From positions 372,001-436,000 of the forward strand of contig NZ_AP018725.1 of assembly GCF_003967195.1 (NCBI RefSeq): a stretch of 64,000 bases of DNA, given 5' to 3'. Position 1 is the stretch's first letter. Each line of letters begins with the position of its first letter. The DNA is from Sulfuriflexus mobilis. GTDB taxonomy: Bacteria > Pseudomonadota > Gammaproteobacteria > AKS1. The translations under genes were made by a program, and so were the position numbers. Shown here one piece after another: positions 1 to 64,000 of the stretch. The notes under the pieces are model-generated. The model made no database searches and had not been told where the DNA came from. It saw only the letters and a program-made list of their open reading frames with translations.

Positions 1-2160
1 GTTGAAAAGGCCCTGCAACAGGTTGGTGGCGTGGCCTCAGCGAGTGTCAACTTTGCCGAACATACTGCCGAGGTCCAGGGTTCAGCCTCCGCAAGCGCGC
101 TTATCAAGGCGGTGGTCGATGCGGGTTATGAAGCGGCTGAATTAAAGACCGCCGAAGATACCGAGGGCAAAGAGGCAAAAGAGTACGCCCAGTATCGGCA
201 ACTCATCCGCAAGAGTCTGCTCGCGGCAATGGTCGGTGCGCCGTTGTTTGTTTCCGGTCTGCTGGGCAAGATGCCGGGCCTTGTCGCACACCAGCTATTC
301 TGGATCGGCATCGGCCTGATCACATTGTTTGTTCTGTATTATTCGGGCAGTAATTTCTTCAAGGGCGCATGGAAGTCCTTCCTGAACCATAACGCCAATA
401 TGGATACCCTCATCGCACTGGGTACCGGCAGCGCCTGGTTATACTCGATGTTGATCACCATCTGGCCAACATTGGTGCCGGTCTCGGCACAGCATGTCTA
501 TTTTGAGGCGGCGACGATCATCATTGCCCTGATCAATTTCGGCTCCGCCCTGGAGATGCGCGCCCGTGGCAAGACCTCCGAGGCCATTAAAAGGTTAATC
601 GGTCTGCAGCCAAAAACCGCACGTGTGGTCCGTGACGGCAAAGAGATCGATATCCCCATCGATCAGGTCGGTCTGAACGAAACCCTGCGTGTACGCCCCG
701 GCGAGAAGATCGCCGTCGATGGCGTGTTGATCGATGGTCACTCCAGTATTGATGAATCCATGCTGACCGGTGAACCGATCCCGGTGACCAAACAGGTAGG
801 CGATGAGGTGGTCGGTGGCAGCCTCAACAAGAGCGGTAGTTTTCTCATGCAGGCGAAAAAGATCGGCAGCGAGACCATGCTGGCGCAGATCATCGACATG
901 GTGCGCACCGCGCAGAACTCCAAACCTGCTATCGGTCGGCTTGCCGATCGCATTTCGGCCATCTTCGTCCCCACGGTTTTGATCATTGCCGTGCTGACAG
1001 CGCTGGTCTGGTACAACTTTGGTCCGGAGCCACGGGTCAGTTACATGCTGGTGGCGACCATGACCGTGTTGATCATCGCCTGCCCCTGCGCGCTCGGCCT
1101 GGCCACGCCGATCTCGATCATGGTCGGCGTTGGCAAGGCCGCCGAGTTTGGCATTCTCATTCGTAACGGTGACGCCCTGCAGCAGGCCGGCCAGCTAACA
1201 ACCGTAGTCCTCGACAAGACCGGTACGGTAACGGCCGGTAGCCCTCAGGTAACGGGTTTCAAGCTTGTTGGTGGCTATACGGAGGCCGAGCTGCTAAGCA
1301 TGGCCGCCAGCCTTGAGCGCGGCTCTGAACACCCACTGGCCGAGGCGATCATGGAGGCGGCGCAACAACAGCAACTGAACATAACGGACGTCGAGGACTT
1401 TGAGGCCGTGGCCGGGCACGGTGTGCGCGCCCGACTTGAAGGCCGGCAACTTCTGTTCGGTAATCAGCGGTTGATGGAAACCCACGACATTGATATCACT
1501 ATGTTGTTGGAGGCGGCCCAGACGATGGCCGGTCAGGCACAGACGCCAATGTACCTTGCGGTAGAAGGTCGGGCCGCGGGCATTATCGCCGTCAGTGACC
1601 CGGTTAAGGCAGACTCGAAAGCTGCTATTGAACGCCTGCAGGCGCTTGGCCTGCGCGTGGTCATGCTCACCGGCGACAATCAGGCCACGGCCGATGCGGT
1701 AGCGAAACAGGTTGGCGTCGATGTGGTGATCGCCGAGGTCCTGCCGCAGGACAAGGCAGCGCAGGTTATGGCCTTGCAAGCGCAAGGCGAGGTCGTCGGC
1801 ATGGTCGGTGATGGCATTAACGACGCGCCGGCGCTGGCACAGGCCGATGTCGGTTTTGCCATTGGCACCGGTACCGATGTCGCCATTGAGAGTGGCGATG
1901 TCACCCTGATACGCGGTTCACTGCAGGGCGTTAGTGACGCGATTGGTATCTCACGTGCCACGGTGCGCAATATCCGCCAGAACCTGTTCGGGGCTTTTGT
2001 TTATAACAGTCTCGGCATACCGGTGGCGGCCGGTGTCCTCTATCCATTAATGGGCATCCTGCTCAACCCGGTAGTGGCGGGGGCGGCGATGGCCATGTCC
2101 TCGGTGACGGTCGTCACGAATGCCAATCGTCTGCGTTTTTACAAAGGCAAAATTTTGTAG
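1..2160 (+). CDS. copA: Copper-translocating P1B-type ATPase, 5' end outside window
   Basis: This is an inner-membrane pump that uses ATP to export Cu(I). The reading frame is open from base 1 and the first visible residues are the tail of an N-terminal heavy-metal-associated domain, so the gene begins before the window; the internal GTG at 31 is not the start. Visible landmarks are the TGEPIP actuator motif, the membrane metal site CPC (visible codons about 361-363), the phosphorylation motif DKTGT (about 405), the SEHPL motif with the conserved HP pair, and GDGINDAP (about 603). Membrane helices are placed as in the P1B family. Copper specificity is inferred from CPC plus the closeness to CopA; silver is also possible. 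Confidence 0.95.
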
Positions 2161-2314
2161 AACGGTTATGCTGACCGTAGGTCAGAAGTGGACAGGATCT
2201 AGCCGATAAAGCCTTACTCTTTGGGTGGTGCAAAAAAACGTGTGAATCCTGTCTCATTAATTTTTTCGCCTAAGCATCTATTCTCGGGCGAGAAGCCAAT
2301 GATTAATTGAACGC

Positions 2315-2980
2315 CTATTTGCCCTGGATCCCGGTCTGACCCCGAACGCCGAACTCGTTGGCATGTTTATCATCGTTCGCGGCGTGTTCGTGTTCGCCGC
2401 GTGCCTGATAGGCGCGGGCGCGTACATAATAGGCCGTGCCACGCAGGTAATAGGGGCCTTTGTCTATGACACGGCTACAGCTCTCAATGGCCCGTGCGTA
2501 TTGTCGGTTACGTTCATAACTGCTGCACAGGTTGACGAGCAGTGCATAATTATCCGGCTGTAACTGGTTGGCACGTTGCAAATGCTGCAAGCCCTCAGGA
2601 TATTTTTCCACCACGTTGAGGGCATTACCCGCGGCGTTATGTGCCTGCCAGCTATCGGCATCAAACTCGAGGGCCTTTTGTGCATAAAGCAGGGCCAACG
2701 GTGGCTGGCCAAGTGACAGTTGCACCTCGGACATGGCCGCCATCATCTGGGCATTATTCGGGCAGCGCTTCAGCGCCGGGAAGATACTGTTCTCAATAAC
2801 ATAGAGGGCCTGCAGGTAGTCTTCACTGCCCGCTGGATAATTATCCAGGGCCTTGCGGTGCTGGTTATCGATAGCTTGAACTGTTTGCGCACAGGTTTCT
2901 GCGCGCGAGAGGGCAGGTTGCAGGCTCAATAACAGCGCACTGCAAAAAAGCATGACCGCAAGGTGTTGTGTGCTGGACAT
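2315..2980 (-). CDS. Exported TPR-repeat protein of unknown role
   Basis: A 221-residue protein with an N-terminal signal peptide (hydrophobic stretch ending near residue 27, ALSRA) followed by about three to four tetratricopeptide repeats, seen as repeated A-x-x-x-x-N-x-G and Y-x-x-A patterns between residues about 75 and 200. TPR proteins act as protein-binding scaffolds and this one is probably periplasmic. It stands alone, convergent with the copper ATPase, and no partner is suggested by its neighbours. The ATG at 2980 is used because the signal peptide starts there. Specific function is not recognised. Confidence 0.75.
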   Translation of the reverse strand: MSSTQHLAVMLFCSALLLSLQPALSRAETCAQTVQAIDNQHRKALDNYPAGSEDYLQALYVIENSIFPALKRCPNNAQMMAAMSEVQLSLGQPPLALLYAQKALEFDADSWQAHNAAGNALNVVEKYPEGLQHLQRANQLQPDNYALLVNLCSSYERNRQYARAIESCSRVIDKGPYYLRGTAYYVRARAYQARGEHEHAANDDKHANEFGVRGQTGIQGK

Positions 2981-3215
2981 AGATCACCATTCTTGTGGAT
3001 TTGCATCAATGCTAACATGGGGAAAACAGAAAAAGCTTACCTAATTTTTCTTATAAGGGTTGCATTCTGCAGGGGTAATAATAGAAAAAAGCAAAACCTG
3101 GCCACGTTAAGTCTGTCACCTGCTGAAGGCAGACGACTAAGATTGGCAATGGGAGGTAAAGCTGTTAAACATCAATGGGTGCCGCAGTCTGGATGATTTT
3201 TGTTACACTCGGACC

Positions 3216-3290
3216 ATGCAAACTATTCTCGTAAATATACTGGGTTTACTGGCCATCGGTTTTATTGTCTGGTGGTTCTGGCGTACCTAA
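3216..3290 (+). CDS. Possible 24-residue single-helix membrane peptide
   Basis: A short reading frame starting at ATG 3216 codes for an almost entirely hydrophobic peptide with a Val-Trp-Trp-Phe-Trp-Arg end, typical of a membrane helix stopped by a basic residue. A TTACACT-like -10 element lies just upstream, so the message could be nearly leaderless; no good ribosome site is visible. It resembles the N-terminal anchor of small copper-associated cupredoxin-type proteins, but no such domain follows the stop. It could be a real microprotein, a gene remnant or chance. It is the only coding candidate in the 2981-3426 gap. Confidence 0.35.
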   Translation: MQTILVNILGLLAIGFIVWWFWRT

Positions 3291-3426
3291 AATCTTTGTC
3301 GAGGTGCATTAAGTATTTCCTGCACCGGCCTCGCGAGTTCTGGTCAGCACAATGCGGCAAGTCACGTTAGGGGCAGGCTTAGCTACGTCGCCTACATCAG
3401 ATGATGCCTGGTATTGGCGCGCGCAT

Positions 3427-4287
3427 TCAGGCGACCTCGTCGTAGACCATGATCTCGAGTGTTTCGTTAAAACAGGCCTCGGCCTGTTTTAACACAGTTT
3501 GTAAAATATTCGGTGTCAGCCCGACGGTTTGCAGGGCGGTGACTTCCAGCGCCTCGGTTTCCTCGATATCGCCGCCGACCCGGGCGAGCATGGTGTTGGC
3601 CAGGTAGTTGGCGATATGGATAATCGCTGCCTCTTTCGGGTGCTGTTTGGCAAAACGCGGGGTATGGTGAAACTCGACGGCCTCGCTGAGTGCCGAGGGC
3701 AGATTCCATTGGCGCAGCAGCTCACCGCCGACGGCGGCATGGTCAAAGCCGATGATCTCCTGTTCGACGATGTGCACGATCTCCCGATTCTGTGTGCTGT
3801 GGGTGAGTGTCTGGCTGGCCAGTTCGGGCAATTCACGGTAAATAAGCAGGTAGCCAATGTCGTGTAGCAGGCCTGCGGTGAAGTAACGCTCAACATTGGC
3901 TTCATGCAGGTGGGCCGCGAGGAGACGGGCAATCACTGCACAGCGCAGGCTGTGGCGCCAGAAGGTCTCCATGGAGACCAGTTCATTTGTGAACGCCGAG
4001 AAGACCTGGATGGCACTGGTGGCGAGGAGCAGGTCACGTAGTTCATTCATGCCGATGATCGTGATGGCGCGGGGGATGCTGTCGATGCGTGAGGGAAAAC
4101 CGTAAAATGGGCTGTTGGCGATCTTCAACAGGCGGGCGGTCAGGACGGGGTCCTGGCGTATGACCTCGCCAATATCGGCAGCGGAACTATCCGGGGCATT
4201 CATTATCTCATTGACGCGGGCCACGCTCTCGGGGAGCGAGATGGCATCGCCGACGGCATTGACCAGATCTCTGGCGGTAAATGGCAT
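3427..4287 (-). CDS. HDOD domain signalling protein
   Basis: A 286-residue protein made almost entirely of an HDOD (HD-related output) domain. It has the usual opening (LPESVARVNEIM), the segment DPVLTARLLKIANSPFYG, a DIG motif in TAGLLHDIGYLL and a late EFHH. HDOD proteins are helical scaffolds in signalling, often for motility or stress, and most lack phosphodiesterase activity. The frame is open much further upstream, but the ATG at 4287 is preferred: AGGGA lies 7 bases ahead of it and the family fold starts there. It is divergent from djlA with about 160 bases between. Partners are unknown. Confidence 0.85.
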   Translation of the reverse strand: MPFTARDLVNAVGDAISLPESVARVNEIMNAPDSSAADIGEVIRQDPVLTARLLKIANSPFYGFPSRIDSIPRAITIIGMNELRDLLLATSAIQVFSAFTNELVSMETFWRHSLRCAVIARLLAAHLHEANVERYFTAGLLHDIGYLLIYRELPELASQTLTHSTQNREIVHIVEQEIIGFDHAAVGGELLRQWNLPSALSEAVEFHHTPRFAKQHPKEAAIIHIANYLANTMLARVGGDIEETEALEVTALQTVGLTPNILQTVLKQAEACFNETLEIMVYDEVA

Positions 4288-4450
4288 ATATGCATCCCTG
4301 TGTTGTCCAAAAATGAGACCGACTTGTAAACGCTTGCGTCCCGTATCAACAATCCTTTGCACGGATAGATTACTATATGAGAGTTTACGCCGGGAATAAA
4401 TAGGGTGTTTTACAAGGATTTGTCTAGATTGAGTCTTTTGAGGTAAGTCT

Positions 4451-5242
4451 ATGAGTTGGTGGGGAAAAGTCATCGGTGGCGCGTTCGGGTATTTACTCGG
4501 TGGGCCGCTGGGCGCCCTGATGGGCGCCGCCCTCGGGCATAATTTCGACAAGGGCCTGGGGGGGATGTCGGATGCCGATTTTCGCCCTGGTGCCCGTGAG
4601 CGCGTCCAGGGGGCCTTTTTCACCGCGACTTTCTCGGTGATGGGGCATGTCGCCAAGGCCGATGGCAAGGTCACGCATGACGAGATTGCGATCGCCAATG
4701 CCATCATGGCCCAGCTCAGCCTGTCGACCGATATGCAACAGGCCGCACGGCGTTTGTTCAACGAGGGCAAGCAGGCGGGTTTCCCGCTGGACGATGTCCT
4801 CGAGCAGCTCCGTAGCGAGTGTCACCGCCGCGATACCCTGTTGCGCATGTTTATCGAGATCCAGATGCATGCCGCCTATGCCGATGGCGTGGTGCACCCG
4901 GCCGAGCGCCAGCTCATCGAGCATATTTGCGAGATATTAGGCTTTTCTCGTCAGGAGATGGAGCACCTCGAGGCCATGGTCAAGGCGCAACGCCACACGG
5001 GGGGGCGGGCGGGTCAGCCTGTCGGTCTTTCCGCGCAGGAGGCCTATGCCGTGCTGGGGGTCTCTGCAAAGACCAGTGATGCCGAGGTGAAAAAGGCCTA
5101 TCGACGGCTGATGAGCCAGCATCACCCGGATAAACTTGTTTCCAAGGGTCTGCCGGAAGAGATGATGCAGCTGGCCAAGGAAAAGACCCAGGAAATACGT
5201 TCCGCATATGAGGTCATTAAAGAATCCCGTGGCATGAAATAG
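4451..5242 (+). CDS. djlA: Co-chaperone DjlA
   Basis: A 263-residue membrane-anchored DnaJ-like co-chaperone. The N-terminus is a glycine-rich transmembrane segment (residues about 7-30) that in E. coli DjlA serves for dimerisation. A TerB-like helical domain follows (about 55-175). The C-terminal J domain (about 198-263) holds the HPD tripeptide (QHHPDKL) needed to stimulate DnaK. The start has a GAGGT ribosome site 6-7 bases upstream. The next gene is convergent and the gap is filled by a structured repeat element. Length and architecture match the family. Confidence 0.95.
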   Translation: MSWWGKVIGGAFGYLLGGPLGALMGAALGHNFDKGLGGMSDADFRPGARERVQGAFFTATFSVMGHVAKADGKVTHDEIAIANAIMAQLSLSTDMQQAARRLFNEGKQAGFPLDDVLEQLRSECHRRDTLLRMFIEIQMHAAYADGVVHPAERQLIEHICEILGFSRQEMEHLEAMVKAQRHTGGRAGQPVGLSAQEAYAVLGVSAKTSDAEVKKAYRRLMSQHHPDKLVSKGLPEEMMQLAKEKTQEIRSAYEVIKESRGMK

Positions 5243-5246
5243 AGCA

Positions 5247-5408
5247 ATTGATGATGCCCTGAACCTTCGGGGCGAAGGTTAGGGTACTCGCAATGAACCC
5301 GCAGGGTTCTGCGAGAGCATGGTGGCAGCCTTGCACATTCGCGCATAGAAGCCTTTGGCTTCATTATGCGTACCTCACCCATCTCCGATGGGTCGAGGCA
5401 TCATCAAT
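5247..5408. repeat. Structured intergenic element with 12-bp terminal inverted repeats
   Basis: The element occupies the whole gap between the convergent djlA and CopD-like genes. Its ends are a perfect 12-base inverted repeat (5247-5258, ATTGATGATGCC; 5397-5408). Inside are four hairpins arranged in mirror order: 5257-5284, 5287-5315, 5342-5370 and 5373-5398. These are two copies, in opposite orientation, of the two-hairpin repeat also found near 20.2, 23.6 and 33.1 kb. The right end includes the first base of the neighbouring stop codon. It could act as a bidirectional terminator or mRNA stabiliser; that is inference. Confidence 0.8.
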
Positions 5409-5863
5409 CAGAAGTACCGTCCACCACTGGCTATAGCGGTCACGATCAGACCCAGGCTCAGGTTCACCCCTATAAGTAGGCGTATTTGCGCCAGCCTGGC
5501 CCCAGCTGTGGGCAGGTCACCGGCGGCGATGGCCTGTTTCATGCGCCGGTAGGGGCCGAAGAAGACGTGCATATAGATAAGTATCATGAGGATGCCGAGG
5601 CCCTGCATGATATTCACGTAGAGCGGCAAGGTGGCGAAGCCGCCAAACAGTTTGAAGGCCATCCAGTAACCGCTGGCCAGTGACAGGAGCACCGAGACCC
5701 ACACCCAGGGAAAGAAGCGGGCAAACACATCTCGCCACAATGGCAGGCGTTGCGGCGGTTCGAGCAGGCTGGCCGCAACCGGGCGCAGGGCCATGTAGGC
5801 GAAAAACATACCGCCAACCCAAATGGTGGCGGCGAGCATATGCAGGGCAATGGCGAGAGGCAT
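5408..5863 (-). CDS. CopD-like integral membrane protein
   Basis: A 151-residue membrane protein with four predicted helices (residues about 3-25, 48-70, 78-100 and 125-146). The histidine in ALHMLAATIWVGGMFF and the overall pattern resemble the CopD copper-resistance domain and related small membrane proteins that may bind haem or copper. It lies 32 bases downstream of the DUF3530 hydrolase start-stop pair on the same strand, so the two are probably cotranscribed. AGGA precedes the ATG by about 9 bases. No direct evidence of copper transport is visible. Confidence 0.75.
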   Translation of the reverse strand: MPLAIALHMLAATIWVGGMFFAYMALRPVAASLLEPPQRLPLWRDVFARFFPWVWVSVLLSLASGYWMAFKLFGGFATLPLYVNIMQGLGILMILIYMHVFFGPYRRMKQAIAAGDLPTAGARLAQIRLLIGVNLSLGLIVTAIASGGRYF

Positions 5864-5895
5864 TTTATTACGTCCTTCGAATCGCGGTAGGCGAG

Positions 5896-6720
5896 TTATT
5901 TTTTCATGCTATCGACAGGCATGTCGACCGCCATACCCCGGAACTGTGCCAGCCAGCTCTTCACTCGGCGCACCAGGTCGGCCTCGAGGCCCTGGAAGAA
6001 GTGATTGGCTCCCGCCACCTCGACCTGGCGATAGTGGCTATTTCCCGCCCTGCGGGCGGCCTGGGCACGGGCCTTGACCGAGTCGAGCACGGTCTCCAGG
6101 TCCTGGCTGCCATAGATATCCAGGACGGGGAGGGTGATCTTCTCGAGGAAGGCGAGGTTGTCCATACGCGGGTCTGCACCTTCACGGGCGCCCATGCCGA
6201 TGGCGGCAAAGGCGGTGATGCCCTCGGCATTGTTCGCCAGGTACGAGGCGGCCATGCTGCTCCCCAGGCTGTGGGCGAGGATGATGATATTGTGATAGCC
6301 CTTTTCTTTCAGATAGGCGATGCCGGCCTGGATACGGGCCGGGACCTCGGCGAACAGCGGGGCATAGTCTTTATGGTCTGCCTCATTGGCCAGGATGGGT
6401 AATTGCAGTGACAGGCTGGCCCAGCCGTGAGCGGGCAGTTCCGAACGCAGGGGCTGGACGATATCCGGCCAGTCCGGGTGCACCCCACTGCCGTGTAAGA
6501 CGATGACCGCGCCACTCGGCTTGTCGGTCTCGTGCTCGGCGTAGATGCCGAGGAATTTATTGCCGTCGGCCTCCAGCCAGGCGGCTTCACCGACAATGAG
6601 GCCATCGACTACCTGGTCGGCCCAGCGTTTTTCCTTCGCCGTGTCCGAGGCGTAGGCGCCATTAATTGAACATATCCCTATGAAAAATATATAAAAAAAT
6701 TGCATTACAGGGGTTTTCAT
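5896..6720 (-). CDS. Exported alpha/beta-hydrolase-like DUF3530 protein
   Basis: A 274-residue secreted protein. The ATG at 6720 is chosen because GGAG lies 6 bases upstream and a signal peptide (cleavage near AYA-SD) follows; the longer frame to 6774 has neither. The fold shows HGSGVHPDW (oxyanion region), the nucleophile-elbow-like AHSLGSS, an acid strand VLDIYGSQD and a late NHFF histidine, all typical of DUF3530 hydrolases. The nucleophile context differs slightly from G-x-S-x-G (A-x-S-x-G). Substrate is unknown. It probably forms a transcription unit with the CopD-like gene. Confidence 0.8.
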   Translation of the reverse strand: MKTPVMQFFYIFFIGICSINGAYASDTAKEKRWADQVVDGLIVGEAAWLEADGNKFLGIYAEHETDKPSGAVIVLHGSGVHPDWPDIVQPLRSELPAHGWASLSLQLPILANEADHKDYAPLFAEVPARIQAGIAYLKEKGYHNIIILAHSLGSSMAASYLANNAEGITAFAAIGMGAREGADPRMDNLAFLEKITLPVLDIYGSQDLETVLDSVKARAQAARRAGNSHYRQVEVAGANHFFQGLEADLVRRVKSWLAQFRGMAVDMPVDSMKK

Positions 6721-6866
6721 GTCGGGCTCCATCGGCTCGCTGTGAGCGACTAATGATACCCTGAAAAGCTGCAATATCCAGCCTGATCGGGTAAAGTGCG
6801 GCGTTCTGTTTACGGGTGTGCCCGGTAAGGGTGCGAACTCAACGAATTTTTAAGGGGTGATTGACC

Positions 6867-7577
6867 ATGGCCGAAGATTTTATTGCACCGTCTATTTTGT
6901 CTGCTGATTTTGCCAAGCTGGGTGAGGAAGTCGACAAGGTCCTGGCCGCCGGTGCCGACGTCGTGCACTTTGATGTAATGGATAACCACTACGTGCCAAA
7001 CCTGACTATTGGCCCACTGGTCTGTGAGGCGCTGCGCAAGCACGGCGTGACGGCACCGATTGACGTGCACCTCATGGTCAAGCCGGTGGACCGCATCATC
7101 CCGGATTTTGCCGCTGCCGGTGCTAGCTATATCACCTTCCACCCGGAGGCCTCCGAGCACATCGACCGTACCCTGCAGCTGATCCAGGCCGAGGGTTGTA
7201 AGTCAGGCTTGGTGTTTAACCCGGCCACTCCGCTGGATGTGCTTGAGCATGTTATCGACAAGATTGATGTTATTTTGTTGATGTCGGTTAACCCGGGCTT
7301 TGGTGGTCAGAGCTTTATCCCGCACACACTGGAAAAGCTGCGTGCCGCCCGCAAGATTATTGATGCCTCTGGTCGTGATATTCGTCTGGAAATTGATGGT
7401 GGCGTGAAGGTTGATAATATCCGTGAAATCAAGGAAGCCGGTGCCGATATGTTTGTTGCCGGTTCGGCCATCTTTGGTGCCAGGAACGATGCCGATGCCA
7501 ACCTTTATGACACCGTGATTGGCCAGATGCGCGATGAGTTGGCGAAAGCGGTTTCCTCTTATAGCATGGAGATGTAA
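6867..7577 (+). CDS. rpe: Ribulose-phosphate 3-epimerase
   Basis: A 236-residue TIM-barrel enzyme that interconverts ribulose-5-phosphate and xylulose-5-phosphate in the pentose phosphate and Calvin pathways. Signatures visible are [13 protein letters not shown] at the N-terminus, the metal/catalytic [29 protein letters not shown] and the phosphate loop EIDGGVK...GSAIFG. The ATG at 6867 has AAGGGG 9 bases upstream; the in-frame TTG at 6861 is too close to that site. It opens a cluster continuing into gph and trpEGDC, a common gammaproteobacterial order. Confidence 0.97.
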
Positions 7578-7615
7578 ACGTAGCGGTCATTCTTTGCGGC
7601 CTTTGCGTTATATAC
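7578..7615. repeat. Single arm of the CGCAGAGG-type fold-back repeat
   Basis: The rpe-gph spacer carries one copy of a motif (TTTGCGGCCTTTGCGT) that elsewhere in the window forms the arms of fold-back elements near 24.7-24.9, 34.5-34.8 and 44.0-44.2 kb. No partner arm is visible here, so this may be a decayed or solo copy. Confidence 0.5.
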
Positions 7616-7627
7616 TGGATTTGAAAT

Positions 7628-8323
7628 ATGAGCCTTAAAAAACCTGAAATGGTCCTGATCGATGTCGACGGCACGCTGGTCGACAGTGTGCCAGACCTCG
7701 CCTACTGCGTTGATGAGATGCTGAAGCAGCTCGACATGCCTGTGCGCGGTGAAGACCGCGTGCGTCACTGGGTTGGCAATGGCGTCGAACGCCTCGTCGA
7801 GCGCGCACTTACCGATGACCTCGATGGTCACCCGGATGAAGCACTCATGGCCAGGGCCTACCCGATCTTCCTCGATCTGTATGCCGAGAACACCTGCGTG
7901 CGTAGTGGCCTGTATCCCGGTGTCCGCGAAGGTCTGGATTACCTGAAAAAGGCCGGTTACAAGCTCGGTTGCGTGACCAACAAGGCCGAGGCCTTTACCG
8001 TGCCGCTGCTGAAGCAACTGGGTATCTATGACGAGTTTGCCATCGTCATCAGTGGTGACACGCTGGCGAAGAAAAAGCCGGACCCTCTACCCCTATTACA
8101 TGCGGCGGAGTTTTTTAACGTTTCACCGCAGCAGTCCATGATGCTGGGCGATTCGGTCAGCGATGTGAAGGCGGCGCGCGCAGCGGGCTTCCAGATCACC
8201 TGTCTGACCTATGGCTACAATCATGGTGACAATATTGCCGATGCGAATCCGGATGGCTTGATTGATTCCATGGCTGAGTTAGAATCACTACTCGAGAACG
8301 CCGAGGCCCAATTGGCCTCGTGA
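7628..8323 (+). CDS. gph: Phosphoglycolate phosphatase
   Basis: A 231-residue HAD-superfamily phosphatase that removes phosphate from 2-phosphoglycolate produced by DNA repair or by RuBisCO oxygenation. Motif I is DVDGTLVDS (residues about 10-18), motif II lies in CVTNKAE, motif III is the lysine in KKKPDPLPLL and motif IV is LGDSVSDVKAA. An all-helical cap sits between motifs I and II. It follows rpe by 50 bases. A glycolate-oxidase-type Fe-S subunit occurs near 18 kb, so glycolate salvage may be complete in this organism. Confidence 0.93.
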   Translation: MSLKKPEMVLIDVDGTLVDSVPDLAYCVDEMLKQLDMPVRGEDRVRHWVGNGVERLVERALTDDLDGHPDEALMARAYPIFLDLYAENTCVRSGLYPGVREGLDYLKKAGYKLGCVTNKAEAFTVPLLKQLGIYDEFAIVISGDTLAKKKPDPLPLLHAAEFFNVSPQQSMMLGDSVSDVKAARAAGFQITCLTYGYNHGDNIADANPDGLIDSMAELESLLENAEAQLAS

Positions 8324-8354
8324 AAATATAAAATAATAGTCATTTAGCGGATAC

Positions 8355-8495
8355 ATGAACATGGAAACAAAATTGGAACAACGATGGTGGCGCTGGTCTG
8401 CGTATAGAACCAGTAATGCCCTTGTAACCATGCCATGTACAGGAAATGACTATGACACTCGAACAATTCAACGCACTCGCCAACGCCGGCCATAA
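8355..8495 (+). CDS. trpL: Candidate tryptophan leader peptide upstream of trpE
   Basis: A 46-codon reading frame starts at ATG 8355 and contains Trp-Trp-Arg-Trp at codons 11-14 (8385-8396), a signature of trp operon leader peptides. It runs out of frame across the trpE start and ends at TAA 8493-8495. Two small hairpins follow the Trp codons: 8393-8397 with 8409-8413, and 8421-8426 with 8438-8443. The second pairs with part of the trpE ribosome site. Ribosome stalling at the Trp codons could thus alter trpE translation. No U-rich terminator is visible, so classic transcription attenuation is not shown. Its own ribosome site is weak. Confidence 0.5.
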
Positions 8496-9930
8496 CCGCA
8501 TCCCCCTGATGCGCGAGGTCCTTGCCGACCTCGATACGCCGCTGAGTGCCTACCTCAAGCTTGCCGACGGCCCGTACTCCTATCTGTTTGAGTCCGTGCA
8601 GGGCGGGGAAAAGTGGGGTCGTTATTCGATTATCGGTTTGCCCTGCCGCAGCCTGTTGCGTGTACGGGGTTATGCGATTGAAATCGAGAAAGACGGCGAG
8701 ATTATCGAGACCCATGAGGTCGAAGACCCACTGAGCTTCATCGAGGATTTCCAGTCACATTACCGCATGCCGGAAGTGGCGGGGCTGCCGCGTTTTACCG
8801 GCGGCCTGGTCGGTTATTTTGGCTACGACACCATCCGTTACATCGAGCCAAAACTCGCCAACGGCAACAAGCCAGACCCGCTTGATAACCCGGATATCCT
8901 GCTCATGGTCTCCGACGAGGTCGTGGTGTTCGATAACCTCTCCGGTAAGATGTTCGTCGTCATCCACGTTAACCCCGAGATAGCGGACGCCTACAACGTC
9001 GCTGAGCAACGCCTCGATGCCTTGGTGGCCAAGCTCAGGCAGGCGACGCCGGAATACCACCACGACGAGAGTGTGGGTAGTGAGGTCAAGGAATCGGACT
9101 TCGTCTCGGGGTTTACTGAAGACGGATTCAAGGCCGCCGTGGAGCGGGTCAAGGCGTACATCGTCGAGGGCGATGTCATGCAGACCGTACTCTCACAGCG
9201 CCTGTCGATACCGTTCACGTCCGAGCCCCTGGATTTATATCGTGCCCTGCGCAGCCTGAATCCGTCACCATATATGTATTTCCTTGACCTTGGCGATTTC
9301 CACATCGTCGGCTCCTCGCCGGAGATCCTGACCCGCGTCGAGGACGGTGAAGTGACGGTGCGGCCGATCGCCGGCACCCGCCCACGCGGCAAGACGGAAG
9401 AAGAAGACCGGGCGCTGGAGGCCGAGCTGCTCGCCGACCCGAAGGAACTCGCCGAACACCTCATGCTGATTGACCTCGGGCGCAATGACGTGGGGCGTGT
9501 CGCCGAGACCGGCACGGTCGAACTGACCGAGAAGATGCTCATCGAGCGTTACTCGCATGTTATGCACATCGTCTCCAACGTCACCGGTCAGTTGAAGAAG
9601 GGCATGTCGGCCATGGATGCGCTGCGCGCGACCTTCCCGGCCGGCACTGTCAGTGGCGCACCGAAGATCCGCGCCATGCAAATCATCGACGAGCTCGAGC
9701 CGGTCAAGCGTGGTGTCTATTCCGGCGCGGTGGGTTATATCTCCTGGAGCGGCAACATGGATACCGCGATCGCAATCCGTACCGCGGTGATCAAAGACCA
9801 GACCCTGCACATCCAGGCCGGTGCCGGCATCGTCGCCGATTCTGTGCCGCAGAGTGAATGGGACGAGACCATGAACAAAGGTCGCGCCATCTTCCGCGCC
9901 GTGGCCATGGCTGCGGCCGGTTTGAAGTAG
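8452..9930 (+). CDS. trpE: Anthranilate synthase component I
   Basis: A 492-residue enzyme that, with the TrpG glutaminase, converts chorismate to anthranilate, the first step of tryptophan synthesis. The N-terminal regulatory region has the tryptophan-binding LFES motif. The C-terminal chorismate-binding domain shows [38 protein letters not shown] and [16 protein letters not shown]. The ATG at 8452 has AGGA 7 bases upstream; the in-frame ATG at 8446 is only one base from it. The gene is 12 bases from trpG. A Trp-rich leader frame overlaps its start. Confidence 0.97.
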
Positions 9931-9942
9931 GGGAGAACAACT

Positions 9943-10533
9943 ATGTTACTAATGATCGACAACTACGACTCCTTTACCTACAACCTCGTGCAGTACTTTG
10001 GTGAATTGGGTGTGGATGTACAGGTGCAGCGTAACGACCAGATCACGATCGATGAGATTGAAAAACTCGCGCCGGAATACCTGGTGATCTCACCGGGGCC
10101 CTGTACACCGAACGAGGCCGGTGTCTCGGTCGAGGCGATCAAGCACTTTGCCGGCAAGCTGCCGATCCTGGGCGTTTGCCTGGGACACCAGAGTATCGGC
10201 CAGGCCTTTGGTGGCAAGATCGTGCATGCCAACGAAATCATGCACGGCAAGACCTCGATGGTGAAACACCATGACATTGGTGTTTTCAAAGGGCTTGCCA
10301 ATCCGCTCGAGGCGACCCGTTACCATTCGCTGGTGATCGAAAAAGACAGTCTGCCAGCGTGCCTTGAGGTCACCGCCTGGACCGAAAAGGCCAATGGTGA
10401 GATTGACGAGATCATGGGTGTGCGGCATAAAGACATGGCCATCGAGGGCGTGCAGTTCCATCCCGAATCGATCCTGACCCAGCATGGCCATGATATGTTG
10501 CGTAATTTTCTCGAGCAAAATAAAAAACAGTAA
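9943..10533 (+). CDS. trpG: Anthranilate synthase component II, glutamine amidotransferase
   Basis: A 196-residue class I glutamine amidotransferase that supplies ammonia to TrpE. The catalytic triad is visible: the cysteine in GVCLGHQ (about residue 79) and the histidine-glutamate pair in GVQFHPESI near the C-terminus. The oxyanion segment is [16 protein letters not shown] precedes the ATG by about 7 bases. It lies between trpE and trpD in one operon. The protein may also serve 4-aminobenzoate synthesis as PabA, as in many bacteria with a single copy. Confidence 0.96.
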
Positions 10534-10550
10534 CAGAAGGTATGAGCAGA

Positions 10551-11570
10551 ATGGACATGCAGACTGCGATTCGCAGCGTACTCGACAGAAAAGACCTGTC
10601 ACGGAAAGAGATGACCCAGGTCATGCGTCTGATCATGACCGGCGAGGCGACCCCGGCACAGATCGGTGGTTTTCTGGTGGGTCTGCGGATGAAGGGCGAG
10701 ACGGTTGACGAGATTACCGCCGCCGCCAGCGTCATGCGCGAACTGGCTACGGGTGTGAAAGTAGAGGGCGAGCATGTCGTCGATATCGTCGGCACCGGTG
10801 GTGATGGTGCGAATACCTTTAATATCTCCACGGCCAGTACCTTTGTTGTTGCTGCTGCCGGTGGCACGGTCGCCAAGCACGGTAACCGTTCGGTATCGAG
10901 CAAGTCCGGCAGTGCCGACCTGCTGGAGGTCGCCGGTGTAAACCTCGAGCTGAATGCCGGGCAGGTCGCACGGTGCATTAATGAGATCGGCGTCGGCTTC
11001 ATGTTCGCGCCCAAGCACCACAGTGCGATGAAACACGCCATTGGGCCGCGCAAGGAAATGGGGGTACGCACCATCTTTAACGTGCTCGGCCCGCTGACCA
11101 ATCCGGCCGGCGCGCCGAACCAGTTACTCGGCGTGTTTAGTGAAGAGTTGGTTGAGCCACTGGCGGAAGTTTTAAAAGCATTGGGTAGCAATCACGTATT
11201 GGTCGTGCACTCCGAAGATGGCATGGACGAGATCAGCATCGCCGCGCCGACCAGGGTCGCCGAGTTGAAAAACGGAGCGATCACGACCTACACGATCTCA
11301 CCGGCGCAGTTTGGCATCGCCACCGGCAAACTCGAAGAGCTGGCGGTGGACGGCGCCGAGGAAAGCCTCGCCATCGTCAGGCAGGTACTCGATAACACGC
11401 CCGGTGCCGCGCGTGATATCGTCGTGCTGAATGCCGGTGCCGCCATTTATGCCGCCGACCTGGTCGATTCGCTCGAGGCCGGTGTGAAAAAGGCGCAAGA
11501 GGTCATTGCCAGTGGCGCGGCCCGTGAAAAACTCGAGGCATTAGTGAGCCTTTCCAAGTCTTTATCATGA
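10551..11570 (+). CDS. trpD: Anthranilate phosphoribosyltransferase
   Basis: A 339-residue enzyme that transfers phosphoribose from PRPP to anthranilate. The PRPP-binding loop [17 protein letters not shown] and the following [18 protein letters not shown] are clear, as is [21 protein letters not shown] lies 10 bases before ATG 10551; an in-frame ATG at 10542 is one base from that site and is less likely. The stop overlaps the trpC start by four bases (ATGA), so translation is probably coupled. Confidence 0.96.
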
Positions 11571-12364
11571 ACGATACCCCCGACATCCTGAAAAAAATCA
11601 TCGCCCGCAAGCATGAAGAAATCGCCGAGCGTAGTGCAAAGGTTTCTATTAAAGAACTGAAGCAACGCATTGCCGTCGCCTCGCCACCACGCGGCTTTGT
11701 TAGCGCGATCAAAGCGAAACTCGCAAAAGGCCAGGCCGCGGTGATCGCCGAGATCAAAAAGGCCTCGCCGAGTAAGGGGGTATTGCGTGAGGATTTCCAG
11801 CCGGCACAGATCGCAGCCAGTTATGCCAGGGGCGGCGCGGCCTGCCTGTCTGTCCTCACCGATGCGGATTACTTTCAGGGCCATGAAGACTACCTGCAGC
11901 AAGCACGCGAGGCCTGCGACCTGCCGGTGATCAGAAAGGATTTTATTATTGACCCCTATCAGGTCTACGAGGCGCGGGCGATCAATGCCGACTGCATCCT
12001 GCTCATCGTCGCCGCGTTGGACGATGAACGCATGCACGAACTCTCAGCGCTGGCCCACGAGTTGGGTATGGATGTGCTTGTCGAAGTGCATGATGCCGAA
12101 GAATTACAGCGCGCACTGAAGTTGAATATCCCGCTGCTGGGCATTAACAACCGCAACCTGCGGACCTTTGAAACATCACTCAATACGACACTGGAACTAC
12201 TCGACAGTATCCCTGATGATCGCATCGTCGTCACCGAGAGTGGTATTCACACGGCGGAAGATGTCGCACGCATGCGCGAGAACCAGGTCAATACCTTCCT
12301 GGTTGGTGAGACCTTCATGCGTGCCGTCGAGCCGGGCGAAAAACTCGCTGAGTTGTTTCAGTGA
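11567..12364 (+). CDS. trpC: Indole-3-glycerol phosphate synthase
   Basis: A 265-residue TIM-barrel enzyme that closes the indole ring of CdRP. Visible signatures are [16 protein letters not shown] (catalytic Lys region), [39 protein letters not shown] and [12 protein letters not shown]. It is monofunctional, with no trpF fusion. It is the last gene of the trpEGDC unit, so trpF, trpB and trpA must lie elsewhere. A perfect 15-bp hairpin follows the stop codon. Confidence 0.97.
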
Positions 12365-12373
12365 TTTGTCTGG

Positions 12374-12408
12374 GTCGGTTTAGGCCATTAGCGATGGCCT
12401 AAACCGAC
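12374..12408. terminator. Perfect 15-bp hairpin between convergent trpC and sulfotransferase genes
   Basis: Arms 12374-12388 and 12394-12408 are exact reverse complements around the loop TAGCG. Neither side has a clear U-run, so it may be a weak terminator or a 3'-end stabiliser serving both converging transcripts. Confidence 0.55.
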
Positions 12409-12416
12409 GAGAAGAG

Positions 12417-14756
12417 TTAATAATCCCAGTCCTCGACACCGGCTTCTTTACGGTATTCCGGTTCCAGGGCATCGATGAGCGGTTGCAAGTGTTTTTCGTA
12501 AGGTCTCCATCGCTGCATGGAGCCCTTGTAGATAGGCTGGCGCACCTGCTGGTTACTGGCGGTATTGACGACACGTTTGCTCTTGTGGAAATTCAGGCAG
12601 GCATCATCCCACTCAAGTCCACAGAAATCGATAAGTTTACGTGACCAGGCCTCCTGGTCGATAACAAGGTCTTCATACTGGATGTTCATAATCGGAATAT
12701 CCAGTACTTCATGCCAGTGGTGCATAATGCGTCGGTACTCGTTATAGAAACAGCCAAGGTTTTTCAGGTCATAGGCGTAAGGGTGCCGGCCGGCGAAATC
12801 CAGAGTATAGATAGACAGGCAGGTATCAAGAGGGTTACGCAGGGTGTGAATAATGCGTGCCTTGGGCAATAATTGCTGAACCAGACCAAGGTAAAGGAAA
12901 TTAGTCGGCATCTTGTCAGTGATGCGACGTGTTGTTTCGCTGGTTGCGATTCCATCCAGTGTTTCCAGATAACGTGTTGCCAGCTTGTTACACTCGGCAA
13001 CCGTCAGTGCCATTTCCTTTTGTTCGCGTGCTTTTGCCTCCATCATCTCCTCGACACTTCTGTAAATCTGGGCAATGTCGCCGAGTTCGCCGGCGCCTTC
13101 AACCTTTGGGTGCGAGGCGATAATCTGCTCAGTCAGGGATGTACCAGAACGTGGCATGCCGACAATCAAGACGGGTTTTGCGGAGTTGTTTTCTGCGTCA
13201 GGGTAGTCATTTAGGGTTTTTCTGGTAAACGTGGCCATTAATGCATCGACATATTCATGATGTGTCTGGCAACTGAAATCAGTTTCTTTCAGCTTGTTGG
13301 CTTCAATAAAATCAGAGAATGCCTTGTCATATTGTTTTGTAGTGTCGTATAAGCGACCGCGTTCAAAGTAGAGGTCACGGATCGAGGTGGCCTCACGGAT
13401 TTCCTTGCTATCGAGTAATTTCGTGATGCGTTCAATAGCCTCTTCACAACGTCCCATGTGTTTACAGAGCTTGGCAAAACTTGAGACAACCGCAAATTCA
13501 CTATCTTTATGTTCCTGGGCAGGATTTTCCAAGATAGGTTCGAGCTTTTCAGCAGCCTCATCGTGTCGTCCCAGTTTGATGAGCAGGTTGACCTCTGAGC
13601 AGACGTGAGCGGCGTTTTTTGGTTGCAGTGCCTGTGCCCTTTTTACGTGCACAAGTCCTTTATCATGGTTGCCTCTAGTTCCATATAGGCCAGCTAGTTG
13701 ATTGTGAATAAGGGCATTATTTGCATCGAGGTCAAGCCCGTGTTTCAGCACGGTAATAGCCTCCGTGGGTTGCGATGTTGCCTGTAGAACCCGTGCATGC
13801 AGGATGATGGACTGGATGTCATCAGCATCTAAATCCCTTGATTGTTGTATATTTTCTAGTGCCTCCTGGGTGCGCCCTTGCTTGTAATACAGGTCTGCCA
13901 GTTCGTGAAAAATGTGAAAGTTCGAATTATTAGCCTCTAGGGCATTACTGAATAAGCGGATAGCGCCATCGATATTGCCCTCGGCCTCTTGTAGTTTCGC
14001 AATGGCATTAATTTTGTCGTAACCATCGGGTTTCAAACGAGCAGCCTGTTCATAGTGTTGGCTGGCCTCTTTTTTATGCTCGATGCTGAGTAATGCATTA
14101 CCCAGGTTTAAATGGGCATCAGCGTAGTCGGGGCGCAGTTGTACGGCAATGGAGAGGTGTTCGATGGCCGCCTCGGTATCGTCCTCATCATTGTAGATCG
14201 TGCCTAGATTGTAGTGAGCTTCAGGGCTGTTTGGAGTTTGCTCGAGTAGCTTCAGGAAGGTTTGCTTGGCTTCTTGGTTATGATTTATATCTTTTAGACA
14301 GACGCCAAGATTAACCAGAACATCGGCAGAGCCTGGTTCAAGGATTAGTGCCTTGTTAAAGTGCTCAATAGCATCTTCATATTGTTTCAGTTCATGAAGG
14401 ATACACGCCAGGTTGAAATGATTCCCGGCGTCATTGGGTTGCAGTTTCACCACTTGTTCGGTGTAACGTCTGGCAAGGTCAGTATTGCCCAACATCATAT
14501 TGGCAACACCGAGGTTATTCAGAGTATCGAGGTCGTTGGGGTTTATCTCAATGACGCGTTCAAGGTAGTGCACGGCCGGTTCAAGTTGCCCGGACTGGCC
14601 ATAGATACTACCCAGCGTGGCCAGTGCCTCGATATCCTTCGGGTATTTGTTAACAATTTGTTCCAGGATCGGCACGGCTTCCTGCACGTGGCCCTGGTTG
14701 AGGAGTTTGAAGGCTTTTTGTTTCTTGCTGTGGGCAAGGGGATTGCTGGAGGCCAT
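12417..14756 (-). CDS. TPR-repeat protein with C-terminal sulfotransferase domain
   Basis: A 779-residue protein. Residues about 1-480 are some twelve tetratricopeptide repeats with recurring Y-x-x-A, N-L-G and P-x-x-A positions. Residues about 515-779 form a sulfotransferase (Sulfotransfer_3-like) domain. The 5'-phosphosulfate loop of PAPS binding is GMPRSGTSLTEQ, and the 3'-phosphate region is HTLRNPLDTCLS. No signal peptide or membrane helix is seen, so it is probably cytoplasmic. TPR-sulfotransferases resemble protein tyrosine or glycan sulfotransferases, but the acceptor is unknown. It stands alone between trpC and crp. Confidence 0.85.
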   Translation of the reverse strand: MASSNPLAHSKKQKAFKLLNQGHVQEAVPILEQIVNKYPKDIEALATLGSIYGQSGQLEPAVHYLERVIEINPNDLDTLNNLGVANMMLGNTDLARRYTEQVVKLQPNDAGNHFNLACILHELKQYEDAIEHFNKALILEPGSADVLVNLGVCLKDINHNQEAKQTFLKLLEQTPNSPEAHYNLGTIYNDEDDTEAAIEHLSIAVQLRPDYADAHLNLGNALLSIEHKKEASQHYEQAARLKPDGYDKINAIAKLQEAEGNIDGAIRLFSNALEANNSNFHIFHELADLYYKQGRTQEALENIQQSRDLDADDIQSIILHARVLQATSQPTEAITVLKHGLDLDANNALIHNQLAGLYGTRGNHDKGLVHVKRAQALQPKNAAHVCSEVNLLIKLGRHDEAAEKLEPILENPAQEHKDSEFAVVSSFAKLCKHMGRCEEAIERITKLLDSKEIREATSIRDLYFERGRLYDTTKQYDKAFSDFIEANKLKETDFSCQTHHEYVDALMATFTRKTLNDYPDAENNSAKPVLIVGMPRSGTSLTEQIIASHPKVEGAGELGDIAQIYRSVEEMMEAKAREQKEMALTVAECNKLATRYLETLDGIATSETTRRITDKMPTNFLYLGLVQQLLPKARIIHTLRNPLDTCLSIYTLDFAGRHPYAYDLKNLGCFYNEYRRIMHHWHEVLDIPIMNIQYEDLVIDQEAWSRKLIDFCGLEWDDACLNFHKSKRVVNTASNQQVRQPIYKGSMQRWRPYEKHLQPLIDALEPEYRKEAGVEDWDY

Positions 14757-14824
14757 GAGGCAAAACCTGCTGAAATTGCTGTCAATGAATGGTGGCTATT
14801 CTAGCGCAAAATGGCAGGCGGGGG

Positions 14825-15451
14825 TCAGCGGGTACCAAAAACGACGATGGTCTTGCCCTTGACCGAGATGAGTTGTTGTTCTTCGAGGTTTTTCAGCACA
14901 CGCCCGACCATCTCGCGGGAGCAGCCGACAATGCGACCAATCTCCTGGCGGGTGATGCGGATTTGCATGCCGTCTGGGTGGGTCATGGCATCAGGTTGCT
15001 TGCAGAGGTCCAGCAGGGTGCGGGCGACACGGCCGGTGACGTCCATGAAGGCGAGGTGGCCGACCTTGCGGCTGGTGTTCTGCAGGCGGATTGCCATCTG
15101 TGAGGCCAGTTCGAAGAGGATATCCGGGTTTTCAGTGGAGAGCTGGCGAAACTTGCTGTAACTGATCTCGCCGAGTTCACACTCGACGCGGGCGCGGATC
15201 CAGGCGCTGCGCTTCTGTTCGGGCATGAACAGGCCCATTTCACCGAAAAAATCACCCGGATTGAGGTAGGCGAGGACGATTTCACGGCCATCCTCTTCCT
15301 CAATGAGTACTGTAACGGAGCCCTTGATGATGTAATACAGCACATCGGGCACGTCACCGGCGTAGATAATGACGCTCTTCGCCGGGTACTGGCGACGGTG
15401 ACAATGCTCAAGGAAACGCTCAATGGCCGGATTGATTTGATTGCTCAGCAT
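14825..15451 (-). CDS. crp: CRP-type cyclic-AMP receptor transcription regulator
   Basis: A 208-residue CRP/Fnr-family regulator. The N-terminal cyclic-nucleotide domain has the phosphate-binding cassette FFGEMGLF...RSAWIRA, close to E. coli CRP and Vfr; the Arg-Ser pair that contacts cAMP is kept. The C-terminal winged helix has the recognition helix in [28 protein letters not shown]. There are no Fnr-type cysteines. It is divergent from osmC. Which genes it controls cannot be read here; no CRP sites were assigned. Confidence 0.92.
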
Positions 15452-15632
15452 GGGGGTAATGATTGCCCTGTGTAACCTTATTATGTACTGGCTCTATGTA
15501 TACGCCCAGTGTAGGCAATTTTCCACAGGCTGTCGAACCCCGCGCATTCAGCGGGATTTTGCTCCCTGACCTATGCTGTGCTTAGAGTATTTTATGATAC
15601 TCTTCCGCGTCCTGATTTCTGAGGAGTAGGTC

Positions 15633-16055
15633 ATGAAAGCGCGAGTAAAATGGGTTGAGGGTGCCACCTTCGTCGGCGAGTCGGGCAGTGGTCACGCGGT
15701 GGTCATGGACGGGCCACCGGAACACGGTGGACGTGACCTGGGGATCCGCCCCATGGAGATGCTCCTGCTCGGCATGGGTGGTTGTACCGCCTTTGATGTC
15801 CTGCATATTCTCAAAAAGGCCCGCCAACCCATTACGGACTGCGTGGTGGAACTCAATGCCGAACGTGCCGATGAAGACCCGAAGGTCTTTACGAAAATCC
15901 ATGCCCACTTCCGTATCAAGGGTGCCGGTCTGAAAGAAGACCGAGTTAAACGCGCTGTGGAGCTGTCGGCCGAAAAGTACTGCTCGGCCTCGATTATGCT
16001 TGGCGCCATGGCCGAGATTACACATGACTATGTGATCGAGGAGGAGGTGGTATGA
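15633..16055 (+). CDS. OsmC/Ohr-family protein
   Basis: A 140-residue OsmC-family protein, a group of thiol-dependent peroxidases and related proteins. It has the usual mid-protein cysteine in LLGMGGCTAFDVLHIL and a second cysteine in EKYCSASIMLG, the pair used for peroxide reduction, and it lacks Ohr-specific features. A GAGGAG site precedes the ATG by 6 bases. The stop overlaps the start of the VOC gene by four bases, so the two form a small operon. Confidence 0.88.
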   Translation: MKARVKWVEGATFVGESGSGHAVVMDGPPEHGGRDLGIRPMEMLLLGMGGCTAFDVLHILKKARQPITDCVVELNAERADEDPKVFTKIHAHFRIKGAGLKEDRVKRAVELSAEKYCSASIMLGAMAEITHDYVIEEEVV

Positions 16056-16450
16056 CACGTCCCCCTGCAACCGGTGGAATGCGCCATGTGGCGCTGTACG
16101 CTGAAAACTTTGAGGCCTGCGAGCACTTCTATACCGAGTTACTGGCCATGCAGGTGGAGTGGCGTCCGGATGCGGATAATGTCTATCTGTGTTCCGGTAA
16201 TGATAACCTTGCCCTGCATCGTGCCCGTGAACCGCTGGCCGAGAAGGGCCAACACCTTGACCACATCGGTTTTATTCTGCGTGCTATTGAGGATGTGGAC
16301 AGCTGGTATGAATTTCTGAAATCACATGAGGTGGTGATGCGGACTGAACCACGCACCCACCGTGACGGAGCACGCAGTTTCTATTGCAGTGACCCGGACG
16401 GCACGACCGTGCAGATGATTTATCATCCGCCGATTGCGGATAAATGTTAG
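16052..16450 (+). CDS. VOC-superfamily (glyoxalase/bleomycin-resistance-like) protein
   Basis: A 132-residue protein with two beta-alpha-beta-beta-beta units of the vicinal-oxygen-chelate fold. It starts MRHVALYAENFEACEHFYTE and has metal-ligand-like positions His in the first strand, HLDHIGF in the middle and a late DPDGTTVQM. It could be a small dioxygenase, isomerase or resistance protein; substrate is not recognisable. It is translationally coupled to the OsmC gene, which hints at detoxification. GGAGGTGG upstream is a strong ribosome site. Confidence 0.83.
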   Translation: MTRPPATGGMRHVALYAENFEACEHFYTELLAMQVEWRPDADNVYLCSGNDNLALHRAREPLAEKGQHLDHIGFILRAIEDVDSWYEFLKSHEVVMRTEPRTHRDGARSFYCSDPDGTTVQMIYHPPIADKC

Positions 16451-16475
16451 TGGTGTATAAACTGAGACGACCTGA

Positions 16476-17285
16476 ATGGCGAAGAAAAGAATCAAGCTGC
16501 ATGGTTTTAATAACCTGACCAAGACCCTAAGTTTCAACATCTATGATATTGCCTATACCTCAAGCAAGGCCCAGCAGCAGGAATACATTGAATATATTGA
16601 TGAGGAATACAATGCCAGGCGGTTGACCCATATCCTTACTGATGTGAGTAATATCATCGGTGCAAATATCCTCAATATTGCCCGGCAAGATTATGACCCG
16701 CAGGGCGCCAGTGTCACCATGCTGATTTCGGAAGAGGCGGTCGCTGCCGGCGAACTGGATAACCGCGAAACGCCGGGACCCTTGCCCGATGCAGTGGTCG
16801 GTCACCTGGATAAGAGTCACATCACGGTCCATACCTATCCCGAGTACCATCCGGAAAACGGGATCAGTACTTTCCGCGCCGATATCGACGTCTCTACCTG
16901 TGGGCGTATTTCACCGCTGAAGGCCCTTAACTATCTGGTGCACAGTTTTGAATCGGATATCGTCATCATGGATTACCGCGTGCGTGGTTTTACCCGTAAT
17001 GAAAAAGGCGGCAAGTTGTTTATTGATCACAATATCAATTCCATCCAGAACTTCGTTTCACGTGATATCAAAAACGCCTATGAAATGATCGACGTGAACG
17101 TTTACCAGGAAAATATTTTCCATACCAAGATGATGCTGAAAAAATTTGATATTAACAATTATCTTTTTGGTATCAATGATGACGACCTGACCGGTAAGGA
17201 AGAAGCGGTAGTTACCGACAATCTGCGTCGTGAGATGGCCGAAATCTTTTATGGCCAGAATATGAAAAAGGGCATGAAGTTCTAG
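16476..17285 (+). CDS. speD: S-adenosylmethionine decarboxylase, E. coli type
   Basis: A 269-residue proenzyme that decarboxylates SAM to supply aminopropyl groups for spermidine. The self-cleavage site Lys-Ser in [13 protein letters not shown] (serine about residue 110) generates the pyruvoyl cofactor. The catalytic cysteine segment [17 protein letters not shown] follows. Length matches the long proteobacterial class rather than the short Bacillus/Thermotoga class. No speE is adjacent. The end overlaps the convergent coq7 stop by four bases. Confidence 0.95.
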
Positions 17286-17926
17286 ATGCGGTAGGCGGTA
17301 CGGGTCATAAGCTTTGAGGTGAGGCGCATCGCCTGTTTGATCGGCGTCGGCAGCTCGGCGCCACCGGCCTCCAGCGCCACGGTGGCGTGGCGGCCCTCGT
17401 CTATCTTCATTTGCTCGAGGATTGCCCGGCTTTTCTCGTCTTGCTCGGGTAACTGGGCAAGGTGCTCATCCAGGTGACGTACCACCTGCTGTTCGGTTTC
17501 GGCGACAAAACCCAGGCTCCACTTATCACCGGCCAGACCGGCGGCGGCCCCCATCGCAAACGACGCGCCATACCAGAATGGATTCAGCAAACTCTTGTGA
17601 CTGTGTAATTCACCCAGGCGCTGCTCACACCAGGCCAGGTGATCATTTTCTTCCTGGGCGGCGCGCTGCATACTTGTACGGACATGATCGAGTTTTGCTG
17701 TCAGTGCCTGCCCCTGATAAAGGGCCTGGGCACAGACCTCGCCAACATGGTTGATACGCATCAGGCCGGCGACGTGCTGGCGCTCTGTCTCATCTAAAGC
17801 AACCTCGGCACAGCCCTGGCTCGGATTTTCCCGTTCGGTGACCTGTGGCCGTCCGAATACGGTGCGCAGGGCCTGGTCCACGTTCATGGCCAGCTGGTCG
17901 AGGGAACTATATGTGCGTGGTTTCAT
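17282..17926 (-). CDS. coq7: 3-demethoxyubiquinol 3-hydroxylase Coq7
   Basis: A 214-residue di-iron hydroxylase of the last ring hydroxylation in ubiquinone synthesis. The four-helix ferritin-like core shows the iron ligands in [48 protein letters not shown] and [15 protein letters not shown]. The ATG at 17926 is taken because upstream initiation would need a TTG at 17962 overlapping the preceding gene. It lies 32 bases downstream of the GlcF-like gene. With ubiH and ubiI near 32-34 kb it shows ubiquinone-based respiration. Confidence 0.93.
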
Positions 17927-17958
17927 AAAGCTAGACGATACAAGAGACGGGCCGAAAG

Positions 17959-19191
17959 TCAATCGACTATCAGTTGCTGTGCAAGGAGTTCAACGGGGTG
18001 TAATACCGTTGTCTCAAGTCCGGCACGTTTCAGGCTGGTCTGCAGATTCATCGCACAACCTATATTGCTGGTGACCACGATATCGGCATTAAGCCTTCGG
18101 ATTTGTTGAACAGTGGCATCGGCGAGAGTATCCGCGAGTGCTTCATGAGCTGCCTCGAACATGTAACTGCCGGCGGCGCCACAACAACTGTTGGTTGTTT
18201 GTTCGAGAGACAGCAGCGTGGCCTGTGGGATCCGCGCCAATAGGGTGGCCACGGCAGCCTGTTGACGCATGACGTTGCGCAGGGAACACGGGCTATGAAT
18301 GACGATGCGTTTCTCCAATGGACGAATCTGTATGTCTTTCGGCCAATCGAGAGACTGGAGATAATGACTGATGTCGGTAATGGCCAGGGCGAAGGCCCCG
18401 GCATCAGGATCTGCCTGTCGCGCATAATCCTTCAGGGTTGCCGCACAGCCACTGGCGAGGGTCAGGATAGGTGCGTATGTACTCGCTGCAAAGGCTTCGA
18501 TGTTGATCGCGGCCAGTCTATTCGCTTGCACGGCACGGCCCTGATGTTGTGACAAGCCGCCACAGCAGCCCTGTTGTGCAGGGACCTCTACGCTTACACC
18601 CAGCCGGTTCAGTAGCTGCACGCTGCTTTCCAGCAGGCGGTTACCAAACAGTGTCTGTGTACAGCCCTTGAAGAGTTTCACCGTGCCGGTTTCTGATGTG
18701 GCCGGATAGTGTGCCTGCACCGGCTTGAGTGGGCCGATGGTGGGCAGGCTGCGCGCCAGTCGCCCTGTCTGACCGGGGAGCAGGGCGGCAAGGCCCTTCA
18801 TGCCGCTGAGCTGGGCGAGGCGTAACCAGCGATGCCAGCGGCGTGTCTGCACGGGGTTCTCGAGACGAGCAACCAGTGGGTTGATGGCCGTTTTTTGTTC
18901 CGGCTCAAGGGTCTCTCGCAGGCCGTCCATGAAATAACCGAACTTCACACCAGAGGGGCAGATGCGTTCACACTGTCGACAGAGCAGACAGTTATCGATG
19001 TGTTGCCGGATAGGTGAATCCACTTTCAGCTCGCCGCGTAACAGCGCCTTGCCTAGCACCAGGCGGCCACGTGGTGATTCGTTTTCATCCTGCGCGTGGA
19101 TATAGGTGGGACACTGTGGCAGACACATGCCACACATCACACATTTATCACTTTCGGTGATCAGGGCGGAGTTACGAGGTTCTGTCGACAA
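17959..19191 (-). CDS. glcF: GlcF-like Fe-S oxidoreductase subunit
   Basis: A 410-residue iron-sulfur protein. Two ferredoxin clusters bind through [12 protein letters not shown] (about residue 18) and [12 protein letters not shown] (about 68). Two cysteine-rich CCG domains follow ([10 protein letters not shown]...[12 protein letters not shown] and HSPCSLRN...[12 protein letters not shown]), as in glycolate oxidase GlcF and heterodisulfide-reductase-like proteins. Glycolate use would fit gph in this window, but no GlcD or GlcE flavin subunits are adjacent, so lactate or another 2-hydroxy acid is possible. The only start in frame is TTG at 19191 with no clear ribosome site. Confidence 0.85.
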
Positions 19192-19279
19192 GGGAGTATT
19201 GATATCGTGTAGAATAATATAGAGTCACAGCGATTCTACTCGTTACAGTTTGCTTGTCACCCGTTACTTGGTCTTAATT

Positions 19280-19588
19280 ATGTCTTACTACCGTTACCAC
19301 GTTTTCTTTTGCACCAATCAACGTAGCGATGGCCGTGAATGTTGTCAGGACTGTAATGCCCAGGCCATGCGCGACTACGCCAAGGCACAGTGCAAGGCCC
19401 TGGGGCTCAATGGGCCGCGCAAGGTCAGGATCAATTCCGCTGGTTGCCTGGATCGCTGTAGCGAAGGCCCGGTGATGGTGATCTACCCGGAAGGCACCTG
19501 GTACAGCTATGTTGATCACGAAGATATTGATGAAATTCTGGACAAACACCTGCAACAGGGGGAAATTGTCAAACGCCTGCAGATTTAG
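19280..19588 (+). CDS. Small thioredoxin-fold 2Fe-2S ferredoxin-like protein
   Basis: A 102-residue protein of the NuoE-like thioredoxin-fold ferredoxin type. The cysteine pattern is C-x10-11-C-C-x-x-C near the N-terminus (FFCTNQRSDGRECCQDC) and SAGCLDRCSEGP later, giving ligands for one 2Fe-2S cluster. The closing segment VMVIYPEGTWYSYVDHEDIDEIL is typical of this family. The ATG at 19280 starts the domain exactly. It is divergent from the GlcF-like gene and may serve as an electron carrier, but its partner is unknown. Confidence 0.85.
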   Translation: MSYYRYHVFFCTNQRSDGRECCQDCNAQAMRDYAKAQCKALGLNGPRKVRINSAGCLDRCSEGPVMVIYPEGTWYSYVDHEDIDEILDKHLQQGEIVKRLQI

Positions 19589-19762
19589 GCTTTTTTTATT
19601 TATTTATCCACGAATTTAGCGCAAGAAATATTAATCAATGTAATCAATTAGTTATTAAATATTACATGAACTGAGTTAAACCAGCGCGATGGCGAATATA
19701 CCTATTACTATACATTAATAATAATATATAACTAATTGTAAAATAAGACAAACAACTAAACG

Positions 19763-19791
19763 TTGACAAAGAAAACCACATCGCACATCCT
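19763..19791 (+). promoter_or_regulatory. Possible promoter of first sRNA candidate
   Basis: TTGACA at 19763-19768 matches the -35 consensus fully. At 17 bases' spacing CATCCT (19786-19791) is a poor -10 but keeps the second A and last T. A start near 19797-19799 would begin at the outer stem of the predicted RNA. Confidence 0.4.
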
Positions 19792-19796
19792 TTAAG

Positions 19797-19905
19797 TCCA
19801 CCAGCGAATACCCCTCTGTTGGGGACAAACACTCTAGCATTCCTCCACGAATAGTAGAGTTCCAGGTGGTACAGGCGCGATTCTTCACCGGATCGCGCCT
19901 TTTTT
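19797..19905 (+). ncRNA. Candidate sRNA 1 with CCTCC in an apical loop
   Basis: About 108 bases ending in an intrinsic terminator (19873-19905). Predicted structure: CCACC near 19799 pairs with GGTGG at 19866-19870, enclosing a CCCC/GGGG hairpin and a hairpin with arms ACTCTA and TAGAGT plus inner ATT/AAT, whose loop displays CCTCC. Such loops can pair with Shine-Dalgarno sequences. No coding frame of note. The boundaries are inferred from the promoter and terminator only. Confidence 0.5.
19873..19905 (+). terminator. Intrinsic terminator of sRNA candidate 1
   Basis: Arms AGGCGCGAT (19873-19881) and ATCGCGCCT (19892-19900) form a perfect 9-bp GC-rich stem followed by six T residues. No protein gene ends just upstream, which implies a non-coding transcript. 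Confidence 0.85.
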
Positions 19906-19992
19906 ATTGCCTAATAACCCATTAGATAACAATTGCTTATGCCGCGCCTGGCAGATAGCCGTAAGATTATCGCTACAGCCTGTTAATTAGAG

Positions 19993-20021
19993 TTGACTAA
20001 TATACTAATGCTTAGTAGAAT
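19993..20021 (+). promoter_or_regulatory. Sigma-70 promoter of second sRNA candidate
   Basis: TTGACT (19993-19998), a 17-base spacer, and TAGAAT (20016-20021) each match consensus at five of six positions. The expected start is near 20028, and an intrinsic terminator follows about 115 bases later. Confidence 0.75.
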
Positions 20022-20027
20022 TTATTC

Positions 20028-20143
20028 CACTTCAGATTGTTGTGCCTACCTCCTCCAGTGCACGCAACCTGAAACGATCCTCCTCCACCTCCCAAATGGT
20101 GGCTTATAAGGCGCGGCAGCCCAATATGCCGCGCCTTTTTTTT
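20028..20143 (+). ncRNA. Candidate sRNA 2 with repeated CCTCCTCC motifs
   Basis: About 116 bases from a good promoter to a strong terminator. A 5' hairpin (outer arms TTCAG and CTGAA, inner arms GTGC and GCAC) exposes CCTCCTCC in its loop. A single-stranded linker repeats CCTCCTCC. A small CCACC/GGTGG hairpin then carries TCCC in its loop, before the terminator. This layout is like C-rich-loop regulatory RNAs of proteobacteria such as sX13 or the CcsR group, which act through anti-Shine-Dalgarno pairing. Homology to those was not tested. Confidence 0.65.
20108..20143 (+). terminator. Intrinsic terminator of sRNA candidate 2
   Basis: Arms 20108-20118 and 20127-20137 form an 11-bp stem (AAGGCGCGGCA and its complement) around an 8-base loop, with eight T residues at 20136-20143. 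Confidence 0.9.
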
Positions 20144-20460
20144 GCCTCGAACCATCGGAGATGGTTGAGGTACGGATAATGACCAGAACCTGCGGAGCAG
20201 GTGCAGGAAATCCCTAATGAAGCTCGTAGAGATTCTTGGGGGAAGCCCACAGGTAGCTCATAGAAGCTTTTCAAGCTTCATCATGAGTACCCTACTCCTC
20301 CGGAGTCAGGGCATCTGTGAGTGGTGAATCAGGCAGCCTAAGAAGCCTGCATGAACGTAGAAGCTACAAGCCCCACGGATATCGGAGATGGGCAGGATCC
20401 CAATAAAGAAGCCTAAAAGGCTCTTATGAACGCCTCGACCCTATAAGTACGGTGAGTTAG
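20144..20460. repeat. Array of hairpin repeats before rplM
   Basis: Starts immediately after the sRNA terminator. A reverse-orientation B hairpin lies at 20145-20170, followed by a degenerate A hairpin. A forward pair follows: A at 20257-20287 and B at 20290-20311. A third, less regular module (about 20317-20390, GAGTGGTGAA ... CATCGGAGATGGG-like) follows. The 20251-20390 segment is closely similar to 23738-23865 downstream of the porin gene and partly to 23578-23660. Confidence 0.8.
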
Positions 20461-20619
20461 GAATATAAGCTTCTAGGGCAAAAGCTACAGGAGGAGGGGC
20501 TGTGAGGCCCCATGAGGAGACCAAAAAGAGGCCGTTTTCCTCTTGTATCCTGCCGCCGACTCGAGTAATATTCCGCCTCTTTGCAAGACACTACCCTATT
20601 TACGTGGAGCAATACTGAA

Positions 20620-21048
20620 ATGAAAACGTTCAGTGCAAAACCGGCTGAAGTGAAGCGCGACTGGTTTGTCATCGATGCCGAGGGCAAGACCCTGGGCCGT
20701 ATGGCGACCGAAATCGCCCGCCGCCTGCGCGGTAAGCATAAAGCTATTTATACACCGCACGTGGATACCGGCGACTACATCGTGGTCATCAATGCCGAGA
20801 AGGTCCGTGTGACAGGAAGAAAGTCTACCGACAAGCTGTATCATCATCATACAGGTTACATTGGTGGTCTGAAGACAATCAGCTTCGACAAGCTGTTAAA
20901 GAAGGCTCCAGAGCGCATTATCGAAACCGCAGTGAAAGGTATGCTGCCGAAGAATGCACTGGGCCGTGCAATGTTCCGCAAGCTGAAGGTTTATGCGGGC
21001 GGTCAACACCAGCATGCGGCGCAACAGCCAATGCCGCTGGAACTCTAA
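20620..21048 (+). CDS. rplM: 50S ribosomal protein L13
   Basis: A 142-residue large-subunit protein, the same length as E. coli L13. It begins [20 protein letters not shown] and contains the L13 signature [15 protein letters not shown] near the C-terminus. The ATG at 20620 has GGAG about 10 bases upstream; the frame is open further upstream but the family start is clear. It precedes rpsI by 19 bases, the standard L13-S9 operon. Confidence 0.98.
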
Positions 21049-21067
21049 AAGTCGTAGGTTAAAGAAC

Positions 21068-21457
21068 ATGTCAGACGTTTATTACAGCACCGGTCGTCGC
21101 AAGTCATCAACAGCTCGCGTATATATGACCGCAGGTGAAGGCAACATCACCATCAACAATCGTGGTATCGATAACTACTTTGGTCGTGAAACCTCACGCA
21201 TGGTAGTTCGCCAGCCACTCGAACTGACCGAGATGATCGGCAAGTTCGATATCAAGGTTAACGTCAAGGGTGGCGGTAACACTGGTCAGGCAGGCGCGAT
21301 TCGTCACGGTATTACCCGTGCGCTCATGAAGTACGACGAAGCACTGCGCAAGTCATTGCGTAAGGCCGGTTTCGTCACACGTGATTCACGTGAGGTTGAG
21401 CGTAAGAAGGTTGGTCTGCACAAGGCCCGTAAGCGTCCGCAGTACTCGAAGCGTTAA
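21068..21457 (+). CDS. rpsI: 30S ribosomal protein S9
   Basis: A 129-residue small-subunit protein. The N-terminal [16 protein letters not shown], the central [19 protein letters not shown] and the basic tail ending KKRPQYSKR-like (here RKRPQYSKR) are typical; the tail reaches the tRNA anticodon in the P site. ATG 21068 follows a short GTTAAAGAA spacer with no strong ribosome site, fitting translational coupling to rplM. Confidence 0.98.
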
Positions 21458-21504
21458 TTGCGTTCGCGGCCATTATGCGCCGCACGCCGTTTACCGACTT
21501 CTTT

Positions 21505-21578
21505 TGGGGAATCGTCTAACGGCAGGACAACGGACTCTGACTCCGTCAATCAAGGTTCAAATCCTTGTTCCCCAGCCA
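21505..21578 (+). tRNA. tRNA-Gln (anticodon CTG), CCA encoded
   Basis: A 74-base cloverleaf with acceptor arms TGGGGAA (21505-21511) and TTCCCCA (21568-21574), discriminator G and an encoded CCA. The anticodon stem ACGGA/TCCGT encloses the loop CTCTGAC, giving anticodon CTG (reads CAG). The T arm contains GGTTCAAATCC. It follows rpsI by 47 bases. Its last eight bases also form part of a long perfect hairpin with downstream sequence. Confidence 0.95.
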
Positions 21579-21627
21579 ATAAACAACAAAGCCCGCCCAG
21601 TGCGGGCTTTGTTGTTTATTGGCTGGG
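21571..21627 (+). terminator. 26-bp perfect hairpin spanning tRNA 3' end and terminator
   Basis: Arms 21571-21596 and 21602-21627 are exact reverse complements around the loop CCAGT. The inner part (AAAGCCCGC with GCGGGCTTT, then a T-rich tail) is an ordinary intrinsic terminator. The outer part pairs with the CCCAGCCA 3' end of the tRNA-Gln gene, which would compete with the acceptor stem if not processed. Confidence 0.85.
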
Positions 21628-21639
21628 ATATACGCTATG

Positions 21640-21900
21640 GCCACATAGCTAATCCGATACGTCCATGTTTATACTTGTTGTCGGATTCACATCAAAACCC
21701 CTGCGGGTTTCTCCCTGGAATCTCTTCGAGCTCCATCAAGGATTCCCCGCACTTGCTTCGCATGTTCTGGTTATCAGGCACTTTCTACGCTTCACTTAGA
21801 ATCTCTAAGAGATTCATTAAGTACTTACTAAACTTGCTATCGCAGGTTCTGGTCGCGCTACGGTCACGTCGTTTCTCTTCCAGTCCGGCCTAGTTGCCAA
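21640..21900. repeat. Hairpin-rich intergenic repeat region before the porin gene
   Basis: No gene is seen between tRNA-Gln and the porin (21579-22276). This part contains one A-type hairpin (21794-21822; outer arms ACTT and AAGT) followed by ACTTACTAAACTTGCT, almost the same as 24822-24866, where a different stem sequence sits in the same framework. Other short hairpins occur at 21696-21712. Confidence 0.65.
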
Positions 21901-21919
21901 ACAAGCATATCCAGGAAAA

Positions 21920-21993
21920 GTAGGGTGCGCTTTGCGCACCATCTGAGTCACGAGACTTTTCACGCCCCCCTTGGTGCGCAAAGCGCACCCTAC
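21920..21993. repeat. 74-bp element with perfect 21-bp terminal inverted repeats
   Basis: Arms 21920-21940 and 21973-21993 are exact reverse complements, built on GTAGGGTGCGC and GCGCACC; each arm is itself partly palindromic. The core is 32 bases. It looks like a short non-autonomous mobile or fold-back repeat. No target duplication could be assigned with confidence. Confidence 0.75.
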
Positions 21994-22276
21994 TGCGAAC
22001 CTGATTGAATACGTCGTGTTAGCGCTAATCCAACCAAGGGGAGAAATGGGATGGGGCACGATTGTGAAAAAACAAGCTATCCTATTGATATTTATTAGCT
22101 TTCTCATTTTTTATTCTTGGATGTGATCATCCACTCTGCTAATGTGTTGCTTATTCACAACAAGTCAGTGGGCCTGTTGTTTTTTTTACGAAAAAATGTT
22201 GCACAAACCCCGAAACTTGGCTATTGTTAGCCGGTCGATTGACTTATAAACAAAATAGTATTTTTAGGAGAAACCT

Positions 22277-23464
22277 ATGAATAAGAAATTCCTCGCAATT
22301 GCAGTTGCCGCCGCGCTGGCACCGGCCGCTGCTTCTGCAGACGTCAAGCTGTACGGTATCGCACAGGTTGAATACAACATTGAAGATTCAGACGCTAGCG
22401 GTCAAGACAGCGTACAGTCTGTTGATGACGATGGTGTTCGTTCACGCATCGGTGTCAAGTTCACTGAAAAGCTGGGTGGTGGTCTGACTGCCTTCGGTAA
22501 GTTTGAATGGGCACTGGATCCAGCTGATGACCAAGACTCAGCTTCAAGTGGTAATACGCAAGGTTTACGCGGACGTGACCAATTCGTCGGTATCAAGGGT
22601 AGCTGGGGTTCACTCTCAGCCGGTGCACACCATGCGCCATACAAGACCGCTGGTGGTGTTAAGTGGGATCCATGGACCGCGACTCACCTGCAGGCCCGTC
22701 GTGCCGGTGGTATGCTCGGTGGTACCGGTATCGGTGGCCAGAATGGCTTCATGCGTAACAGCATTTACTACACCTCACCAGAAGTAAACGGCTTCCAGTT
22801 CAAGTTTGCGATTTCGCCTGACGAAACCAATCCAGGTGCCAACAATGGCGACGTGGGTAATTCTGACGATGGTGATAACGACTACTCTATTGCCGTTCAT
22901 TACACGAACGGTCCGTGGGAAGCGATCTTCGCGCATAACCGTAACAACCAGGCAACACGCAGAAGCACCAGTGTAATTAACGTTGCTACAACGACTACAG
23001 TTGGTACTACAGTCATTACTGGTACGTTCCCGATTACGGTTACGGCTACAAGCAACGTTGATGACGAAACACTGACCAAGGTTGGTCTGCGTTGGAAGTC
23101 AGGTCCTTGGACTCTGGCCGGTCAGTACGAAACTGTAGATGATGCACTGGCCGCTGCTGGTGGCACAACCCCAGGTGTTGCTGGTAACTACCGCCCAGGT
23201 GTTGGTGATGATGCCGATGTTTACTGGTTGAACGGTCAGTACAAGGCCGGTAACAACATTTTCAGCCTGTCATACGGTAATATGGATGTTGATCCAGACG
23301 GTACTGCGAGAGACTTCGAGTACGATTACTGGGCAGTGGGCGTGATCCACAAGTTCAGCAAGCAGACTCGCATCTTCGGTGGTTACACACAGACCGATGG
23401 TGACAAAAACGGTAATGCAAATGACCGTGATGCCTGGACTGTTGGTATCCGCAAGGACTTCTAA
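22277..23464 (+). CDS. Gram-negative trimeric porin
   Basis: A 395-residue outer-membrane channel protein. A typical signal peptide (cleavage after AAASA, about residue 21) is followed by DVKLYGIAQVEYNIE, alternating beta strands, GLTAFGKFEW, LRGRDQFVGIKGSWGSLSAGAH and a C-terminal strand ending in phenylalanine (IRKDF), required for BAM-assisted insertion. It forms a general diffusion pore for small solutes. Residues about 230-260 hold a Thr/Val-rich loop that is probably surface exposed. AGGAG precedes the ATG. A strong terminator follows. Confidence 0.92.
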   Translation: MNKKFLAIAVAAALAPAAASADVKLYGIAQVEYNIEDSDASGQDSVQSVDDDGVRSRIGVKFTEKLGGGLTAFGKFEWALDPADDQDSASSGNTQGLRGRDQFVGIKGSWGSLSAGAHHAPYKTAGGVKWDPWTATHLQARRAGGMLGGTGIGGQNGFMRNSIYYTSPEVNGFQFKFAISPDETNPGANNGDVGNSDDGDNDYSIAVHYTNGPWEAIFAHNRNNQATRRSTSVINVATTTTVGTTVITGTFPITVTATSNVDDETLTKVGLRWKSGPWTLAGQYETVDDALAAAGGTTPGVAGNYRPGVGDDADVYWLNGQYKAGNNIFSLSYGNMDVDPDGTARDFEYDYWAVGVIHKFSKQTRIFGGYTQTDGDKNGNANDRDAWTVGIRKDF

Positions 23465-23492
23465 GATTAGTTAATAATCTTATTGTCTAGAG

Positions 23493-23521
23493 ACGGGGTG
23501 CTTCGGCACCCCGTTTTTTTT
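23493..23521 (+). terminator. Intrinsic terminator of the porin gene
   Basis: A 9-bp stem ACGGGGTGC (23493-23501) with its complement (23506-23514), a TTCG tetraloop, and a run of eight T residues. Confidence 0.95.
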
Positions 23522-23870
23522 GCCTTGAGCCATTGGAAATGGCTAAGGTACTCATGATGAAGCCTGAAAGGCTTCTATGAGTGGTGAAATTAGCAGCCTA
23601 GGAAGCTTACATGAACGTATGAACCTTAAACCCCACGGACATCGGAGATGGGTAGGGTACTCATAATTGCCTCGACCCATTGGAAATGGGTGAGGTATCC
23701 ATAATGAACCTGAAAGGTTCTATGGTGTAACCCTGAAAGTGGCTCATAGAAGCTTTTTCAAGCTTCATCATGAGTGCCCTACTTCTCCGGAGTCAGGGTA
23801 TCTATGAGTGGTGAATTTGTAAGCCTAGAAAGTTTATAAATACGCAGAAATTGTAAGCCCCACTTACTAC
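23522..23870. repeat. Array of two-hairpin repeats downstream of the porin gene
   Basis: Two reverse-orientation pairs (B 23523-23548 with A 23551-23581; B 23670-23695 with A 23699-23725) are followed by a forward pair (A 23743-23774 with B 23777-23798). Stems differ between copies but stay complementary, while the GGA/TCC triloops, the single unpaired base and the short linker are constant. Further GAGTGGTGAA-type modules follow each array. Confidence 0.85.
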
Positions 23871-23889
23871 CCCAGTTATTTTGAAGAAC

Positions 23890-23919
23890 AAAAAAGCCGA
23901 GCAAATGCCCGGCTTTTTT
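23890..23919. terminator. Bidirectional terminator downstream of rpiA
   Basis: A hairpin with GCCG/CGGC core, an internal mismatch and loop AAAT is flanked by A and T runs on both sides. On the minus strand it ends the rpiA transcript 20 bases after its stop. Confidence 0.8.
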
Positions 23920-23939
23920 ATTGATAGATGATTTGCAGC

Positions 23940-24602
23940 TTAAGGCAGAATCGTTTTAGCCCCCTCCGGCGTGCCCAAAATCAGCACATCGGCCGGGCGG
24001 GCGGCGAACAGGCCATTGGTGACCACACCGACAATGCTGTTGAGCTCGTTTTCCAGTTTCACGGGTTCCATGATTTGCAGGTCACGGATATCGAGGATGA
24101 CATTGCCGTTATCGGTGGTAAAACCTTCGCGCAGCACGGGGGTGCCACCGGTGCGCTTGAGGATCTCGCGGGCGACATAACTGCGGGCCATGGGGATGAC
24201 TTCCACGGGCAGCGGGAAGTCTCCGAGGATGTCGACCAGCTTGGACTCGTCGGCGATACAGACAAACTTCTTACTGGCGGCGGCAACGATCTTTTCCCGG
24301 GTCAGGGCGCCACCACCACCCTTGATCAGGTGCAGGTACTTGTTGGATTCATCGGCACCGTCTACATACAGGGAGAGCTCACCGGCCTCGTTGAGGTCGA
24401 GGACGCGAATGCCGTGACCGCGTAGGCGCTCTGCAGAGGCCTCAGAGCTGGCTACGGTGGCATCGACCTTGCCTTTGATGCCAGCCAGCAGATCGATGAA
24501 GTGGTTGGCCGTGGAGCCGGTACCAATACCGACGATCATGCCGGTATCTACATACTCGATAGCGGCCTCGGCGGCGGCCCTTTTCATTTCGTCCTGGTTC
24601 AT
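23940..24602 (-). CDS. rpiA: Ribose-5-phosphate isomerase A
   Basis: A 220-residue enzyme converting ribose-5-phosphate to ribulose-5-phosphate. Visible signatures are [13 protein letters not shown] (phosphate loop), [40 protein letters not shown] (active-site Asp, Lys and Glu) and [12 protein letters not shown] 24602 has GAGGTGAG upstream and begins the conserved helix; the longer frame has no support. With rpe it covers the non-oxidative pentose phosphate branch. Confidence 0.97.
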
Positions 24603-25044
24603 GTTTCTCACCTCATCAAAATCAGACCGCAAACGATACCGAAAAAATGGCATTTTTGCCAGATTTCAGTCTTTGTTGAGATCGAGTAAATAACGCAGAG
24701 ATCGCCAAGGCGCAGAGGTCGCGGAGAAAGAAATAAAAAGATATCGATTTATGCATATTATTTTGGGAAGTGTTTAGCCGGAATCCAACGAGCTAGTTTG
24801 GCGTACTGGATTCTGGCCTACACTTAGATCATCTTCGATGATCATCAAGTACTTACTGAACCTTGCTCTGGTCGCGGCAGAATGACGGCAGCATAAATAT
24901 TTAGAAAATCTTTGCGTCCTCTGCGCCTTTGCGGTCTTTGCGTCAAATATCGAGAATAAGATGGCCGTCATAGCTGATTTTTACACTGGCTTATCATTCA
25001 TCAATTTATTTTCTTCGTGCCACTTATTCTAGTATCTTGTGCAC
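24603..25044. other. Gap between divergent rpiA and ilvA, filled by a nested repeat element
   Basis: No gene is seen. The gap contains a fold-back element (24688-24949) with a different repeat (24778-24900) in its centre, then about 90 AT-rich bases that must hold the ilvA promoter. Confidence 0.75.
24688..24949. repeat. Fold-back element with CGCAGAGG-type arms and a nested repeat
   Basis: Left arm about 24691-24725 and right arm about 24911-24947 are imperfect inverted repeats built on ACGCAGAG, GGCGCAGAGG and GCAAAG. The interior contains an A-type hairpin (24822-24850, arms ACTT/AAGT, inner GATCATC) and GGATTC/GAATCC sequences like those near 33.2 kb. Looks like a non-autonomous element into which another repeat has settled. 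Confidence 0.7.
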
Positions 25045-26565
25045 ATGCTTAATGATTACGAAAAACGTATCAAGGCGGCCTGTGCGGTTGTCTACGACGT
25101 CGCCAGACGAACGCCTCTGGATGCGGCGCCCGGCCTGTCTGAGGCCCTGAATAATGAAATACTCCTCAAGCGTGAGGACCTGCAGCCGGTGTTTTCTTTC
25201 AAACTGCGAGGTGCCTATAACCGAATAGCGCAACTGAGCGAGGAAGAGCAGGCCAGGGGGGTGATCACCGCCTCGGCGGGCAATCATGCCCAGGGAGTGG
25301 CCCTGGCGGCCCAGCGCCGGGGTATCAAGGCCATGATTGTCATGCCGAAGACCACGCCACGCATCAAGGTGCAGGCCGTGCGTAAGCTCGGTGCCGAGGT
25401 GGTCTTGCATGGTAATACCTATGACGACGCCAGTGCCCATGCCCGGACGCTGGTTGAACAGACAGGCGCGGTTTATATCCATCCCTATGATGACCCCGAT
25501 GTGATTGCTGGGCAGGCGACGGTCGCGGTAGAACTGCTTGAGCAACACCCGGAAAGGATTGATGCAGTATTTATCCCCGTCGGTGGCGGTGGCCTTATTG
25601 CCGGCATGGCGGCCTGGATTAAACAACATCGCCCGGAGATAAAGGTGATTGGTGTCGAACCGGATGATGCCGCCTGCCTGTATGTTGCCCTCGAGGCCGG
25701 TGAGCGCATCACTTTGCCACATATTGGTATCTTTGCCGATGGTGTGGCCGTGCGCCAGGTGGGTGAGGAGCCTTTTCGTGTCGTCCGTGACCTCATCGAC
25801 GAGGTGGTATTGGTGAGCACCGATGAGATCTGTGCGGCGATCATGGATATCTATGACGATACCCGGGCCATTACCGAACCGGCCGGTGCCCTGGCCGTGG
25901 CGGGCATTAAGAAATATGTCGCCCGCGAGGGCCTGCAGGGAGCCTGCCTGGTTGCCGTTAACAGCGGTGCCAATATGAATTTTGATCGCCTGCGCCATGT
26001 TGCCGAGCGCGCCGAGATCGGTGAACAGCGTGAGGCCTTGCTTGCCGTGACGATCCCGGAGCGACCGGGCAGCTTCCGGGAGTTCTGTAAAACCATTGGT
26101 GAACGAGGGATTACCGAGTTCAATTATCGCTACTCTGATGCTAGCGAGGCGCATGTTTTCGTCGGTGTGCAGCTCAATGGTTCGGCTGAGAGAGAGGAAC
26201 TCATCGCAAAGCTGAAGGGACGTGACTACCCCGTTGTAGACATGACCGATAATGAAATGGCGAAGATACATGTTCGCTATATGGTCGGCGGCCATAGTGC
26301 CGCGATGGTCGACCACGAGCAGTTGTATCGTTTCGAGTTTCCGGAGCGGCCGGGGGCGCTGCTGCGTTTCCTGAAGCATATGGGCCAGGGCTGGAACATC
26401 AGCCTGTTTCATTACCGTAACCACGGTGCGGCTTATGGACGTGTGCTGGTGGGGATACAGGTGCCACCGGCTGAGCAGGGGCGTTTTCAGGCCTTTTTGG
26501 ATGAAGTGGGCTATCCCTACTGGGCGGAACAGGATAATCCGGCCTACCAATTATTCCTCAGTTAA
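25045..26565 (+). CDS. ilvA: Threonine ammonia-lyase, biosynthetic
   Basis: A 506-residue PLP enzyme that deaminates threonine to 2-oxobutanoate, the first step of isoleucine synthesis. The PLP lysine is in FSFKLRGAYNRI (about residue 56), SAGNHAQGVAL binds substrate, and the phosphate loop is VGGGGLIAG. Two ACT-like regulatory domains occupy about residues 330-506 and normally confer isoleucine feedback. ATG 25045 is used; an in-frame GTG at 25039 is possible, and no ribosome site distinguishes them. Length matches the E. coli IlvA class. Confidence 0.95.
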   Translation: MLNDYEKRIKAACAVVYDVARRTPLDAAPGLSEALNNEILLKREDLQPVFSFKLRGAYNRIAQLSEEEQARGVITASAGNHAQGVALAAQRRGIKAMIVMPKTTPRIKVQAVRKLGAEVVLHGNTYDDASAHARTLVEQTGAVYIHPYDDPDVIAGQATVAVELLEQHPERIDAVFIPVGGGGLIAGMAAWIKQHRPEIKVIGVEPDDAACLYVALEAGERITLPHIGIFADGVAVRQVGEEPFRVVRDLIDEVVLVSTDEICAAIMDIYDDTRAITEPAGALAVAGIKKYVAREGLQGACLVAVNSGANMNFDRLRHVAERAEIGEQREALLAVTIPERPGSFREFCKTIGERGITEFNYRYSDASEAHVFVGVQLNGSAEREELIAKLKGRDYPVVDMTDNEMAKIHVRYMVGGHSAAMVDHEQLYRFEFPERPGALLRFLKHMGQGWNISLFHYRNHGAAYGRVLVGIQVPPAEQGRFQAFLDEVGYPYWAEQDNPAYQLFLS

Positions 26566-26607
26566 CCTCGTTGTGTTTGTCGCCTGAAAACAACAGGCTA
26601 CGGAGAT

Positions 26608-26635
26608 AAAAAAAGGCCCGCATTGCGGGCCTTTT
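26608..26635. terminator. Bidirectional terminator between ilvA and the H1-like gene
   Basis: Perfect 11-bp stem AAAAGGCCCGC (26611-26621) and its complement around ATT, with A and T runs on either side, placed between two convergent genes. Confidence 0.9.
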
Positions 26636-26657
26636 AATTACAACTTATTGATATTAC

Positions 26658-27059
26658 TTATCTTTTCTTAGTCTTTTTCTTGGCCTTTTTCTTACTGGCC
26701 TTCTTCTTCGTCTTCTTCTTGGCTACTTTCTTCTTAGCCTTTTTCTTAGTGGCCTTCTTTTTGGTTTTCTTCTTGGCTACTTTCTTCTTAGCCTTTTTCT
26801 TGGCCTTCTTTTTGGTTTTCTTCTTAGCTACTTTCTTCTTGGCCTTTTTCTTAGCGGCCTTTTTCTTGGTCTTCTTCTTAGCTACTTTCTTCTTAGCCTT
26901 TTTCTTGGTGGCTTTTTTCTTAGCAGCCTTCTTCTTGGTCTTCTTCTTAGCTACCTTCTTCTTGGCAGCTTTTTTCTTTGTTGCCTTCTTGGCTACGCGT
27001 TTCTTCGTAACCTTCTTCTTTGCAGTTTTTTTCTTACTGGCTCTTTTCTTGGTCGCCAT
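26658..27059 (-). CDS. Lysine-rich histone-H1-like protein
   Basis: A 133-residue protein composed almost only of lysine, alanine, threonine and a few valine, arginine and serine residues, in repeated Lys-Lys-x-Ala/Thr-Lys-Lys-Lys units such as KKVAKKKTKKK. This is the composition of bacterial histone-H1-like proteins (AlgP, Hc1/Hc2 tails, BpH1), which bind and compact DNA and can regulate transcription. There is no globular domain. The DNA is internally repetitive, so copy number may vary between strains. Ribosome site AGGA(A)-like sequence (minus strand GGAGGAATG) lies just upstream. Exact role is unknown. Confidence 0.8.
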   Translation of the reverse strand: MATKKRASKKKTAKKKVTKKRVAKKATKKKAAKKKVAKKKTKKKAAKKKATKKKAKKKVAKKKTKKKAAKKKAKKKVAKKKTKKKAKKKAKKKVAKKKTKKKATKKKAKKKVAKKKTKKKASKKKAKKKTKKR

Positions 27060-27490
27060 TTAACATTCCTCCACGGTAATGTAACAAGGTTATACAAGGT
27101 TGAGTATAACTAACCTGTTGGATAATGCTACATTTTTTTATGTTTTACAACGTGACTTAGATCGTAAATATTCTCGCAACGGTCGTGTCAAAAAATGGTT
27201 TTGCTATGTAAATCCGACAACCTCGATTCTTTGATTTACTTTACGGCCTTATCTCTTAATGATGTGCCGCTGAAAGCCGCGTCAGCTAAGGTTTTCAGAG
27301 GTATCAGGGGGTTTGAGCTTTAGTAGTGCCAGTTAGCCCATTCTGGCTATATAGCAGTGTAAACACCCCCCATGAAAATACGAGTGTCGGCTTTCCGACA
27401 CCTGAAAAATTGTTTCAGGGGGTAAAAAAAACCCGCATAGATCGGAAACGGGCATGATGACCATGCAAGTGTTAAGCACCATGGTGTACT
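27060..27490. other. Intergenic region upstream of the H1-like gene
   Basis: No gene is seen in these 431 bases. Two neat hairpins lie at 27384-27402 (GTGTCGG/CCGACAC) and just after it (CCTGAAA/TTTCAGG). A weak minus-strand terminator for the EVE gene lies at 27424-27455. The H1-like promoter should be between about 27060 and 27200. Confidence 0.6.
27424..27455 (-). terminator. Weak intrinsic terminator after the EVE-domain gene
   Basis: On the minus strand a short CCCG/CGGG stem with a 13-base loop is followed by eight T residues, about 35 bases after the EVE stop codon. The stem is only 4-5 bp. Confidence 0.4.
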
Positions 27491-27961
27491 TCACGTTGGC
27501 TGAGTTTCCATCTTCAGTATGTGATGCCATTCGGCCTTGCTGACAGGCATGATTGAGAGCCGGTTACCACGTTGCACAAGTTTCATATTCTTGAGTGTTT
27601 TTTCTGTCTTGATTTCAGCCAGTGTGATGGTGCGTTTGAGCTTCCGTTTGTAGCGGACATCGACCATATACCAGCGCGGCTTGGCGGGGTTACTTTTGGG
27701 ATCGAAATACTTTTGTCTCGGGTCGAAAGCGGTATGATCGACATACCCCTCCTTGACTACCTCCATAATGCCGACTATGCCTGGCTCGACACAGTTCGAG
27801 TGATAAAAGAAAACCTGGTCGCCCTTTTTCATCTCATCACGCAGCATGTTGCGTGCCTGATAATTACGTACACCATCCCAGGCTTCGGTTTTGCGTGGAC
27901 GTGACTTGAGGTGCTCGATGCCGAAGACATCCGGTTCGGATTTCATTATCCAGTATTTCAT
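27491..27961 (-). CDS. EVE-domain protein
   Basis: A 156-residue protein made of one EVE domain (PUA-like, related to YTH and ASCH). It starts KYWIMKSEPDVFGIEHL, then WDGVRNYQARNMLRDEMKKGDQVFFYHSN and PRWYMVDVRYKR. EVE domains bind modified bases in nucleic acids, for example 5-methylcytosine derivatives, and are related to human THYN1. The conserved Ser-Glu-Pro and the RNYQARNMLRD helix are intact. No restriction or modification gene is adjacent, so its target is unknown. Confidence 0.9.
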   Translation of the reverse strand: MKYWIMKSEPDVFGIEHLKSRPRKTEAWDGVRNYQARNMLRDEMKKGDQVFFYHSNCVEPGIVGIMEVVKEGYVDHTAFDPRQKYFDPKSNPAKPRWYMVDVRYKRKLKRTITLAEIKTEKTLKNMKLVQRGNRLSIMPVSKAEWHHILKMETQPT

Positions 27962-28202
27962 TTCAGCCCCTCCCAGCGTTGTTGTATGAAAGCAACGTTT
28001 CGCCCCGCGCCCGGTATGGATTCCGGCAGTTTGTTTATCAGCATTTTCTTATGAAAAATAACTGCTTGCAATCAGTATGTGTTTTGATTTATATATTAAC
28101 CTAGTAGTTAACGTGGTCTTCCGAAACGGCAAGCAAAGGAATGCTGGTAACGATAAGGGATATCGGGTCGGCCGTCGGTCGGTTGATGGAGGAGATAACA
28201 TA

Positions 28203-28331
28203 ATGAGAAGAAGAAAACCGGATTTGCTGTTACTCATGACGATCGTGATTGGTCTCGGTGTTGTGGTCAGCGGTTACGCGCTGGATATGGGTGAGCGAAA
28301 GACCCTGCCGATACAGCAAGCCAATAATTAA
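28203..28331 (+). CDS. Small single-helix membrane protein, 42 residues
   Basis: ATG 28203 follows a strong GGAGGAG ribosome site by about 8 bases. The peptide has a basic start (MRRRKPD), one hydrophobic helix (LLLLMTIVIGLGVVVSGYA, about residues 8-26) and a short polar tail. This topology suggests an inner-membrane microprotein. It ends just before a perfect bidirectional terminator, which supports a real transcript. Function is not recognised. A longer in-frame reading from 28077 has no ribosome site. Confidence 0.65.
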   Translation: MRRRKPDLLLLMTIVIGLGVVVSGYALDMGERKTLPIQQANN

Positions 28332-28349
28332 TTCGTACGAAAAAATGCC

Positions 28350-28383
28350 ATAAAAAAGGCCCGCTGCAGCGGGCCTTTTTTAT
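28350..28383. terminator. 34-base perfect palindromic bidirectional terminator
   Basis: ATAAAAAAGGCCCGCTG (28350-28366) is followed directly by its exact complement. It ends both the 42-residue ORF on the plus strand and fau on the minus strand, and overlaps the fau stop codon. Confidence 0.92.
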
Positions 28384-28976
28384 GTGGCAGGGTAAAACTT
28401 CCGGTCGGTAAATACTCCCTGCAGGGGCACATCCCAGGCTTGCTGCGGGAGGGCCTCCAGCCGTTGGAAGTCATGGGCGACACCGAGCAGGTGTGGGTGG
28501 CGCCAGTGCCGGCGGCGACGCAGGAAGGCGAAACTACGGTCGTAATAGCCCCCCCCCATACCGATGCGGTTACCGGCGGCATCAAAGGCCACCAGTGGTG
28601 TCAGTACCAGATCGAGTTGTCGCGGTTGGCGGATCTGGTGGCGGCTTGCCACCGGTTCAGGGATACCGTAGCGGTTCAGTTCCAGGCGGCTGTCTTGGGT
28701 CATCGGCGCAAACACGAGTCGCTGGCCGGGCGAGGCCAATACCGGCAGATAACAGCGTTTGTGCATGGACCAGGCCGTCGGCATGAGTTCACTGATATCG
28801 ATCTCGCCGTCGTTAGGCAAAAACAGGGCAATGTGCTGGGCACGCATGAAGAGTGGGTGGCGCAGGATCAGGTCGAGGGCCCGATCGGAGGCCTGGCGGT
28901 GTTCACGTGCCGACAGGGCACGGCGCTGGCTGCGCATCTGCTTGCGCAAGGCCGGGGTATTCAGGTGTTGACTCAT
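28380..28976 (-). CDS. fau: 5-formyltetrahydrofolate cyclo-ligase
   Basis: A 198-residue enzyme that converts 5-formyl-THF to 5,10-methenyl-THF using ATP. The N-terminal basic helix ALRKQMRSQRRALS binds ATP, FLPNDGEIDISEL and LDLVLTPLVAFDAAGNRIGMGGGYYDR are the family signature. The frame is open upstream, but that part overlaps the 6S RNA gene, so ATG 28976 is chosen. It sits immediately after ssrS, the standard ygfA position in proteobacteria; 6S RNA and this mRNA may share a transcript. Confidence 0.93.
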   Translation of the reverse strand: MSQHLNTPALRKQMRSQRRALSAREHRQASDRALDLILRHPLFMRAQHIALFLPNDGEIDISELMPTAWSMHKRCYLPVLASPGQRLVFAPMTQDSRLELNRYGIPEPVASRHQIRQPRQLDLVLTPLVAFDAAGNRIGMGGGYYDRSFAFLRRRRHWRHPHLLGVAHDFQRLEALPQQAWDVPLQGVFTDRKFYPAT

Positions 28977-28983
28977 AAGCAGG

Positions 28984-29174
28984 AAGACATCCTCCGCCTG
29001 TGCCGTTGCGTTCCGTTGTCCTTGAACCAGTGGTTCAAGTGGGGAAAGGGGACAGGACATCAGGCTTTCCGCCAGCAGCGGACTTGCACACAATCCTGAC
29101 ACAGTTCTCCCCGGGAGGTAATACTAGGCTCAAGAAAATACCGGGTCTGCTATCGAACACTGCAGAGGATGCCT
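28984..29174 (-). ncRNA. ssrS: 6S RNA
   Basis: A regulatory RNA that binds sigma-70 RNA polymerase in stationary phase by mimicking an open promoter. It lies between zapA and fau, its conserved place. The ends pair (CATCCTC at the 5' end near 29171 with GAGGATG at the 3' end near 28989). The internal hairpin ACTTGAACCACTGGTTCAAG matches the E. coli 6S hairpin near the same point, followed by a GC-rich closing strand. Length about 190 bases agrees with E. coli (184). The exact ends are inferred. Confidence 0.88.
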
Positions 29175-29178
29175 AAAC

Positions 29179-29208
29179 ACTATATGGGGATCGTAACGGA
29201 AAAGTCCA
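29179..29208 (-). promoter_or_regulatory. Promoter of 6S RNA
   Basis: Minus-strand TGGACT (29203-29208) and TATAGT (29179-29184) are separated by 18 bases. The predicted start at about 29172 agrees with the paired 5' end of the RNA. Confidence 0.7.
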
Positions 29209-29237
29209 GCGAGGAGAACCGTGGCCTCGGCCTTTGA

Positions 29238-29549
29238 CTAGAGTTCGAGCTGCCTGTTACGGGTCAGGGCGGTCTCGATCTTTTCCTGCAAGGACTGGAT
29301 GCGGGAACTCATGGATTTGACGTAGTTCTCGCTTTTGCCCTTTTGTGCCAGCAGGTCGTGGGCCATGTTCAGGGCCGCCATCATGGCAATGCGGTCTTGT
29401 CCAACCACGCCGCTGTCGCGAACTTCCTTCATACGGGTATTCAGATAATGTGCCGAGGCAAGCAGGGAGTCGTGCTCAGATTCCGGACAGGCAATACGGA
29501 ACTCCTTGTCGAGGATCTTGATCGTGACTGCCAGGTTGTCGTCATTCAT
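29238..29549 (-). CDS. zapA: Cell division protein ZapA
   Basis: A 103-residue FtsZ-associated protein that bundles protofilaments at the division ring. The N-terminal domain shows VTIKILDKEFRIACPESEHDSLLASAHYLNTRM, followed by the AALNMAHDLL helix and a C-terminal coiled coil (about 65-103). It overlaps the upstream 77-residue coiled-coil gene by eight bases and is followed by 6S RNA. Confidence 0.95.
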   Translation of the reverse strand: MNDDNLAVTIKILDKEFRIACPESEHDSLLASAHYLNTRMKEVRDSGVVGQDRIAMMAALNMAHDLLAQKGKSENYVKSMSSRIQSLQEKIETALTRNRQLEL

Positions 29550-29775
29550 GGCTGTTTTCCATAGCTTTAAGGCGGTTAATCATGGCCTCAACGCGGCTGC
29601 GTGCGAGTTCGGTCTTTTCAATCAGTTTGGCGCGCTCGGACATCAGGCTGCCTTGATGTTGACGTAAGGACTGGTTCTCATCCTTGAGGGTGGCGCAGGT
29701 ATCGATCAATTCCTCAATACGTGCCTCGAGTTGCCTGAGGTCCAGTTCTTCTTTTTCATTATTGTCTGTGCTCAT
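29542..29775 (-). CDS. Small coiled-coil protein, TIGR02449/ZapB-like
   Basis: A 77-residue protein that is one long coiled coil (LRQLEARIEELIDTCATLKDENQSLRQHQ, then a second heptad stretch). Small proteins of this type sit directly before zapA in many gammaproteobacteria and are likely division-associated, by analogy to ZapB; direct proof is lacking. ATG 29775 is used because upstream sequence is not coiled coil. Its stop overlaps zapA by eight bases. Confidence 0.85.
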   Translation of the reverse strand: MSTDNNEKEELDLRQLEARIEELIDTCATLKDENQSLRQHQGSLMSERAKLIEKTELARSRVEAMINRLKAMENSHE

Positions 29776-29914
29776 GCAGGCACTATAAATTGGCTGGCAG
29801 ACAGGGTCAACGCCGAAAATGGCTAGCGCAGGGGCGTGACAGGGCATTTTATGCCAGGCGAGGAAAGGCGCATAATAGGTCCTGTTTTGAATAGTACCCG
29901 GGATGTAACACCGA

Positions 29915-30478
29915 ATGTCGATTGTGAACACACTGCCTGACTACGATGAATTGAACGATGCCCTGGCAAGGCTGGAGATTGTTACCGATGCAGCAGAGTG
30001 CCATGGCATGCTCTGTGGCCTGATCTGTGCCGATAAGCAGGCCCGCCAACACTGGTTGGCGGAGGTCCTGCCAGCGGGGCGTGAGAGTGGTGATCTGTTG
30101 GTGAAGGAGTTACAGGCGCTGCTCGAGACGGTATATAGTATTACCCGGGGACAATTCGATGCGGCCGAGTTCGGCGTGCGCCTGTTATTGCCGGATGATA
30201 ATGAGGCCCTGTCTGTTCGCCTGCAGGCCCTGGCACAATGGTGTGAGGGCTTTTACCTTGGCCTGGGTATCGCCGGTATTAACGACCTGGACACCTTGCC
30301 GGTGGATAGTCGCGAGATCGTGCAGGACATGATCGATATCGCCCAGGTCGGGCTGGATGAAGGTGAGGTCAACGAAGAGGATGAAATTGCCTTTGCCGAA
30401 GTGACGGAATACCTGCGCGTCGGTGTCCTGCTCATCCATGAAGAGCTCTCCACGCCTAAGCAGGCCACACAACATTAA
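29915..30478 (+). CDS. ygfB: UPF0149 family protein YgfB
   Basis: A 187-residue acidic all-helical protein of the YgfB/YecA (UPF0149) family. It shows DYDELNDALARL, ECHGMLCGLIC, AQWCEGFYLGLGI and a closing DEIAFAEVTEYLRVGVLLIHEEL. In Pseudomonas YgfB influences stress-gene expression, but the general role is not settled. It heads the ygfB-pepP-ubiH-ubiI run, a conserved gammaproteobacterial order, and is divergent from the ZapB-like/zapA genes. Confidence 0.93.
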   Translation: MSIVNTLPDYDELNDALARLEIVTDAAECHGMLCGLICADKQARQHWLAEVLPAGRESGDLLVKELQALLETVYSITRGQFDAAEFGVRLLLPDDNEALSVRLQALAQWCEGFYLGLGIAGINDLDTLPVDSREIVQDMIDIAQVGLDEGEVNEEDEIAFAEVTEYLRVGVLLIHEELSTPKQATQH

Positions 30479-30496
30479 CCCGCCGGACTGTATTCA

Positions 30497-31810
30497 ATGA
30501 TCGTCAAACCCAATGAATTTCAACGCCGCCGTCGTCAGTTACTGAATATGATGGAGGTGGGAGATATCGCCATCCTGCCGGCCGCTGGTGTGCGTATGCG
30601 TAACCGTGATGTCGAACACCGTTACCGACCCGACAGTGACTTCTTTTACCTCACGGGTTTCCCTGAGCCGGAGGCGGTGGCGGTGTTTATCCCCGGTCGC
30701 AAGCACGGTGAGTACATCCTGTTTTGCCGCGAGCGCGACCCACGCATGGAGACCTGGAACGGCCCACGTGCTGGGCAGGATGGCGCCTGTGACATCTATG
30801 GTGCCGATGATTCCTTCCCAATTGATGACATCGACGAGATCCTGCCGGGCCTGATGGAAAACACCCGGCGCGTGTTTCACTCCATGGGCTATAACCCCGA
30901 GTTTGATACGCATGTCATCAACTGGGTCAACGCCCTGCGCGACAAGGCCCGCTCCGGCGTGCATGCCCCGGGTGAATTCGTCGCATTGGATCACCTGTTA
31001 CACGAGATGCGCCTGTTCAAGAGTGCCGCCGAGATCCGCACCATGAAACAGGCCGCAAAGATTTCTGTTAACGCCCACCAACGTGCCATGCGTGCCTGCC
31101 GACCGGGGATGATGGAGTATGAACTTGAGGCGGAACTGCTGTACGCATTCACCCTCGGGGGCAGTGTCGCGCCAGCCTATAATTCGATCGTCGGTGCCGG
31201 CGCCAACGGCTGCATCCTGCATTATGTCGATAATCGTGCCGAGATGCAGGATGGCGATCTGGTTCTTATCGATGCCGGTTGTGAACTCGAATGTTATGCC
31301 TCGGATATCACGCGCACCTTCCCGGTCAACGGCAGGTTTTCCAAATCACAGCGTGCCCTCTACGAGTTGGTACTGGCTGCACAAGAGGCAGCGATCGAGC
31401 AGGTGCAACCGGGCAAGCACTGGAACGACCCGCACGAGGCCGCAGTGCGTGTGATCACAGAGGGGCTGGTGGAGCTGGGCATACTTAAGGGTCGTCTGCC
31501 AACCCTGATCAAGAACGAGGCCTATAAACCTTATTACATGCATCGCACCGGTCACTGGATAGGTATGGATGTGCATGACGTCGGGGATTACAAACTGGGT
31601 GACGAGTGGCGCCTGCTGGAGAAGGGCATGGTCATGACCGTCGAACCGGGCCTGTATATCCCGGCCGGTACGAAAGGCGTGGCGAAGAAGTGGTGGGATA
31701 TTGGCATTCGCATCGAAGACGATGTGCACGTGACGAAAGACGGTTACGATGTGTTGACCGGTGCGCTGCAAAAGACCCCGGACGATATTGAAGCGCTGAT
31801 GACTAAATAG
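30497..31810 (+). CDS. pepP: Xaa-Pro aminopeptidase II
   Basis: A 437-residue metallopeptidase that removes N-terminal residues before proline. The N-terminal domain has RYRPDSDFFYLTGFPEP. The C-terminal creatinase fold carries the two-metal site: aspartates in LIDAGCELECYASDITRTFP, histidine in HRTGHWIGMDVHDVG and glutamates in VMTVEPGLY and GIRIEDDVHV. Cytoplasmic. It is placed between ygfB and ubiH as in E. coli. No clear ribosome site is seen at ATG 30497. Confidence 0.96.
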   Translation: MIVKPNEFQRRRRQLLNMMEVGDIAILPAAGVRMRNRDVEHRYRPDSDFFYLTGFPEPEAVAVFIPGRKHGEYILFCRERDPRMETWNGPRAGQDGACDIYGADDSFPIDDIDEILPGLMENTRRVFHSMGYNPEFDTHVINWVNALRDKARSGVHAPGEFVALDHLLHEMRLFKSAAEIRTMKQAAKISVNAHQRAMRACRPGMMEYELEAELLYAFTLGGSVAPAYNSIVGAGANGCILHYVDNRAEMQDGDLVLIDAGCELECYASDITRTFPVNGRFSKSQRALYELVLAAQEAAIEQVQPGKHWNDPHEAAVRVITEGLVELGILKGRLPTLIKNEAYKPYYMHRTGHWIGMDVHDVGDYKLGDEWRLLEKGMVMTVEPGLYIPAGTKGVAKKWWDIGIRIEDDVHVTKDGYDVLTGALQKTPDDIEALMTK

Positions 31811-31815
31811 TATTT

Positions 31816-33054
31816 ATGGAAACTCACTTTGACATTGTGATTGTCGGTGGCGGCCTGGTCGGAGCCAGCCTCGCCTGCGCCCTGGGTGGACAGGACCTGC
31901 GCATTGCCGTGGTCGAGGCCGTGCCATTCGGTGCCGCCGGTCAGCCGAGTTATGACGACCGCACAGTGGCGCTGGCCTATGGCTCACGCCGTATCTTTGA
32001 GGGTATGGGGATCTGGTCGGCGATAGAACAGGGGGGTGTCAGTGCGATTGAAAAGATCCATGTCTCGGATCGTGGTCACATGGGTAAGACGCGTCTGGAT
32101 TGTGCCGATGAAGGCCTCGATGCGCTCGGTTACGTGGTCGAAAACCGTGTCCTCGGTGCGGTCCTTTCTACACACCTGCAGCAGCTAGATAATGTCAGCC
32201 TGTTATGCCCGGCCACAGTCACGCAACTGCACTGTGATACCGGCTCGGCAACACTGGAGATTGAATACGAGGGCAGCGTGCGAAGTCTGCAGGCGAAGTT
32301 GTTGGTGGCCGCTGATGGGGGAGATTCGTTTGTGCGTGAGCAGGCGAATATTCGCAGTTTTGGCACCGACTATGGACAGACCGCGGTGATCACGAATGTC
32401 AGTTGTCAGCGCCCACACCGGCACGTGGCCTATGAGCGTTTTACCGACAGTGGACCGCTGGCTGTTTTACCCTTAGCGGATATGGGTGGTGAGCACCGTT
32501 GCTCGATCGTCTGGTCGGTAAAAAAGGCGCAGCTGGATGAAATGCTGGCACTTGATGATGAAACCTTCCTGAAACGCTTACAGGCGCGTTTCGGTGACCA
32601 CCTGGGCACGTTTACCCGTGCCGGCAAACGTGTCGCCTATCCCTTGTCACTGCGTCAGGCGCGTGAACATGTACGTGAACGCCTGGCCTTGATCGGCAAT
32701 GCCGCGCATACGATTCATCCGATCGCCGGACAGGGTTTTAACCTGGGTCTGCGTGATGTCGCGGTACTGGCACAGGTGCTGGCCGAGGCGCAACAGGTCG
32801 GGCAGGACATCGGCACACTGGCAGTGTTGAAAAACTACGCCCGTTGGCGCCGTCGCGATCACCTGCGTGTGATCGGTTTCACTGACAGCATGGTACGGTT
32901 GTTCTCAAACAAGCTTACACCCCTGGCACTGGCGCGTAATATCGGCCTGGTTGCGGCTGACATCTTGCCGCCGATGAAGCGCCTTATCACCCGGCAGGCC
33001 ATGGGCTTGACCGGCAAGCTACCGCGTTTGGCGCGTGGTTTGAAGTTGAGATGA
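31816..33054 (+). CDS. ubiH: 2-octaprenyl-6-methoxyphenol hydroxylase
   Basis: A 412-residue FAD-dependent monooxygenase of ubiquinone synthesis. The FAD Rossmann motif is IVGGGLVGASLACAL at the N-terminus, the second FAD motif ends VAADGGDSFVREQ, and the third is ALIGNAAHTIHPIAGQGFNLGLRD. It begins five bases after pepP. Together with the next flavoprotein gene it matches the E. coli pepP-ubiH-ubiI cluster. The exact ring position is inferred from order and similarity. Confidence 0.92.
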   Translation: METHFDIVIVGGGLVGASLACALGGQDLRIAVVEAVPFGAAGQPSYDDRTVALAYGSRRIFEGMGIWSAIEQGGVSAIEKIHVSDRGHMGKTRLDCADEGLDALGYVVENRVLGAVLSTHLQQLDNVSLLCPATVTQLHCDTGSATLEIEYEGSVRSLQAKLLVAADGGDSFVREQANIRSFGTDYGQTAVITNVSCQRPHRHVAYERFTDSGPLAVLPLADMGGEHRCSIVWSVKKAQLDEMLALDDETFLKRLQARFGDHLGTFTRAGKRVAYPLSLRQAREHVRERLALIGNAAHTIHPIAGQGFNLGLRDVAVLAQVLAEAQQVGQDIGTLAVLKNYARWRRRDHLRVIGFTDSMVRLFSNKLTPLALARNIGLVAADILPPMKRLITRQAMGLTGKLPRLARGLKLR

Positions 33055-33055
33055 T

Positions 33056-33170
33056 AAAAGCCCAACGCAGAGACGCTGGCCCAATAGAACCGCTTTACGG
33101 TTCATTATGGGTACCCTAACCATCGTTCCGATGGTTCAGGGCAAGGCGCAGGGAACGCAAAGGTAATAAC
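33056..33170. repeat. Hairpin pair set inside a CGCAGAGG-type repeat arm
   Basis: Between ubiH and ubiI. An A hairpin (33081-33110) and a B hairpin (33114-33141) are flanked by ACGCAGAGACGC and AGGCGCAGGGAACGCAAAGG, which together read as one arm of the fold-back family split by the hairpin pair. This suggests nested insertion. Confidence 0.7.
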
Positions 33171-33179
33171 ATAATTACG

Positions 33180-33245
33180 TCACACCGGCGCAGGCCGGTG
33201 TCCACATTAGGGCCATTGGATTCCGGCCTACGCCGGAATGATGAT
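33180..33245. repeat. Short palindromic GCCGG repeats
   Basis: Two adjacent imperfect palindromes, CACCGGCGCAGGCCGGTG and ATTCCGGCCTACGCCGGAAT, of the dispersed type common between genes in many beta- and gammaproteobacteria. A decayed relative occurs at about 24780-24815. Confidence 0.7.
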
Positions 33246-33268
33246 AGAGATTAATATGGGGTTGAATA

Positions 33269-34486
33269 GTGAAGCAGGATTTTGACATCGTCATCGTTGG
33301 CGCCGGCATGGTCGGTGCGACACTGGCCTGCGCGTTGGGCGAGGCGCGCCTGCGTGTCGCCCTCATTGAGGCACAACCCTTTAAGCATGATTGGCCTGCG
33401 GAGAGTTTCGATCAACGGGTGTCTGCGATCACGCGTGCCTCGCAAAATATCTTTACCTCGCTCGACGCCTGGCAGGGCATGTGTGCCGCGCGGGTGTCCC
33501 CTTATCGCGATATGCACGTCTGGGATGCCACGGGTGACGGCGTGATCCATTTTGACAGCGCCGATATCGGTGAGCCGCTGCTCGGGCATATCATCGAGAA
33601 CCGCGTGATCCAGTCGGCCCTGCTCAAGCGTGTGGCCGCCCTCGATACGATTGAGCTGATAACACCGGCCCGTGTCGCCAGCCTTGATGTGCAGGTCGGG
33701 CAGGTGCAGGTCCGCCTCGATAGCGAACGGGTTATTCACGCAGCCCTTATTGTCGGTGCCGATGGTGGCCGTTCGCCGCTACGTGAGTTGGCCGGTATCG
33801 AGGTACAGGGCTGGTCATACGGGCAAGAGGCCGTGGTGGCACGCATCGAGACCTCTGCGCCGCACCAGGAGACTGCCTGGCAGCGTTTTTTACCCGATGG
33901 CCCACTGGCCTTCCTGCCGCTTGCCGATGGTAGCAGTTCGATTGTCTGGAGCACATCGCCTGAGCATGCCCGTGAACTGCTCGCCATGGAGGATTCTGCA
34001 TTCCTTGACGCCCTGCAAGAGAGCTTTGGTGATCGGCTTGGCCGTATGCTTGGTTGTGGGCCACGCGCGAGTTTCCCCTTGCGTATGCAACACGCCAAAC
34101 AGTACACACAAGCGCGCCTGGCCCTGATCGGCGACGCCGCGCATACCATTCATCCGCTGGCCGGGCAGGGTGTTAACCTGGGTCTTGCCGATGCCGCTGT
34201 GCTGGCGGAGGTCCTGGTCGAAGCACACCGCCAATACCAGGATATAGGGGCGCTTCGTGTCTTGCGCCGTTATGAACGCTGGCGTAAGGGTGACAACATG
34301 ACCATGATCACGAGCATGGAGAGTTTTAAACGCCTGTTTGGTTCGCACCATCCTGCACTGCGCTGGTTACGCAATACCGGTCTGCGCTTGACCGACAAGC
34401 TGGGCCCGGCGAAGAACCTGATCATGCGTCAGGCTATGGGGTTGGAGGGAGAGCTGTCACAACTTGCGCGTGGTAAGCGCTTGTAA
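33269..34486 (+). CDS. ubiI: Ubiquinone-biosynthesis FAD hydroxylase (UbiI/VisC-like)
   Basis: A 405-residue flavoprotein paralogous to UbiH. It has IVGAGMVGATLACALGE, QRVSAITRAS, VGADGGRSPLRELAGIE and ALIGDAAHTIHPLAGQGVNLGLADA. In E. coli UbiI hydroxylates C5 of the ring; some lineages use related UbiL or UbiM enzymes, so the exact position is inferred. The start is GTG 33269. The 214-base spacer after ubiH holds repeats, so cotranscription is uncertain. Confidence 0.88.
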   Translation: MKQDFDIVIVGAGMVGATLACALGEARLRVALIEAQPFKHDWPAESFDQRVSAITRASQNIFTSLDAWQGMCAARVSPYRDMHVWDATGDGVIHFDSADIGEPLLGHIIENRVIQSALLKRVAALDTIELITPARVASLDVQVGQVQVRLDSERVIHAALIVGADGGRSPLRELAGIEVQGWSYGQEAVVARIETSAPHQETAWQRFLPDGPLAFLPLADGSSSIVWSTSPEHARELLAMEDSAFLDALQESFGDRLGRMLGCGPRASFPLRMQHAKQYTQARLALIGDAAHTIHPLAGQGVNLGLADAAVLAEVLVEAHRQYQDIGALRVLRRYERWRKGDNMTMITSMESFKRLFGSHHPALRWLRNTGLRLTDKLGPAKNLIMRQAMGLEGELSQLARGKRL

Positions 34487-34498
34487 CTTAAATCTAGT

Positions 34499-34813
34499 AA
34501 GTAACGCAAAGGTCGCAGAGGCGCAGAGGTAGTAATAATTGTTATCACTGCTGTTCCGTTGGCATAGCCGTAATACTTCATAAGTCCTTAATTCAGTTAG
34601 CGCCGGCCTATTCAATAGTCGGAGTTATTCCTTCTCCCTGAGGGAGAAGGCTAGGATGAGGGGGATGGTAAATAATGGCTTATACGGTATACCCCCTCAC
34701 CCCAACCCTCTCCCAGAGGGAGAGGGGGCTATTGGGACAGCAGTGCACAATTATAGATCTTTTTATTTTTGAATATCTCGGCGGTCTCTGCGTCTTTGCG
34801 ACCTTTGCGTTTA
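34499..34813. repeat. Fold-back element with nested CCCTCTCCC-type palindromes
   Basis: Fills most of the 357-base gap between ubiI and the antiporter gene; no gene is seen. Left arm 34501-34530 (ACGCAAAGGTCGCAGAGG) and right arm 34780-34813 (complement type) form the outer inverted repeat. Inside, 34630-34735 holds two facing copies of a CTCCCTGAGGGAG / CTCTCCCAGAGGGAGAG palindromic repeat with CCCCTCACCCC segments. Confidence 0.7.
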
Positions 34814-34843
34814 TTACCGGGAATAAAAAAAGGAGCAACCTGA

Positions 34844-36082
34844 ATGTCTCTCATCGATATTATTGCCATGGTTATTTCGCTGGCGGCGGTCTTCAGTTTT
34901 ATTAATCATCGCACGATTCGCCTGCCAAACACGATCGGCGTCATGCTTATTGCCCTGATATTTTCCCTGCTGTTGTTGCTTGCCGATCAGTTTGTCAGTG
35001 GCATTAGTGAGTACGCCCTGGGCATCCTCAATAACATCGATTTTAATCGCACTCTCATGGAGGGCATGTTGAGCCTGCTGTTATTTGCCGGTGCCCTACA
35101 CGTCAACCTCGATGACCTGGCGAAACAAAAATGGATCATCGGCAGCCTTGCCAGCGGAGGGGTCATTATTTCGACCTTCATCATTGGCGCCATGAGCTGG
35201 ATGGTCTTTGACCTGCTGGATCTGTCCATCGGTTTTGGTTATTGCCTGTTATTTGGTGCACTCATCTCGCCGACCGACCCGATCGCCGTACTCGGCATAC
35301 TGAAAAAGACCGGTGTGCCGAAGAGCCTCGAGACCAAGATCACCGGCGAGTCACTATTCAATGACGGGGTGGGTGTGGTCGTGTTTCTTGCCCTGCTGGG
35401 CATCGTTACGGGTGGTGAGGAGATCGATGCCGGTCATATCGCGGTACTGTTCGCGCAAGAGGCACTCGGTGGCGGTGTGCTGGGCCTGTTACTCGGTTGG
35501 CTGGCCTATAGCATGTTGCGACAGGTGGATAACTATCAGGTCGAGGTGTTGATCACGCTGGCCCTGGTCATGGGCGGTTATGCGCTGGCCGGTGCCTTGC
35601 ACCTGTCCGGGCCGATTGCCATGGTCGTGGCCGGTTTGCTGATCGGTAACCACGGCCGGCGATTGGCCATGTCGGACACGACCCGTGAGCACCTCGATAC
35701 CTTTTGGGAACTGGTGGATGAGGTGTTGAATGCCGTGTTGTTTGTACTTATTGGCCTCGAGGTACTCGTGCTTAGCCACGACGGCTCTATCTGGTTGGCC
35801 GCCGCCGTGCTGATCCCGGTTGTCCTGTTGGCGCGTTTTGTCAGTGTCGGTATCCCGGTCAGCCTGTTGCGCCTGCGTCTGGACTTTAGCCCCGGCGCCG
35901 TGCGCGTGCTGACCTGGGGCGGCTTGCGTGGCGGGATATCGGTGGCGCTGGCCCTGTCCCTGCCGCTGGGTATCGAGCGGGATACCTTACTCGCCGTGAC
36001 CTACGCCGTAGTGATCTTCTCTATCGTCGTTCAGGGGCTGACCATCGGTCGCCTGGTGGCGCATACCTCGTCGGCAGGCTGA
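34844..36082 (+). CDS. CPA1-family Na+/H+ antiporter
   Basis: A 412-residue inner-membrane protein with about 12-13 hydrophobic helices. The ion-binding region is LFGALISPTDPIAVLGIL with the conserved aspartate, followed by ESLFNDGVGVVVFL and late LTWGGLRGGISVALALSLP, all hallmarks of NhaP/NHE-type exchangers. It exports Na+ (or K+) for H+ and serves pH and salt balance. AGGAG precedes the ATG. No long C-terminal cytoplasmic domain is present. Confidence 0.9.
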   Translation: MSLIDIIAMVISLAAVFSFINHRTIRLPNTIGVMLIALIFSLLLLLADQFVSGISEYALGILNNIDFNRTLMEGMLSLLLFAGALHVNLDDLAKQKWIIGSLASGGVIISTFIIGAMSWMVFDLLDLSIGFGYCLLFGALISPTDPIAVLGILKKTGVPKSLETKITGESLFNDGVGVVVFLALLGIVTGGEEIDAGHIAVLFAQEALGGGVLGLLLGWLAYSMLRQVDNYQVEVLITLALVMGGYALAGALHLSGPIAMVVAGLLIGNHGRRLAMSDTTREHLDTFWELVDEVLNAVLFVLIGLEVLVLSHDGSIWLAAAVLIPVVLLARFVSVGIPVSLLRLRLDFSPGAVRVLTWGGLRGGISVALALSLPLGIERDTLLAVTYAVVIFSIVVQGLTIGRLVAHTSSAG

Positions 36083-36197
36083 CTTACAAGTAGATACTCT
36101 ATTGTAAGTGGGCACTCACTTCATGGGCTTGTCAGTATTGAGTATTCACTTATAGAAATTGCTAGTATTAAAATAATGTCTGCATACTACTTGCATA

Positions 36198-36216
36198 ATA
36201 AATGAGAATCATTATC
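36198..36216. promoter_or_regulatory. Fur box upstream of the iron transporter
   Basis: The 19-base site ATAAATGAGAATCATTATC matches the Fur consensus at about 15 of 19 positions and lies 80 bases before the iron-binding protein gene. It predicts iron-dependent repression of the operon. Confidence 0.85.
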
Positions 36217-36297
36217 ATTAACATTCAAGCCATACTGGCAGGCGTAACAACAGCCTGGCCAGCATTTGATGTGATTTTCTTTATATAGAGGTGTGTG

Positions 36298-37305
36298 ATG
36301 AAAAATGTCCTGCAACGCCTGTTGCTTGTTGTGTTACTGACCGCCCTGGGTGGTGTGGCCGCTCAGGCCGATGAGCTGGTGGTGTACTCCGGTCGCAAGG
36401 ACACCTTTATCAAACCGGTGATCGAGCAGTTTACTGCCGAGACCGGTATCAAGGTGGTCCTGCATTCGGCCAAGTCGACCGCCTTGCTTAACAAACTGCG
36501 TATCGAGGCAGACCGTACCGTCGCCGATCTCTATATCAGTAACGACGCCGGTAACCTGCAAACCGGCAGCAAGCTCGGTCTGTTCCAGCCGGTCAGCACC
36601 GAGATAGCCAAGGTCATCCCGGCCAACCTGCGTGCCGGGGATAATACCTGGCTGGGTCTGTCGGCCCGTGCCCGTGTGCTGGTCGTGAACAAGAACGCCA
36701 AGGACATTGACTTTATCAAGTCCGTGTTCGACCTGGCGGACCCGCGCCTGAAAGACCGCCTCGCGATCACGCACAGCAGTAACGAAAGTTTCATAGCCGG
36801 TGTGACGGTTTACATGCTCAGTGAAGGCAAGGAAAAAACCACGGCCTGGTTGCAGGGTATGAAGACCAATGCCGATAACAAGTTGTTCTCCAAGCACAGC
36901 AAGATCGTCAAGGCCGTGGCGGATGGCAAGAAGGACGTGGGTCTGGTGAACCACTATTATCTCTATCGCCACCTCGCCAAATATCCGGATGCGCCGGTAC
37001 GTATCCTCATGCCCGACCAGGGTGAAAAGGGTATGGGTGTGGCCTGGAACGTGGCCGGTATCGCCATGAGCAAGTACACGAAGAAAAAGGCCATGGCCGA
37101 GAAGCTGATCAGCTTCCTGGTCTCAAAGACCGGTCAGACAACATTTGCCGGGGCCAACAGGGAATACCCGGTACGAGAAGGCGTGTCGGCGGCGGCAGAG
37201 ATCCCGCCTGCAGGCAATTACCACGTGGCCGATGTGCCGATGTCTGCATTGGGTACCCACCGTATCGAGACCCTCGACCTGCTTGATGCGGTGGGTATGC
37301 CGTAA
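36298..37305 (+). CDS. fbpA: Periplasmic ferric-iron-binding protein
   Basis: A 335-residue solute-binding protein of an Fe(III) ABC importer. A signal peptide (cleavage after AAQA, about residue 23) is followed by DELVVYSGRKDTFIKPVIEQF. The tyrosine pair in NHYYLYR matches the iron-binding tyrosines of FbpA/FutA proteins. ATG 36298 has AGAGG 6 bases upstream. A Fur box precedes it. The permease gene follows at five bases. Confidence 0.92.
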   Translation: MKNVLQRLLLVVLLTALGGVAAQADELVVYSGRKDTFIKPVIEQFTAETGIKVVLHSAKSTALLNKLRIEADRTVADLYISNDAGNLQTGSKLGLFQPVSTEIAKVIPANLRAGDNTWLGLSARARVLVVNKNAKDIDFIKSVFDLADPRLKDRLAITHSSNESFIAGVTVYMLSEGKEKTTAWLQGMKTNADNKLFSKHSKIVKAVADGKKDVGLVNHYYLYRHLAKYPDAPVRILMPDQGEKGMGVAWNVAGIAMSKYTKKKAMAEKLISFLVSKTGQTTFAGANREYPVREGVSAAAEIPPAGNYHVADVPMSALGTHRIETLDLLDAVGMP

Positions 37306-37310
37306 ACGGA

Positions 37311-38942
37311 ATGCCGTTAGTCGAAGCCCAAACTCTGCCGGGGCCTGCCATACCCGTAAAGTTATGGCAGGCCTTGTCGCGTCGGCTTGGCTGGTTGGGG
37401 GTGGCGGCCGGCCTGGTCGTGATGGTTGCCGCCATTCCCCTGTTGTTCGTCCTTTATAGTAGTAGCCAGTTATCCCTTGAAGGCTGGCAGGCGCTCTGGA
37501 GTCAGCGCCTGCCTGGCCTGCTGGGCAATACCCTGTCGCTGGCGGTGTTGGTGGCGGTGGGCTGTTTTGCCCTCGGTGTGTCATCGGCCTGGTTGGTGGC
37601 GCGCCGACGCTTTGTCGGCCGAGGCCTGGCGAGCTGGCTCATGGTCTTGCCCCTGACCATCCCTACCTATGTCTTTGCGCATATCTACACGACCCTGTTC
37701 GAGGCCGATGGCTGGTTGGGGCGGACCTGGCTGGCGGTGTTCGGTGAAAGTGTCGCGATCCCTGAGCTTTACAATATCTGGGGGGTCACATTCATTCTTT
37801 CACTGGCCGGCTTTTCCTATGTGTTCCTGCTCGTGCGCACGGCGCTTGCGCATAGCAACCCGAACCTTGAGGAGGCGGCACGTATTCAGGGGGCGCGCCC
37901 CTGGCAGGTATTCTGGCGTGTGAACCTGCCGTTATTGCGTCCGGCGATTGCGGCGGGCCTGGCGCTGGTGGTCCTGCACGTCCTCTCCGATTTCGGTGCG
38001 GTCAGCATGTTGCGTTACCAGACCTTTACCCTGAGCATTTACCTGCAGATGAATAGCCGCTTTGATTACCAGGGCGCGGCGGGCCTGAGTATGGTGCTGG
38101 TGATGCTGAGCCTGATGTTTCTCGTGCTCGAGCGCTTCTCGCGTCGCAAACAACGCTATTACGCCAGCGCCCAGCAACGCCTGGCGGTGCTGCGTCCGGC
38201 CACGGCTCTTGAGCAAGTGTTGATCTGGGGTTGGCTCGGTCTCATAACCCTGTTTGCCTTTGGCCTGCCGCTGGCCTGGATGCTCGACTGGAGCTGGCAG
38301 GCCTGGCAGCAGGAACTGATCGATATGACTTTCTGGGGCTATGTCTCAAATTCCTTGATCGTCGCCGCCGGGGCAGCGACGATCGCCATGGTCTGCGCCT
38401 TCCCGGTGGCCTTCTTCCATACGCGCAAACGCTCGCTGCTGAGCACCAGTTATCTGCAGCTGTCGAGTATCGGTTTTGTCCTGCCTGGCCCGGTCATTGC
38501 CCTCGGTGTCCTCAGTTTCATCCTCGCCGTGTTTGCGCCCTTATACGGCGGTCTGGCGGCCCTGTTGATGGCCCTGGTGGTGCGTTTTCTGCCCCTGGCG
38601 GTGCAGTCACAGGAGGCCTCCCTGCAACAATTGACGCCGTCGATTGAACAGGCCGGGCGCAGCCTTGGTGCCGGGCCATTGGAAAACCTGCGTCGCGTGA
38701 TCCTGCCGATGATCCGCGGTGGTATGGCCGGGGCCTGGGTGCTGGTGTTTATCGACGCCCTGAAGGAATTGCCGGCGACCCTGATCCTGCGGCCGACCGG
38801 TTTTGATACCCTGCCGGTGCGGATCTGGATCGAGGCCAGCGAGGAGATGCTGGAACTGGCGGCCCCGGCTGCCCTGATGCTGGTCGTCGGAACCCTGCCC
38901 GCGTTATGGTTAATGATGCGTGGTGAGAAAAGGCTCGAGTGA
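37311..38942 (+). CDS. fbpB: Iron(III) ABC transporter permease, two-domain
   Basis: A 543-residue inner-membrane permease formed by two fused halves, each with about six helices. Both have the EAA loop that contacts the ATPase (EEAARIQGARPWQVFWRVNLPLLRP, about residue 184, and IEQAGRSLGAGPLENLRRVILP in the second half). This is the FbpB/SfuB architecture. The usual third gene, the ATPase FbpC, is absent next to it; the gcv riboswitch follows directly. Confidence 0.92.
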   Translation: MPLVEAQTLPGPAIPVKLWQALSRRLGWLGVAAGLVVMVAAIPLLFVLYSSSQLSLEGWQALWSQRLPGLLGNTLSLAVLVAVGCFALGVSSAWLVARRRFVGRGLASWLMVLPLTIPTYVFAHIYTTLFEADGWLGRTWLAVFGESVAIPELYNIWGVTFILSLAGFSYVFLLVRTALAHSNPNLEEAARIQGARPWQVFWRVNLPLLRPAIAAGLALVVLHVLSDFGAVSMLRYQTFTLSIYLQMNSRFDYQGAAGLSMVLVMLSLMFLVLERFSRRKQRYYASAQQRLAVLRPATALEQVLIWGWLGLITLFAFGLPLAWMLDWSWQAWQQELIDMTFWGYVSNSLIVAAGAATIAMVCAFPVAFFHTRKRSLLSTSYLQLSSIGFVLPGPVIALGVLSFILAVFAPLYGGLAALLMALVVRFLPLAVQSQEASLQQLTPSIEQAGRSLGAGPLENLRRVILPMIRGGMAGAWVLVFIDALKELPATLILRPTGFDTLPVRIWIEASEEMLELAAPAALMLVVGTLPALWLMMRGEKRLE

Positions 38943-39003
38943 TCCGGTATTGGGAGTCGATCCCTGACCCTGATATAGGGTATAGTCCGCTTGCAACAAA
39001 TGC

Positions 39004-39180
39004 TCTTGTGGGAGAGGTTTTGTGTCTGTGCAGAGAACCACAGGCAGGAAACGCCGAAGGCGCAACATCCACCCGGAAACGCTCAGGCAAAAGGACCGCA
39101 GGAGAGACGTTGTCTCTGGAGAGCGATCGTGTCGATCCACCGAAGGGGCTCAAGCTCTCAGGTTCAGGACAGAGGGGTGG
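39004..39180 (+). promoter_or_regulatory. Tandem glycine riboswitch upstream of gcvT
   Basis: Two glycine aptamers in series. The first spans about 39004-39108 (GGAGAGG, ACGCCGAAGGCGCAA, CTCAGGCAAAAGGACCGCAG). The second spans about 39109-39180 (GGAGAGCG, CACCGAAGGGGC, CTCAGGTTCAGGACAGAGGG). The last P1 strand overlaps the left arm of a strong terminator. This layout is typical of an ON switch that lets gcv genes be expressed when glycine is plentiful. A TATAGT -10 box lies at 38981-38986. Confidence 0.92.
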
Positions 39181-39222
39181 CGAATAACCATATCAGTAAG
39201 GTTATTCGCCACCCTTTTTTTT
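39175..39222 (+). terminator. Riboswitch expression-platform terminator
   Basis: Perfect 15-bp stem (39175-39189 with 39200-39214) and eight T residues. Its 5' arm shares GGGG with the closing helix of aptamer 2, so glycine binding would oppose terminator formation. Confidence 0.92.
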
Positions 39223-39258
39223 GTTTTATACGTTAGATTTTTGAAATGAGAATGACGA

Positions 39259-40344
39259 ATGGCTAAACAAACACCGCTGTACGACAAGCACGTCGTGATG
39301 GACGCGAAGATGGTGGATTTTGGTGGCTGGGATATGCCGCTGCGCTATGGCTCGCAGATCGATGAGCACCACCAGGTGAGAAAGGATGCGGGCATGTTCG
39401 ATGTCTCGCACATGAGCGTGGTCGATTTTACCGGTGCGCAGGTAGGCGAATTCCTGCGCAAATTGTTTGCGAATAATGTCGATCGCCTGACCACACAGGG
39501 CAAGGCGCTGTATACCTGCATGCTCAACGAAAAAGGCGGAGTCATTGATGACCTGATCGTCTATTACATGGACGACAACTGGTTCCGTGTTGTCTTCAAT
39601 GCCGCTACGCATGACAAAGACCTCGCCTGGGCCCGGCAACAGGCCGCGGCCTTTGCCGTCGAGATCACCGAACCGACGGGTCTGGCCATGATCGCCGTGC
39701 AGGGGCCCAATGCCCGTGCCAAGGTCTGTGCCGTATTTGATGAGCCGGAGCGCTCCATCGTCTCCGGGCTTGCGCCGTTCACGGCCGCCCAGGTCGGTGA
39801 CTGGTTTGTCTCACGCACCGGTTATACCGGTGAAGACGGCTTTGAAATCATCCTGCCGGGTGCACAGGCCGGTGACCTGTGGCGTTCCCTGTATGGTGAG
39901 GGTGTGCAGCCGATCGGCCTTGGGGCACGCGATACCCTGCGTCTTGAGGCCGGCATGAATCTGTATGGCACTGACATGGATGAACAGACCTCGCCACTGG
40001 TGTCGGGGCTGGGCTGGACCGTGGCCTGGGAACCGGCATCGCGTAATTTTATTGGTCGTGAGGCACTGGAAAAGGCCCGCGCTGAAGGCGTCACACAAAA
40101 GTTCGTCGGACTCATCCTTGAGGACAAGGGTGTGCTGCGCAGTCACCAGAAGGTCATTGTCAATGGCCACAACGATGGTGAGATCACCAGTGGTGGCTTT
40201 TCGCCGACCCTGGGCAAGTCCATCGCCTTTGCCCGCGTGCCCAAAGATGCCACGGGCACCTGCAAGGTCGAAATACGCAATAAGCAGGTGACCGCACAAA
40301 TCGTTAAACTGCCGTTTGTTCGTAACGGTAAAGCCGTACAGTAG
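39259..40344 (+). CDS. gcvT: Glycine cleavage system T protein (aminomethyltransferase)
   Basis: A 361-residue enzyme that moves the methylene group of glycine from the H-protein arm to tetrahydrofolate, releasing ammonia. Visible signatures are [28 protein letters not shown] (folate site), [12 protein letters not shown] and [17 protein letters not shown]. It is the first gene behind the glycine riboswitch and is followed by gcvH at 17 bases. Confidence 0.97.
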
Positions 40345-40361
40345 TATTTCGGAGAATTTTT

Positions 40362-40754
40362 ATGAGTAACGTACCAACAGAACTGAAATATACCAAGTCA
40401 CACGAGTGGGTCGCCATTGATGGTGATACCGCGACGGTTGGCATTACCGACCACGCCCAGGACCTGCTCGGCGATATGGTTTTTATCGAACTGCCGGAAG
40501 TCGGCGATAGTGTCGAGGCAGGTAAAGAGTGTGCCGTGGTCGAGTCGGTGAAGGCCGCCTCGGATGTCTACAGTCCACTCTCCGGTGAAGTTGTGGAAGT
40601 TAATGAGACACTGGCGGACAGCCCGGAAACGGTCAACAGTGACCCTTATGCCGGTGGCTGGTTGTATAAGGTCAAGATGAGCAATGCCGCTGAAGTCGAT
40701 GCCATGCTCGATGCCGCTGCCTATAGCGGTGTCGCGGCTGAAGACGCGCACTAA
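40362..40754 (+). CDS. gcvH: Glycine cleavage system H protein
   Basis: A 130-residue lipoyl carrier that shuttles the aminomethyl group between GcvP, GcvT and the L protein. The lipoylation lysine is in [13 protein letters not shown] (about residue 65). The N-terminal [13 protein letters not shown] and closing [10 protein letters not shown] are typical. GGAG precedes the ATG. Cytoplasmic. Confidence 0.97.
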
Positions 40755-40832
40755 TTTTTAATTATTTATTTCGACCGGGCGCGTCGCGTAATGGCGCGTC
40801 CGGTTGTCTATTTTACGTACAGGGTTTAACCC

Positions 40833-42191
40833 ATGCCGTTTATACCGCATACCGAAGAAGATATCCGTAGCATGCTTGAGGCGATTGGCGCCGACAGTAT
40901 TGATGACCTGTTTGACGAGATCCCGGCCGCGCTGCGCAGCGGCAAGCTCGACACCGTACCCGCAACCGCCAGTGAGATGGATGTCTCGCGTCTCATGCAT
41001 GCACGTGCCGCAGAGGATGCCGGCGCACTGTGTTTTATCGGTGCCGGGGCCTATGAACACCACATACCTGCAGCGGTGTGGGAGATCACCACGCGCGGCG
41101 AATTCTACAGCGCCTACACGCCTTACCAGGCCGAGGCCAGTCAGGGCACGTTACAGTTGCTGTATGAATTCCAGACCATGATGGCCTCGCTGACGGGCAT
41201 GGATGTCTCGAATGCCTCGTTGTATGACGGTGCCTCCGGTATGGCCGAGGCCGTACTCATGGCCGTGCGTGCAAACCGCAAGTCAAAGTCAAAGCGCATC
41301 CTTGTGCCACGCACCACGCATCCGCATTACCGCGATACCACGCATACCCTGGTCAAGAACCAGGGCATCGTCCTTGAAGAGATCGACTATGACCGCGACA
41401 GCGGCGTGCTTGATCCGTCCATGCTGCCGGCCGAGCCGGGTGATATCACCGCCGTGGTGATCCCCTATCCGAATTTCTTTGGTGGCCTGGAAGATGTCGA
41501 CACCCTGACCAACTGGGCGCATCAGCACGGCGCGCTGGTCATCGCCGTGGTCAACCCGTTCGCCCTCGGTCTGTTGAAGTCTCCGGGGCAATGGGGTGAT
41601 AACGGCGCCGACATCGTCTGCGGTGAAGGTCAGCCGCTGGGCATACCGCTGGCCTCCGGCGGCCCTTACTATGGCATCATGTGTTGCAAGCAGGCCTATG
41701 TGCGGCAGATGCCGGGTCGTATCGTTGGCCGTACCGTCGACCTTGATGGCAAGCCGGGTTATACCCTGACCCTGCAGGCACGTGAACAGCATATCCGCCG
41801 TTCCAAGGCGACCTCGAACATCTGTACCAACCAGGGACTGATGGTGACGGCCTCAACCATTCACATGAGCCTGATCGGTGCCGAGGGCCTGAAGCGGGCT
41901 GCGGCGCAGTCACACGCCAACCGCCAGGCTCTTATGCAGCGCCTGACGCAGATCGAGGGTGTACAACAGTGTTTCGAAGGTCCGGGTTTCCACGAGTTTG
42001 TCCTGCAACTCGAGCTGCCCGTCGACGACGTGCTGCGGGCCCTGGCGTCGGGTAATATTCTCGGTGGTTATGCCCTGGCAGAAGATTACCCGGAACTTGG
42101 CGAGGCCCTGCTGGTGTGTGCGACAGAAACAAAGTCTGCAGCCGACATCGAGGCCTATGCCGAGAAACTTGAACGTGTATTCGTGATGTAA
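40833..42191 (+). CDS. gcvPA: Glycine dehydrogenase (decarboxylating) subunit 1
   Basis: A 452-residue half of the split P protein, which with GcvPB decarboxylates glycine using PLP. Family features are [40 protein letters not shown] and QTREQHIRR-like [21 protein letters not shown]. The PLP lysine is on the other subunit. The split form is usual in Firmicutes, archaea and some sulfur- or methylotrophic gammaproteobacteria. Two unrelated genes separate it from gcvPB. Confidence 0.95.
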
Positions 42192-42275
42192 AAGGCGGCA
42201 CGTTGTCCCGTACCACCCAAAAAATGCGCTGATGCCTGTAGTCCGGCGTGCAAAGCAAGATAAGGAGAAAATAAG

Positions 42276-42776
42276 ATGGCAAAGATTACCCTGAAAGGAA
42301 ATGCAATTAATACCAATGGTGAGTTGCCGGCCGTTGGCGGTCAGGCACCGGATTTTAAACTGGTGGATGGTGAGCTGAATGATCGCAGCCTGGCTGATTA
42401 TGCCGGCAAGAAAAAGCTGCTCAACATCGTACCGAGCCTGGATACGCCGGTGTGTGCGACCTCGACAAAGAAGTTTAACGACTACGCCAAAGGGCGCGAT
42501 GATACCGTCATGCTCATGATCGCCGCTGATCTGCCGTTTGCCATGAGCCGCTTCTGCGGTGCCGAGGGTGCCGACAAGGTGATCCCCCTGTCGCTGATGC
42601 GTTCCAAGTCCTTTGCCAAGGATTACGGTGTGCTGATCACCGATGGTCCGCTTGCCGGTATTACCGCGCGTGCCGTGGTGGTGCTCGATGCAAACGACAA
42701 GGTTGTCTACACCGAACTGGTGCCGGAGATCGCTCAGGAACCGGATTATGATGCGGCGATAGCAGCATTGGATTGA
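42276..42776 (+). CDS. tpx: Thiol peroxidase
   Basis: A 166-residue atypical 2-Cys peroxiredoxin that reduces hydrogen and organic peroxides. The peroxidatic cysteine is in [15 protein letters not shown] (about residue 60) and the resolving cysteine in MSRFCGAEG (about 94), matching Tpx. AAGGAG precedes the ATG by about 6 bases. Its placement inside the gcv locus is unusual. It may have its own promoter in the 84-base spacer. Confidence 0.96.
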
Positions 42777-43016
42777 TTTTGTACATGGCAAGGATTGTTC
42801 CTGACAATCCTGTTGCATTTCCGCCGTCCATGGCGGTCAGATGTACTTATGCCGTGAAGGCCATGGATGATGTACATAAACGTACGAATGTCACGAGAGG
42901 GCAGGAAGCCCGGAGTGACTGGACGGGAACGGCTTGTGAATGATGGTTGCTGATTGGTTTTTAAGTTCATCAATCAGCAATCTGCATTCATCAATATGTT
43001 TATCGAGGAGGTTGTG

Positions 43017-44015
43017 ATGAAAACAATCGGAACATTCAGTATTGGCATATTTGCCCTATTGCTTGTTGCCTGTGAGCCTGCCTCGAAGACACAACAGGCC
43101 AAGCAACCACCGGGTGCAGAGTTAAAGATAGTGACGCACCCTGACTACCCGATGCAGGCAAGACAGGTCGCCGAGGGTGTGTATGCGGTCATCACCCCGG
43201 CGCGTGATTTCCCCAACGCCGAGAACAAGGGCTGGAACTCGAACAGCGGTTTTGTCGTCACGGCTGAGGGTGTGCTGGTGGTCGATACCGGTTCCTCGGA
43301 AAAGATTGGTGCCGCCCTGCGCGAGACCATCCGCACAGTAACTGACAAGCCGGTGAAGTGGGTGGTGAACACGCATGGCCATGGTGATCACTGGTTGGGC
43401 ACGCATGCCTTTATCGGCGAGGGTGCCGAGGTGATTGCCAGCGACACGGTCGCCGGGCGTATCGAGAATGAAGGTGAGTACTGGGTCAACCTGTTTAACA
43501 GTATGACCGAAGGTGCGATTGGCCAACCGCAGACCGTGGTGCCGGCAACGCGTGTAACCGGGCATATGAAACGTCGCCTCGGTGGTCTGGAGGTTGAACT
43601 GCTGCCTTCTGGCAGCAGCCATTCGCCCGGCGATGTGTTGGTGTGGTTGCCCGGCAAAAAGGTCTTGATCGCGGGAGATGTGGTCTACACCGATCGTGCA
43701 CCGGCTACCTTTGATGGCAAGGTAAAACAGTGGATTGCCTTTCTGACCGAGCTTGAGGCGATGCCGGTTGAGGTCGTGATCCCCGGGCATGGCAATGTCG
43801 GCAGTAAGGCGGATATCACGCGGCAGCGAGATTACCTCGCAGCCATCTGGGCAAGCGTTAGCGCCGGTTTCGAAGAAGAACGGCAGGCCTTTGAGATCAT
43901 CCCGCAGGCCAGGGCAAACACCGCGCAGTTTGCCGAGTTTTATCCGGGCTACGAGAAAAACCTGCCCGAGTCCGTCTCGCATGTGTACCTGCAGGTTGAA
44001 GCGGCTGCTTTTTAA
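43017..44015 (+). CDS. Metallo-beta-lactamase-fold lipoprotein
   Basis: A 332-residue predicted lipoprotein. The lipobox LLVAC sits at about residue 20. The MBL metal motif is THGHGDHW, with further ligands in SSHSPGD, the GDVVYTD strand and a late PGHG. The closest family pattern is periplasmic quinoprotein relay or Class-B-like hydrolases rather than glyoxalase II. Substrate is unknown. GAGGAGG lies 5 bases before ATG 43017; the longer frame upstream lacks support. It sits between tpx and gcvPB. Confidence 0.88.
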   Translation: MKTIGTFSIGIFALLLVACEPASKTQQAKQPPGAELKIVTHPDYPMQARQVAEGVYAVITPARDFPNAENKGWNSNSGFVVTAEGVLVVDTGSSEKIGAALRETIRTVTDKPVKWVVNTHGHGDHWLGTHAFIGEGAEVIASDTVAGRIENEGEYWVNLFNSMTEGAIGQPQTVVPATRVTGHMKRRLGGLEVELLPSGSSHSPGDVLVWLPGKKVLIAGDVVYTDRAPATFDGKVKQWIAFLTELEAMPVEVVIPGHGNVGSKADITRQRDYLAAIWASVSAGFEEERQAFEIIPQARANTAQFAEFYPGYEKNLPESVSHVYLQVEAAAF

Positions 44016-44168
44016 TAAGGCCCAAGGCAGAGATGCCGAGGATGCAAAGGTTTTTTTAAGTGTGTAGTTCGGTACTGAGTTTTTTGGATAGTAATAGTAT
44101 TTAGGTAGATATATTTTATTTTCTCTCAGCGTCCTTTGCGCCTCGGCGTCTCTGCGTTGGGCTTTTTT
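44016..44168. repeat. Fold-back element between MBL lipoprotein and gcvPB
   Basis: Left arm 44016-44050 and right arm 44133-44165 are about 80 percent complementary over 34 bases (GGCAGAGATGCCGAGG with the CCTCGGCGTCTCTGCG type). The left arm starts directly after a stop codon, and the right arm ends just before the gcvPB ribosome site, so this repeat separates the two genes. Confidence 0.75.
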
Positions 44169-44182
44169 GTAGGAATGAATAC

Positions 44183-45628
44183 GTGTTGATATTTGAACAA
44201 TCCCGTCCCGGTCGTCGTGACCCGGCCCAGGCCCCACAACAAATGGCCGATGTTAGCGCCATCCCAGCCAGCTTCCTGCGTGAAGACAGCCCGACCCTGC
44301 CGGAGGTCTCTGAGATGCAGGCCGTGCGTCATTACACGCGACTGTCGCAGAAAAATTTTTCCATCGACACGCAGTTTTACCCGCTCGGTTCCTGCACCAT
44401 GAAATACAATCCGCGTGCCTGCAACTCGCTGGCAATGCTGCCGGGTTTCCTTGGTCGTCACCCGCTTGGCCCCGTGAGCCATGCACAGGGTTTCATGGCC
44501 TGCATGTATGAGTTGCAGGAGATGCTCAAGGACGTGACCGGCATGACTGAGGTCTCGCTGACCCCGGCCGCCGGGGCGCAGGGCGAGTTTGCCGGCGTTG
44601 CCATGATCCGTGCCTACCATGATGCCAATCAAGACACTGCGCGCAGCGAGATCCTCGTCCCGGATGCCGCCCACGGTACCAACCCGGCTACCGCGGTCAT
44701 GTGCGGTTACACGGTGCGCGAGATCCCGACCAATAATGACGGCGATGTCGATATTGAGGCGCTGAAGGCCGCCGTCGGTCCACAGACCGCCGGGCTCATG
44801 CTGACCAACCCGTCCACGCTGGGCGTGTTCGAGCGCAAGATCAAAGAGATTGCCGGTATCGTCCACGAGGCCGGTGGTCTGCTTTACTATGATGGTGCCA
44901 ACCTGAATGCGATCCTCGGCAAGGTCCGTCCGGGTGACATGGGTTTTGACGTCATCCACATGAATCTGCACAAGACCTTTTCTACTCCGCACGGCGGTGG
45001 CGGCCCGGGCGCCGGTCCGGTCGGCGTTAATGCGCGCCTCAAACCCTTCCTGCCCGTGCCGATGGTGGCCAAGGAGGCGGATGGTTATCGCTGGCTGACG
45101 GAGAAGGATGTGCCGCAGACCATCGGCCGTCTGTCGACCTTCATGGGCAATGCCGGGGTACTCATGCGTGCCTATATCTATGCGCGCCTGCTCGGTCGCG
45201 AGGGCATGCACCGCGTCGCCGAGTTTGCGACCCTGAATGCCAACTATATGCTGGCGCGCATGCGTGATGCCGGTTTTGAACTGGCCTTCCCGAACCGTCG
45301 TGCCACACACGAGTTCATCGTCACCCTGCGTCGTGAGGCCAAGGAGCAGGGCACCAATGCGATGGACTTTGCCAAGCGACTACTGGATCATGGTTACCAC
45401 GCGCCAACTACCTACTTCCCGTTGCTGGTTCCCGAGTGCCTGTTGATCGAGCCGACCGAGACCGAGGCCAAGGAAGAGCTGGATGGCTTTATTGCGGCCA
45501 TGGTGGCGATCGCCGATGAGGCGAAACACGCGCCAGATATGCTTAAGACCGCACCGCATACTTTGCCGGTGCGCCGCCTCGATGACGTCAAGGCCGCGCG
45601 GGAGCTGGACCTGGCCTGGAAACCGTAG
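44183..45628 (+). CDS. gcvPB: Glycine dehydrogenase (decarboxylating) subunit 2
   Basis: A 481-residue PLP-bearing half of the split P protein. The Schiff-base lysine is in [21 protein letters not shown] (about residue 264). Other features are [25 protein letters not shown] and [12 protein letters not shown]. The start is GTG 44183 with AGGA 8 bases upstream; an ATG at 44175 is out of frame. A repeat element separates it from the preceding gene. Confidence 0.95.
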
Positions 45629-45662
45629 AAAGATACTCACACGAAAAGAATAGGGGAAAACG

Positions 45663-46595
45663 ATGTCAGCTCTGATTTGTGGTTCTTATGCCTATGACAC
45701 CATTATGCTGTTCCACGACAAGTTCGCCAATCACATCCTGCCGGACAAGGTGCATATCCTGAATGTATCCTTCCTCGTGCCGGATATGCGTCGCGAGTTC
45801 GGTGGTTGTGCCGGCAATATTGCCTATAACCTGAACCTGCTCGGCGGCGATGCCTTGCCGATGGCGACCGTCGGTAATGATTTTGCCCCGTATGCACAGT
45901 GGATGGACGATTGTGGTATCTCGCGCCTGCATATCAAGGAACTCGAGCATACTTATACCGGTCAGGCCTTTATCACCACCGATATGAGTGACAACCAGAT
46001 CACCGCCTTCCACCCGGGGGCGATGGGTTTCTCACACGAGAACCAGGTCGAGGATGCCAGTGGCGTGACCCTGGGTATCGTTTCGCCGGACGGTCGTGAC
46101 GGCATGATTGAACATGCCCGCCAGTTTGCCGAGGCCGGTATCCCGTTTATCTTCGATCCGGGTCAGGGCATGCCTATGTTTGACGGCGATGACCTGAAGA
46201 CCTTCATCGAACAGGCCACCTACATCACCGTCAATGATTACGAGATGCAGCTGCTGCAGGACCGTACCGGGCTGTCGCCACATGAGATCGCCGAACGCGT
46301 CGAGGCCCTGATTGTGACTCTCGGTGGCAAGGGTTCGCACATCTACACCGCCAACAAGCGCATCGATATCCCGACTGCCACGGCCAGGGAACTGAATGAC
46401 CCAACCGGTTGTGGAGACGCCTTTCGCGGCGGTCTGCTGTACGGCATGATGAATGACATGGACTGGGAAAACAGCGGACGAGTGGCGGCACTCATGGGGG
46501 CGACCAAGATCGAGCATCACGGTACGCAGAACCACAGTTTCACCCGTGACGAATTTGATGCCCGCTTCAAGGAGGCCTTTGGTTACTGCCTCTAG
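45663..46595 (+). CDS. PfkB-family carbohydrate/nucleoside kinase
   Basis: A 310-residue ribokinase-fold kinase. The N-terminal glycine motif is RREFGGCAGNIAYNLNLLGG and the C-terminal ATP and catalytic motif is DPTGCGDAFRGGLLYG, with the catalytic aspartate in GCGD. Similar proteins in sulfur bacteria are annotated as adenosine kinase; ribose or another sugar is possible. It follows gcvPB by 34 bases with a GGGG ribosome site, so it may belong to the same transcript. A terminator follows. Confidence 0.88.
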   Translation: MSALICGSYAYDTIMLFHDKFANHILPDKVHILNVSFLVPDMRREFGGCAGNIAYNLNLLGGDALPMATVGNDFAPYAQWMDDCGISRLHIKELEHTYTGQAFITTDMSDNQITAFHPGAMGFSHENQVEDASGVTLGIVSPDGRDGMIEHARQFAEAGIPFIFDPGQGMPMFDGDDLKTFIEQATYITVNDYEMQLLQDRTGLSPHEIAERVEALIVTLGGKGSHIYTANKRIDIPTATARELNDPTGCGDAFRGGLLYGMMNDMDWENSGRVAALMGATKIEHHGTQNHSFTRDEFDARFKEAFGYCL

Positions 46596-46613
46596 GCATG
46601 CACCAGAGGACAG

Positions 46614-46641
46614 AAAAAGCCGCCCCCGGGGCGGTTTTTTT
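46614..46641 (+). terminator. Intrinsic terminator after the PfkB kinase gene
   Basis: A 6-bp CCGCCC/GGGCGG stem flanked by AAAAAG on the left and seven T residues on the right, 19 bases after the stop codon. Confidence 0.88.
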
Positions 46642-46728
46642 GTGCTCATGTTTTTCATACAAACGGCAGCAAACTTGGTATGGCCTGATATGATGAGTGG
46701 TGTCAGGTCAGTGAACAGCAGGTGAACC

Positions 46729-47343
46729 ATGGGCTTTTATTCTCGCGTACTCTTTCCCTGGGGCATGAACTGGCTCATGTCCGGGGAACCGTTTGATTCC
46801 GCTCGAGCGAACCTGTTGAATAGGGTTTCGGGCAAGGTGCTGGAGATCGGGTTTGGCAGCGGCCTCAACCTGCCGCATTATCCCCATAGCCTCTCCGCAC
46901 TCACGGCCATCGACCCGAACCCGGGTATGCGCCGCTATGCCGAGGCGCGCATGTTACAAAGTCCGATCAAAGTGGAACATTGCGAACTGAATGGCGAGGC
47001 CCTGCCAATGGCGGACGCCAGTTTTGATACCGTGGTCAGCACCTGGACCCTGTGCAGTATTGAGCATGCAGAACAGGCACTGGCCGAGATTCACCGTGTA
47101 CTAAAGCCGGGTGGCCGGTTTGTCTTTCTTGAACATGGCCTGAGTGATGAGCCCGGGATACAGCGTTGGCAGCACCGCCTGAACCCGATACAAAAGGTCA
47201 TTGGTGATGGTTGCAACCTGAACCGGAATATCCGTGAACTGGTGGCGGCGGCGGGTTTTCGTTCCCTGGAGGTGGAAAATTTCTACCTGGAAAAGACACC
47301 ACGTCTGCTCGGTTATATGTACCGCGGAGAGGCGCTGAAATAG
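46729..47343 (+). CDS. Class I SAM-dependent methyltransferase
   Basis: A 204-residue methyltransferase. The SAM-binding motif I is KVLEIGFGSGLNLPHY, motif II holds the acidic DPNPGM, and VSTWTLCSIEHAEQALAEIHRVLKPGGRFVFLEHG is typical of the UbiE/Methyltransf_11 group. Similar short proteins methylate phosphatidylethanolamine or small thiols; the acceptor here is not known. It has no obvious operon partner. Confidence 0.85.
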   Translation: MGFYSRVLFPWGMNWLMSGEPFDSARANLLNRVSGKVLEIGFGSGLNLPHYPHSLSALTAIDPNPGMRRYAEARMLQSPIKVEHCELNGEALPMADASFDTVVSTWTLCSIEHAEQALAEIHRVLKPGGRFVFLEHGLSDEPGIQRWQHRLNPIQKVIGDGCNLNRNIRELVAAAGFRSLEVENFYLEKTPRLLGYMYRGEALK

Positions 47344-47428
47344 GCTCGTGCGCCTGTTTGTGATGTATTTACGGTTTATTTTTTTATTGGCGGCTATAAT
47401 TTTTAATAAGTAGTCCTGGAGAATAATA

Positions 47429-47836
47429 ATGAAACAGACGCTGTTGGTTTTGCTGGTGGCTATCGGTCTGGCTGGCTGTATTACCGCCCCCGAAAATACC
47501 TCGGGCCGTGTTGTGATGCATGGCGACAGGGCGAGTGTCGATATCCGCTTCAATGATCATGATCGTCGACTGATCCATGATTACTACAGCAAACATCGCA
47601 AAAAGGCTAAACGTACGCCCCCTGGTCTCGCCAAGCGTGGCGGTAACCTGCCGCCGGGCCTGGCCAAGCGTGAGCGCCTGCCACCTGGGCTGCAAGGGCG
47701 TGGCCTGCCGGAGTCACTCGAATCAAGCCTCTCGCCACTGCCGGGTGACTTCGTGCGAGTAAAGGTGGGGACGGATATCGTGCTGATGAACCGCAACACC
47801 CGCGTGGTCTTCGACATCCTTTACGGTGTGGACTGA
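47429..47836 (+). CDS. Lipoprotein with PPGLAKR repeats
   Basis: A 135-residue predicted lipoprotein (lipobox GLAGC at about residue 16). After HDRRLIHDYYSKHRKK it contains three spaced Pro-Pro-Gly-Leu units (PPGLAKRGG, PPGLAKRER, PPGLQGRG) and then a compact C-terminal domain ending VLMNRNTRVVFDILYGV. This layout resembles periplasmic RcnB/YdgH-like small proteins. Function is not known. GGAG precedes the ATG by about 9 bases. Confidence 0.75.
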   Translation: MKQTLLVLLVAIGLAGCITAPENTSGRVVMHGDRASVDIRFNDHDRRLIHDYYSKHRKKAKRTPPGLAKRGGNLPPGLAKRERLPPGLQGRGLPESLESSLSPLPGDFVRVKVGTDIVLMNRNTRVVFDILYGVD

Positions 47837-47872
47837 TATACTCCTGGCAGGGATTTCTTTTTGCCGGGAACC

Positions 47873-48097
47873 ATGTCTGAGAACGAATACCATTTTAGCC
47901 TGAACCTCAGCGCCGCCGAGTATATGCAATACTATCAGGGCAGTGCGCAGAGCGTGGTTGTTACCACATACCAGGGCCTGCGGGTCAAGTTTCCGGCCTC
48001 GGCCCTGCGCCCGTATGTCAGCGAGGGCGGGGTACATGGTCAGTTTGTACTGCTGACCGATGCCAACAATAAAATGCGTGATCTACGCCGTATTTAA
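47873..48097 (+). CDS. DUF2835 family protein
   Basis: A 74-residue protein matching the short DUF2835 pattern: YHFSLNLSAAEYMQYYQG, then VVTTYQGLRVKFPASALRPYVSEGGVHGQFVLLTDANNK. These proteins are confined to proteobacteria and uncharacterised. ATG 47873 has GGGAA upstream; the longer frame begins with TTG. Confidence 0.85.
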   Translation: MSENEYHFSLNLSAAEYMQYYQGSAQSVVVTTYQGLRVKFPASALRPYVSEGGVHGQFVLLTDANNKMRDLRRI

Positions 48098-48137
48098 TTC
48101 AACTACGTTTTACCTTTGTTCTCTGATGGTTCGAGGC

Positions 48138-48162
48138 AAAAAAAGCCGCGCATAAGCGCGGC
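48138..48162 (-). terminator. Intrinsic terminator after the 181-residue unknown gene
   Basis: On the minus strand a 7-bp GCCGCGC/GCGCGGC stem with loop TTAT is followed by seven T residues, about 28 bases after the stop codon. Confidence 0.88.
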
Positions 48163-48190
48163 AAATGTGGAACGGAGAAGGTTGTCGATT

Positions 48191-48736
48191 TTATTCTTGC
48201 AGTTGAGCCAGTAGCTCCTCACCTTGACGGCGGATCGTCTCGGCCAGTTCTACATCAATGGTGATCTTGGTCACCTTTACACACTTCTTCCACGCGGCAC
48301 TGAGTGCCAGGTACTCCTCAGGCAGTGAGGAGATACTGTGGATCATCTTTTCAGCAGCGGCCTTGATACTCGCATCCGACTTTGAACCCAGTTCAACCTG
48401 TAGCATGCTGATTAACCGCCACTTAACATTTTTATGCGAGGGGGCATCGGTATTCTGCTTAGGCGCTTCGTGGGGTGTCCCGTCAGCATTTTCAGCCATC
48501 GCTTTGGGGCGTTCCCTCTGCGGCTGAGTAATCTCAATAAAACCCTCTGTGAAAAGTGTCTCAAGGGATTCATCCAGGTCATCATAGAGCGGTGCCATGG
48601 TATGCAGCTCACCCACATTACGCTGTCCGTCAACGATGATTAATGCGCGCATCAGTGAGTGCGGCAGCTTTACGTACCTGTCAGTGAGGGCGTTTTGCCC
48701 TTTTTCTGTCCTGACGTAAAGCGTATCGATATTCAT
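48191..48736 (-). CDS. Conserved-looking protein of unknown role, winged-helix-like N-terminus
   Basis: A 181-residue soluble protein. Residues 1-72 (YVRTEKGQNALTDRYVKLPHSLMRALIIVDGQRNVGEL ... LETLFTEGFIE) look like a small winged-helix unit found at the N-terminus of several unrelated proteobacterial proteins. A low-complexity linker (75-100) joins a helical C-terminal half. No catalytic motif is visible. It is 25 bases downstream of a small membrane protein on the same strand, probably one operon. The family was not recognised. Confidence 0.65.
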   Translation of the reverse strand: MNIDTLYVRTEKGQNALTDRYVKLPHSLMRALIIVDGQRNVGELHTMAPLYDDLDESLETLFTEGFIEITQPQRERPKAMAENADGTPHEAPKQNTDAPSHKNVKWRLISMLQVELGSKSDASIKAAAEKMIHSISSLPEEYLALSAAWKKCVKVTKITIDVELAETIRRQGEELLAQLQE

Positions 48737-48761
48737 TCCGCATGTTTCCCCGGAGGACGGC

Positions 48762-49061
48762 TTAGTCCATTAATTCCGTGATAACGGTATGAATCAGTTT
48801 CACTGTTATGACGACGTAAATGGCACCGAACAGGAAAATCAGTGCGACGATCAGGCGTAGCAGATCTTCCGGTATCTGGTTGAAAAACGGCGTGGCCAGG
48901 TAACCCAGGCTAAACAGGCTGACCAGTCCGGTGAGCATGCCCCATTTTTTGCCGACCAGGCCGCCGGGGATACTGTTCTTCAGTCTTAAGGTCAGCCACA
49001 GACAATAGAACATGATCAGGATGGCGCTGGCGGTAATAATCATCACGATGTCGATATTCAC
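48762..49061 (-). CDS. Small three-helix membrane protein of unknown role
   Basis: A 99-residue inner-membrane protein with three hydrophobic helices (about 3-24, 42-60 and 68-92). It starts with GTG 49061, preceded by GGGGAG. No family was recognised. It leads a two-gene operon with the winged-helix-like gene. A TATAAT box lies 35-40 bases upstream (49097-49102) and an inverted repeat lies just beyond it. Confidence 0.65.
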   Translation of the reverse strand: MNIDIVMIITASAILIMFYCLWLTLRLKNSIPGGLVGKKWGMLTGLVSLFSLGYLATPFFNQIPEDLLRLIVALIFLFGAIYVVITVKLIHTVITELMD

Positions 49062-49096
49062 GGATTCTCCCCATTTTAGAAATGTTGCAGTTAGCT

Positions 49097-49141
49097 ATTA
49101 TATGTTTCTTTTTAGCAACAATGTTGTATTAATAATACAAC
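49097..49141 (-). promoter_or_regulatory. Promoter with flanking inverted repeat
   Basis: Minus-strand TATAAT (49097-49102) serves the two-gene operon below 49061. At 49123-49141 the inverted repeat GTTGTATT-N3-AATACAAC overlaps the expected -35 region, a place suited to an operator or activator site. Confidence 0.5.
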
Positions 49142-49253
49142 TAGAATTAGTGCAAAATGTAACGAAGCAGCATTATAGGTAAATATGATGAAACAGGGAA
49201 GGAATAAATTTTTACAAATAGTAATTATTAACAATGACTTACGGTTAACAAGG

Positions 49254-49718
49254 TCATTTGCCACGGTTATCCAGCATCTGGCGCATGCGTGCAGGGCTGA
49301 ATCCATTCATGCGTTGCTGGCCGACCAGGATGATGGGTACGCCGCGCCCCTTGAGCCTTTTGTAGTCACGTTTGCCCTTGTCACTGTTCTCGACATCGTA
49401 TTCCTGAAAACGGATGCCATTCGCCTTCAGCCAGTTCTTGGCCTTTACGCAGACGCCACACCAGGTGGTGGAATAGACCGTGACGCCGGCCGCCCGGCCC
49501 TGTACGCCGGTCGGGCGGGCAAGGGTCTTGTCGATGAAGATCTTCGAGGGGGCACCATAGGTGTTGATACGACCGAGGTCGACGGTTTCCGTATTGTCGG
49601 CCGACTGCGGGCTATCGCCAAAATGCACACGACCGTTTTCATCGGTCCACTTGTAGATATCGGCCCCAGCCACGCCGAATGGCAAGAGTAAGCTGAGCAG
49701 CAGTAACAGCCTTTTCAT
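49254..49718 (-). CDS. Exported DUF4124-glutaredoxin fusion protein
   Basis: A 154-residue protein. A signal peptide (cleavage near GVAGA, about residue 19) is followed by DUF4124 (DIYKWTDENGRVHFGDSP, about 20-45) and then a glutaredoxin domain (about 78-150) with the active site TWCGVC and a cis-proline loop GVPIILV. It is probably a periplasmic thiol-disulfide protein. Monocistronic by position. Confidence 0.88.
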   Translation of the reverse strand: MKRLLLLLSLLLPFGVAGADIYKWTDENGRVHFGDSPQSADNTETVDLGRINTYGAPSKIFIDKTLARPTGVQGRAAGVTVYSTTWCGVCVKAKNWLKANGIRFQEYDVENSDKGKRDYKRLKGRGVPIILVGQQRMNGFSPARMRQMLDNRGK

Positions 49719-50001
49719 GTCTATGCTTCCGTCCCTGTTCGTGAATGGCTACGGTGAACCGCTATTTTTCCGGCCATAAATAAAAACATAGACGTTTTAC
49801 GCCTAAATTAATACGAATAGCGCCGACTGCAGGCAAGCCAGTGATTTTCCAGACAAGTAGGTATATTGTTATAAGAGACTATAAGTGAATGACACAATGT
49901 GCTGTAGCAACCGTTCACGTACAGCATAAGCCATTCGAATCAAAAGCAGATGAGAGTGGTTATGTATTTAATGACGTAAGGATATCAGGGAGTGAAAGCT
50001 G

Positions 50002-51132
50002 TTGGATATTTTTGATTTCGCAGACGAACTGGGGCCGGCAAAGGTCATCCATGTCCATGAACCATCCATTAACCTGAAGGCCATCCTGGTCGTTGATAAT
50101 GTTGCCAAGGGGCCGTCTATTGGTGGGGTGCGCATGGCAGCGGATGTTAGCATTGAGGAATGTGTTCGTCTGGCCCGCGCCATGACCCTGAAGAATGCCG
50201 CCGCCGGCCTGCCGCATGGTGGTGGCAAGGCCGTCTTATTCGGGGATCCGAAAATGCCAAAGGCCGACAAGGAGGTCCTCATCCGTGGCCTGGCCAATGC
50301 CTTGCGCAACGAAGAGGCATACATCTTCGCCCCTGATATGGGCACGGACGAGGAGTGCATGGCCTGGGTACGGGATGAGATTGGCCGGGTCGTGGCACTG
50401 CCCCGCGAGATCGGCGGTATCCCGCTGGACGAGATCGGCGCCACAGGCTGGGGACTTAGCCATGTCACCGAGGTGGCGCTCGAGTTCTGTGACTTTGGAT
50501 TAAAGGGTGCGCGCCTCGCCATCCAGGGCTTTGGTGCGGTGGGTACGCACACGGCGCGTTTTCTCACCAACAAGGGTGCCGTGCTTGTCGCCGTGGCCGA
50601 CTCGGCAGGGGCCACTCACAACCCGGATGGCCTGGATGTGAACGAGCTGCTCAGGTTAAAAGGGGAAGGTAGAAGTGTGGCCGAGTACGCGAAGGGCACG
50701 GCCATTGAGCGCGACGCGATTATCGATGTCGAGTGTGATATCTGGATACCGGCGGCGCGCCCAGACGTTATTCATGAGGACAATGTGCGGCGGCTGAATA
50801 CAAAGCTGGTGGTGGAGGGCGCCAATATACCCATTACCCACGGCGCAGAAAAGATCCTCGCCGAGCGGGGCATTCTCTGTGTACCTGACTTCATCGCCAA
50901 TGCCGGTGGCGTGATCTGTGCGGCGATGGAATACCACGGCGCCAATGAGTCAGCGGCCTTTCAGACCATCGAGGACAAGCTACGCCGCAACACGCGACAG
51001 GTACTCGAGGCGGCGGAGAGTAAAAACATCCTGCCACGCCAGGCCTCAACGGAAATGGCCTTGCAGCGGGTGAAAAAGGCCATGAGTTTCCGCCGTTATT
51101 CGCTGTTCTCGTCGGGTCCGGGTTTCCTCTAG
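50002..51132 (+). CDS. Glu/Leu/Phe/Val-type amino-acid dehydrogenase
   Basis: A 376-residue NAD(P)-dependent dehydrogenase that interconverts an amino acid and its 2-oxo acid with ammonia. The catalytic lysines lie in GGVRMAADVS...AMTLKNAAAGLPHGGGKAVLFG, and the NAD motif is LAIQGFGAVGTHTARFL. GATGWGL is also kept. Length is closer to leucine/valine than to hexameric glutamate dehydrogenases. The start is TTG 50002 with GGGAG nine bases upstream. It lies 15 bases before the 2-oxoacid oxidoreductase genes, which suggests that its product feeds that enzyme. Confidence 0.88.
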   Translation: MDIFDFADELGPAKVIHVHEPSINLKAILVVDNVAKGPSIGGVRMAADVSIEECVRLARAMTLKNAAAGLPHGGGKAVLFGDPKMPKADKEVLIRGLANALRNEEAYIFAPDMGTDEECMAWVRDEIGRVVALPREIGGIPLDEIGATGWGLSHVTEVALEFCDFGLKGARLAIQGFGAVGTHTARFLTNKGAVLVAVADSAGATHNPDGLDVNELLRLKGEGRSVAEYAKGTAIERDAIIDVECDIWIPAARPDVIHEDNVRRLNTKLVVEGANIPITHGAEKILAERGILCVPDFIANAGGVICAAMEYHGANESAAFQTIEDKLRRNTRQVLEAAESKNILPRQASTEMALQRVKKAMSFRRYSLFSSGPGFL

Positions 51133-51147
51133 GCGAGGGCCAGGCTT

Positions 51148-52095
51148 ATGTACCGGATTCGTTTTCATGGGCGTGGAGGACAGGGCATGAAGACGGCCAG
51201 TCGTATCCTCGGCACGGCCTTCTTTCTTGAAGGGTTTGAGGTTCAGGATGCCCCCCGTTATGGCGCGGAGCGACGTGGTGCGCCGATCTTCGCCTATGTG
51301 CGTGCCGCCCGGCAGCCCATCAACGAACGCGGCATTATTCAACGGCCGGACCTCGTGATCGTCGCTGATGATTCCCTTGTGCCCGTGCCGGCGGCCGGTG
51401 TGCTCGGCGGACTGACGGCGAACACGTTGTTGTTGATCAACAGCCATGACCCCGCCGAGACCTGGACCGAGCGCCTGCGTTGCAGGTCGCCCATCATCAT
51501 TTTGCCGATAACAGGCGAGGTCGAAGACCGTGCCGAGATGCCGTATATCGGTGCGACCTGTGCCGGTGCCGCGGCGCGCCTGGTCGGCGTGATCAGTCGC
51601 GAGGCATTGGCGGCGGCGATCCGTGAAGAACTCGTCGCACTGGGTCCTGACATTATCGAGCGGAATCTTGATAAGGCGCTGGCCGCCTTCGACACCATGC
51701 AGGCTCATGCCGGTGCCGTCAGCGAGGCGGCCGAGGTCTTGGCAAGCAGCTATACCCCACCCGACTGGATCAACCTGCCGTTCGAAGATGCGCGCAGATC
51801 GGCCCCCGTGATCCACGCCGGCCTGACCAGTGTCGAGGTAAAGACCGGTTTGTGGCGCACCCTGCGTCCGGTGATCGACTATGAGCGCTGTGTGCATTGC
51901 TGGTGGGTGTGCAGCAGTTTTTGTCCGGATGGCGCTATTGCCGTGACCGACGAGAAGTTACCGGTGATCGATTATGACCACTGCAAGGGTTGCATGATAT
52001 GTGTCGCGCAGTGTCCGCCGCACGCGATTGAGGCGGTCCCGGAGCACGAGGCCCAACAACAGGAAGCCAGCGACAAACAAGGGGTCGGGAAATGA
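51148..52095 (+). CDS. 2-oxoacid:ferredoxin oxidoreductase gamma-delta fusion subunit
   Basis: A 315-residue fusion. Residues about 1-190 are the gamma domain (IRFHGRGGQGMKTASRILG ... APRYGAERRGAP). Residues about 235-305 are a ferredoxin-like delta domain with two cysteine clusters. The second is canonical (CKGCMICVAQCP). The first reads CVHCWWVCSSFCP, that is C-x2-C-x3-C-x3-C, one residue longer than the normal C-x2-C-x2-C-x3-C. The stop overlaps the alpha-subunit start (ATGA). Confidence 0.9.
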   Translation: MYRIRFHGRGGQGMKTASRILGTAFFLEGFEVQDAPRYGAERRGAPIFAYVRAARQPINERGIIQRPDLVIVADDSLVPVPAAGVLGGLTANTLLLINSHDPAETWTERLRCRSPIIILPITGEVEDRAEMPYIGATCAGAAARLVGVISREALAAAIREELVALGPDIIERNLDKALAAFDTMQAHAGAVSEAAEVLASSYTPPDWINLPFEDARRSAPVIHAGLTSVEVKTGLWRTLRPVIDYERCVHCWWVCSSFCPDGAIAVTDEKLPVIDYDHCKGCMICVAQCPPHAIEAVPEHEAQQQEASDKQGVGK

Positions 52096-53348
52096 GCCGC
52101 CGCCTGCTGACCGGCAATGCCGCCGCCGCCTGGGCCGCACGGCTGGCGAGGGTCGACTATATACCGGCCTTCCCGATTACCCCGCAGACCGAAATCATCG
52201 AGTCGCTGGCCAACTGGATAGATAATGGCGAGATGGCCGGCCGCCTCGTCACACTCGAGTCGGAACATTCCATGCTCACCGCCGCCGGTGCGGCGGCCGC
52301 GACCGGGGTGCGTGTGTATAGCGCGACCTCGAGCCAGGGCCTGTTGTACGGCATGGAGATGCTCTACAACGTCGCCGGCTGGCGCACGCCGTTTGTGCTG
52401 ACCAATGTCTCGCGTGGCCTGTCCGCACCGATCACCCTCGAGGCCGACCATAACGATATACTCGCCGCCCGTGATTCCGGTTGCCTGCAGATCCACTGTG
52501 CGACCTGCCAGGAAGTGCTCGACAGCACGCTCATGGCCTACCGTCTCGCCGAGGACGAACGCGTGCGCCTGCCGGTGATCGTCAACATGGACGGCTTTTA
52601 TCTGTCCTTCACCCGCGAGCCGGTGCTGATCCCGGCGGCCAGCGACGTGGATGCCTTCCTGCCGCCCTTTGACCCGGAGAACATCGCCTTCCGTGCGTCT
52701 GCGCCGGCCAGCCAGGCCGTGGCCGTGCTCGGCGGTTCGCCGTATTCATATTTCCGTTACGAAATGCATCTGGCCGCCATGCAGGCGCTTGAGGTCTACG
52801 AAGAGATCGCCACGAAATTCGCTGAAAAATTTGGCCGCCGCCATGATGCCGTCGAGGCCTATCACTGCGAGGATGCCGAGATCGTGCTGGTCATGATGGG
52901 TTCGTTTGCGACCAAGGCCAGGGCCGCCGTCGACCAGTTACGCGCCGCCGGCCAGGCGGTGGGACTGTTACGGCCTCGCCTGTTGCGGCCGTTCCCGGCC
53001 GCACACCTGCAACGTCTGCTCGCCGGTAAACAGGGCGTAGTGGTGATCGATCAGAATCTGTCGATGGGCAAGGGCGGGGTGCTGCATGCCGAGCTGGCCT
53101 CTGTGCTTTATGGGCGCAAGGATGCCCCGCCCATACTGACCAGTTTTATCGGCGGGCTGGGTGGTCGTGATATTACTGCCGAGGAATTTTTTGAGATGGT
53201 CAAGGTCACGCGCGAGGCCGTGGCTAGCGGTAACACACCACCGCCGAGGTTATTGTATAACCGTGATGAACTGCGAGAGGTACACAAGCTGCAGGCCATT
53301 GCCCATGTCGAGCGCGAGGAACTGGGTAAAGGGGGAGACAAGCCATGA
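52092..53348 (+). CDS. 2-oxoacid:ferredoxin oxidoreductase alpha subunit
   Basis: A 418-residue subunit with the pyrimidine-binding domain of the thiamine-dependent enzyme. It begins RRLLTGNAAAAWAARLARVDYIPAFPITPQTEIIE, contains the CoA-side LESEHSMLTAAGAAAATG and a C-terminal transketolase-like domain (about 250-400). It oxidises a 2-oxo acid such as pyruvate or a branched-chain oxoacid to acyl-CoA and reduces ferredoxin. Four-base overlaps with both neighbours show tight coupling. Confidence 0.92.
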   Translation: MSRRLLTGNAAAAWAARLARVDYIPAFPITPQTEIIESLANWIDNGEMAGRLVTLESEHSMLTAAGAAAATGVRVYSATSSQGLLYGMEMLYNVAGWRTPFVLTNVSRGLSAPITLEADHNDILAARDSGCLQIHCATCQEVLDSTLMAYRLAEDERVRLPVIVNMDGFYLSFTREPVLIPAASDVDAFLPPFDPENIAFRASAPASQAVAVLGGSPYSYFRYEMHLAAMQALEVYEEIATKFAEKFGRRHDAVEAYHCEDAEIVLVMMGSFATKARAAVDQLRAAGQAVGLLRPRLLRPFPAAHLQRLLAGKQGVVVIDQNLSMGKGGVLHAELASVLYGRKDAPPILTSFIGGLGGRDITAEEFFEMVKVTREAVASGNTPPPRLLYNRDELREVHKLQAIAHVEREELGKGGDKP

Positions 53349-54268
53349 CGGATGAAACGACAAGTGCCTTCCGGCGCATGAAGGACCTGCCCTCGACCCA
53401 CCTGCTGGGCACGGGCACGCCGATGTGTTCCGGTTGCGGGGGCCTGCAGGCCCTGCATGAGATTTATGACATCCTCGGTGAAAAGACCGTGTTTGTGAAC
53501 GCCGCCGGCTGCATGACCTTGCTGTCGGTCTATCCATTTACTCCGTTCCGCGGTTCCTGGCTGTATACGGCGATGGCCTCGGCACCGGCCGGCGCGCAGG
53601 GTGTGCGTGACGCGCTTGATATCCTGCTCGAAAAGAAACGCATCCCGCCTGAAGATGACCTCGATGTCGTGGTCCTGACTGGTGACGGCTCCGCCTACGG
53701 CATGGGTCTGTCCGCAACCTCCGGGGCGATGGAGCGTGATCTCGACTTTTTGTATATCTGCTACGACAACGAGGGTTACGGCAATACCGGCCAGCAGTAC
53801 TCCGGCGCGACGCCACACGCCGCCAAGACCGCGACGAGCAAGGGCGCACACGGCTTTGCTGGTTACAAGAAAGACCTGTTCTCGATCTGGGCCGCGCACA
53901 AGCCCGCCTATGTCGCCACCGTGATCGGTTCCGAGCCACTCGACCTGGCGCGCAAGATCGAAAAGGCCAAGAGTATGAAGGGACCGCGCATGATCATCGC
54001 ACTCGCCCCCTGTCCACCTGGCTGGGACTACGACCCGAAGGACAGCGTCGAGATCGGCAAGCTCGCGGTGAAGAGCGGGGTCTGGCCCCTGAAAGAATAT
54101 GTCGATGGCGAGGTCGTGCATACGAAGCTGCCGCATCCACGCATACCCATCGAAGAGTATTTACAGAAACAGGGACGGTTTGCCCACCTGTTCACGCCAA
54201 GGCGTGATGAGGCATTGCTGGCACAACTGCAGGCAAAGGTGGATGCGTATTGGGAAGGGATAGAGTGA
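53345..54268 (+). CDS. 2-oxoacid:ferredoxin oxidoreductase beta subunit
   Basis: A 307-residue thiamine-diphosphate-binding subunit. The TPP motif is TGDGSAYGMGLSATSGAMERDLDFLYICYDNEGYGNTG. Cysteines in GTPMCSGCGG and NAAGCM bind its 4Fe-4S cluster. Together with the fused gamma-delta and alpha subunits the enzyme is complete. Pyruvate or 2-oxoisovalerate specificity cannot be decided from sequence. The stop is followed by a repeat-filled spacer before the acyl-CoA ligase gene. Confidence 0.93.
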   Translation: MTDETTSAFRRMKDLPSTHLLGTGTPMCSGCGGLQALHEIYDILGEKTVFVNAAGCMTLLSVYPFTPFRGSWLYTAMASAPAGAQGVRDALDILLEKKRIPPEDDLDVVVLTGDGSAYGMGLSATSGAMERDLDFLYICYDNEGYGNTGQQYSGATPHAAKTATSKGAHGFAGYKKDLFSIWAAHKPAYVATVIGSEPLDLARKIEKAKSMKGPRMIIALAPCPPGWDYDPKDSVEIGKLAVKSGVWPLKEYVDGEVVHTKLPHPRIPIEEYLQKQGRFAHLFTPRRDEALLAQLQAKVDAYWEGIE

Positions 54269-54274
54269 GGTTTC

Positions 54275-54500
54275 CCCCCACCCTAACCCTCCCCCTGAAA
54301 GGGGGAGGGGATAAGCATTGCCACCTCTCTGTGAGAAATGAAGAGACAAGTAATTCCCTCTCCTGCAGGAGGTGGAGGGGTAAGTATTGCCTCCTCTCCT
54401 TGCGGGAGGGATTGAGGGGAAGGGGGGATAATAATAAGCAATATATTTTATCCCCCTCCCCTTGCGGGAGGGGGGCTAGGGGGAGGGGAAGAAAGTGACA
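54275..54500. repeat. C/G-run palindromic repeats between PorB-like and acyl-CoA ligase genes
   Basis: At least four related units, each a stem built from CCCTCCCC and GGGGAGGG with loops such as TGAAA or TTGCG, lie head to tail (about 54285-54310, 54355-54380, 54385-54420 and 54455-54500). Similar palindromes occur at 34630-34735. No gene is seen in the 246-base gap. Confidence 0.7.
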
Positions 54501-54514
54501 GGTACTGAACTAAC

Positions 54515-56215
54515 ATGACACACACGAACAAAAGTTATTTTCATCGTGGCGGTACCGAGTCATTACTCGGTGCGACTATACCGGAGTATTTTGCCGAAAT
54601 TGTGCAGCGCTTCCCCGACCATGAGGCCGTCGTTGCCATAGCGCAGAACCGCCGTCTCAGTTATGCCCAGCTCGCCAAGGCCGTCGATGAGCTTGCCCGC
54701 GGGCTGGTCGGTATGGGCTTTGCCAAGGGCGATCGCATCGGCATCTGGTCAACCAATAATATCGAATGGTTGTTGTTGCAGATGGCCACGGCACGCATCG
54801 GTGCGATCCTCGTCAATATCAACCCCGCCTATCGAACGCGAGAACTGGCCTATGCACTGCAGCGATCCGAGGTGCAGGGCCTGTTTGTGATCCCGAGTTT
54901 TCGCAGCAGCGACTATATCGCCATGCTGGTCGAACTCATCCCAGCACTCAAGGACACGGCGGCCGGCGCATGGCAAAGCAAGGACTATCCCTTGCTGCGC
55001 CACATCGTTGTCTATGACCCCTCGGCGGCGGATATAACGGCGCGACCGCATGCCGGTTTTACCCTCTGGCAAGAGGTGCTGGCCGCCGCCGAACAGGTTA
55101 CGAAGGCAAGACTCGATGAGATGAGTACGTTATTAGATCGCGATGACCCCATCAACATCCAGTACACCTCCGGCACCACCGGCTTCCCCAAGGCCGTGCT
55201 GCTCAGCCATCACAATATCCTCAACAATGCCTGGTTCTCAGCACAGGCCATGCATTTTAGTGAAGCAGATCGCCTGGTTGTGCCGGTGCCGTTTTATCAT
55301 TGTTTCGGCATGGTGCTGGCCAACCTGCTATGCCTGTCGACCGGCGCCTGTCTTGTTATCCCCTGCGAACACTTCGACGCACTGCAGGTTCTGCAGGCCG
55401 TCGAGCAGGAAAAGTGCACTGCCATTCATGGCGTGCCGACCATGTTCATCGCCGAACTCGAACACCCCCGGTTCACTGACTTCGACCTTTCATCACTGCG
55501 CACCGGGATCATGGCCGGTGCCTCGTGTCCGCCGGCGCTCATGCAGCGCGTCATGCAGGACATGCACTGCAGCGAGATCCTGATCGGTTATGGTGAAACC
55601 GAGGCCTCGCCGATCACCCATCTGACGACGAGAGACGATACGCTGCAACGGCGTACCGAGACGGTCGGCAAGAACCTGCCACACCAGGAGGTCAAGGTCG
55701 TTGACCTCGAATCCGGGCAGACGCTGGCACTCGGCGAGGTCGGCGAGATCTGCTTTCGTGGTTACCACATCATGAGCGGCTATTACGCTGACGAGCAGGC
55801 GACCCACAAGGCCATCGACGAACATGGCTGGCTGCATTCCGGTGACCTCGGCACGATGGATGCCGACGGCTATGTACAGATCACCGGCCGTCTGAAGGAG
55901 ATGATCATACGCGGTGGCGAGAACATTTACCCGCGCGAGATCGAAGACTTTATTTTCACGCACCCAAAGGTGGCGGGTGTAGCCGTGTTCGGTATACCGG
56001 ACGAGTTCTATGGCGAGGAGGTCATGGCCTGGGTCCAGCTGCATGCGGGCGAAACCGCCAGCGAGGAGGAGATCCGTGAATACTGCAAGGAACGCATCGC
56101 GCACTTCAAGGTGCCGAAGCACATCCACTTTGTCGACGAGTTTCCGATGACGGTGACCGGCAAGTTGCAAAAATTCCGTATGCGCGAGATGGAGATGGAA
56201 AACCTCCAGGTCTGA
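54515..56215 (+). CDS. AMP-forming acyl-CoA synthetase
   Basis: A 566-residue ligase that activates a carboxylic acid as acyl-AMP and then acyl-CoA. The AMP motif is IQYTSGTTGFPKAVLLSH, followed by GYGETEASP and the C-terminal hinge and lysine region YVQITGRLKEMIIRGGENIYPREIE ... TGKLQKF. It is closest to medium-chain and short/branched acyl-CoA synthetases (FadK- or AlkK-like). Placed after an amino-acid dehydrogenase and a 2-oxoacid oxidoreductase, it may link free acids to the same acyl-CoA pool; this is inference. Confidence 0.9.
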   Translation: MTHTNKSYFHRGGTESLLGATIPEYFAEIVQRFPDHEAVVAIAQNRRLSYAQLAKAVDELARGLVGMGFAKGDRIGIWSTNNIEWLLLQMATARIGAILVNINPAYRTRELAYALQRSEVQGLFVIPSFRSSDYIAMLVELIPALKDTAAGAWQSKDYPLLRHIVVYDPSAADITARPHAGFTLWQEVLAAAEQVTKARLDEMSTLLDRDDPINIQYTSGTTGFPKAVLLSHHNILNNAWFSAQAMHFSEADRLVVPVPFYHCFGMVLANLLCLSTGACLVIPCEHFDALQVLQAVEQEKCTAIHGVPTMFIAELEHPRFTDFDLSSLRTGIMAGASCPPALMQRVMQDMHCSEILIGYGETEASPITHLTTRDDTLQRRTETVGKNLPHQEVKVVDLESGQTLALGEVGEICFRGYHIMSGYYADEQATHKAIDEHGWLHSGDLGTMDADGYVQITGRLKEMIIRGGENIYPREIEDFIFTHPKVAGVAVFGIPDEFYGEEVMAWVQLHAGETASEEEIREYCKERIAHFKVPKHIHFVDEFPMTVTGKLQKFRMREMEMENLQV

Positions 56216-56274
56216 CGGGCCGCGCCATGAGTTTCTGTCCCTTTCCCTCCGACGAGGCGGTACAATCCCCGACT

Positions 56275-57468
56275 ATGAATGAATATAGTGACGTTCTGCA
56301 GCTGAAGAAAAACGAAGACCGGCGCCTGCGCGCCGGCCACCTGTGGGTATATAGCAACGAGGTTGATACGAAGGTCACACCCCTGGTCGATCTTGCCCCG
56401 GGCAGCCTGGTCACGCTGCTTGCCCACAACGGTAAGCCACTGGGTACGGCCTATGTGAACCCGCACTCCCTGATTTGTGCGCGTCTAATCAGCAACCAAA
56501 TCGGCCAGCTATTGGATCGTGATTATTTTGTGCAGCGTCTGCAGCGCGCCTTGCGCCTGCGTGAACGGTTTTATCCGAAACCCTATTACCGCCTCGTCTT
56601 CGCCGAGGCCGATGGCCTGCCCGGACTGGTCATCGATCGCTATGCCGGGGTCTGTGTGGTACAGGTCACGACTGCAGGTATGGAGCAGGTGCGCGAGGTC
56701 TTGCTCGAGGCCCTGCTCGAGGTGGTCAGGCCGACGGCCGTGTTATGGCGCAACGACAGCAGCGCCCGCCAGCAGGAGGGGCTGGAGACTTACGTCGAGC
56801 CTGCCTTGGGCGAGGTGCCGAAATACGTCGAGGTCGAAGAGGGCGGCCTACGTTTCCGGGTGTCATTACTGGAGGGACAGAAGACCGGCTGGTTTTATGA
56901 TCAGCGCGATAACCGCCTGCGTCTGCGCGAGTATGTGCGCGGGGCGAACGTCCTCGATGTGTTCGCCTACCTCGGCGGCTGGGGTATCGGCGCCGCGGCG
57001 GCCGGTGCTGATGCCGTGACCTGTATCGACGCCTCGGCCCCGGCCTGCGCCGGGATCAGGGCCAACGCGGAACTGAATGGTCTGAGCGACAAGGTGACAG
57101 TGCTGCAGGGCGATGCCTTTGAGGTCATGAAATCCCTGCGTGGTCAGCATTTTGAGGTCATCAATGTCGACCCACCGGCCTTCATCAAGCGACGTAAGGA
57201 CGTCAAGGCCGGGCAACAGGCCTACCGGCGCATTAACGAGCAAGCCATGCAGCTGCTCGGTGATGACGGCATCCTGGTCACTTCGTCGTGCTCGCACCAT
57301 CTGCATGAGGATGCCTATTTGCGTCTGCTGGCTCAGGCCGCCAGCAATACGGGTCACCAGTACCAGATTCTGGAACAGCGCTATCAGGGCCCGGATCACC
57401 CGGTGCACCCGGCTATCGCCGAGACCCGTTACCTGAAGACCTTTATCCTGCGCGTGTTCCGCCCCTGA
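56275..57468 (+). CDS. rlmI: 23S rRNA m5C methyltransferase, RlmI family
   Basis: A 397-residue enzyme with an N-terminal PUA domain (LKKNEDRRLRAGHLWVYSNEV, about 8-85), a central linker and a C-terminal SAM-dependent methyltransferase. The SAM motif is NVLDVFAYLGGWGIGAAAAGA and the catalytic cysteine region is NVDPPAFIKRRKD ... LVTSSCSHHL. It modifies C1962 of 23S rRNA in E. coli. ATG 56275 starts the PUA domain. An upstream ATG at 56227 is in frame but lacks a ribosome site. Confidence 0.92.
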   Translation: MNEYSDVLQLKKNEDRRLRAGHLWVYSNEVDTKVTPLVDLAPGSLVTLLAHNGKPLGTAYVNPHSLICARLISNQIGQLLDRDYFVQRLQRALRLRERFYPKPYYRLVFAEADGLPGLVIDRYAGVCVVQVTTAGMEQVREVLLEALLEVVRPTAVLWRNDSSARQQEGLETYVEPALGEVPKYVEVEEGGLRFRVSLLEGQKTGWFYDQRDNRLRLREYVRGANVLDVFAYLGGWGIGAAAAGADAVTCIDASAPACAGIRANAELNGLSDKVTVLQGDAFEVMKSLRGQHFEVINVDPPAFIKRRKDVKAGQQAYRRINEQAMQLLGDDGILVTSSCSHHLHEDAYLRLLAQAASNTGHQYQILEQRYQGPDHPVHPAIAETRYLKTFILRVFRP

Positions 57469-57500
57469 CTGCGAGTGGCGTGTTAAGATAGCCCATTATT

Positions 57501-58298
57501 ATGATTATTCACGATATTGACCCGGTTGCCTTCAGTCTCGGCGACTTCAAAGTTCATTGGTATGGCATCACCTACCTGGTCGGTTTTGCGTTGGCGTGGT
57601 GGCTGGGTAACGTACGTGCCCGTCAGCCCGGTTCGGACTGGAATGCCGAGCAGGTCAGCGACATCATCTTCTATGCCGCGGTCGGTGTCATCGCCGGGGG
57701 CCGCCTCGGTTACATGCTTTTTTATAATCCTTTCCTGCCGGCAGGCGAGGCCTCACAATTTTGGGAGGTCTGGAAAGGCGGCATGTCCTTCCACGGCGGG
57801 TTGATCGGTGTGCTGGGGGCGATGTGGCTGTTCGGCCGGCGTTACCAGAAATCCTTTTTTCAGGTCGCGGACTTTGTTGCGCCGCTGGTGCCGCTGGGGC
57901 TGGGTGCCGGGCGCATCGGTAACTATATCAATGGCGAGTTGTGGGGCAAGGTCTCGGATGTGCCGTGGGCGATAGTCTTCCCCAGCGGCGGGCCCCTGCC
58001 GCGCCACCCGTCGATGCTGTATGAATTTTTTCTTGAAGGCCTGGTATTGTTTGCCCTGCTCTGGTGGTTTAGTAAAAAGGCGCCGCCGCGTATGGCGATA
58101 TCCGGTCTGTTCCTGCTTGGCTATGGCGGTTTTCGTTTCCTGGTCGAGTTTGTGCGTGAGCCGGATCGGCAGCTGGGTTACCTGGCCTTTGACTGGTTTA
58201 CCATGGGCCAGGCCCTGTCCCTGCCGATGATCGCAGGCGGCGGCGCACTCATGTGGTGGGCCTACCGGTCGGCAGGAAAAACGGCACATATTAATTAA
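57501..58298 (+). CDS. lgt: Prolipoprotein diacylglyceryl transferase
   Basis: A 265-residue inner-membrane enzyme that adds diacylglycerol to the lipobox cysteine of lipoproteins. Seven hydrophobic helices are visible. Signatures are [22 protein letters not shown] (with the conserved His), [13 protein letters not shown] (the Lgt signature) and [11 protein letters not shown]. It is 32 bases after rlmI and 26 before thyA; lgt-thyA is a common gammaproteobacterial pair. Confidence 0.97.
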
Positions 58299-58324
58299 GA
58301 GACGTTTCAGGAGAGAACAGCAGC

Positions 58325-59158
58325 ATGCAGCAGTATCTCGATCTCATGCGCCACGTGCGCGACCACGGTACGCAAAAGGGCGATCGTACCGGCACCGGCA
58401 CCAAGAGTGTGTTTGGTTATCAAATGCGCTTTGACCTGCAGCAGGGCTTCCCGCTGGTCACTACCAAGAAGTGCCACATGCGCTCGATCATCCATGAATT
58501 GCTGTGGTTCCTGAAGGGCGATACCAACACGAAATACCTGAAGGATAACGGCGTCAGTATCTGGGATGGCTGGGCCGATGAAAACGGTGACCTCGGTCCC
58601 GTGTATGGTTATCAGTGGCGTAACTGGCCGACCCCGGATGGCCGTCACATAGACCAGGTACAGGAAGTGGTCGGGCAATTGAAGAACAACCCGAATTCAC
58701 GACGTATTATCATTAATGCCTGGAACGTTGCCGACCTGCCGGATGAGAGCATTTCGCCACAGGCCAATGTCAAAAATCACAAAATGGCGCTGGCACCCTG
58801 TCATGCCTTTATCCAGTTCTATGTCGCCGATGGCAAACTCTCCTGCCAGCTCTACCAGCGCAGTGCCGATATCTTCCTCGGTGTGCCCTTCAATATCGCC
58901 TCTTATGCGCTCATGACCATGATGCTGGCGCAGGTTTGCGATCTTGAAGCGGGTGACTTTATTCATACCTTAGGCGATGCCCACCTTTACAGTAATCATG
59001 CCGAGCAGGTCGAAGAACAATTGAGCCGCACACCCTATGCCCTGCCGACTATGAAGATAAACCCGGCAGTGAAGGATATCTTCGCCTTCGGTTTTGAAGA
59101 TTTCGAGCTGGTCGGTTATGAATCACACCCGCACATTAAGGCACCGGTAGCGATTTAA
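58325..59158 (+). CDS. thyA: Thymidylate synthase
   Basis: A 277-residue enzyme making dTMP from dUMP with methylene-THF. The nucleophile is the cysteine of [13 protein letters not shown] (about residue 159). [11 protein letters not shown], the dUMP site [13 protein letters not shown] and a closing [10 protein letters not shown] are intact. It is 13 residues longer than E. coli ThyA through an insertion before the catalytic loop ([10 protein letters not shown]), seen in other marine gammaproteobacteria. folA lies 1.8 kb downstream. Confidence 0.97.
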
Positions 59159-59199
59159 TGGCGGTAATTTAGTCCTGTTCAAGAGGTTCGGTTTGCAGC

Positions 59200-60060
59200 A
59201 TGTCAGACGCGTATATCTTTGATGTAGAAGAAAGCAATTTTCAGAGCATTGTTGTTGAAAACTCGCACAAGCTGCCGGTGCTGGTCGATTTCTGGGCCGA
59301 CTGGTGTCAGCCCTGCCAGAGCCTGATCCCGATCCTGCACAAGATCGCCGAGGACTTTGCCGGCCAGATCATCCTTGCCAAGGTCAACAGCGATCAGCAG
59401 CAGGCACTGGTGCAGCAATACGGTGTGCGCAGCCTGCCAACGGTGAAACTGTTTGTGAACGGCGAGGTTGTGGATGAATTCACCGGTGCCTTACCTGAGT
59501 CGGATATTCTCGCCAGACTGGACAAATATCTGCAACGTGAATCCGATGCCATGATGGCCGCTGCGGTAGCCGAGTACGAGCAGGGCAATATCGAATCGGC
59601 CATTGCGCATATGCGTCAGGCCGCCGAGTCCGACCCGAATAATACGCGTGTGCAGGTCACTTATGCGCGGGTGTTACTCGAGCATGGACAAACCGATGCG
59701 CTGACGGATTTTATTGAGAACCTGTCGGCGACCATGCAGGCCTTGCCGGATGTCGTCGCCATCAAGGCACAACTGGATATTGTCGGCCAGCTGGGCGAGG
59801 GTGTACAGGTTGAAGACTTATTGGCACGTATCGCGGCGAATGAAAAGGACTCTGCGGCACGCGAACAGCTGAGTGCCGTTTACGTTAGCCGGGGTGATTT
59901 TGCCGCGGCACTGGAGCAGTTGCTCGAGATCATGAAACGTGACCGGGCCTATAATGATGATGCCGGGCGCAAGGGCCTGCTGCGGCTGTTTGACATGCTG
60001 GGCGCGGAGAATCCATTGACCGCCGAGTACCGGCGCAAGATGTCCTCATTATTGTTCTGA
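59200..60060 (+). CDS. ybbN: Thioredoxin-domain co-chaperone YbbN/CnoX
   Basis: A 286-residue protein. The N-terminal thioredoxin fold (about 10-110) has the redox motif WADWCQPCQSL and a cis-proline segment RSLPTVKLF. The rest (about 115-286) is helical TPR-like sequence (ESAIAHMRQAAESDPNNTRVQVTYARVLLEHG). This is the YbbN (CnoX) architecture, a holdase that hands clients to GroEL under oxidative stress. Unlike E. coli YbbN, which lacks the first cysteine, both cysteines are kept, so it may be redox active. Confidence 0.92.
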   Translation: MSDAYIFDVEESNFQSIVVENSHKLPVLVDFWADWCQPCQSLIPILHKIAEDFAGQIILAKVNSDQQQALVQQYGVRSLPTVKLFVNGEVVDEFTGALPESDILARLDKYLQRESDAMMAAAVAEYEQGNIESAIAHMRQAAESDPNNTRVQVTYARVLLEHGQTDALTDFIENLSATMQALPDVVAIKAQLDIVGQLGEGVQVEDLLARIAANEKDSAAREQLSAVYVSRGDFAAALEQLLEIMKRDRAYNDDAGRKGLLRLFDMLGAENPLTAEYRRKMSSLLF

Positions 60061-60064
60061 GAGA

Positions 60065-60859
60065 CTAGTCGAGCATTCTCTCGATGAGTTGTTTGATGTT
60101 CTTCGGCTCGAAGGGCTTGTCGCATATGGCGGATACCCCGGCCTGCTGCACTACGGCCAGCCGGCTTTGATCCTGTTCACTGGAGACCATGAGGATAGGC
60201 ACACTGGCCTGCTGGCTGTTCTGGCGTACCTGCTCGACGAGTTCCTTGCCATCCATCTCCGGCATGTTCAGATCGGTGACGATCAGGTCATAGTAATTGC
60301 CGAGCACCAACTCGAAGGCCTGCTGACCATTTTCGGCCTCGGTGATGTTCTCAATACCCATTGAGCGCAGGATATTTGCCAGGTGACGACGCGACAGGCC
60401 GCTGTCATCGACAAGCAGTACGTTGAGGTCGTCATAGGCGATGGTGCGGGTGTTCAGGTTGCCGGGGTCAAAATAGTCCAGTGTCGAATACAGGCCGGTA
60501 CGCAGTTGCTCGAGCTCAAAGGGTTTGGGCAGGATGGCAATTGCCCCCGCCTGGCGAATAGGCTCCAGGTAACGGTAGTCGGTCTCGCTCGAGATCAGCA
60601 TAAATGGCGTATCGGCATGCTGCTGACCATTGCGTAAGGCCTGCAATAAATCCGTACCGGTCATGTCCGGCAGGTGCATGGCGCTGATCAGTAGGTCTGG
60701 CTGCTGTTGCTGGAGATAATCGAGCGCCTGTTGCGCATCCTGCACCCAGTGGATATGTTCAACCCGCAACTGACGCAGATAGGACTCGATAATAAGGTGT
60801 TGGGCTGAAGAGGGCTCTACCAACAGGACTTGTAATTGTTCTATTGCTACACTGCTCAT
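60065..60859 (-). CDS. Tandem receiver-domain protein, first domain degenerate
   Basis: A 264-residue protein with two response-regulator receiver domains and no output domain. The second (about 143-264) is canonical: LLVDDSG acidic pair, DLIVTDLNMPEMDG phospho-aspartate, SS and KPF. The first (about 10-125) has LLVEPSS and DLLISAMHLPDMTG, in which the phosphorylated aspartate position is alanine and one acidic pocket residue is lost, while the KPF lysine remains. It is probably a pseudo-receiver for protein binding. The 3' end faces ybbN. Confidence 0.9.
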   Translation of the reverse strand: MSSVAIEQLQVLLVEPSSAQHLIIESYLRQLRVEHIHWVQDAQQALDYLQQQQPDLLISAMHLPDMTGTDLLQALRNGQQHADTPFMLISSETDYRYLEPIRQAGAIAILPKPFELEQLRTGLYSTLDYFDPGNLNTRTIAYDDLNVLLVDDSGLSRRHLANILRSMGIENITEAENGQQAFELVLGNYYDLIVTDLNMPEMDGKELVEQVRQNSQQASVPILMVSSEQDQSRLAVVQQAGVSAICDKPFEPKNIKQLIERMLD

Positions 60860-60930
60860 GGTTATTTAGCTTAGCATGTTATACACAGCTTGCTAGTCGG
60901 TTTTAGAAACATTTATTCAAGACAAAAGAC

Positions 60931-61422
60931 ATGAAAATATCCCTGATCGCCGCCATGGCCGATAATCGTGTTATCGGCCTCAATAACGCCCTACCTTGGA
61001 AGCTGCCGGCAGACATGCAGTGGTTTCGCAGGCATACCCTGGGTAAACCCATTATCATGGGGCGCAAGACCTTTGAATCCTTCGGTGGTCGTACCCTGCC
61101 GGACCGTACCAATATTGTCATTACCCGTGACAGAGACTATGAGGCTGATGGCGACGTAATCGTTGTGCATGATATCGACGCGGCGCTGGCCGCCGCCGGG
61201 GATGTCGAGGAGGTTATGATCATCGGCGGCGCCTCATTCTACGCGCAGATGCTGCCACGCGCCGACCGCTTTTATGTTACGCGTGTGCACGGTCGCTTCG
61301 AGGGCGATGCCTGGTTCCCCGATTACGAGGGCTATGACTGGAAAGAAATCAGCCGCGAGGAACATGCGGTTGATGACAAGAACCCTTATGCCTGCAGTTT
61401 TCTCGTCCTTGAGAAAAACTGA
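60931..61422 (+). CDS. folA: Dihydrofolate reductase
   Basis: A 163-residue enzyme that reduces dihydrofolate to tetrahydrofolate. It begins ISLIAAMADNRVIGLNNALPWKLPADMQWFR with the catalytic aspartate (ADMQ), followed by IIMGRKTFESFG and GGASFYAQML. Length and motifs match chromosomal DHFR. It is divergent from the receiver-protein gene and pairs functionally with thyA nearby. Confidence 0.97.
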   Translation: MKISLIAAMADNRVIGLNNALPWKLPADMQWFRRHTLGKPIIMGRKTFESFGGRTLPDRTNIVITRDRDYEADGDVIVVHDIDAALAAAGDVEEVMIIGGASFYAQMLPRADRFYVTRVHGRFEGDAWFPDYEGYDWKEISREEHAVDDKNPYACSFLVLEKN

Positions 61423-61514
61423 TTTCCTGACTTACGAATGTGCTTGCCGGAAAGAAATCAACCGCGAAGAACTCGCGGCCGGTAGTAACAACAGTCGTAG
61501 TTGTAGCGCCCTGG

Positions 61515-62330
61515 TTATTTGTAGGTTGTAACTCGCATCATGCGCAGGCCGACCGCCAGCAACGGCAACAGCCCGAGTACCGAGACCACGGTGGCACCAA
61601 CCGGTAAATCTGCGCTGAAGGATAACCATAGCCCGGCGACTGCGCCGGATATCCCCAGCCCCCAACCCAATAGCAGGCGACCGAGTAATGAATGGGTGAC
61701 CAGTGAGGCACTGAAGGCGGGGATGATCAGGAAGGCAAACACCAGCAATACCCCGGCAACATTGACGGCGAGGGTAATAACAATGGCAAACGATGCAAAG
61801 AACAGGAATTCCCACAGGAAGCCGGGCGGATGGGCCTCCTCTGTTGCAAACGACAAGGCATAAAACCGTTTTCGATAGAGCCCATGTAAAATAGCCAGGG
61901 TTAGATAGCTGCCTGCCACTACCGCAATTTCCTGCCAGCGTATCCAGAGGATGTTGCCATTGAACAGGGATTTAAGTTCCTCCATGCCCTGGCTCGAACG
62001 GCTGAGGATGACAATGGAAAGCGCGGTAGACACCACATAGACACAACCAATGATAACCTCACGCGTGGTTTTACCCGGGATGCGGCGCAGGCCGGCAAAG
62101 GCCAGCGCGGCGGCAAGTGTGGCGCCGAAGGCATAAAGCTGTGCGCTCAAACCATGCGGTTCTTCTCCCAGTAAAAAGGCGAAACTGACCCCCAGGGCGG
62201 CGACCTGGGCCAGTGCCAGGTCAACGAAGATGATACCGCGCGCCAACACATGCAGCCCCAGATAGGTATGGGTCACGATCATCAAGGCACTCATGACAAA
62301 TGCCGGCAACAGGATTAACCAGGGCTCCAT
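61515..62330 (-). CDS. znuB: Zn/Mn-type ABC transporter permease
   Basis: A 271-residue permease of the cluster 9 (ABC-3) family with about eight hydrophobic helices. Signatures are HTYLGLHVLARGIIFVDLALAQVAALGVSFA and VNVAGVLLVFAFLIIPAFSASLV. It imports a divalent metal, probably Zn2+ or Mn2+, with the adjacent binding protein. The two genes are one base apart. No ATPase gene is next to it; the znuC partner may lie beyond the window or elsewhere. Confidence 0.88.
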   Translation of the reverse strand: MEPWLILLPAFVMSALMIVTHTYLGLHVLARGIIFVDLALAQVAALGVSFAFLLGEEPHGLSAQLYAFGATLAAALAFAGLRRIPGKTTREVIIGCVYVVSTALSIVILSRSSQGMEELKSLFNGNILWIRWQEIAVVAGSYLTLAILHGLYRKRFYALSFATEEAHPPGFLWEFLFFASFAIVITLAVNVAGVLLVFAFLIIPAFSASLVTHSLLGRLLLGWGLGISGAVAGLWLSFSADLPVGATVVSVLGLLPLLAVGLRMMRVTTYK

Positions 62331-62331
62331 G

Positions 62332-63240
62332 TTATTTCCTCCCCGCGCTCAGCACGGCGACAATGGCGTCAATCAAATCGAAATAGGTGTGAATACCGGG
62401 TTGTGCCCCCACCGACTGGGGTAGTACGGCCACGCGGATACCTGTTTGCTCTGTTAGATAACGCGCTGAGCGCCGTTCGTAATACGGTTCCATTATGAGC
62501 CAGTCAATCTCCTCGGTCTTAATGCGTGTCACCAGTGCGCCCAGTGAGGCCGCACTGGGGGCGATGCCAGGCCTGGGTTCTATTTCATCGACGATATGAA
62601 AGCCGAAGGCATCGGCTAAATATATAAACGACTTATGATAGGCGATGACCGGCCTGCCTTTGAGTTGTGCCAGTCCGGCGTGCCAGTCGGGCAGTTTATT
62701 CTCCAGCCTTTGTGCAAAAGCTCCGAGGCGGCGTTGGTAATCGCCTTTATGTGTAGGGTCCAGTTCAGCCAAACGCGCGGCGATGGCCCGCGCCATGCGT
62801 AAGCCGTTGCGTGGGTCCAGCCAGTAATGGGGATTGCCTTTGGCGTGTACGTCACCCATGGCCCGGGATAGTGGGCCGCTGGCTTTATCCAGTAATGGCA
62901 CGACCTCGGAGAGGTCCAGGTAACCGGGGTTGCCGGGTTGTACCCTCGCATTACGCGCCGACTGCAGCAGTGGTGGTAGCCAGCCGATCTCCATGTCGGC
63001 ACCAATAACTAACAGCAGATCGGCACGATAAACCTCGCGGATCATGCTGGGTTTGGCGGCAGCAAAATGTGGGTCGCGGGTACCGGGTGTCAGGCTCTGC
63101 ACCGTCACCTGTTCGCCGCCCACGGCCTCGGCGATGGCCGCCAGGTCCTGTGTGGTCGTCACGATGCGTAATGTCGCGTGGCTTGAAAAAGAGATCGCCA
63201 ATAACAGCGAACCCAGCAGGCATATAAATACTTTTTTCAT
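62332..63240 (-). CDS. znuA: Metal-binding protein of Zn/Mn ABC transporter
   Basis: A 302-residue periplasmic binding protein of the cluster A-I type. A signal peptide (cleavage near SSHA, about residue 22) is followed by LRIVTTTQDLAAIAEAVGG. Likely metal ligands are the histidines in DPHFAA (about 58), NPHYWLDP and AYHKSF and a late acidic residue. The His-rich loop of classic ZnuA is absent, so Mn or Zn-AztC-like specificity is possible. It begins nine bases after the outer-membrane gene. Confidence 0.88.
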   Translation of the reverse strand: MKKVFICLLGSLLLAISFSSHATLRIVTTTQDLAAIAEAVGGEQVTVQSLTPGTRDPHFAAAKPSMIREVYRADLLLVIGADMEIGWLPPLLQSARNARVQPGNPGYLDLSEVVPLLDKASGPLSRAMGDVHAKGNPHYWLDPRNGLRMARAIAARLAELDPTHKGDYQRRLGAFAQRLENKLPDWHAGLAQLKGRPVIAYHKSFIYLADAFGFHIVDEIEPRPGIAPSAASLGALVTRIKTEEIDWLIMEPYYERRSARYLTEQTGIRVAVLPQSVGAQPGIHTYFDLIDAIVAVLSAGRK

Positions 63241-63249
63241 ATGTCCCCC

Positions 63250-64000
63250 TTAAAATACGTGTGCGGCATGGCTACCGAGGTTGAATTCCATCTGTAACCA
63301 GAGCGAGTCAGCGGTCTTATCGGGCAAGTGTTGTGTCCAGTCGCGGTTATATTGCAAGCGGACTTTGCTGTATTCGCTGGGATACCAGGTCAGATTGGGC
63401 GACAAGCGCTTGCGGATATCGCGCAGTGGGTCGGTTGAGGTATTGCCGTCCGCACTCGCGTATTCGGCACGCAGGCCTGCTACCCAGCCAGGTCTGAAGC
63501 CCCAGGTGGCCTGGGTAAACAGTCCCCAATCTTTGAGGGTTTCATGGTTGGGGTCGCCTGCGTCACCCGCCTCATAGCGACGTTTCAATACTTCGCTATG
63601 CCAGGCGACGAAAGGAAAACCACGCTGGCTGTAGATGGGCTGCCACTTCAGATACATATCTGCACCAACGATATTGGTATCCGTCGTCGTGCCGCTGGCG
63701 TTAGGCCCCCATAACCCGGAGACACCGAGGTTCATGCTAAGTGTATCCGACAGATCGAAGCCATTCAGCCAACGCGCGGTATAGAGCAAGTCACCCACGT
63801 CACGTGCATCCCTGTCGATCAGGTTATGGCCGCCGATCGCTTCCCCCGGGGCATTCAGGAAACTGGTGACGGTTTCACCCTTCGGATTCTGGATGCCGAA
63901 ATACAGTTCCGAGTACCAGTCCGTGGGCATCAGCCAGGAGGCACGCAGACCCTGGCTACGTAAACCATCGCCGCCAAAAAAGCGTGATAACACTACGGGT
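63250..64000 (-). CDS. Outer-membrane beta-barrel protein, 5' part outside window
   Basis: The frame is open to the window edge, so about the last 249 residues are seen. Alternating strands with aromatic girdles (LRASWLMPTDWYSELYFGIQNP, LTWYPSEYSKVRLQYNRDW) and a C-terminal aromatic (HVF) show an outer-membrane barrel. Proteins of this type commonly precede zinc ABC genes and are described as zinc-regulated outer-membrane proteins. It is nine bases before the binding-protein gene, so one metal-uptake operon is likely. No plug domain can be seen in the visible part. Confidence 0.75.
   Translation of the reverse strand, partial: PVVLSRFFGGDGLRSQGLRASWLMPTDWYSELYFGIQNPKGETVTSFLNAPGEAIGGHNLIDRDARDVGDLLYTARWLNGFDLSDTLSMNLGVSGLWGPNASGTTTDTNIVGADMYLKWQPIYSQRGFPFVAWHSEVLKRRYEAGDAGDPNHETLKDWGLFTQATWGFRPGWVAGLRAEYASADGNTSTDPLRDIRKRLSPNLTWYPSEYSKVRLQYNRDWTQHLPDKTADSLWLQMEFNLGSHAAHVF

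Follow-up and report, generated by a model that had tools for sequence, protein, structure and literature searches.

The described RNAs closest to the pair of loci reported here belong to Rfam family RF02278 (Betaproteobacteria toxic sRNA), whose kin include the double-hairpin RNAs ncS03, ncS05, ncS27 and ncS62 of Burkholderia, bdhR1, and S17 of Bordetella pertussis. The Burkholderia relatives are free RNAs of 57–92 nt, occur in three to five copies, as an instance of anti-Shine-Dalgarno (aSD) families being multicopy elsewhere, and carry CU-rich regions complementary to ribosome binding sites; in B. cenocepacia, overexpression of ncS27 slows growth and its silencing speeds growth (PMC5688073). 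S17 is Hfq-dependent; RNase E processing yields a short form whose first bases are the conserved CU-rich segment, and the RNA represses a sigma-54 activator directly (PMC11722255). Growth inhibition and pairing with ribosome binding sites have been reported for ncS27 and S17, and S17S is scarcely toxic in E. coli (PMC5688073, PMC11722255). Beyond this family, NfeR1 of Sinorhizobium (alpha-r14, RF02344) silences ntrB through aSD motifs and was reported to be Hfq-independent (PMC10746234), and the C-rich loops of Xanthomonas sX13 act on G-rich sites near starts (PMC3771888). The Neisseria siblings NmsRA/B (NgncR_162/163) form an sRNA pair regulating many metabolic mRNAs (PMC5362039, PMC9973317).

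In the 64-kb stretch of Sulfuriflexus mobilis DNA analysed here (the window), two short units follow one another on the forward strand between a ferredoxin gene and rplM, within the gene order osmC, speD, coq7, a glcF-like gene, ferredoxin, units 1 and 2, rplM and rpsI. With a probability of about 0.78, we read them as two tandem, independently transcribed, trans-acting aSD sRNAs, of which unit 2 would be an orthologue of the RF02278 family and unit 1 its sibling; the more general assignment, tandem sRNA genes of the aSD kind, is well supported. The features concerned are as follows:

15633–16055, + strand: osmC (Pfam)
16476–17285, + strand: speD-type AdoMet decarboxylase gene (Pfam)
17282–17962, − strand: coq7 (Pfam)
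19280–19588, + strand: 2Fe-2S (thioredoxin-like) ferredoxin gene (weak PF01257 match, 22.4 bits against a cut-off of 24.8; tblastn neighbours)
19763–19791, + strand: putative promoter of unit 1, TTGACA-N17-CATCCT (strong −35, weak −10)
19797–19906, + strand: unit 1, candidate sRNA (fold, conservation in the genus, family-model score)
19993–20021, + strand: predicted promoter of unit 2, TTGACT-N17-TAGAAT (promoter scan and pattern count)
20028–20143, + strand: unit 2, candidate sRNA (fold, congeners, class-wide homologues)
20077–20140, + strand: conserved core of unit 2, CCTCCTCCACCTCC-loop-GGTGG plus terminator (the portion common to RF02278)
20540–20575, + strand: separate predicted promoter of rplM, TTGTAT-N17-TAATATTCCGCC (3' of the unit 2 terminator; the arrangement recurs in most homologous loci)
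20620–21048, + strand: rplM, ribosomal protein L13 (PF00572; conserved downstream neighbour)

The sequence and coordinates given by the first-pass annotation were confirmed. As it had reported, each unit ends in a strong intrinsic terminator with a T-run (hairpins at 19873–19900 and 20108–20137, 11 pairs each, the second followed by eight T). The near-consensus promoter that it assigned to unit 2 also stood up, the pattern occurring once in the 64-kb window against 0.09 occurrences expected. Unit 1 has a perfect −35 (TTGACA, 19763–19768), whose end lies about 29 bases before the 5' end of the unit, and a −10 (CATCCT, 19786–19791) so weak that the default promoter scan missed the promoter. In the congeners this region (19763–19795 in the window) reads TTGACA-N13-CCCCGATG or TTGACA-N13-CCCCGATGC and also resembles a heat-shock sigma-32 promoter. 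The statement that no protein gene lies upstream was mistaken: the ferredoxin gene is on the same strand, its stop about 200 bp before the start of unit 1, and that stop is overlapped by an intrinsic-terminator-like site (19575–19590).

Downstream of unit 2, the T-run is followed by GCC (TTTTTTTTGCC, 20136–20145), as it is in many unrelated homologous loci, including some without the repeat that follows here. This repeat (20145–20560; TCGAACCATCGGAGATGGTTGAGGTACTCATAATGAAGCCCG...GGATTCTATGAG) has 49 genomic matches, with more in congeners, and many copies start immediately 3' of an intrinsic terminator's T-run. Its stems covary (CCATC-GGA-GATGG and CCATT-GGA-AATGG); it is possibly a REP/MITE family, and the genome holds two Y1 transposases. 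We considered whether the block might be a GGAG-loop "sponge" or an RNA of the CsrA type, with complementarity to the CCUCC loops, and rejected this; its loop varies between GGA and GGAG with the stem, and because it belongs to an interspersed repeat family, we do not treat it as part of the finding.

Folding energies, computed for the RNA alone with proteins ignored, set both units well apart from dinucleotide shuffles (z of −5.2 for unit 1 and −6.5 for unit 2; no shuffle as good). Unit 1 is predicted to form a closing stem, CCACC/GGTGG, around a small hairpin (CCCC/GGGG) and a second hairpin, CTCTA-GCATTCCTCCACGAATAG-TAGAG, with the apical loop CCTCCA(C), followed by the terminator; this fold recurs in each of the four congeneric species, with the apical CCUCC about 80% unpaired. 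In unit 2, hairpin 1 has the loop CCTACCTCCTCCAG, the linker between hairpins 1 and 2 is GATCCTCCT (containing CCTCCT), and hairpin 2, CCACC-TCCCAAAT-GGTGG, is followed by the terminator. In the prediction, the first loop exposes CCUCCUCC, the linker again CCUCCUCC, and the second loop UCCC; fewer sites are exposed in the congeners. A lack of conservation of the CCTCC loops among close relatives, which the first-pass annotation had named as counting against its reading, was looked for and did not occur, except at hairpin 1 of unit 2: exposure recurs for the loop of unit 1 and for the linker and second loop of unit 2, but the hairpin-1 loop of unit 2 is peculiar to the window species, the other three having its CCUCC mostly paired, which leaves the linker and hairpin 2 as the conserved sites of display. 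Accessible CCUCC is thus conserved across relatives in the predicted folds, as expected of an aSD trans-acting sRNA. The motif by itself is not over-represented (CTCCTCC is found 7 times in the 64-kb window, with 6.6 expected), and the case consequently rests on conservation, structure and synteny.

In the collection searched, the family and the order contain a single genus with four sequenced species. Each of the three congeners has both units, their order unchanged, between ferredoxin and rplM (one site spans a contig break, and another contig ends before rplM), bearing out the synteny of the terminator pair upstream of rplM that the first-pass annotation had suggested checking. Across the four species, CATTCCTCCACGAAT is invariant in unit 1, as is its −35 TTGACA, the −10 being GATGCT in the other three; in unit 2 CCTCCTCCACCTCC is invariant.

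Unit 2 extends far beyond the genus. A covariance model of its core (R1) matched 139 of a sample of 369 genomes of the class at E values up to 0.01, which are rough (short calibration) and come from one scan of a genome collection with MAG gaps. Directly downstream of the sRNA stands rplM in 21 of the best 26 non-congeneric loci, most such rplM-linked loci having ferredoxin or coq7/osmC upstream. Carriers include Candidatus Thiodiazotropha taylori, Granulosicoccaceae, Thiotrichaceae and lucinid-clam symbionts; an sRNA upstream of rplM was looked for and not found in Pseudomonas, Aeromonas, Photobacterium and Methylophaga. The homologues typically begin with a first hairpin that varies and often has a C-rich loop, and continue with ACTCCTCCATCCTCCTTTGGTGG and a GCGCGG terminator. 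A promoter of the form TTGACA/T-N17-GAAAAT/TAxxAT is equally placed in many families, typically as TTGACA-N17-GAAAAT with a TATATTA box just 5' of the −10, and rplM has its own TTGTAT-N17-TAxTAT type promoter further downstream. Among 36 sequences, double (compensatory) changes occur at all eight pairs of the terminator helix, and hairpin 2 and the CUCCUCC linker are near invariant; at one hairpin-2 pair, C-G, U-G and U-A all occur, and at four loci (L075, L076, L079, L144) the pairing of hairpin 2 is shifted in register. For this hairpin, then, covariation support is weak and sequence support strong. Unit 2, a distant relative of the Burkholderia "toxic" RNAs, occupies a corresponding chromosomal position in many other Proteobacteria and is therefore probably an ancient regulator of translation, not something peculiar to this site. 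Tandem sRNA duplicates were seen in other families (L094:1421–1553; G179:C27:1128–1333), so that tandem copies seem to have originated on more than one occasion. At L084, L087 and L202, a copy of the sRNA adjoins osmC with no rplM within reach, and at L084 it also lies beside a glycine riboswitch pair.

How unit 2 relates to RF02278 is a matter of degree. It scores 27.6 bits (E = 3e-3) and its counterparts in the congeners 32–33 bits, below the gathering threshold of 50 bits, and it is the top RF02278 match in each of the four genus genomes. At gathering, no Rfam model matched unit 2 or the sRNA at any of the first 18 homologous loci tested, and the window yielded only 6S RNA (28987–29171, − strand, 92.5 bits), tRNA and glycine riboswitches. 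True members in the class and phylum samples score 66–74 bits in an osmC-sRNA-rplM-rpsI setting and 54–67 bits in an ilvA/osmC/coq7 setting, and intermediate scores of 40–49 bits occur at rplM in other families. With these members, unit 2 has in common the neighbourhood (osmC, coq7, rplM), the double-hairpin plan of a CUCCUCC 5' segment, a CCACC-loop-GGUGG hairpin with a CU-rich loop, and a terminator, the core CTCCTCCAYC-loop-GGTGG carried by its homologues too, and the occurrence of several copies per genome. It differs in having an additional hairpin at the 5' end that carries an aSD loop of its own, in standing in tandem with unit 1, and in belonging to an order of a single genus, apart from the families whose members pass the threshold. 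Given the same place, the same orientation to rplM, the same core and the intermediate scores, orthology is the simplest account, and the preferred reading of unit 2 is as a diverged orthologue, at an ancestral rplM-linked site, of the RF02278 family; since the threshold is not reached, it is not a member as curated but a homologous branch.

The families that the first-pass annotation had named, sX13 and CcsR, did not come through the Rfam search: sX13 gave no match at E values up to 10, and CcsR1 (RF02791; gathering 65.3) gave 13 bits at E = 4.4, which is chance. Matches of JPX, asX2, suhB, HOTTIP and EF3314 to the region had E > 2 and were dismissed. The best Rfam kin are alpha-r14 and RF02278, both below gathering, and synteny favours RF02278. 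Over the whole of unit 2, alpha-r14 scores 31.7 bits (E = 7e-4 in a 1-kb search; gathering 58.8), with two upstream hairpins whose CCUCCUCC motifs are unpaired and a terminator in common. However, alpha-r14 is Alphaproteobacterial and carries CCUCCUCCC in loops, whereas the motif of unit 2 lies partly in a linker, and three hairpins each with an unpaired CCUCCUCCC are not found in unit 2. sX13 likewise has several C-rich loops, but these are three 4C/5C loops where the motifs here are CCUCC, and sX13 differs further in its polA linkage and Hfq independence. The Rhodobacter RNAs CcsR1–4 have CCUCCUCC-type loops, and their genes are arranged in tandem. The Neisseria pair can be set beside units 1 and 2 by description, as a pair of sibling sRNAs, although NmsRA and NmsRB are nearly identical to each other and units 1 and 2 have diverged. 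Overall, kinship to RF02278/alpha-r14 is better supported than kinship to sX13 or CcsR.

Units 1 and 2 share a plan and little primary sequence, as had been noted, though a broad family model built from unit 2 homologues (R3) does recognise unit 1. In the whole genome, R3 places the unit 2 core first (59.8 bits, E = 5.7e-15), a locus at 191.4 kb second (38.1 bits) and unit 1 third (34.5 bits, E = 6e-7); in the window, the next-best match after the units has only 15 bits. The additional locus is a candidate sRNA on the minus strand at 191423–191484 (L259:1924–1985; G000:C1), about 200 kb from the units and adjoining an rdgB-like gene, with a stem ACCGACATGC/GCATGTCGG, a C-rich 20-base loop TTCCCCCCCTCTCCCCCCCT and a terminator, kept in the four species of the genus. 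All three loci are present in 4 of 4 species. The model of unit 1 itself has strong matches in four congeners only, with none comparable in the 365 other genomes of the class sample; three weak matches of 30–32 bits outside the genus were judged to be chance. The link of unit 1 to the family runs through one short module and the terminator, and because the shared part is short, it is likely but not certain that unit 1 is a genus-restricted diverged sibling of unit 2, probably a duplicate, and likewise likely but not certain that the 191-kb RNA is another diverged sibling.

Other explanations have to be set against this reading. Sub-gathering scores, with the alpha-r14 and RF02278 models each matching weakly, are what convergence might leave behind if any aSD sRNA tended to evolve CUCCUCC and a GC-rich terminator, and short C-rich motifs on a terminator scaffold could converge, as in several unrelated aSD sRNA families. 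We nevertheless hold convergence to be improbable, since the position and orientation of unit 2 between osmC/coq7/fdx and rplM repeat those of RF02278 members above gathering, the scores at rplM in other families bridge the gap, and the core is common to both. The more radical view that there are no RNA genes at all, only two double terminators or DNA palindromes with CCTCC by chance, can appeal to the unremarkable frequency of CTCCTCC in the window; it is rendered highly improbable by the conservation of the promoters, by a core outside the terminator that is better conserved than the flanking sequence, and by class-wide synteny.

Were unit 2 a cis-acting leader or attenuator of rplM-rpsI, starting near 20028, with pausing or termination at 20143 and signal-dependent read-through into rplM, then its retention upstream of rplM across many families and the strong terminators, typical of attenuating leaders, would follow; but rplM has its own conserved promoter 3' of the unit 2 terminator, some 400 bp of interspersed repeats separate the two in the window and in the congeners, the RF02278 members of one family lie at ilvA-osmC-coq7 with rplM absent from the 3 kb examined, and the Burkholderia relatives are free RNAs, all of which makes attenuation quite improbable. 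Processing of unit 1, and perhaps of unit 2, from the 3' UTR of the ferredoxin mRNA with no initiation of its own would suit the co-directional gene ending about 200 bp upstream and the weak −10 of unit 1. This origin also has a low probability in our view, for in four species an invariant TTGACA is suitably spaced from the 5' closing stem, the ferredoxin stop bears its own terminator-like site, and unit 2 has a clear promoter.

On the reading of tandem trans-acting aSD sRNAs, each unit would be transcribed from its own promoter into an RNA of about 110 nt ending at its terminator, with copies of the 16S aSD core (CCUCC/CUCCUCC) displayed in unpaired loops or a linker and held by a rigid framework of hairpins. 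The CUCCUCC segments would pair with the Shine-Dalgarno regions of many mRNAs, and this pairing would block binding of the 30S subunit, probably with the help of Hfq; the RNAs may thereby limit growth. It is from the literature on RF02278, NfeR1 and sX13, together with the presence of hfq in the genome, that we infer trans-acting blockers of 30S binding at many Shine-Dalgarno sites. For unit 2, duplex energies fall below −14 kcal/mol for 34% of start regions in the window, whose starts are guessed, versus 15% of random stretches; we claim no target because the start sites are guessed. As the Neisseria siblings act on gcv genes (PMC13104608), the glycine riboswitch locus of the window (tandem aptamers at 38999–39182) is a place to look for targets.

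A wider reading, which we offer as speculation and consider unlikely as a whole, is that an aSD sRNA kept by rplM across Gammaproteobacteria (in the wide GTDB sense), its dose tied to ribosome supply and its consensus loop CCUCCUUU copying the 16S anti-SD core, may act as a growth-coupled brake or tuner of translation initiation, of which the "toxic" Burkholderia RNAs would be one branch and which would have been duplicated in this genus (units 1 and 2 and the 191-kb copy). On our main reading, an Rfam entry labelled as Betaproteobacteria-specific would become a single branch within a far more ancient family tied to a ribosomal protein locus, many of whose homologues fall below the threshold of any Rfam model. 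Clear orthologues in hosts unrelated to Burkholderia would provide material for studying whether growth rate is set by general anti-SD sRNAs, and units 1 and 2 would form a natural pair for asking what diverges after the duplication of an aSD RNA.

Follow-up and report, generated by a model that had tools for sequence, protein, structure and literature searches.

The 64,000-nt window of Sulfuriflexus mobilis DNA, by which we mean the whole stretch analysed, contains a gap between a porin gene and rpiA in which three copies of a short two-hairpin repeat reside, and further copies are scattered to either side. An earlier note had listed ten places in the window as sharing this repeat. A covariance model (R1), built from five window copies, which match by construction, was run with cmsearch with filters off, and nine of the ten places match at E<0.001, that at 21794 weakly; 24822-24850 gives no match at E<=1. 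The R1 E-values are rough, as calibration was short. The features are as follows.

5257..5315, minus strand: full two-hairpin copy, A-TA-B (R1 74.5 bits; DNA fold z -6.5)
5342..5398, plus strand: full two-hairpin copy (R1 82.2 bits; DNA fold z -7.2)
20145..20194, minus strand: copy with hairpin B intact and hairpin A decayed (R1 40.5 bits; sequence)
20257..20311, plus strand: full copy with a short B and GTAG directly before it (R1 56.0 bits)
20310..20406, plus strand: associated unit C, a second repeat of 97 nt, 77% identical to 23570-23666
21794..21822, plus strand: stand-alone relative of hairpin A, without B (R1 22.8 bits, E=0.0008 over 21793-21853; sequence)
23465..23939, no strand: porin-rpiA gap with three repeat copies and no RAYT; a RAYT gene lies there in three congeners
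23523..23581, minus strand: full copy (R1 76.7 bits)
23570..23666, plus strand: associated unit C, second copy
23670..23726, minus strand: full copy between GGGTTAC and CAATTATGAG, of the nested type as judged by eye (R1 75.5 bits)
23743..23798, plus strand: full copy with TG linker and GTGG before it (R1 47.4 bits)
24822..24850, plus strand: stand-alone hairpin resembling A, visible in the sequence; no R1 match
33081..33141, plus strand: full two-hairpin copy (R1 72.5 bits)
48120..48144, plus strand: probable remnant, one half of hairpin B next to the A/T tract of a terminator (inverted pair)

For the four minus-strand copies (5257, 20145, 23523 and 23670) the plus strand reads B'-TA-A'. The B end of the 20145..20194 copy adjoins a terminator T-tract at 20136-20143, and that of the 23523..23581 copy adjoins the T-tract of the terminator that follows the porin gene.

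The repeat unit is made of two unlike DNA hairpins, always A before B, joined by TA and mostly 53-62 nt long in total. Hairpin A has an outer stem, an internal loop with A opposite ATT or ATC, and an inner stem; hairpin B has an outer stem, one bulged C and an inner stem. That the two-hairpin copies share one plan is borne out by the covariance model matches and by loops and linker common genome-wide. Across 118 unique copies, the fixed or near-fixed features are the A opposite AT[T/C] of hairpin A, the TACC that opens the linker and hairpin B, the A-T pair at the base of the inner stem of hairpin B, and its unpaired C. The TCC triloop of hairpin B, which had been taken as part of the plan, is common in window copies but not universal. 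When folded as single-stranded DNA, the seven full window copies surpass dinucleotide shuffles (z -3.3 to -7.2), although for the 23743 copy one of 200 shuffles folded equally well, and the outer A stem of the 33081 copy is absent from its minimum-energy fold. No Rfam family reaches its threshold at the window copies, and a relaxed search of 19900-25000 returned a tRNA and otherwise only matches below family thresholds. Unit C led us to consider the HEARO/omega-RNA class; the covariance model for HEARO, the IscB-associated RNA (RF02033), finds no match in the S. mobilis genome, and the control genomes are silent as well.

Beyond the window, a first genome search scored 150 of 442 candidates and gave at least 93 matches at E<=1. 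The window together with 35 stretches fetched around first-search matches, one of which (L087) was taken for a Y1 gene, holds 82 matches at E<=0.001, a lower bound for the copy number of the genome because only 150 of the 442 candidates were scored. Seventy-six of the 82 are full-length (50 nt or more). By crude ORF picks, 73 of 82 are intergenic while 80% of the same loci is coding. With similarly crude gene calls, 12 of 47 copy clusters lie in convergent gaps and 5 in divergent ones, where all 174 gaps at these loci include 31 convergent and 38 divergent. Both orientations relative to genes are present, and no bias with respect to replication strand was found among 70 copies counted with the tandem array collapsed (19+/13- and 20+/18- in the two halves). 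This local array repeats 112 bp 7.1 times and carries seven copies. Among 31 neighbour pairs no more than 250 bp apart, 20 are head-to-tail (six of them from the array), eight have A ends facing and three B ends facing.

The earlier note had proposed that stems differ between copies yet stay complementary. We examined this with our own script in the style of R-scape, in which the null is simulated on a FastTree tree with equal numbers of changes per column (25 and 40 simulations, so that small E-values are coarse). The 118-copy alignment combines 69 of the 82 S. mobilis copies (at least 40 bits and 50-63 nt; 62 unique) with 72 of 80 rows (56 unique) from a search of 73 of 88 loci elsewhere; the eight omitted rows (L129, the second rows of L161 and L170, both of L136, L169, and the two weakest, L122 at 6260 and L131) were left out by no rule. 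Covariation exceeds the tree-based null: the best nine of 1378 column pairs are all predicted stem pairs (E<=0.04), and the tenth is an extension of the inner A stem. The other stem pairs are nearly invariant and thus uninformative. Copies from other genomes, congeners included, give a similar picture, with stem pairs as the top six of 1770 (E<=0.075). This set of 63 unique copies was drawn from 90 matches to a sequence pattern without a structural model, duplicates and matches at contig edges being dropped; the pattern admitted only C or T on one side of two covarying positions and put no constraint on the others. Columns 39-62 are C-G in 76 copies, T-A in 39 and mismatched in 3 (n=118), and at columns 43-57 each of the four Watson-Crick pairs occurs, 3 of 118 copies being mismatched. 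The complementarity is not uniform: at pairs 9-25 and 42-63 most of the covariation comes from mismatches (T.C, C.T). Stem mismatches include 15 G.T and 32 A.C; G.T is not the commoner, and therefore structure at the DNA level is at least as likely as structure at the RNA level. The results support the original conclusion and are compatible with either of its two branches, structural selection or a process that rewrites the two arms together.

At terminator T-tracts and inside hairpin A of other copies the junctions look like insertions. Eight of 76 full-length copies are nested inside hairpin A of another copy, with both junctions pattern-matched, at the 3' foot of the inner hairpin of the host copy; one copy is nested twice, and three further full-length copies show the pattern at the left junction only. 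Six of 76 end directly, and always with their B end, at an A run complementary to a terminator T-tract, where like A runs occupy 0.43% of intergenic positions (p about 1e-6). In the congeners the same terminator-type junction occurs in 5 of 13 copies (from 13 of the 15 loci L088-L102). One congener (G001) carries a copy right after a terminator whose orthologues in the window (near 26546-26608) and in a second congener (G003) lack it, and a second G001 copy lies at a site that is empty in G003; these comparisons are not clean insertions, as the flank differs too at the terminator site. A GAGATTGC...GCAATGACG palindrome, which we take to be of CGTC type, encloses the two-hairpin unit in Thiohalobacter, Thiogranum, NAT125 and MAG27.

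The repeat family is present in all four genomes of the genus and in 15 of 366 other members of the class, including Thiohalobacter thiocyanaticus (16 copies), Thiogranum (25) and HyVt-414 (16), and none of 33 control genomes of the class has a match at E<=0.001 with at most 150 candidates scored per genome. In all three congeners examined, the porin-rpiA gap encodes one RAYT of the same kind, full-length (168-170 aa), syntenic and with HUH and Tyr motifs, that scores 158-166 bits against an NCBIfam cutoff of 80. The S. mobilis genome has no close copy of this gene and holds the three repeats in the gap instead; a search of 23401-24000 for a remnant gave nothing convincing (best protein E 0.088, best DNA E 0.13). 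The congener RAYT aligns with E. coli TnpA-REP (PDB 4ER8) at E=1e-36. Residues W94, Q95 and R104 of 4ER8 are tied to GTAG reading in PMC6006769, and by that account the congener proteins depart from TnpA-REP by Q95E and by R104E or R104S in three of three: the residues are L, E and E in G001 and G003, and W, E and S in G002, W94 thus being changed in two of the three. Among other RAYT genes whose motif was recovered, W94-Q95 is kept in 18 of 18 and R104 in 13 of 18, a count that omits two divergent proteins (L001, L103); loci L215, L216, L218, L284 and L285 gave no motif match. Ordinary W-Q type RAYTs also occur in repeat-bearing genomes.

Some observations tell against the congener RAYT as the agent that moves the repeat. 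In G003 repeats lie beside the RAYT on one side (62.8 bits, and a second of 17.3 bits, E=0.03), whereas none lies within 1.5 kb of it in G001 (nearest 2.6 kb) or G002, so that the arrangement of a REPtron, a RAYT flanked by its own REPs, is approached in one congener only. No repeat was found beside any of 11 RAYT-like loci of other genomes (L209-L219); by coordinates, one Thiogranum copy is 0.6 kb from a RAYT-family gene and one copy in G049 is 1.7 kb from a below-cutoff family member. A search of 17 other genomes found close relatives of the congener RAYT (E<=1e-8) in 8 of them and none in T. thiocyanaticus, Thiogranum or HyVt-414; the genome with the most copies among those searched has no RAYT of the congener kind. 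At E<=1e-5, 19 of 20 genomes with the repeat have RAYT-family genes, as do 15 of 28 without it (28 of the 33 controls; p=0.003). When only matches above the cutoff are counted, the figures are 14 of 20 and 13 of 28 (p=0.14); neither comparison controls for kinship. A 284-aa Y1 protein of S. mobilis (L001) that exceeds the RAYT cutoff by 1.8 bits was considered as mobiliser and rejected, since its 9-kb locus L087 is without a repeat.

Several features recall known REP sequences. GTAG-tagged REPs and BIMEs, as described in PMC3733652, are likewise short, intergenic palindromes, clustered in alternating or tandem arrangement, whose stems carry alternative complementary residues. The S. mobilis repeat resembles them in being multicopy and mostly extragenic (73 of 82 intergenic), and the alternating orientation of BIMEs is present in its clusters but is not the rule. 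A GTAG REP, however, is a single hairpin of 20-40 bp with one optional bulge, whereas the repeat here is two TA-linked hairpins, and GT[A/G]G directly precedes only 7 of 76 full copies, which look like one subfamily. The likeness to CGTC-tagged REPs lies in the unit being inside a supposed CGTC-type palindrome in the four other genera or genomes; in S. mobilis none of the 76 full copies has CGTC within 2 nt of its 5' end or GACG within 2 nt of its 3' end. Such palindromes 'apparently lack a dedicated transposase', in the words of the PMC3733652 abstract. Placement inside a palindrome is shared with GTAG-15 of A. variabilis and CGTC-1 of H. neapolitanus as described in PMC3733652, with the difference that the host palindrome here can be the same repeat, once doubly nested. 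None of five core strings of the repeat occurs in the literature searched, and by title or abstract the papers on RAYT/REP nesting, insertion, terminators and Thiohalobacter palindromes returned by our searches hold nothing on it.

We favour, with a probability of about 0.6, the reading that the repeat is a short, non-autonomous, REP/BIME-like mobile DNA element that would be moved by an agent of the RAYT family. An HUH/Y1 transposase of that family would recognise its hairpins in the form of single-stranded DNA, and copies would be placed at other DNA hairpins, with cleavage and strand transfer at hairpin-guided single-stranded DNA of the IS200/IS605 type as a putative parallel. The least certain step is that this agent may be the RAYT whose gene occupies the porin-rpiA gap of the congeners, in which case S. 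mobilis would have lost the gene. A more tentative proposal is that the repeat represents a separate REP-like class, a bipartite unit without a tetranucleotide tag, propagated by a RAYT lineage that would have abandoned GTAG reading and would target DNA hairpins, namely those of terminators, the repeat's own hairpin A and CGTC palindromes, and nesting would follow.

It is unlikely that the copies are instead cis-acting RNA elements of 3' regions (a stabiliser, a second terminator or protein-binding hairpins) whose RNA fold is selected. Some copies do follow closely after terminators, clusters tend towards convergent gaps, and on the strand of a read-through transcript A.C becomes G.U, which would then be twice as common (32 versus 15). 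Against this, the A-B strand shows no preference for G.U, copies take both orientations relative to genes, the window copies have no Rfam family at threshold, and the nested, tandem and inverted arrangements, like the presence or absence at orthologous terminators, look like mobile DNA. Template switching by DNA polymerase, in which one arm is copied onto the other without structural selection, could account for double changes with few intermediates (columns 39-62 and 43-57). It should also erase the bulged C, the A/ATT internal loop and the T.C mismatch of the inner A stem, all of which persist across genera, and it leaves dispersal and target preference unexplained; we consider it quite improbable. 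The reading that we doubt most takes the unit for a MITE that depends on a DDE transposase or for one end of a conventional IS. A duplication of 4-5 bp (ACTT) is suggested at one pair of junctions, and longer associated units exist, namely C and, in congeners, a tail with CACCA, GGTTGG, GTGGG and GCTGTC, but the duplication rests on a single site, and neither long terminal inverted repeats nor an IS were seen at the copies examined.

REP repeats are abundant, and little is known of the way in which RAYTs recognise and place them. A mostly untagged bipartite repeat, a changed RAYT in sister species, nesting and terminator junctions together offer concrete, testable substrates and target sites for the REP-like mobile element that we favour. 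The repeat shows clean covariation while more probably working as DNA than as RNA, which is also a warning for RNA discovery that relies on covariation only.

Read on a single strand, the dispersed repeat consists of a hairpin A with an outer stem of ~5 bp, an A opposite ATT or ATC and an inner stem of ~5–7 bp, joined by TA to a hairpin B with a 4 bp outer stem, a bulged C and an inner stem of 3–8 bp. When five of the ten window copies listed in the earlier note were used to build a covariance model, it recovered nine of the ten and left 24822 unmatched. The stand-alone hairpins at window 21794-21853 and 24822-24860 (ACTTAGA..TCATnAAGT, then ACTTACTnAAC) seem to belong to a further, related family of repeats.

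The covariation proposed for the stems was borne out. Among 118 unique copies evaluated against a tree null, the top nine of 1378 column pairs were stem pairs (E<=0.04). Because these copies had been located with a structural model, the test was repeated with 63 copies that a sequence pattern alone had picked out, and here the top six of 1770 pairs were stem pairs (E<=0.075), two of them covarying mostly via mismatched types. The two-hairpin structure is under constraint. The 19 stem pairs in the 118 copies comprise 2034 Watson–Crick, 15 G.T, 32 A.C and 115 other mismatched cells. If RNA selection acted on the A–B strand, G.T would be expected to exceed A.C; the excess of A.C could reflect RNA on the opposite strand or could be meaningless, as related copies enter the count more than once.

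The 3.11 Mb genome of Sulfuriflexus mobilis is a single contig (C1; the window is 372001-436000) that starts with dnaA and dnaN. Sampling of the window and 20 stretches places the sign change of its GC skew at 1.45–1.6 Mb. The genome search, in which 150 of 442 candidates were scored, gave at least 93 matches at E<=1, and stretches fetched around these matches yielded 82 at E<=0.001, 76 of which are full copies (>=50 nt). Copies are enriched near the origin: the 40% of the contig centred on dnaA holds 32 of the 47 clusters (p ~1e-4). The region of the window with the repeats carries rplM, rpsI, tRNA-Gln, a porin gene and rpiA; other elements are listed here.

Elements of the window and of the S. 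mobilis contig (C1)
Window 38999-39182: two adjacent glycine riboswitch aptamers, ordinary
Window 28987-29171: 6S RNA, ordinary
Window 26658-27059, minus strand: small protein, almost all lysine, alanine, threonine and valine repeats, histone-H1-like by eye, with a periodic repeat of 12/15 nt in the DNA
Window 20310-20406 and 23570-23666: unit C, a second repeat (GTGGTGAA...CCCCAC)
C1 341647-341846, 1020658-1020739 and 2997353-2997437: unit C
Window 24681-24943 and 34492-34830: dispersed repeats, ACGCAAAGGTCGCAGAGGCGCAGAG-like; parts of the latter match many other places in the genome
C1 2378439-2379236 (fetched stretch L073, 3040-3837): tandem array of seven near-identical 112-bp units, each with one two-hairpin copy

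Among the closest genomes searched, the covariance model found the repeat in all four of the genus vs none of 33 others of the class. A wider draw with stricter filters (E<=1e-6) found it in 19 of 370 genomes, four of them from the genus. A sequence pattern run against an 84,980-species collection returned 88 stretches, including Thiohalobacter thiocyanaticus Hrh1, Thiohalophilus thiocyanatoxydans, a Thiogranum MAG and further MAGs; the covariance model matched 16 of the 17 pattern-found genomes searched, the one without a match being a record labelled Euryarchaeota.

Neighbour pairs within 250 bp are head-to-tail (20) or inverted (8 with A ends facing, 3 with B ends facing), unit C adjoins two-hairpin copies at several places, and the tandem array (7.1 units, 99%) occurs once. 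Eight of the 76 full copies are nested: their two flanks together make up the hairpin A of another copy, interrupted at the inner hairpin's 3′ foot (...GGGTT-AC[copy]CA-ATTATGAG-TACC...). Nesting is double at 2802065, three further copies in the script listing have the left part only, and copy 395670 (window 23670) is similarly nested outside the script's pattern. In six of the 76 the B end, and never the A end, abuts the complement of a terminator T-tract (background rate 0.43%); in congeners this junction occurs in 5 of 13 copies listed, the A side having a longer shared tail. A GAGATTGC...GCAATGACG palindrome encloses the unit in Thiohalobacter, NAT125, MAG27 and Thiogranum; on our own reading of the description in PMC3733652 this palindrome would be CGTC-type. 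In the congener G001 a copy sits at a terminator flanked by two orthologous genes, a site where both the window and the congener G003 lack one, and a second G001 copy has none at its G003 counterpart; in these comparisons the copy-bearing and empty sites differ from clean insertions.

In anatomy and behaviour the repeat is like REP/BIME repeats, but its two-hairpin, mostly untagged unit is a departure. We file it as a variant of this kind, neither GTAG REP nor CGTC REP, because of the defining tag: GT[A/G]G lies directly 5′ of 7 of the 76 full S. mobilis copies, and CGTC of none. Our best-supported guess is that a RAYT (REP-associated tyrosine transposase) would process the repeat as single-stranded DNA by HUH/Y1 chemistry and that new copies would be placed at DNA hairpins.

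The porin–rpiA gap of S. mobilis holds three two-hairpin copies and no convincing RAYT trace; that of each of three congeners (G001, G002 and G003) holds one RAYT of 168–170 aa. This protein aligns with E. coli TnpA-REP (PDB 4ER8) over most of its length and retains HIH and Y...NP. Q95 and R104 are changed, as is W94 in two of the three, and W94-Q95 is kept in all 18 other RAYTs listed. PMC6006769 links these three residues to GTAG reading, and the changes fit a mostly untagged repeat. A causal link between RAYT and repeat is weakened, however, because copies lie within 1.5 kb of the RAYT only in G003 among the three congeners, a search of 17 other genomes left nine with no close RAYT, eight of these nine carrying the repeat, some repeat-bearing genomes have ordinary W-Q RAYTs, and the genome-level association, computed without kinship correction, is weak.

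Between rpiA and the RAYT of G003 (fetched stretch L107, 1060-1198) lies an inverted pair, CGTCATTACGAACAACGTGAAACAATCTC, that resembles CGTC-type palindromes. Its place beside a RAYT is of note because CGTC REPs are reported, in PMC3733652, to occur apparently without a dedicated transposase.
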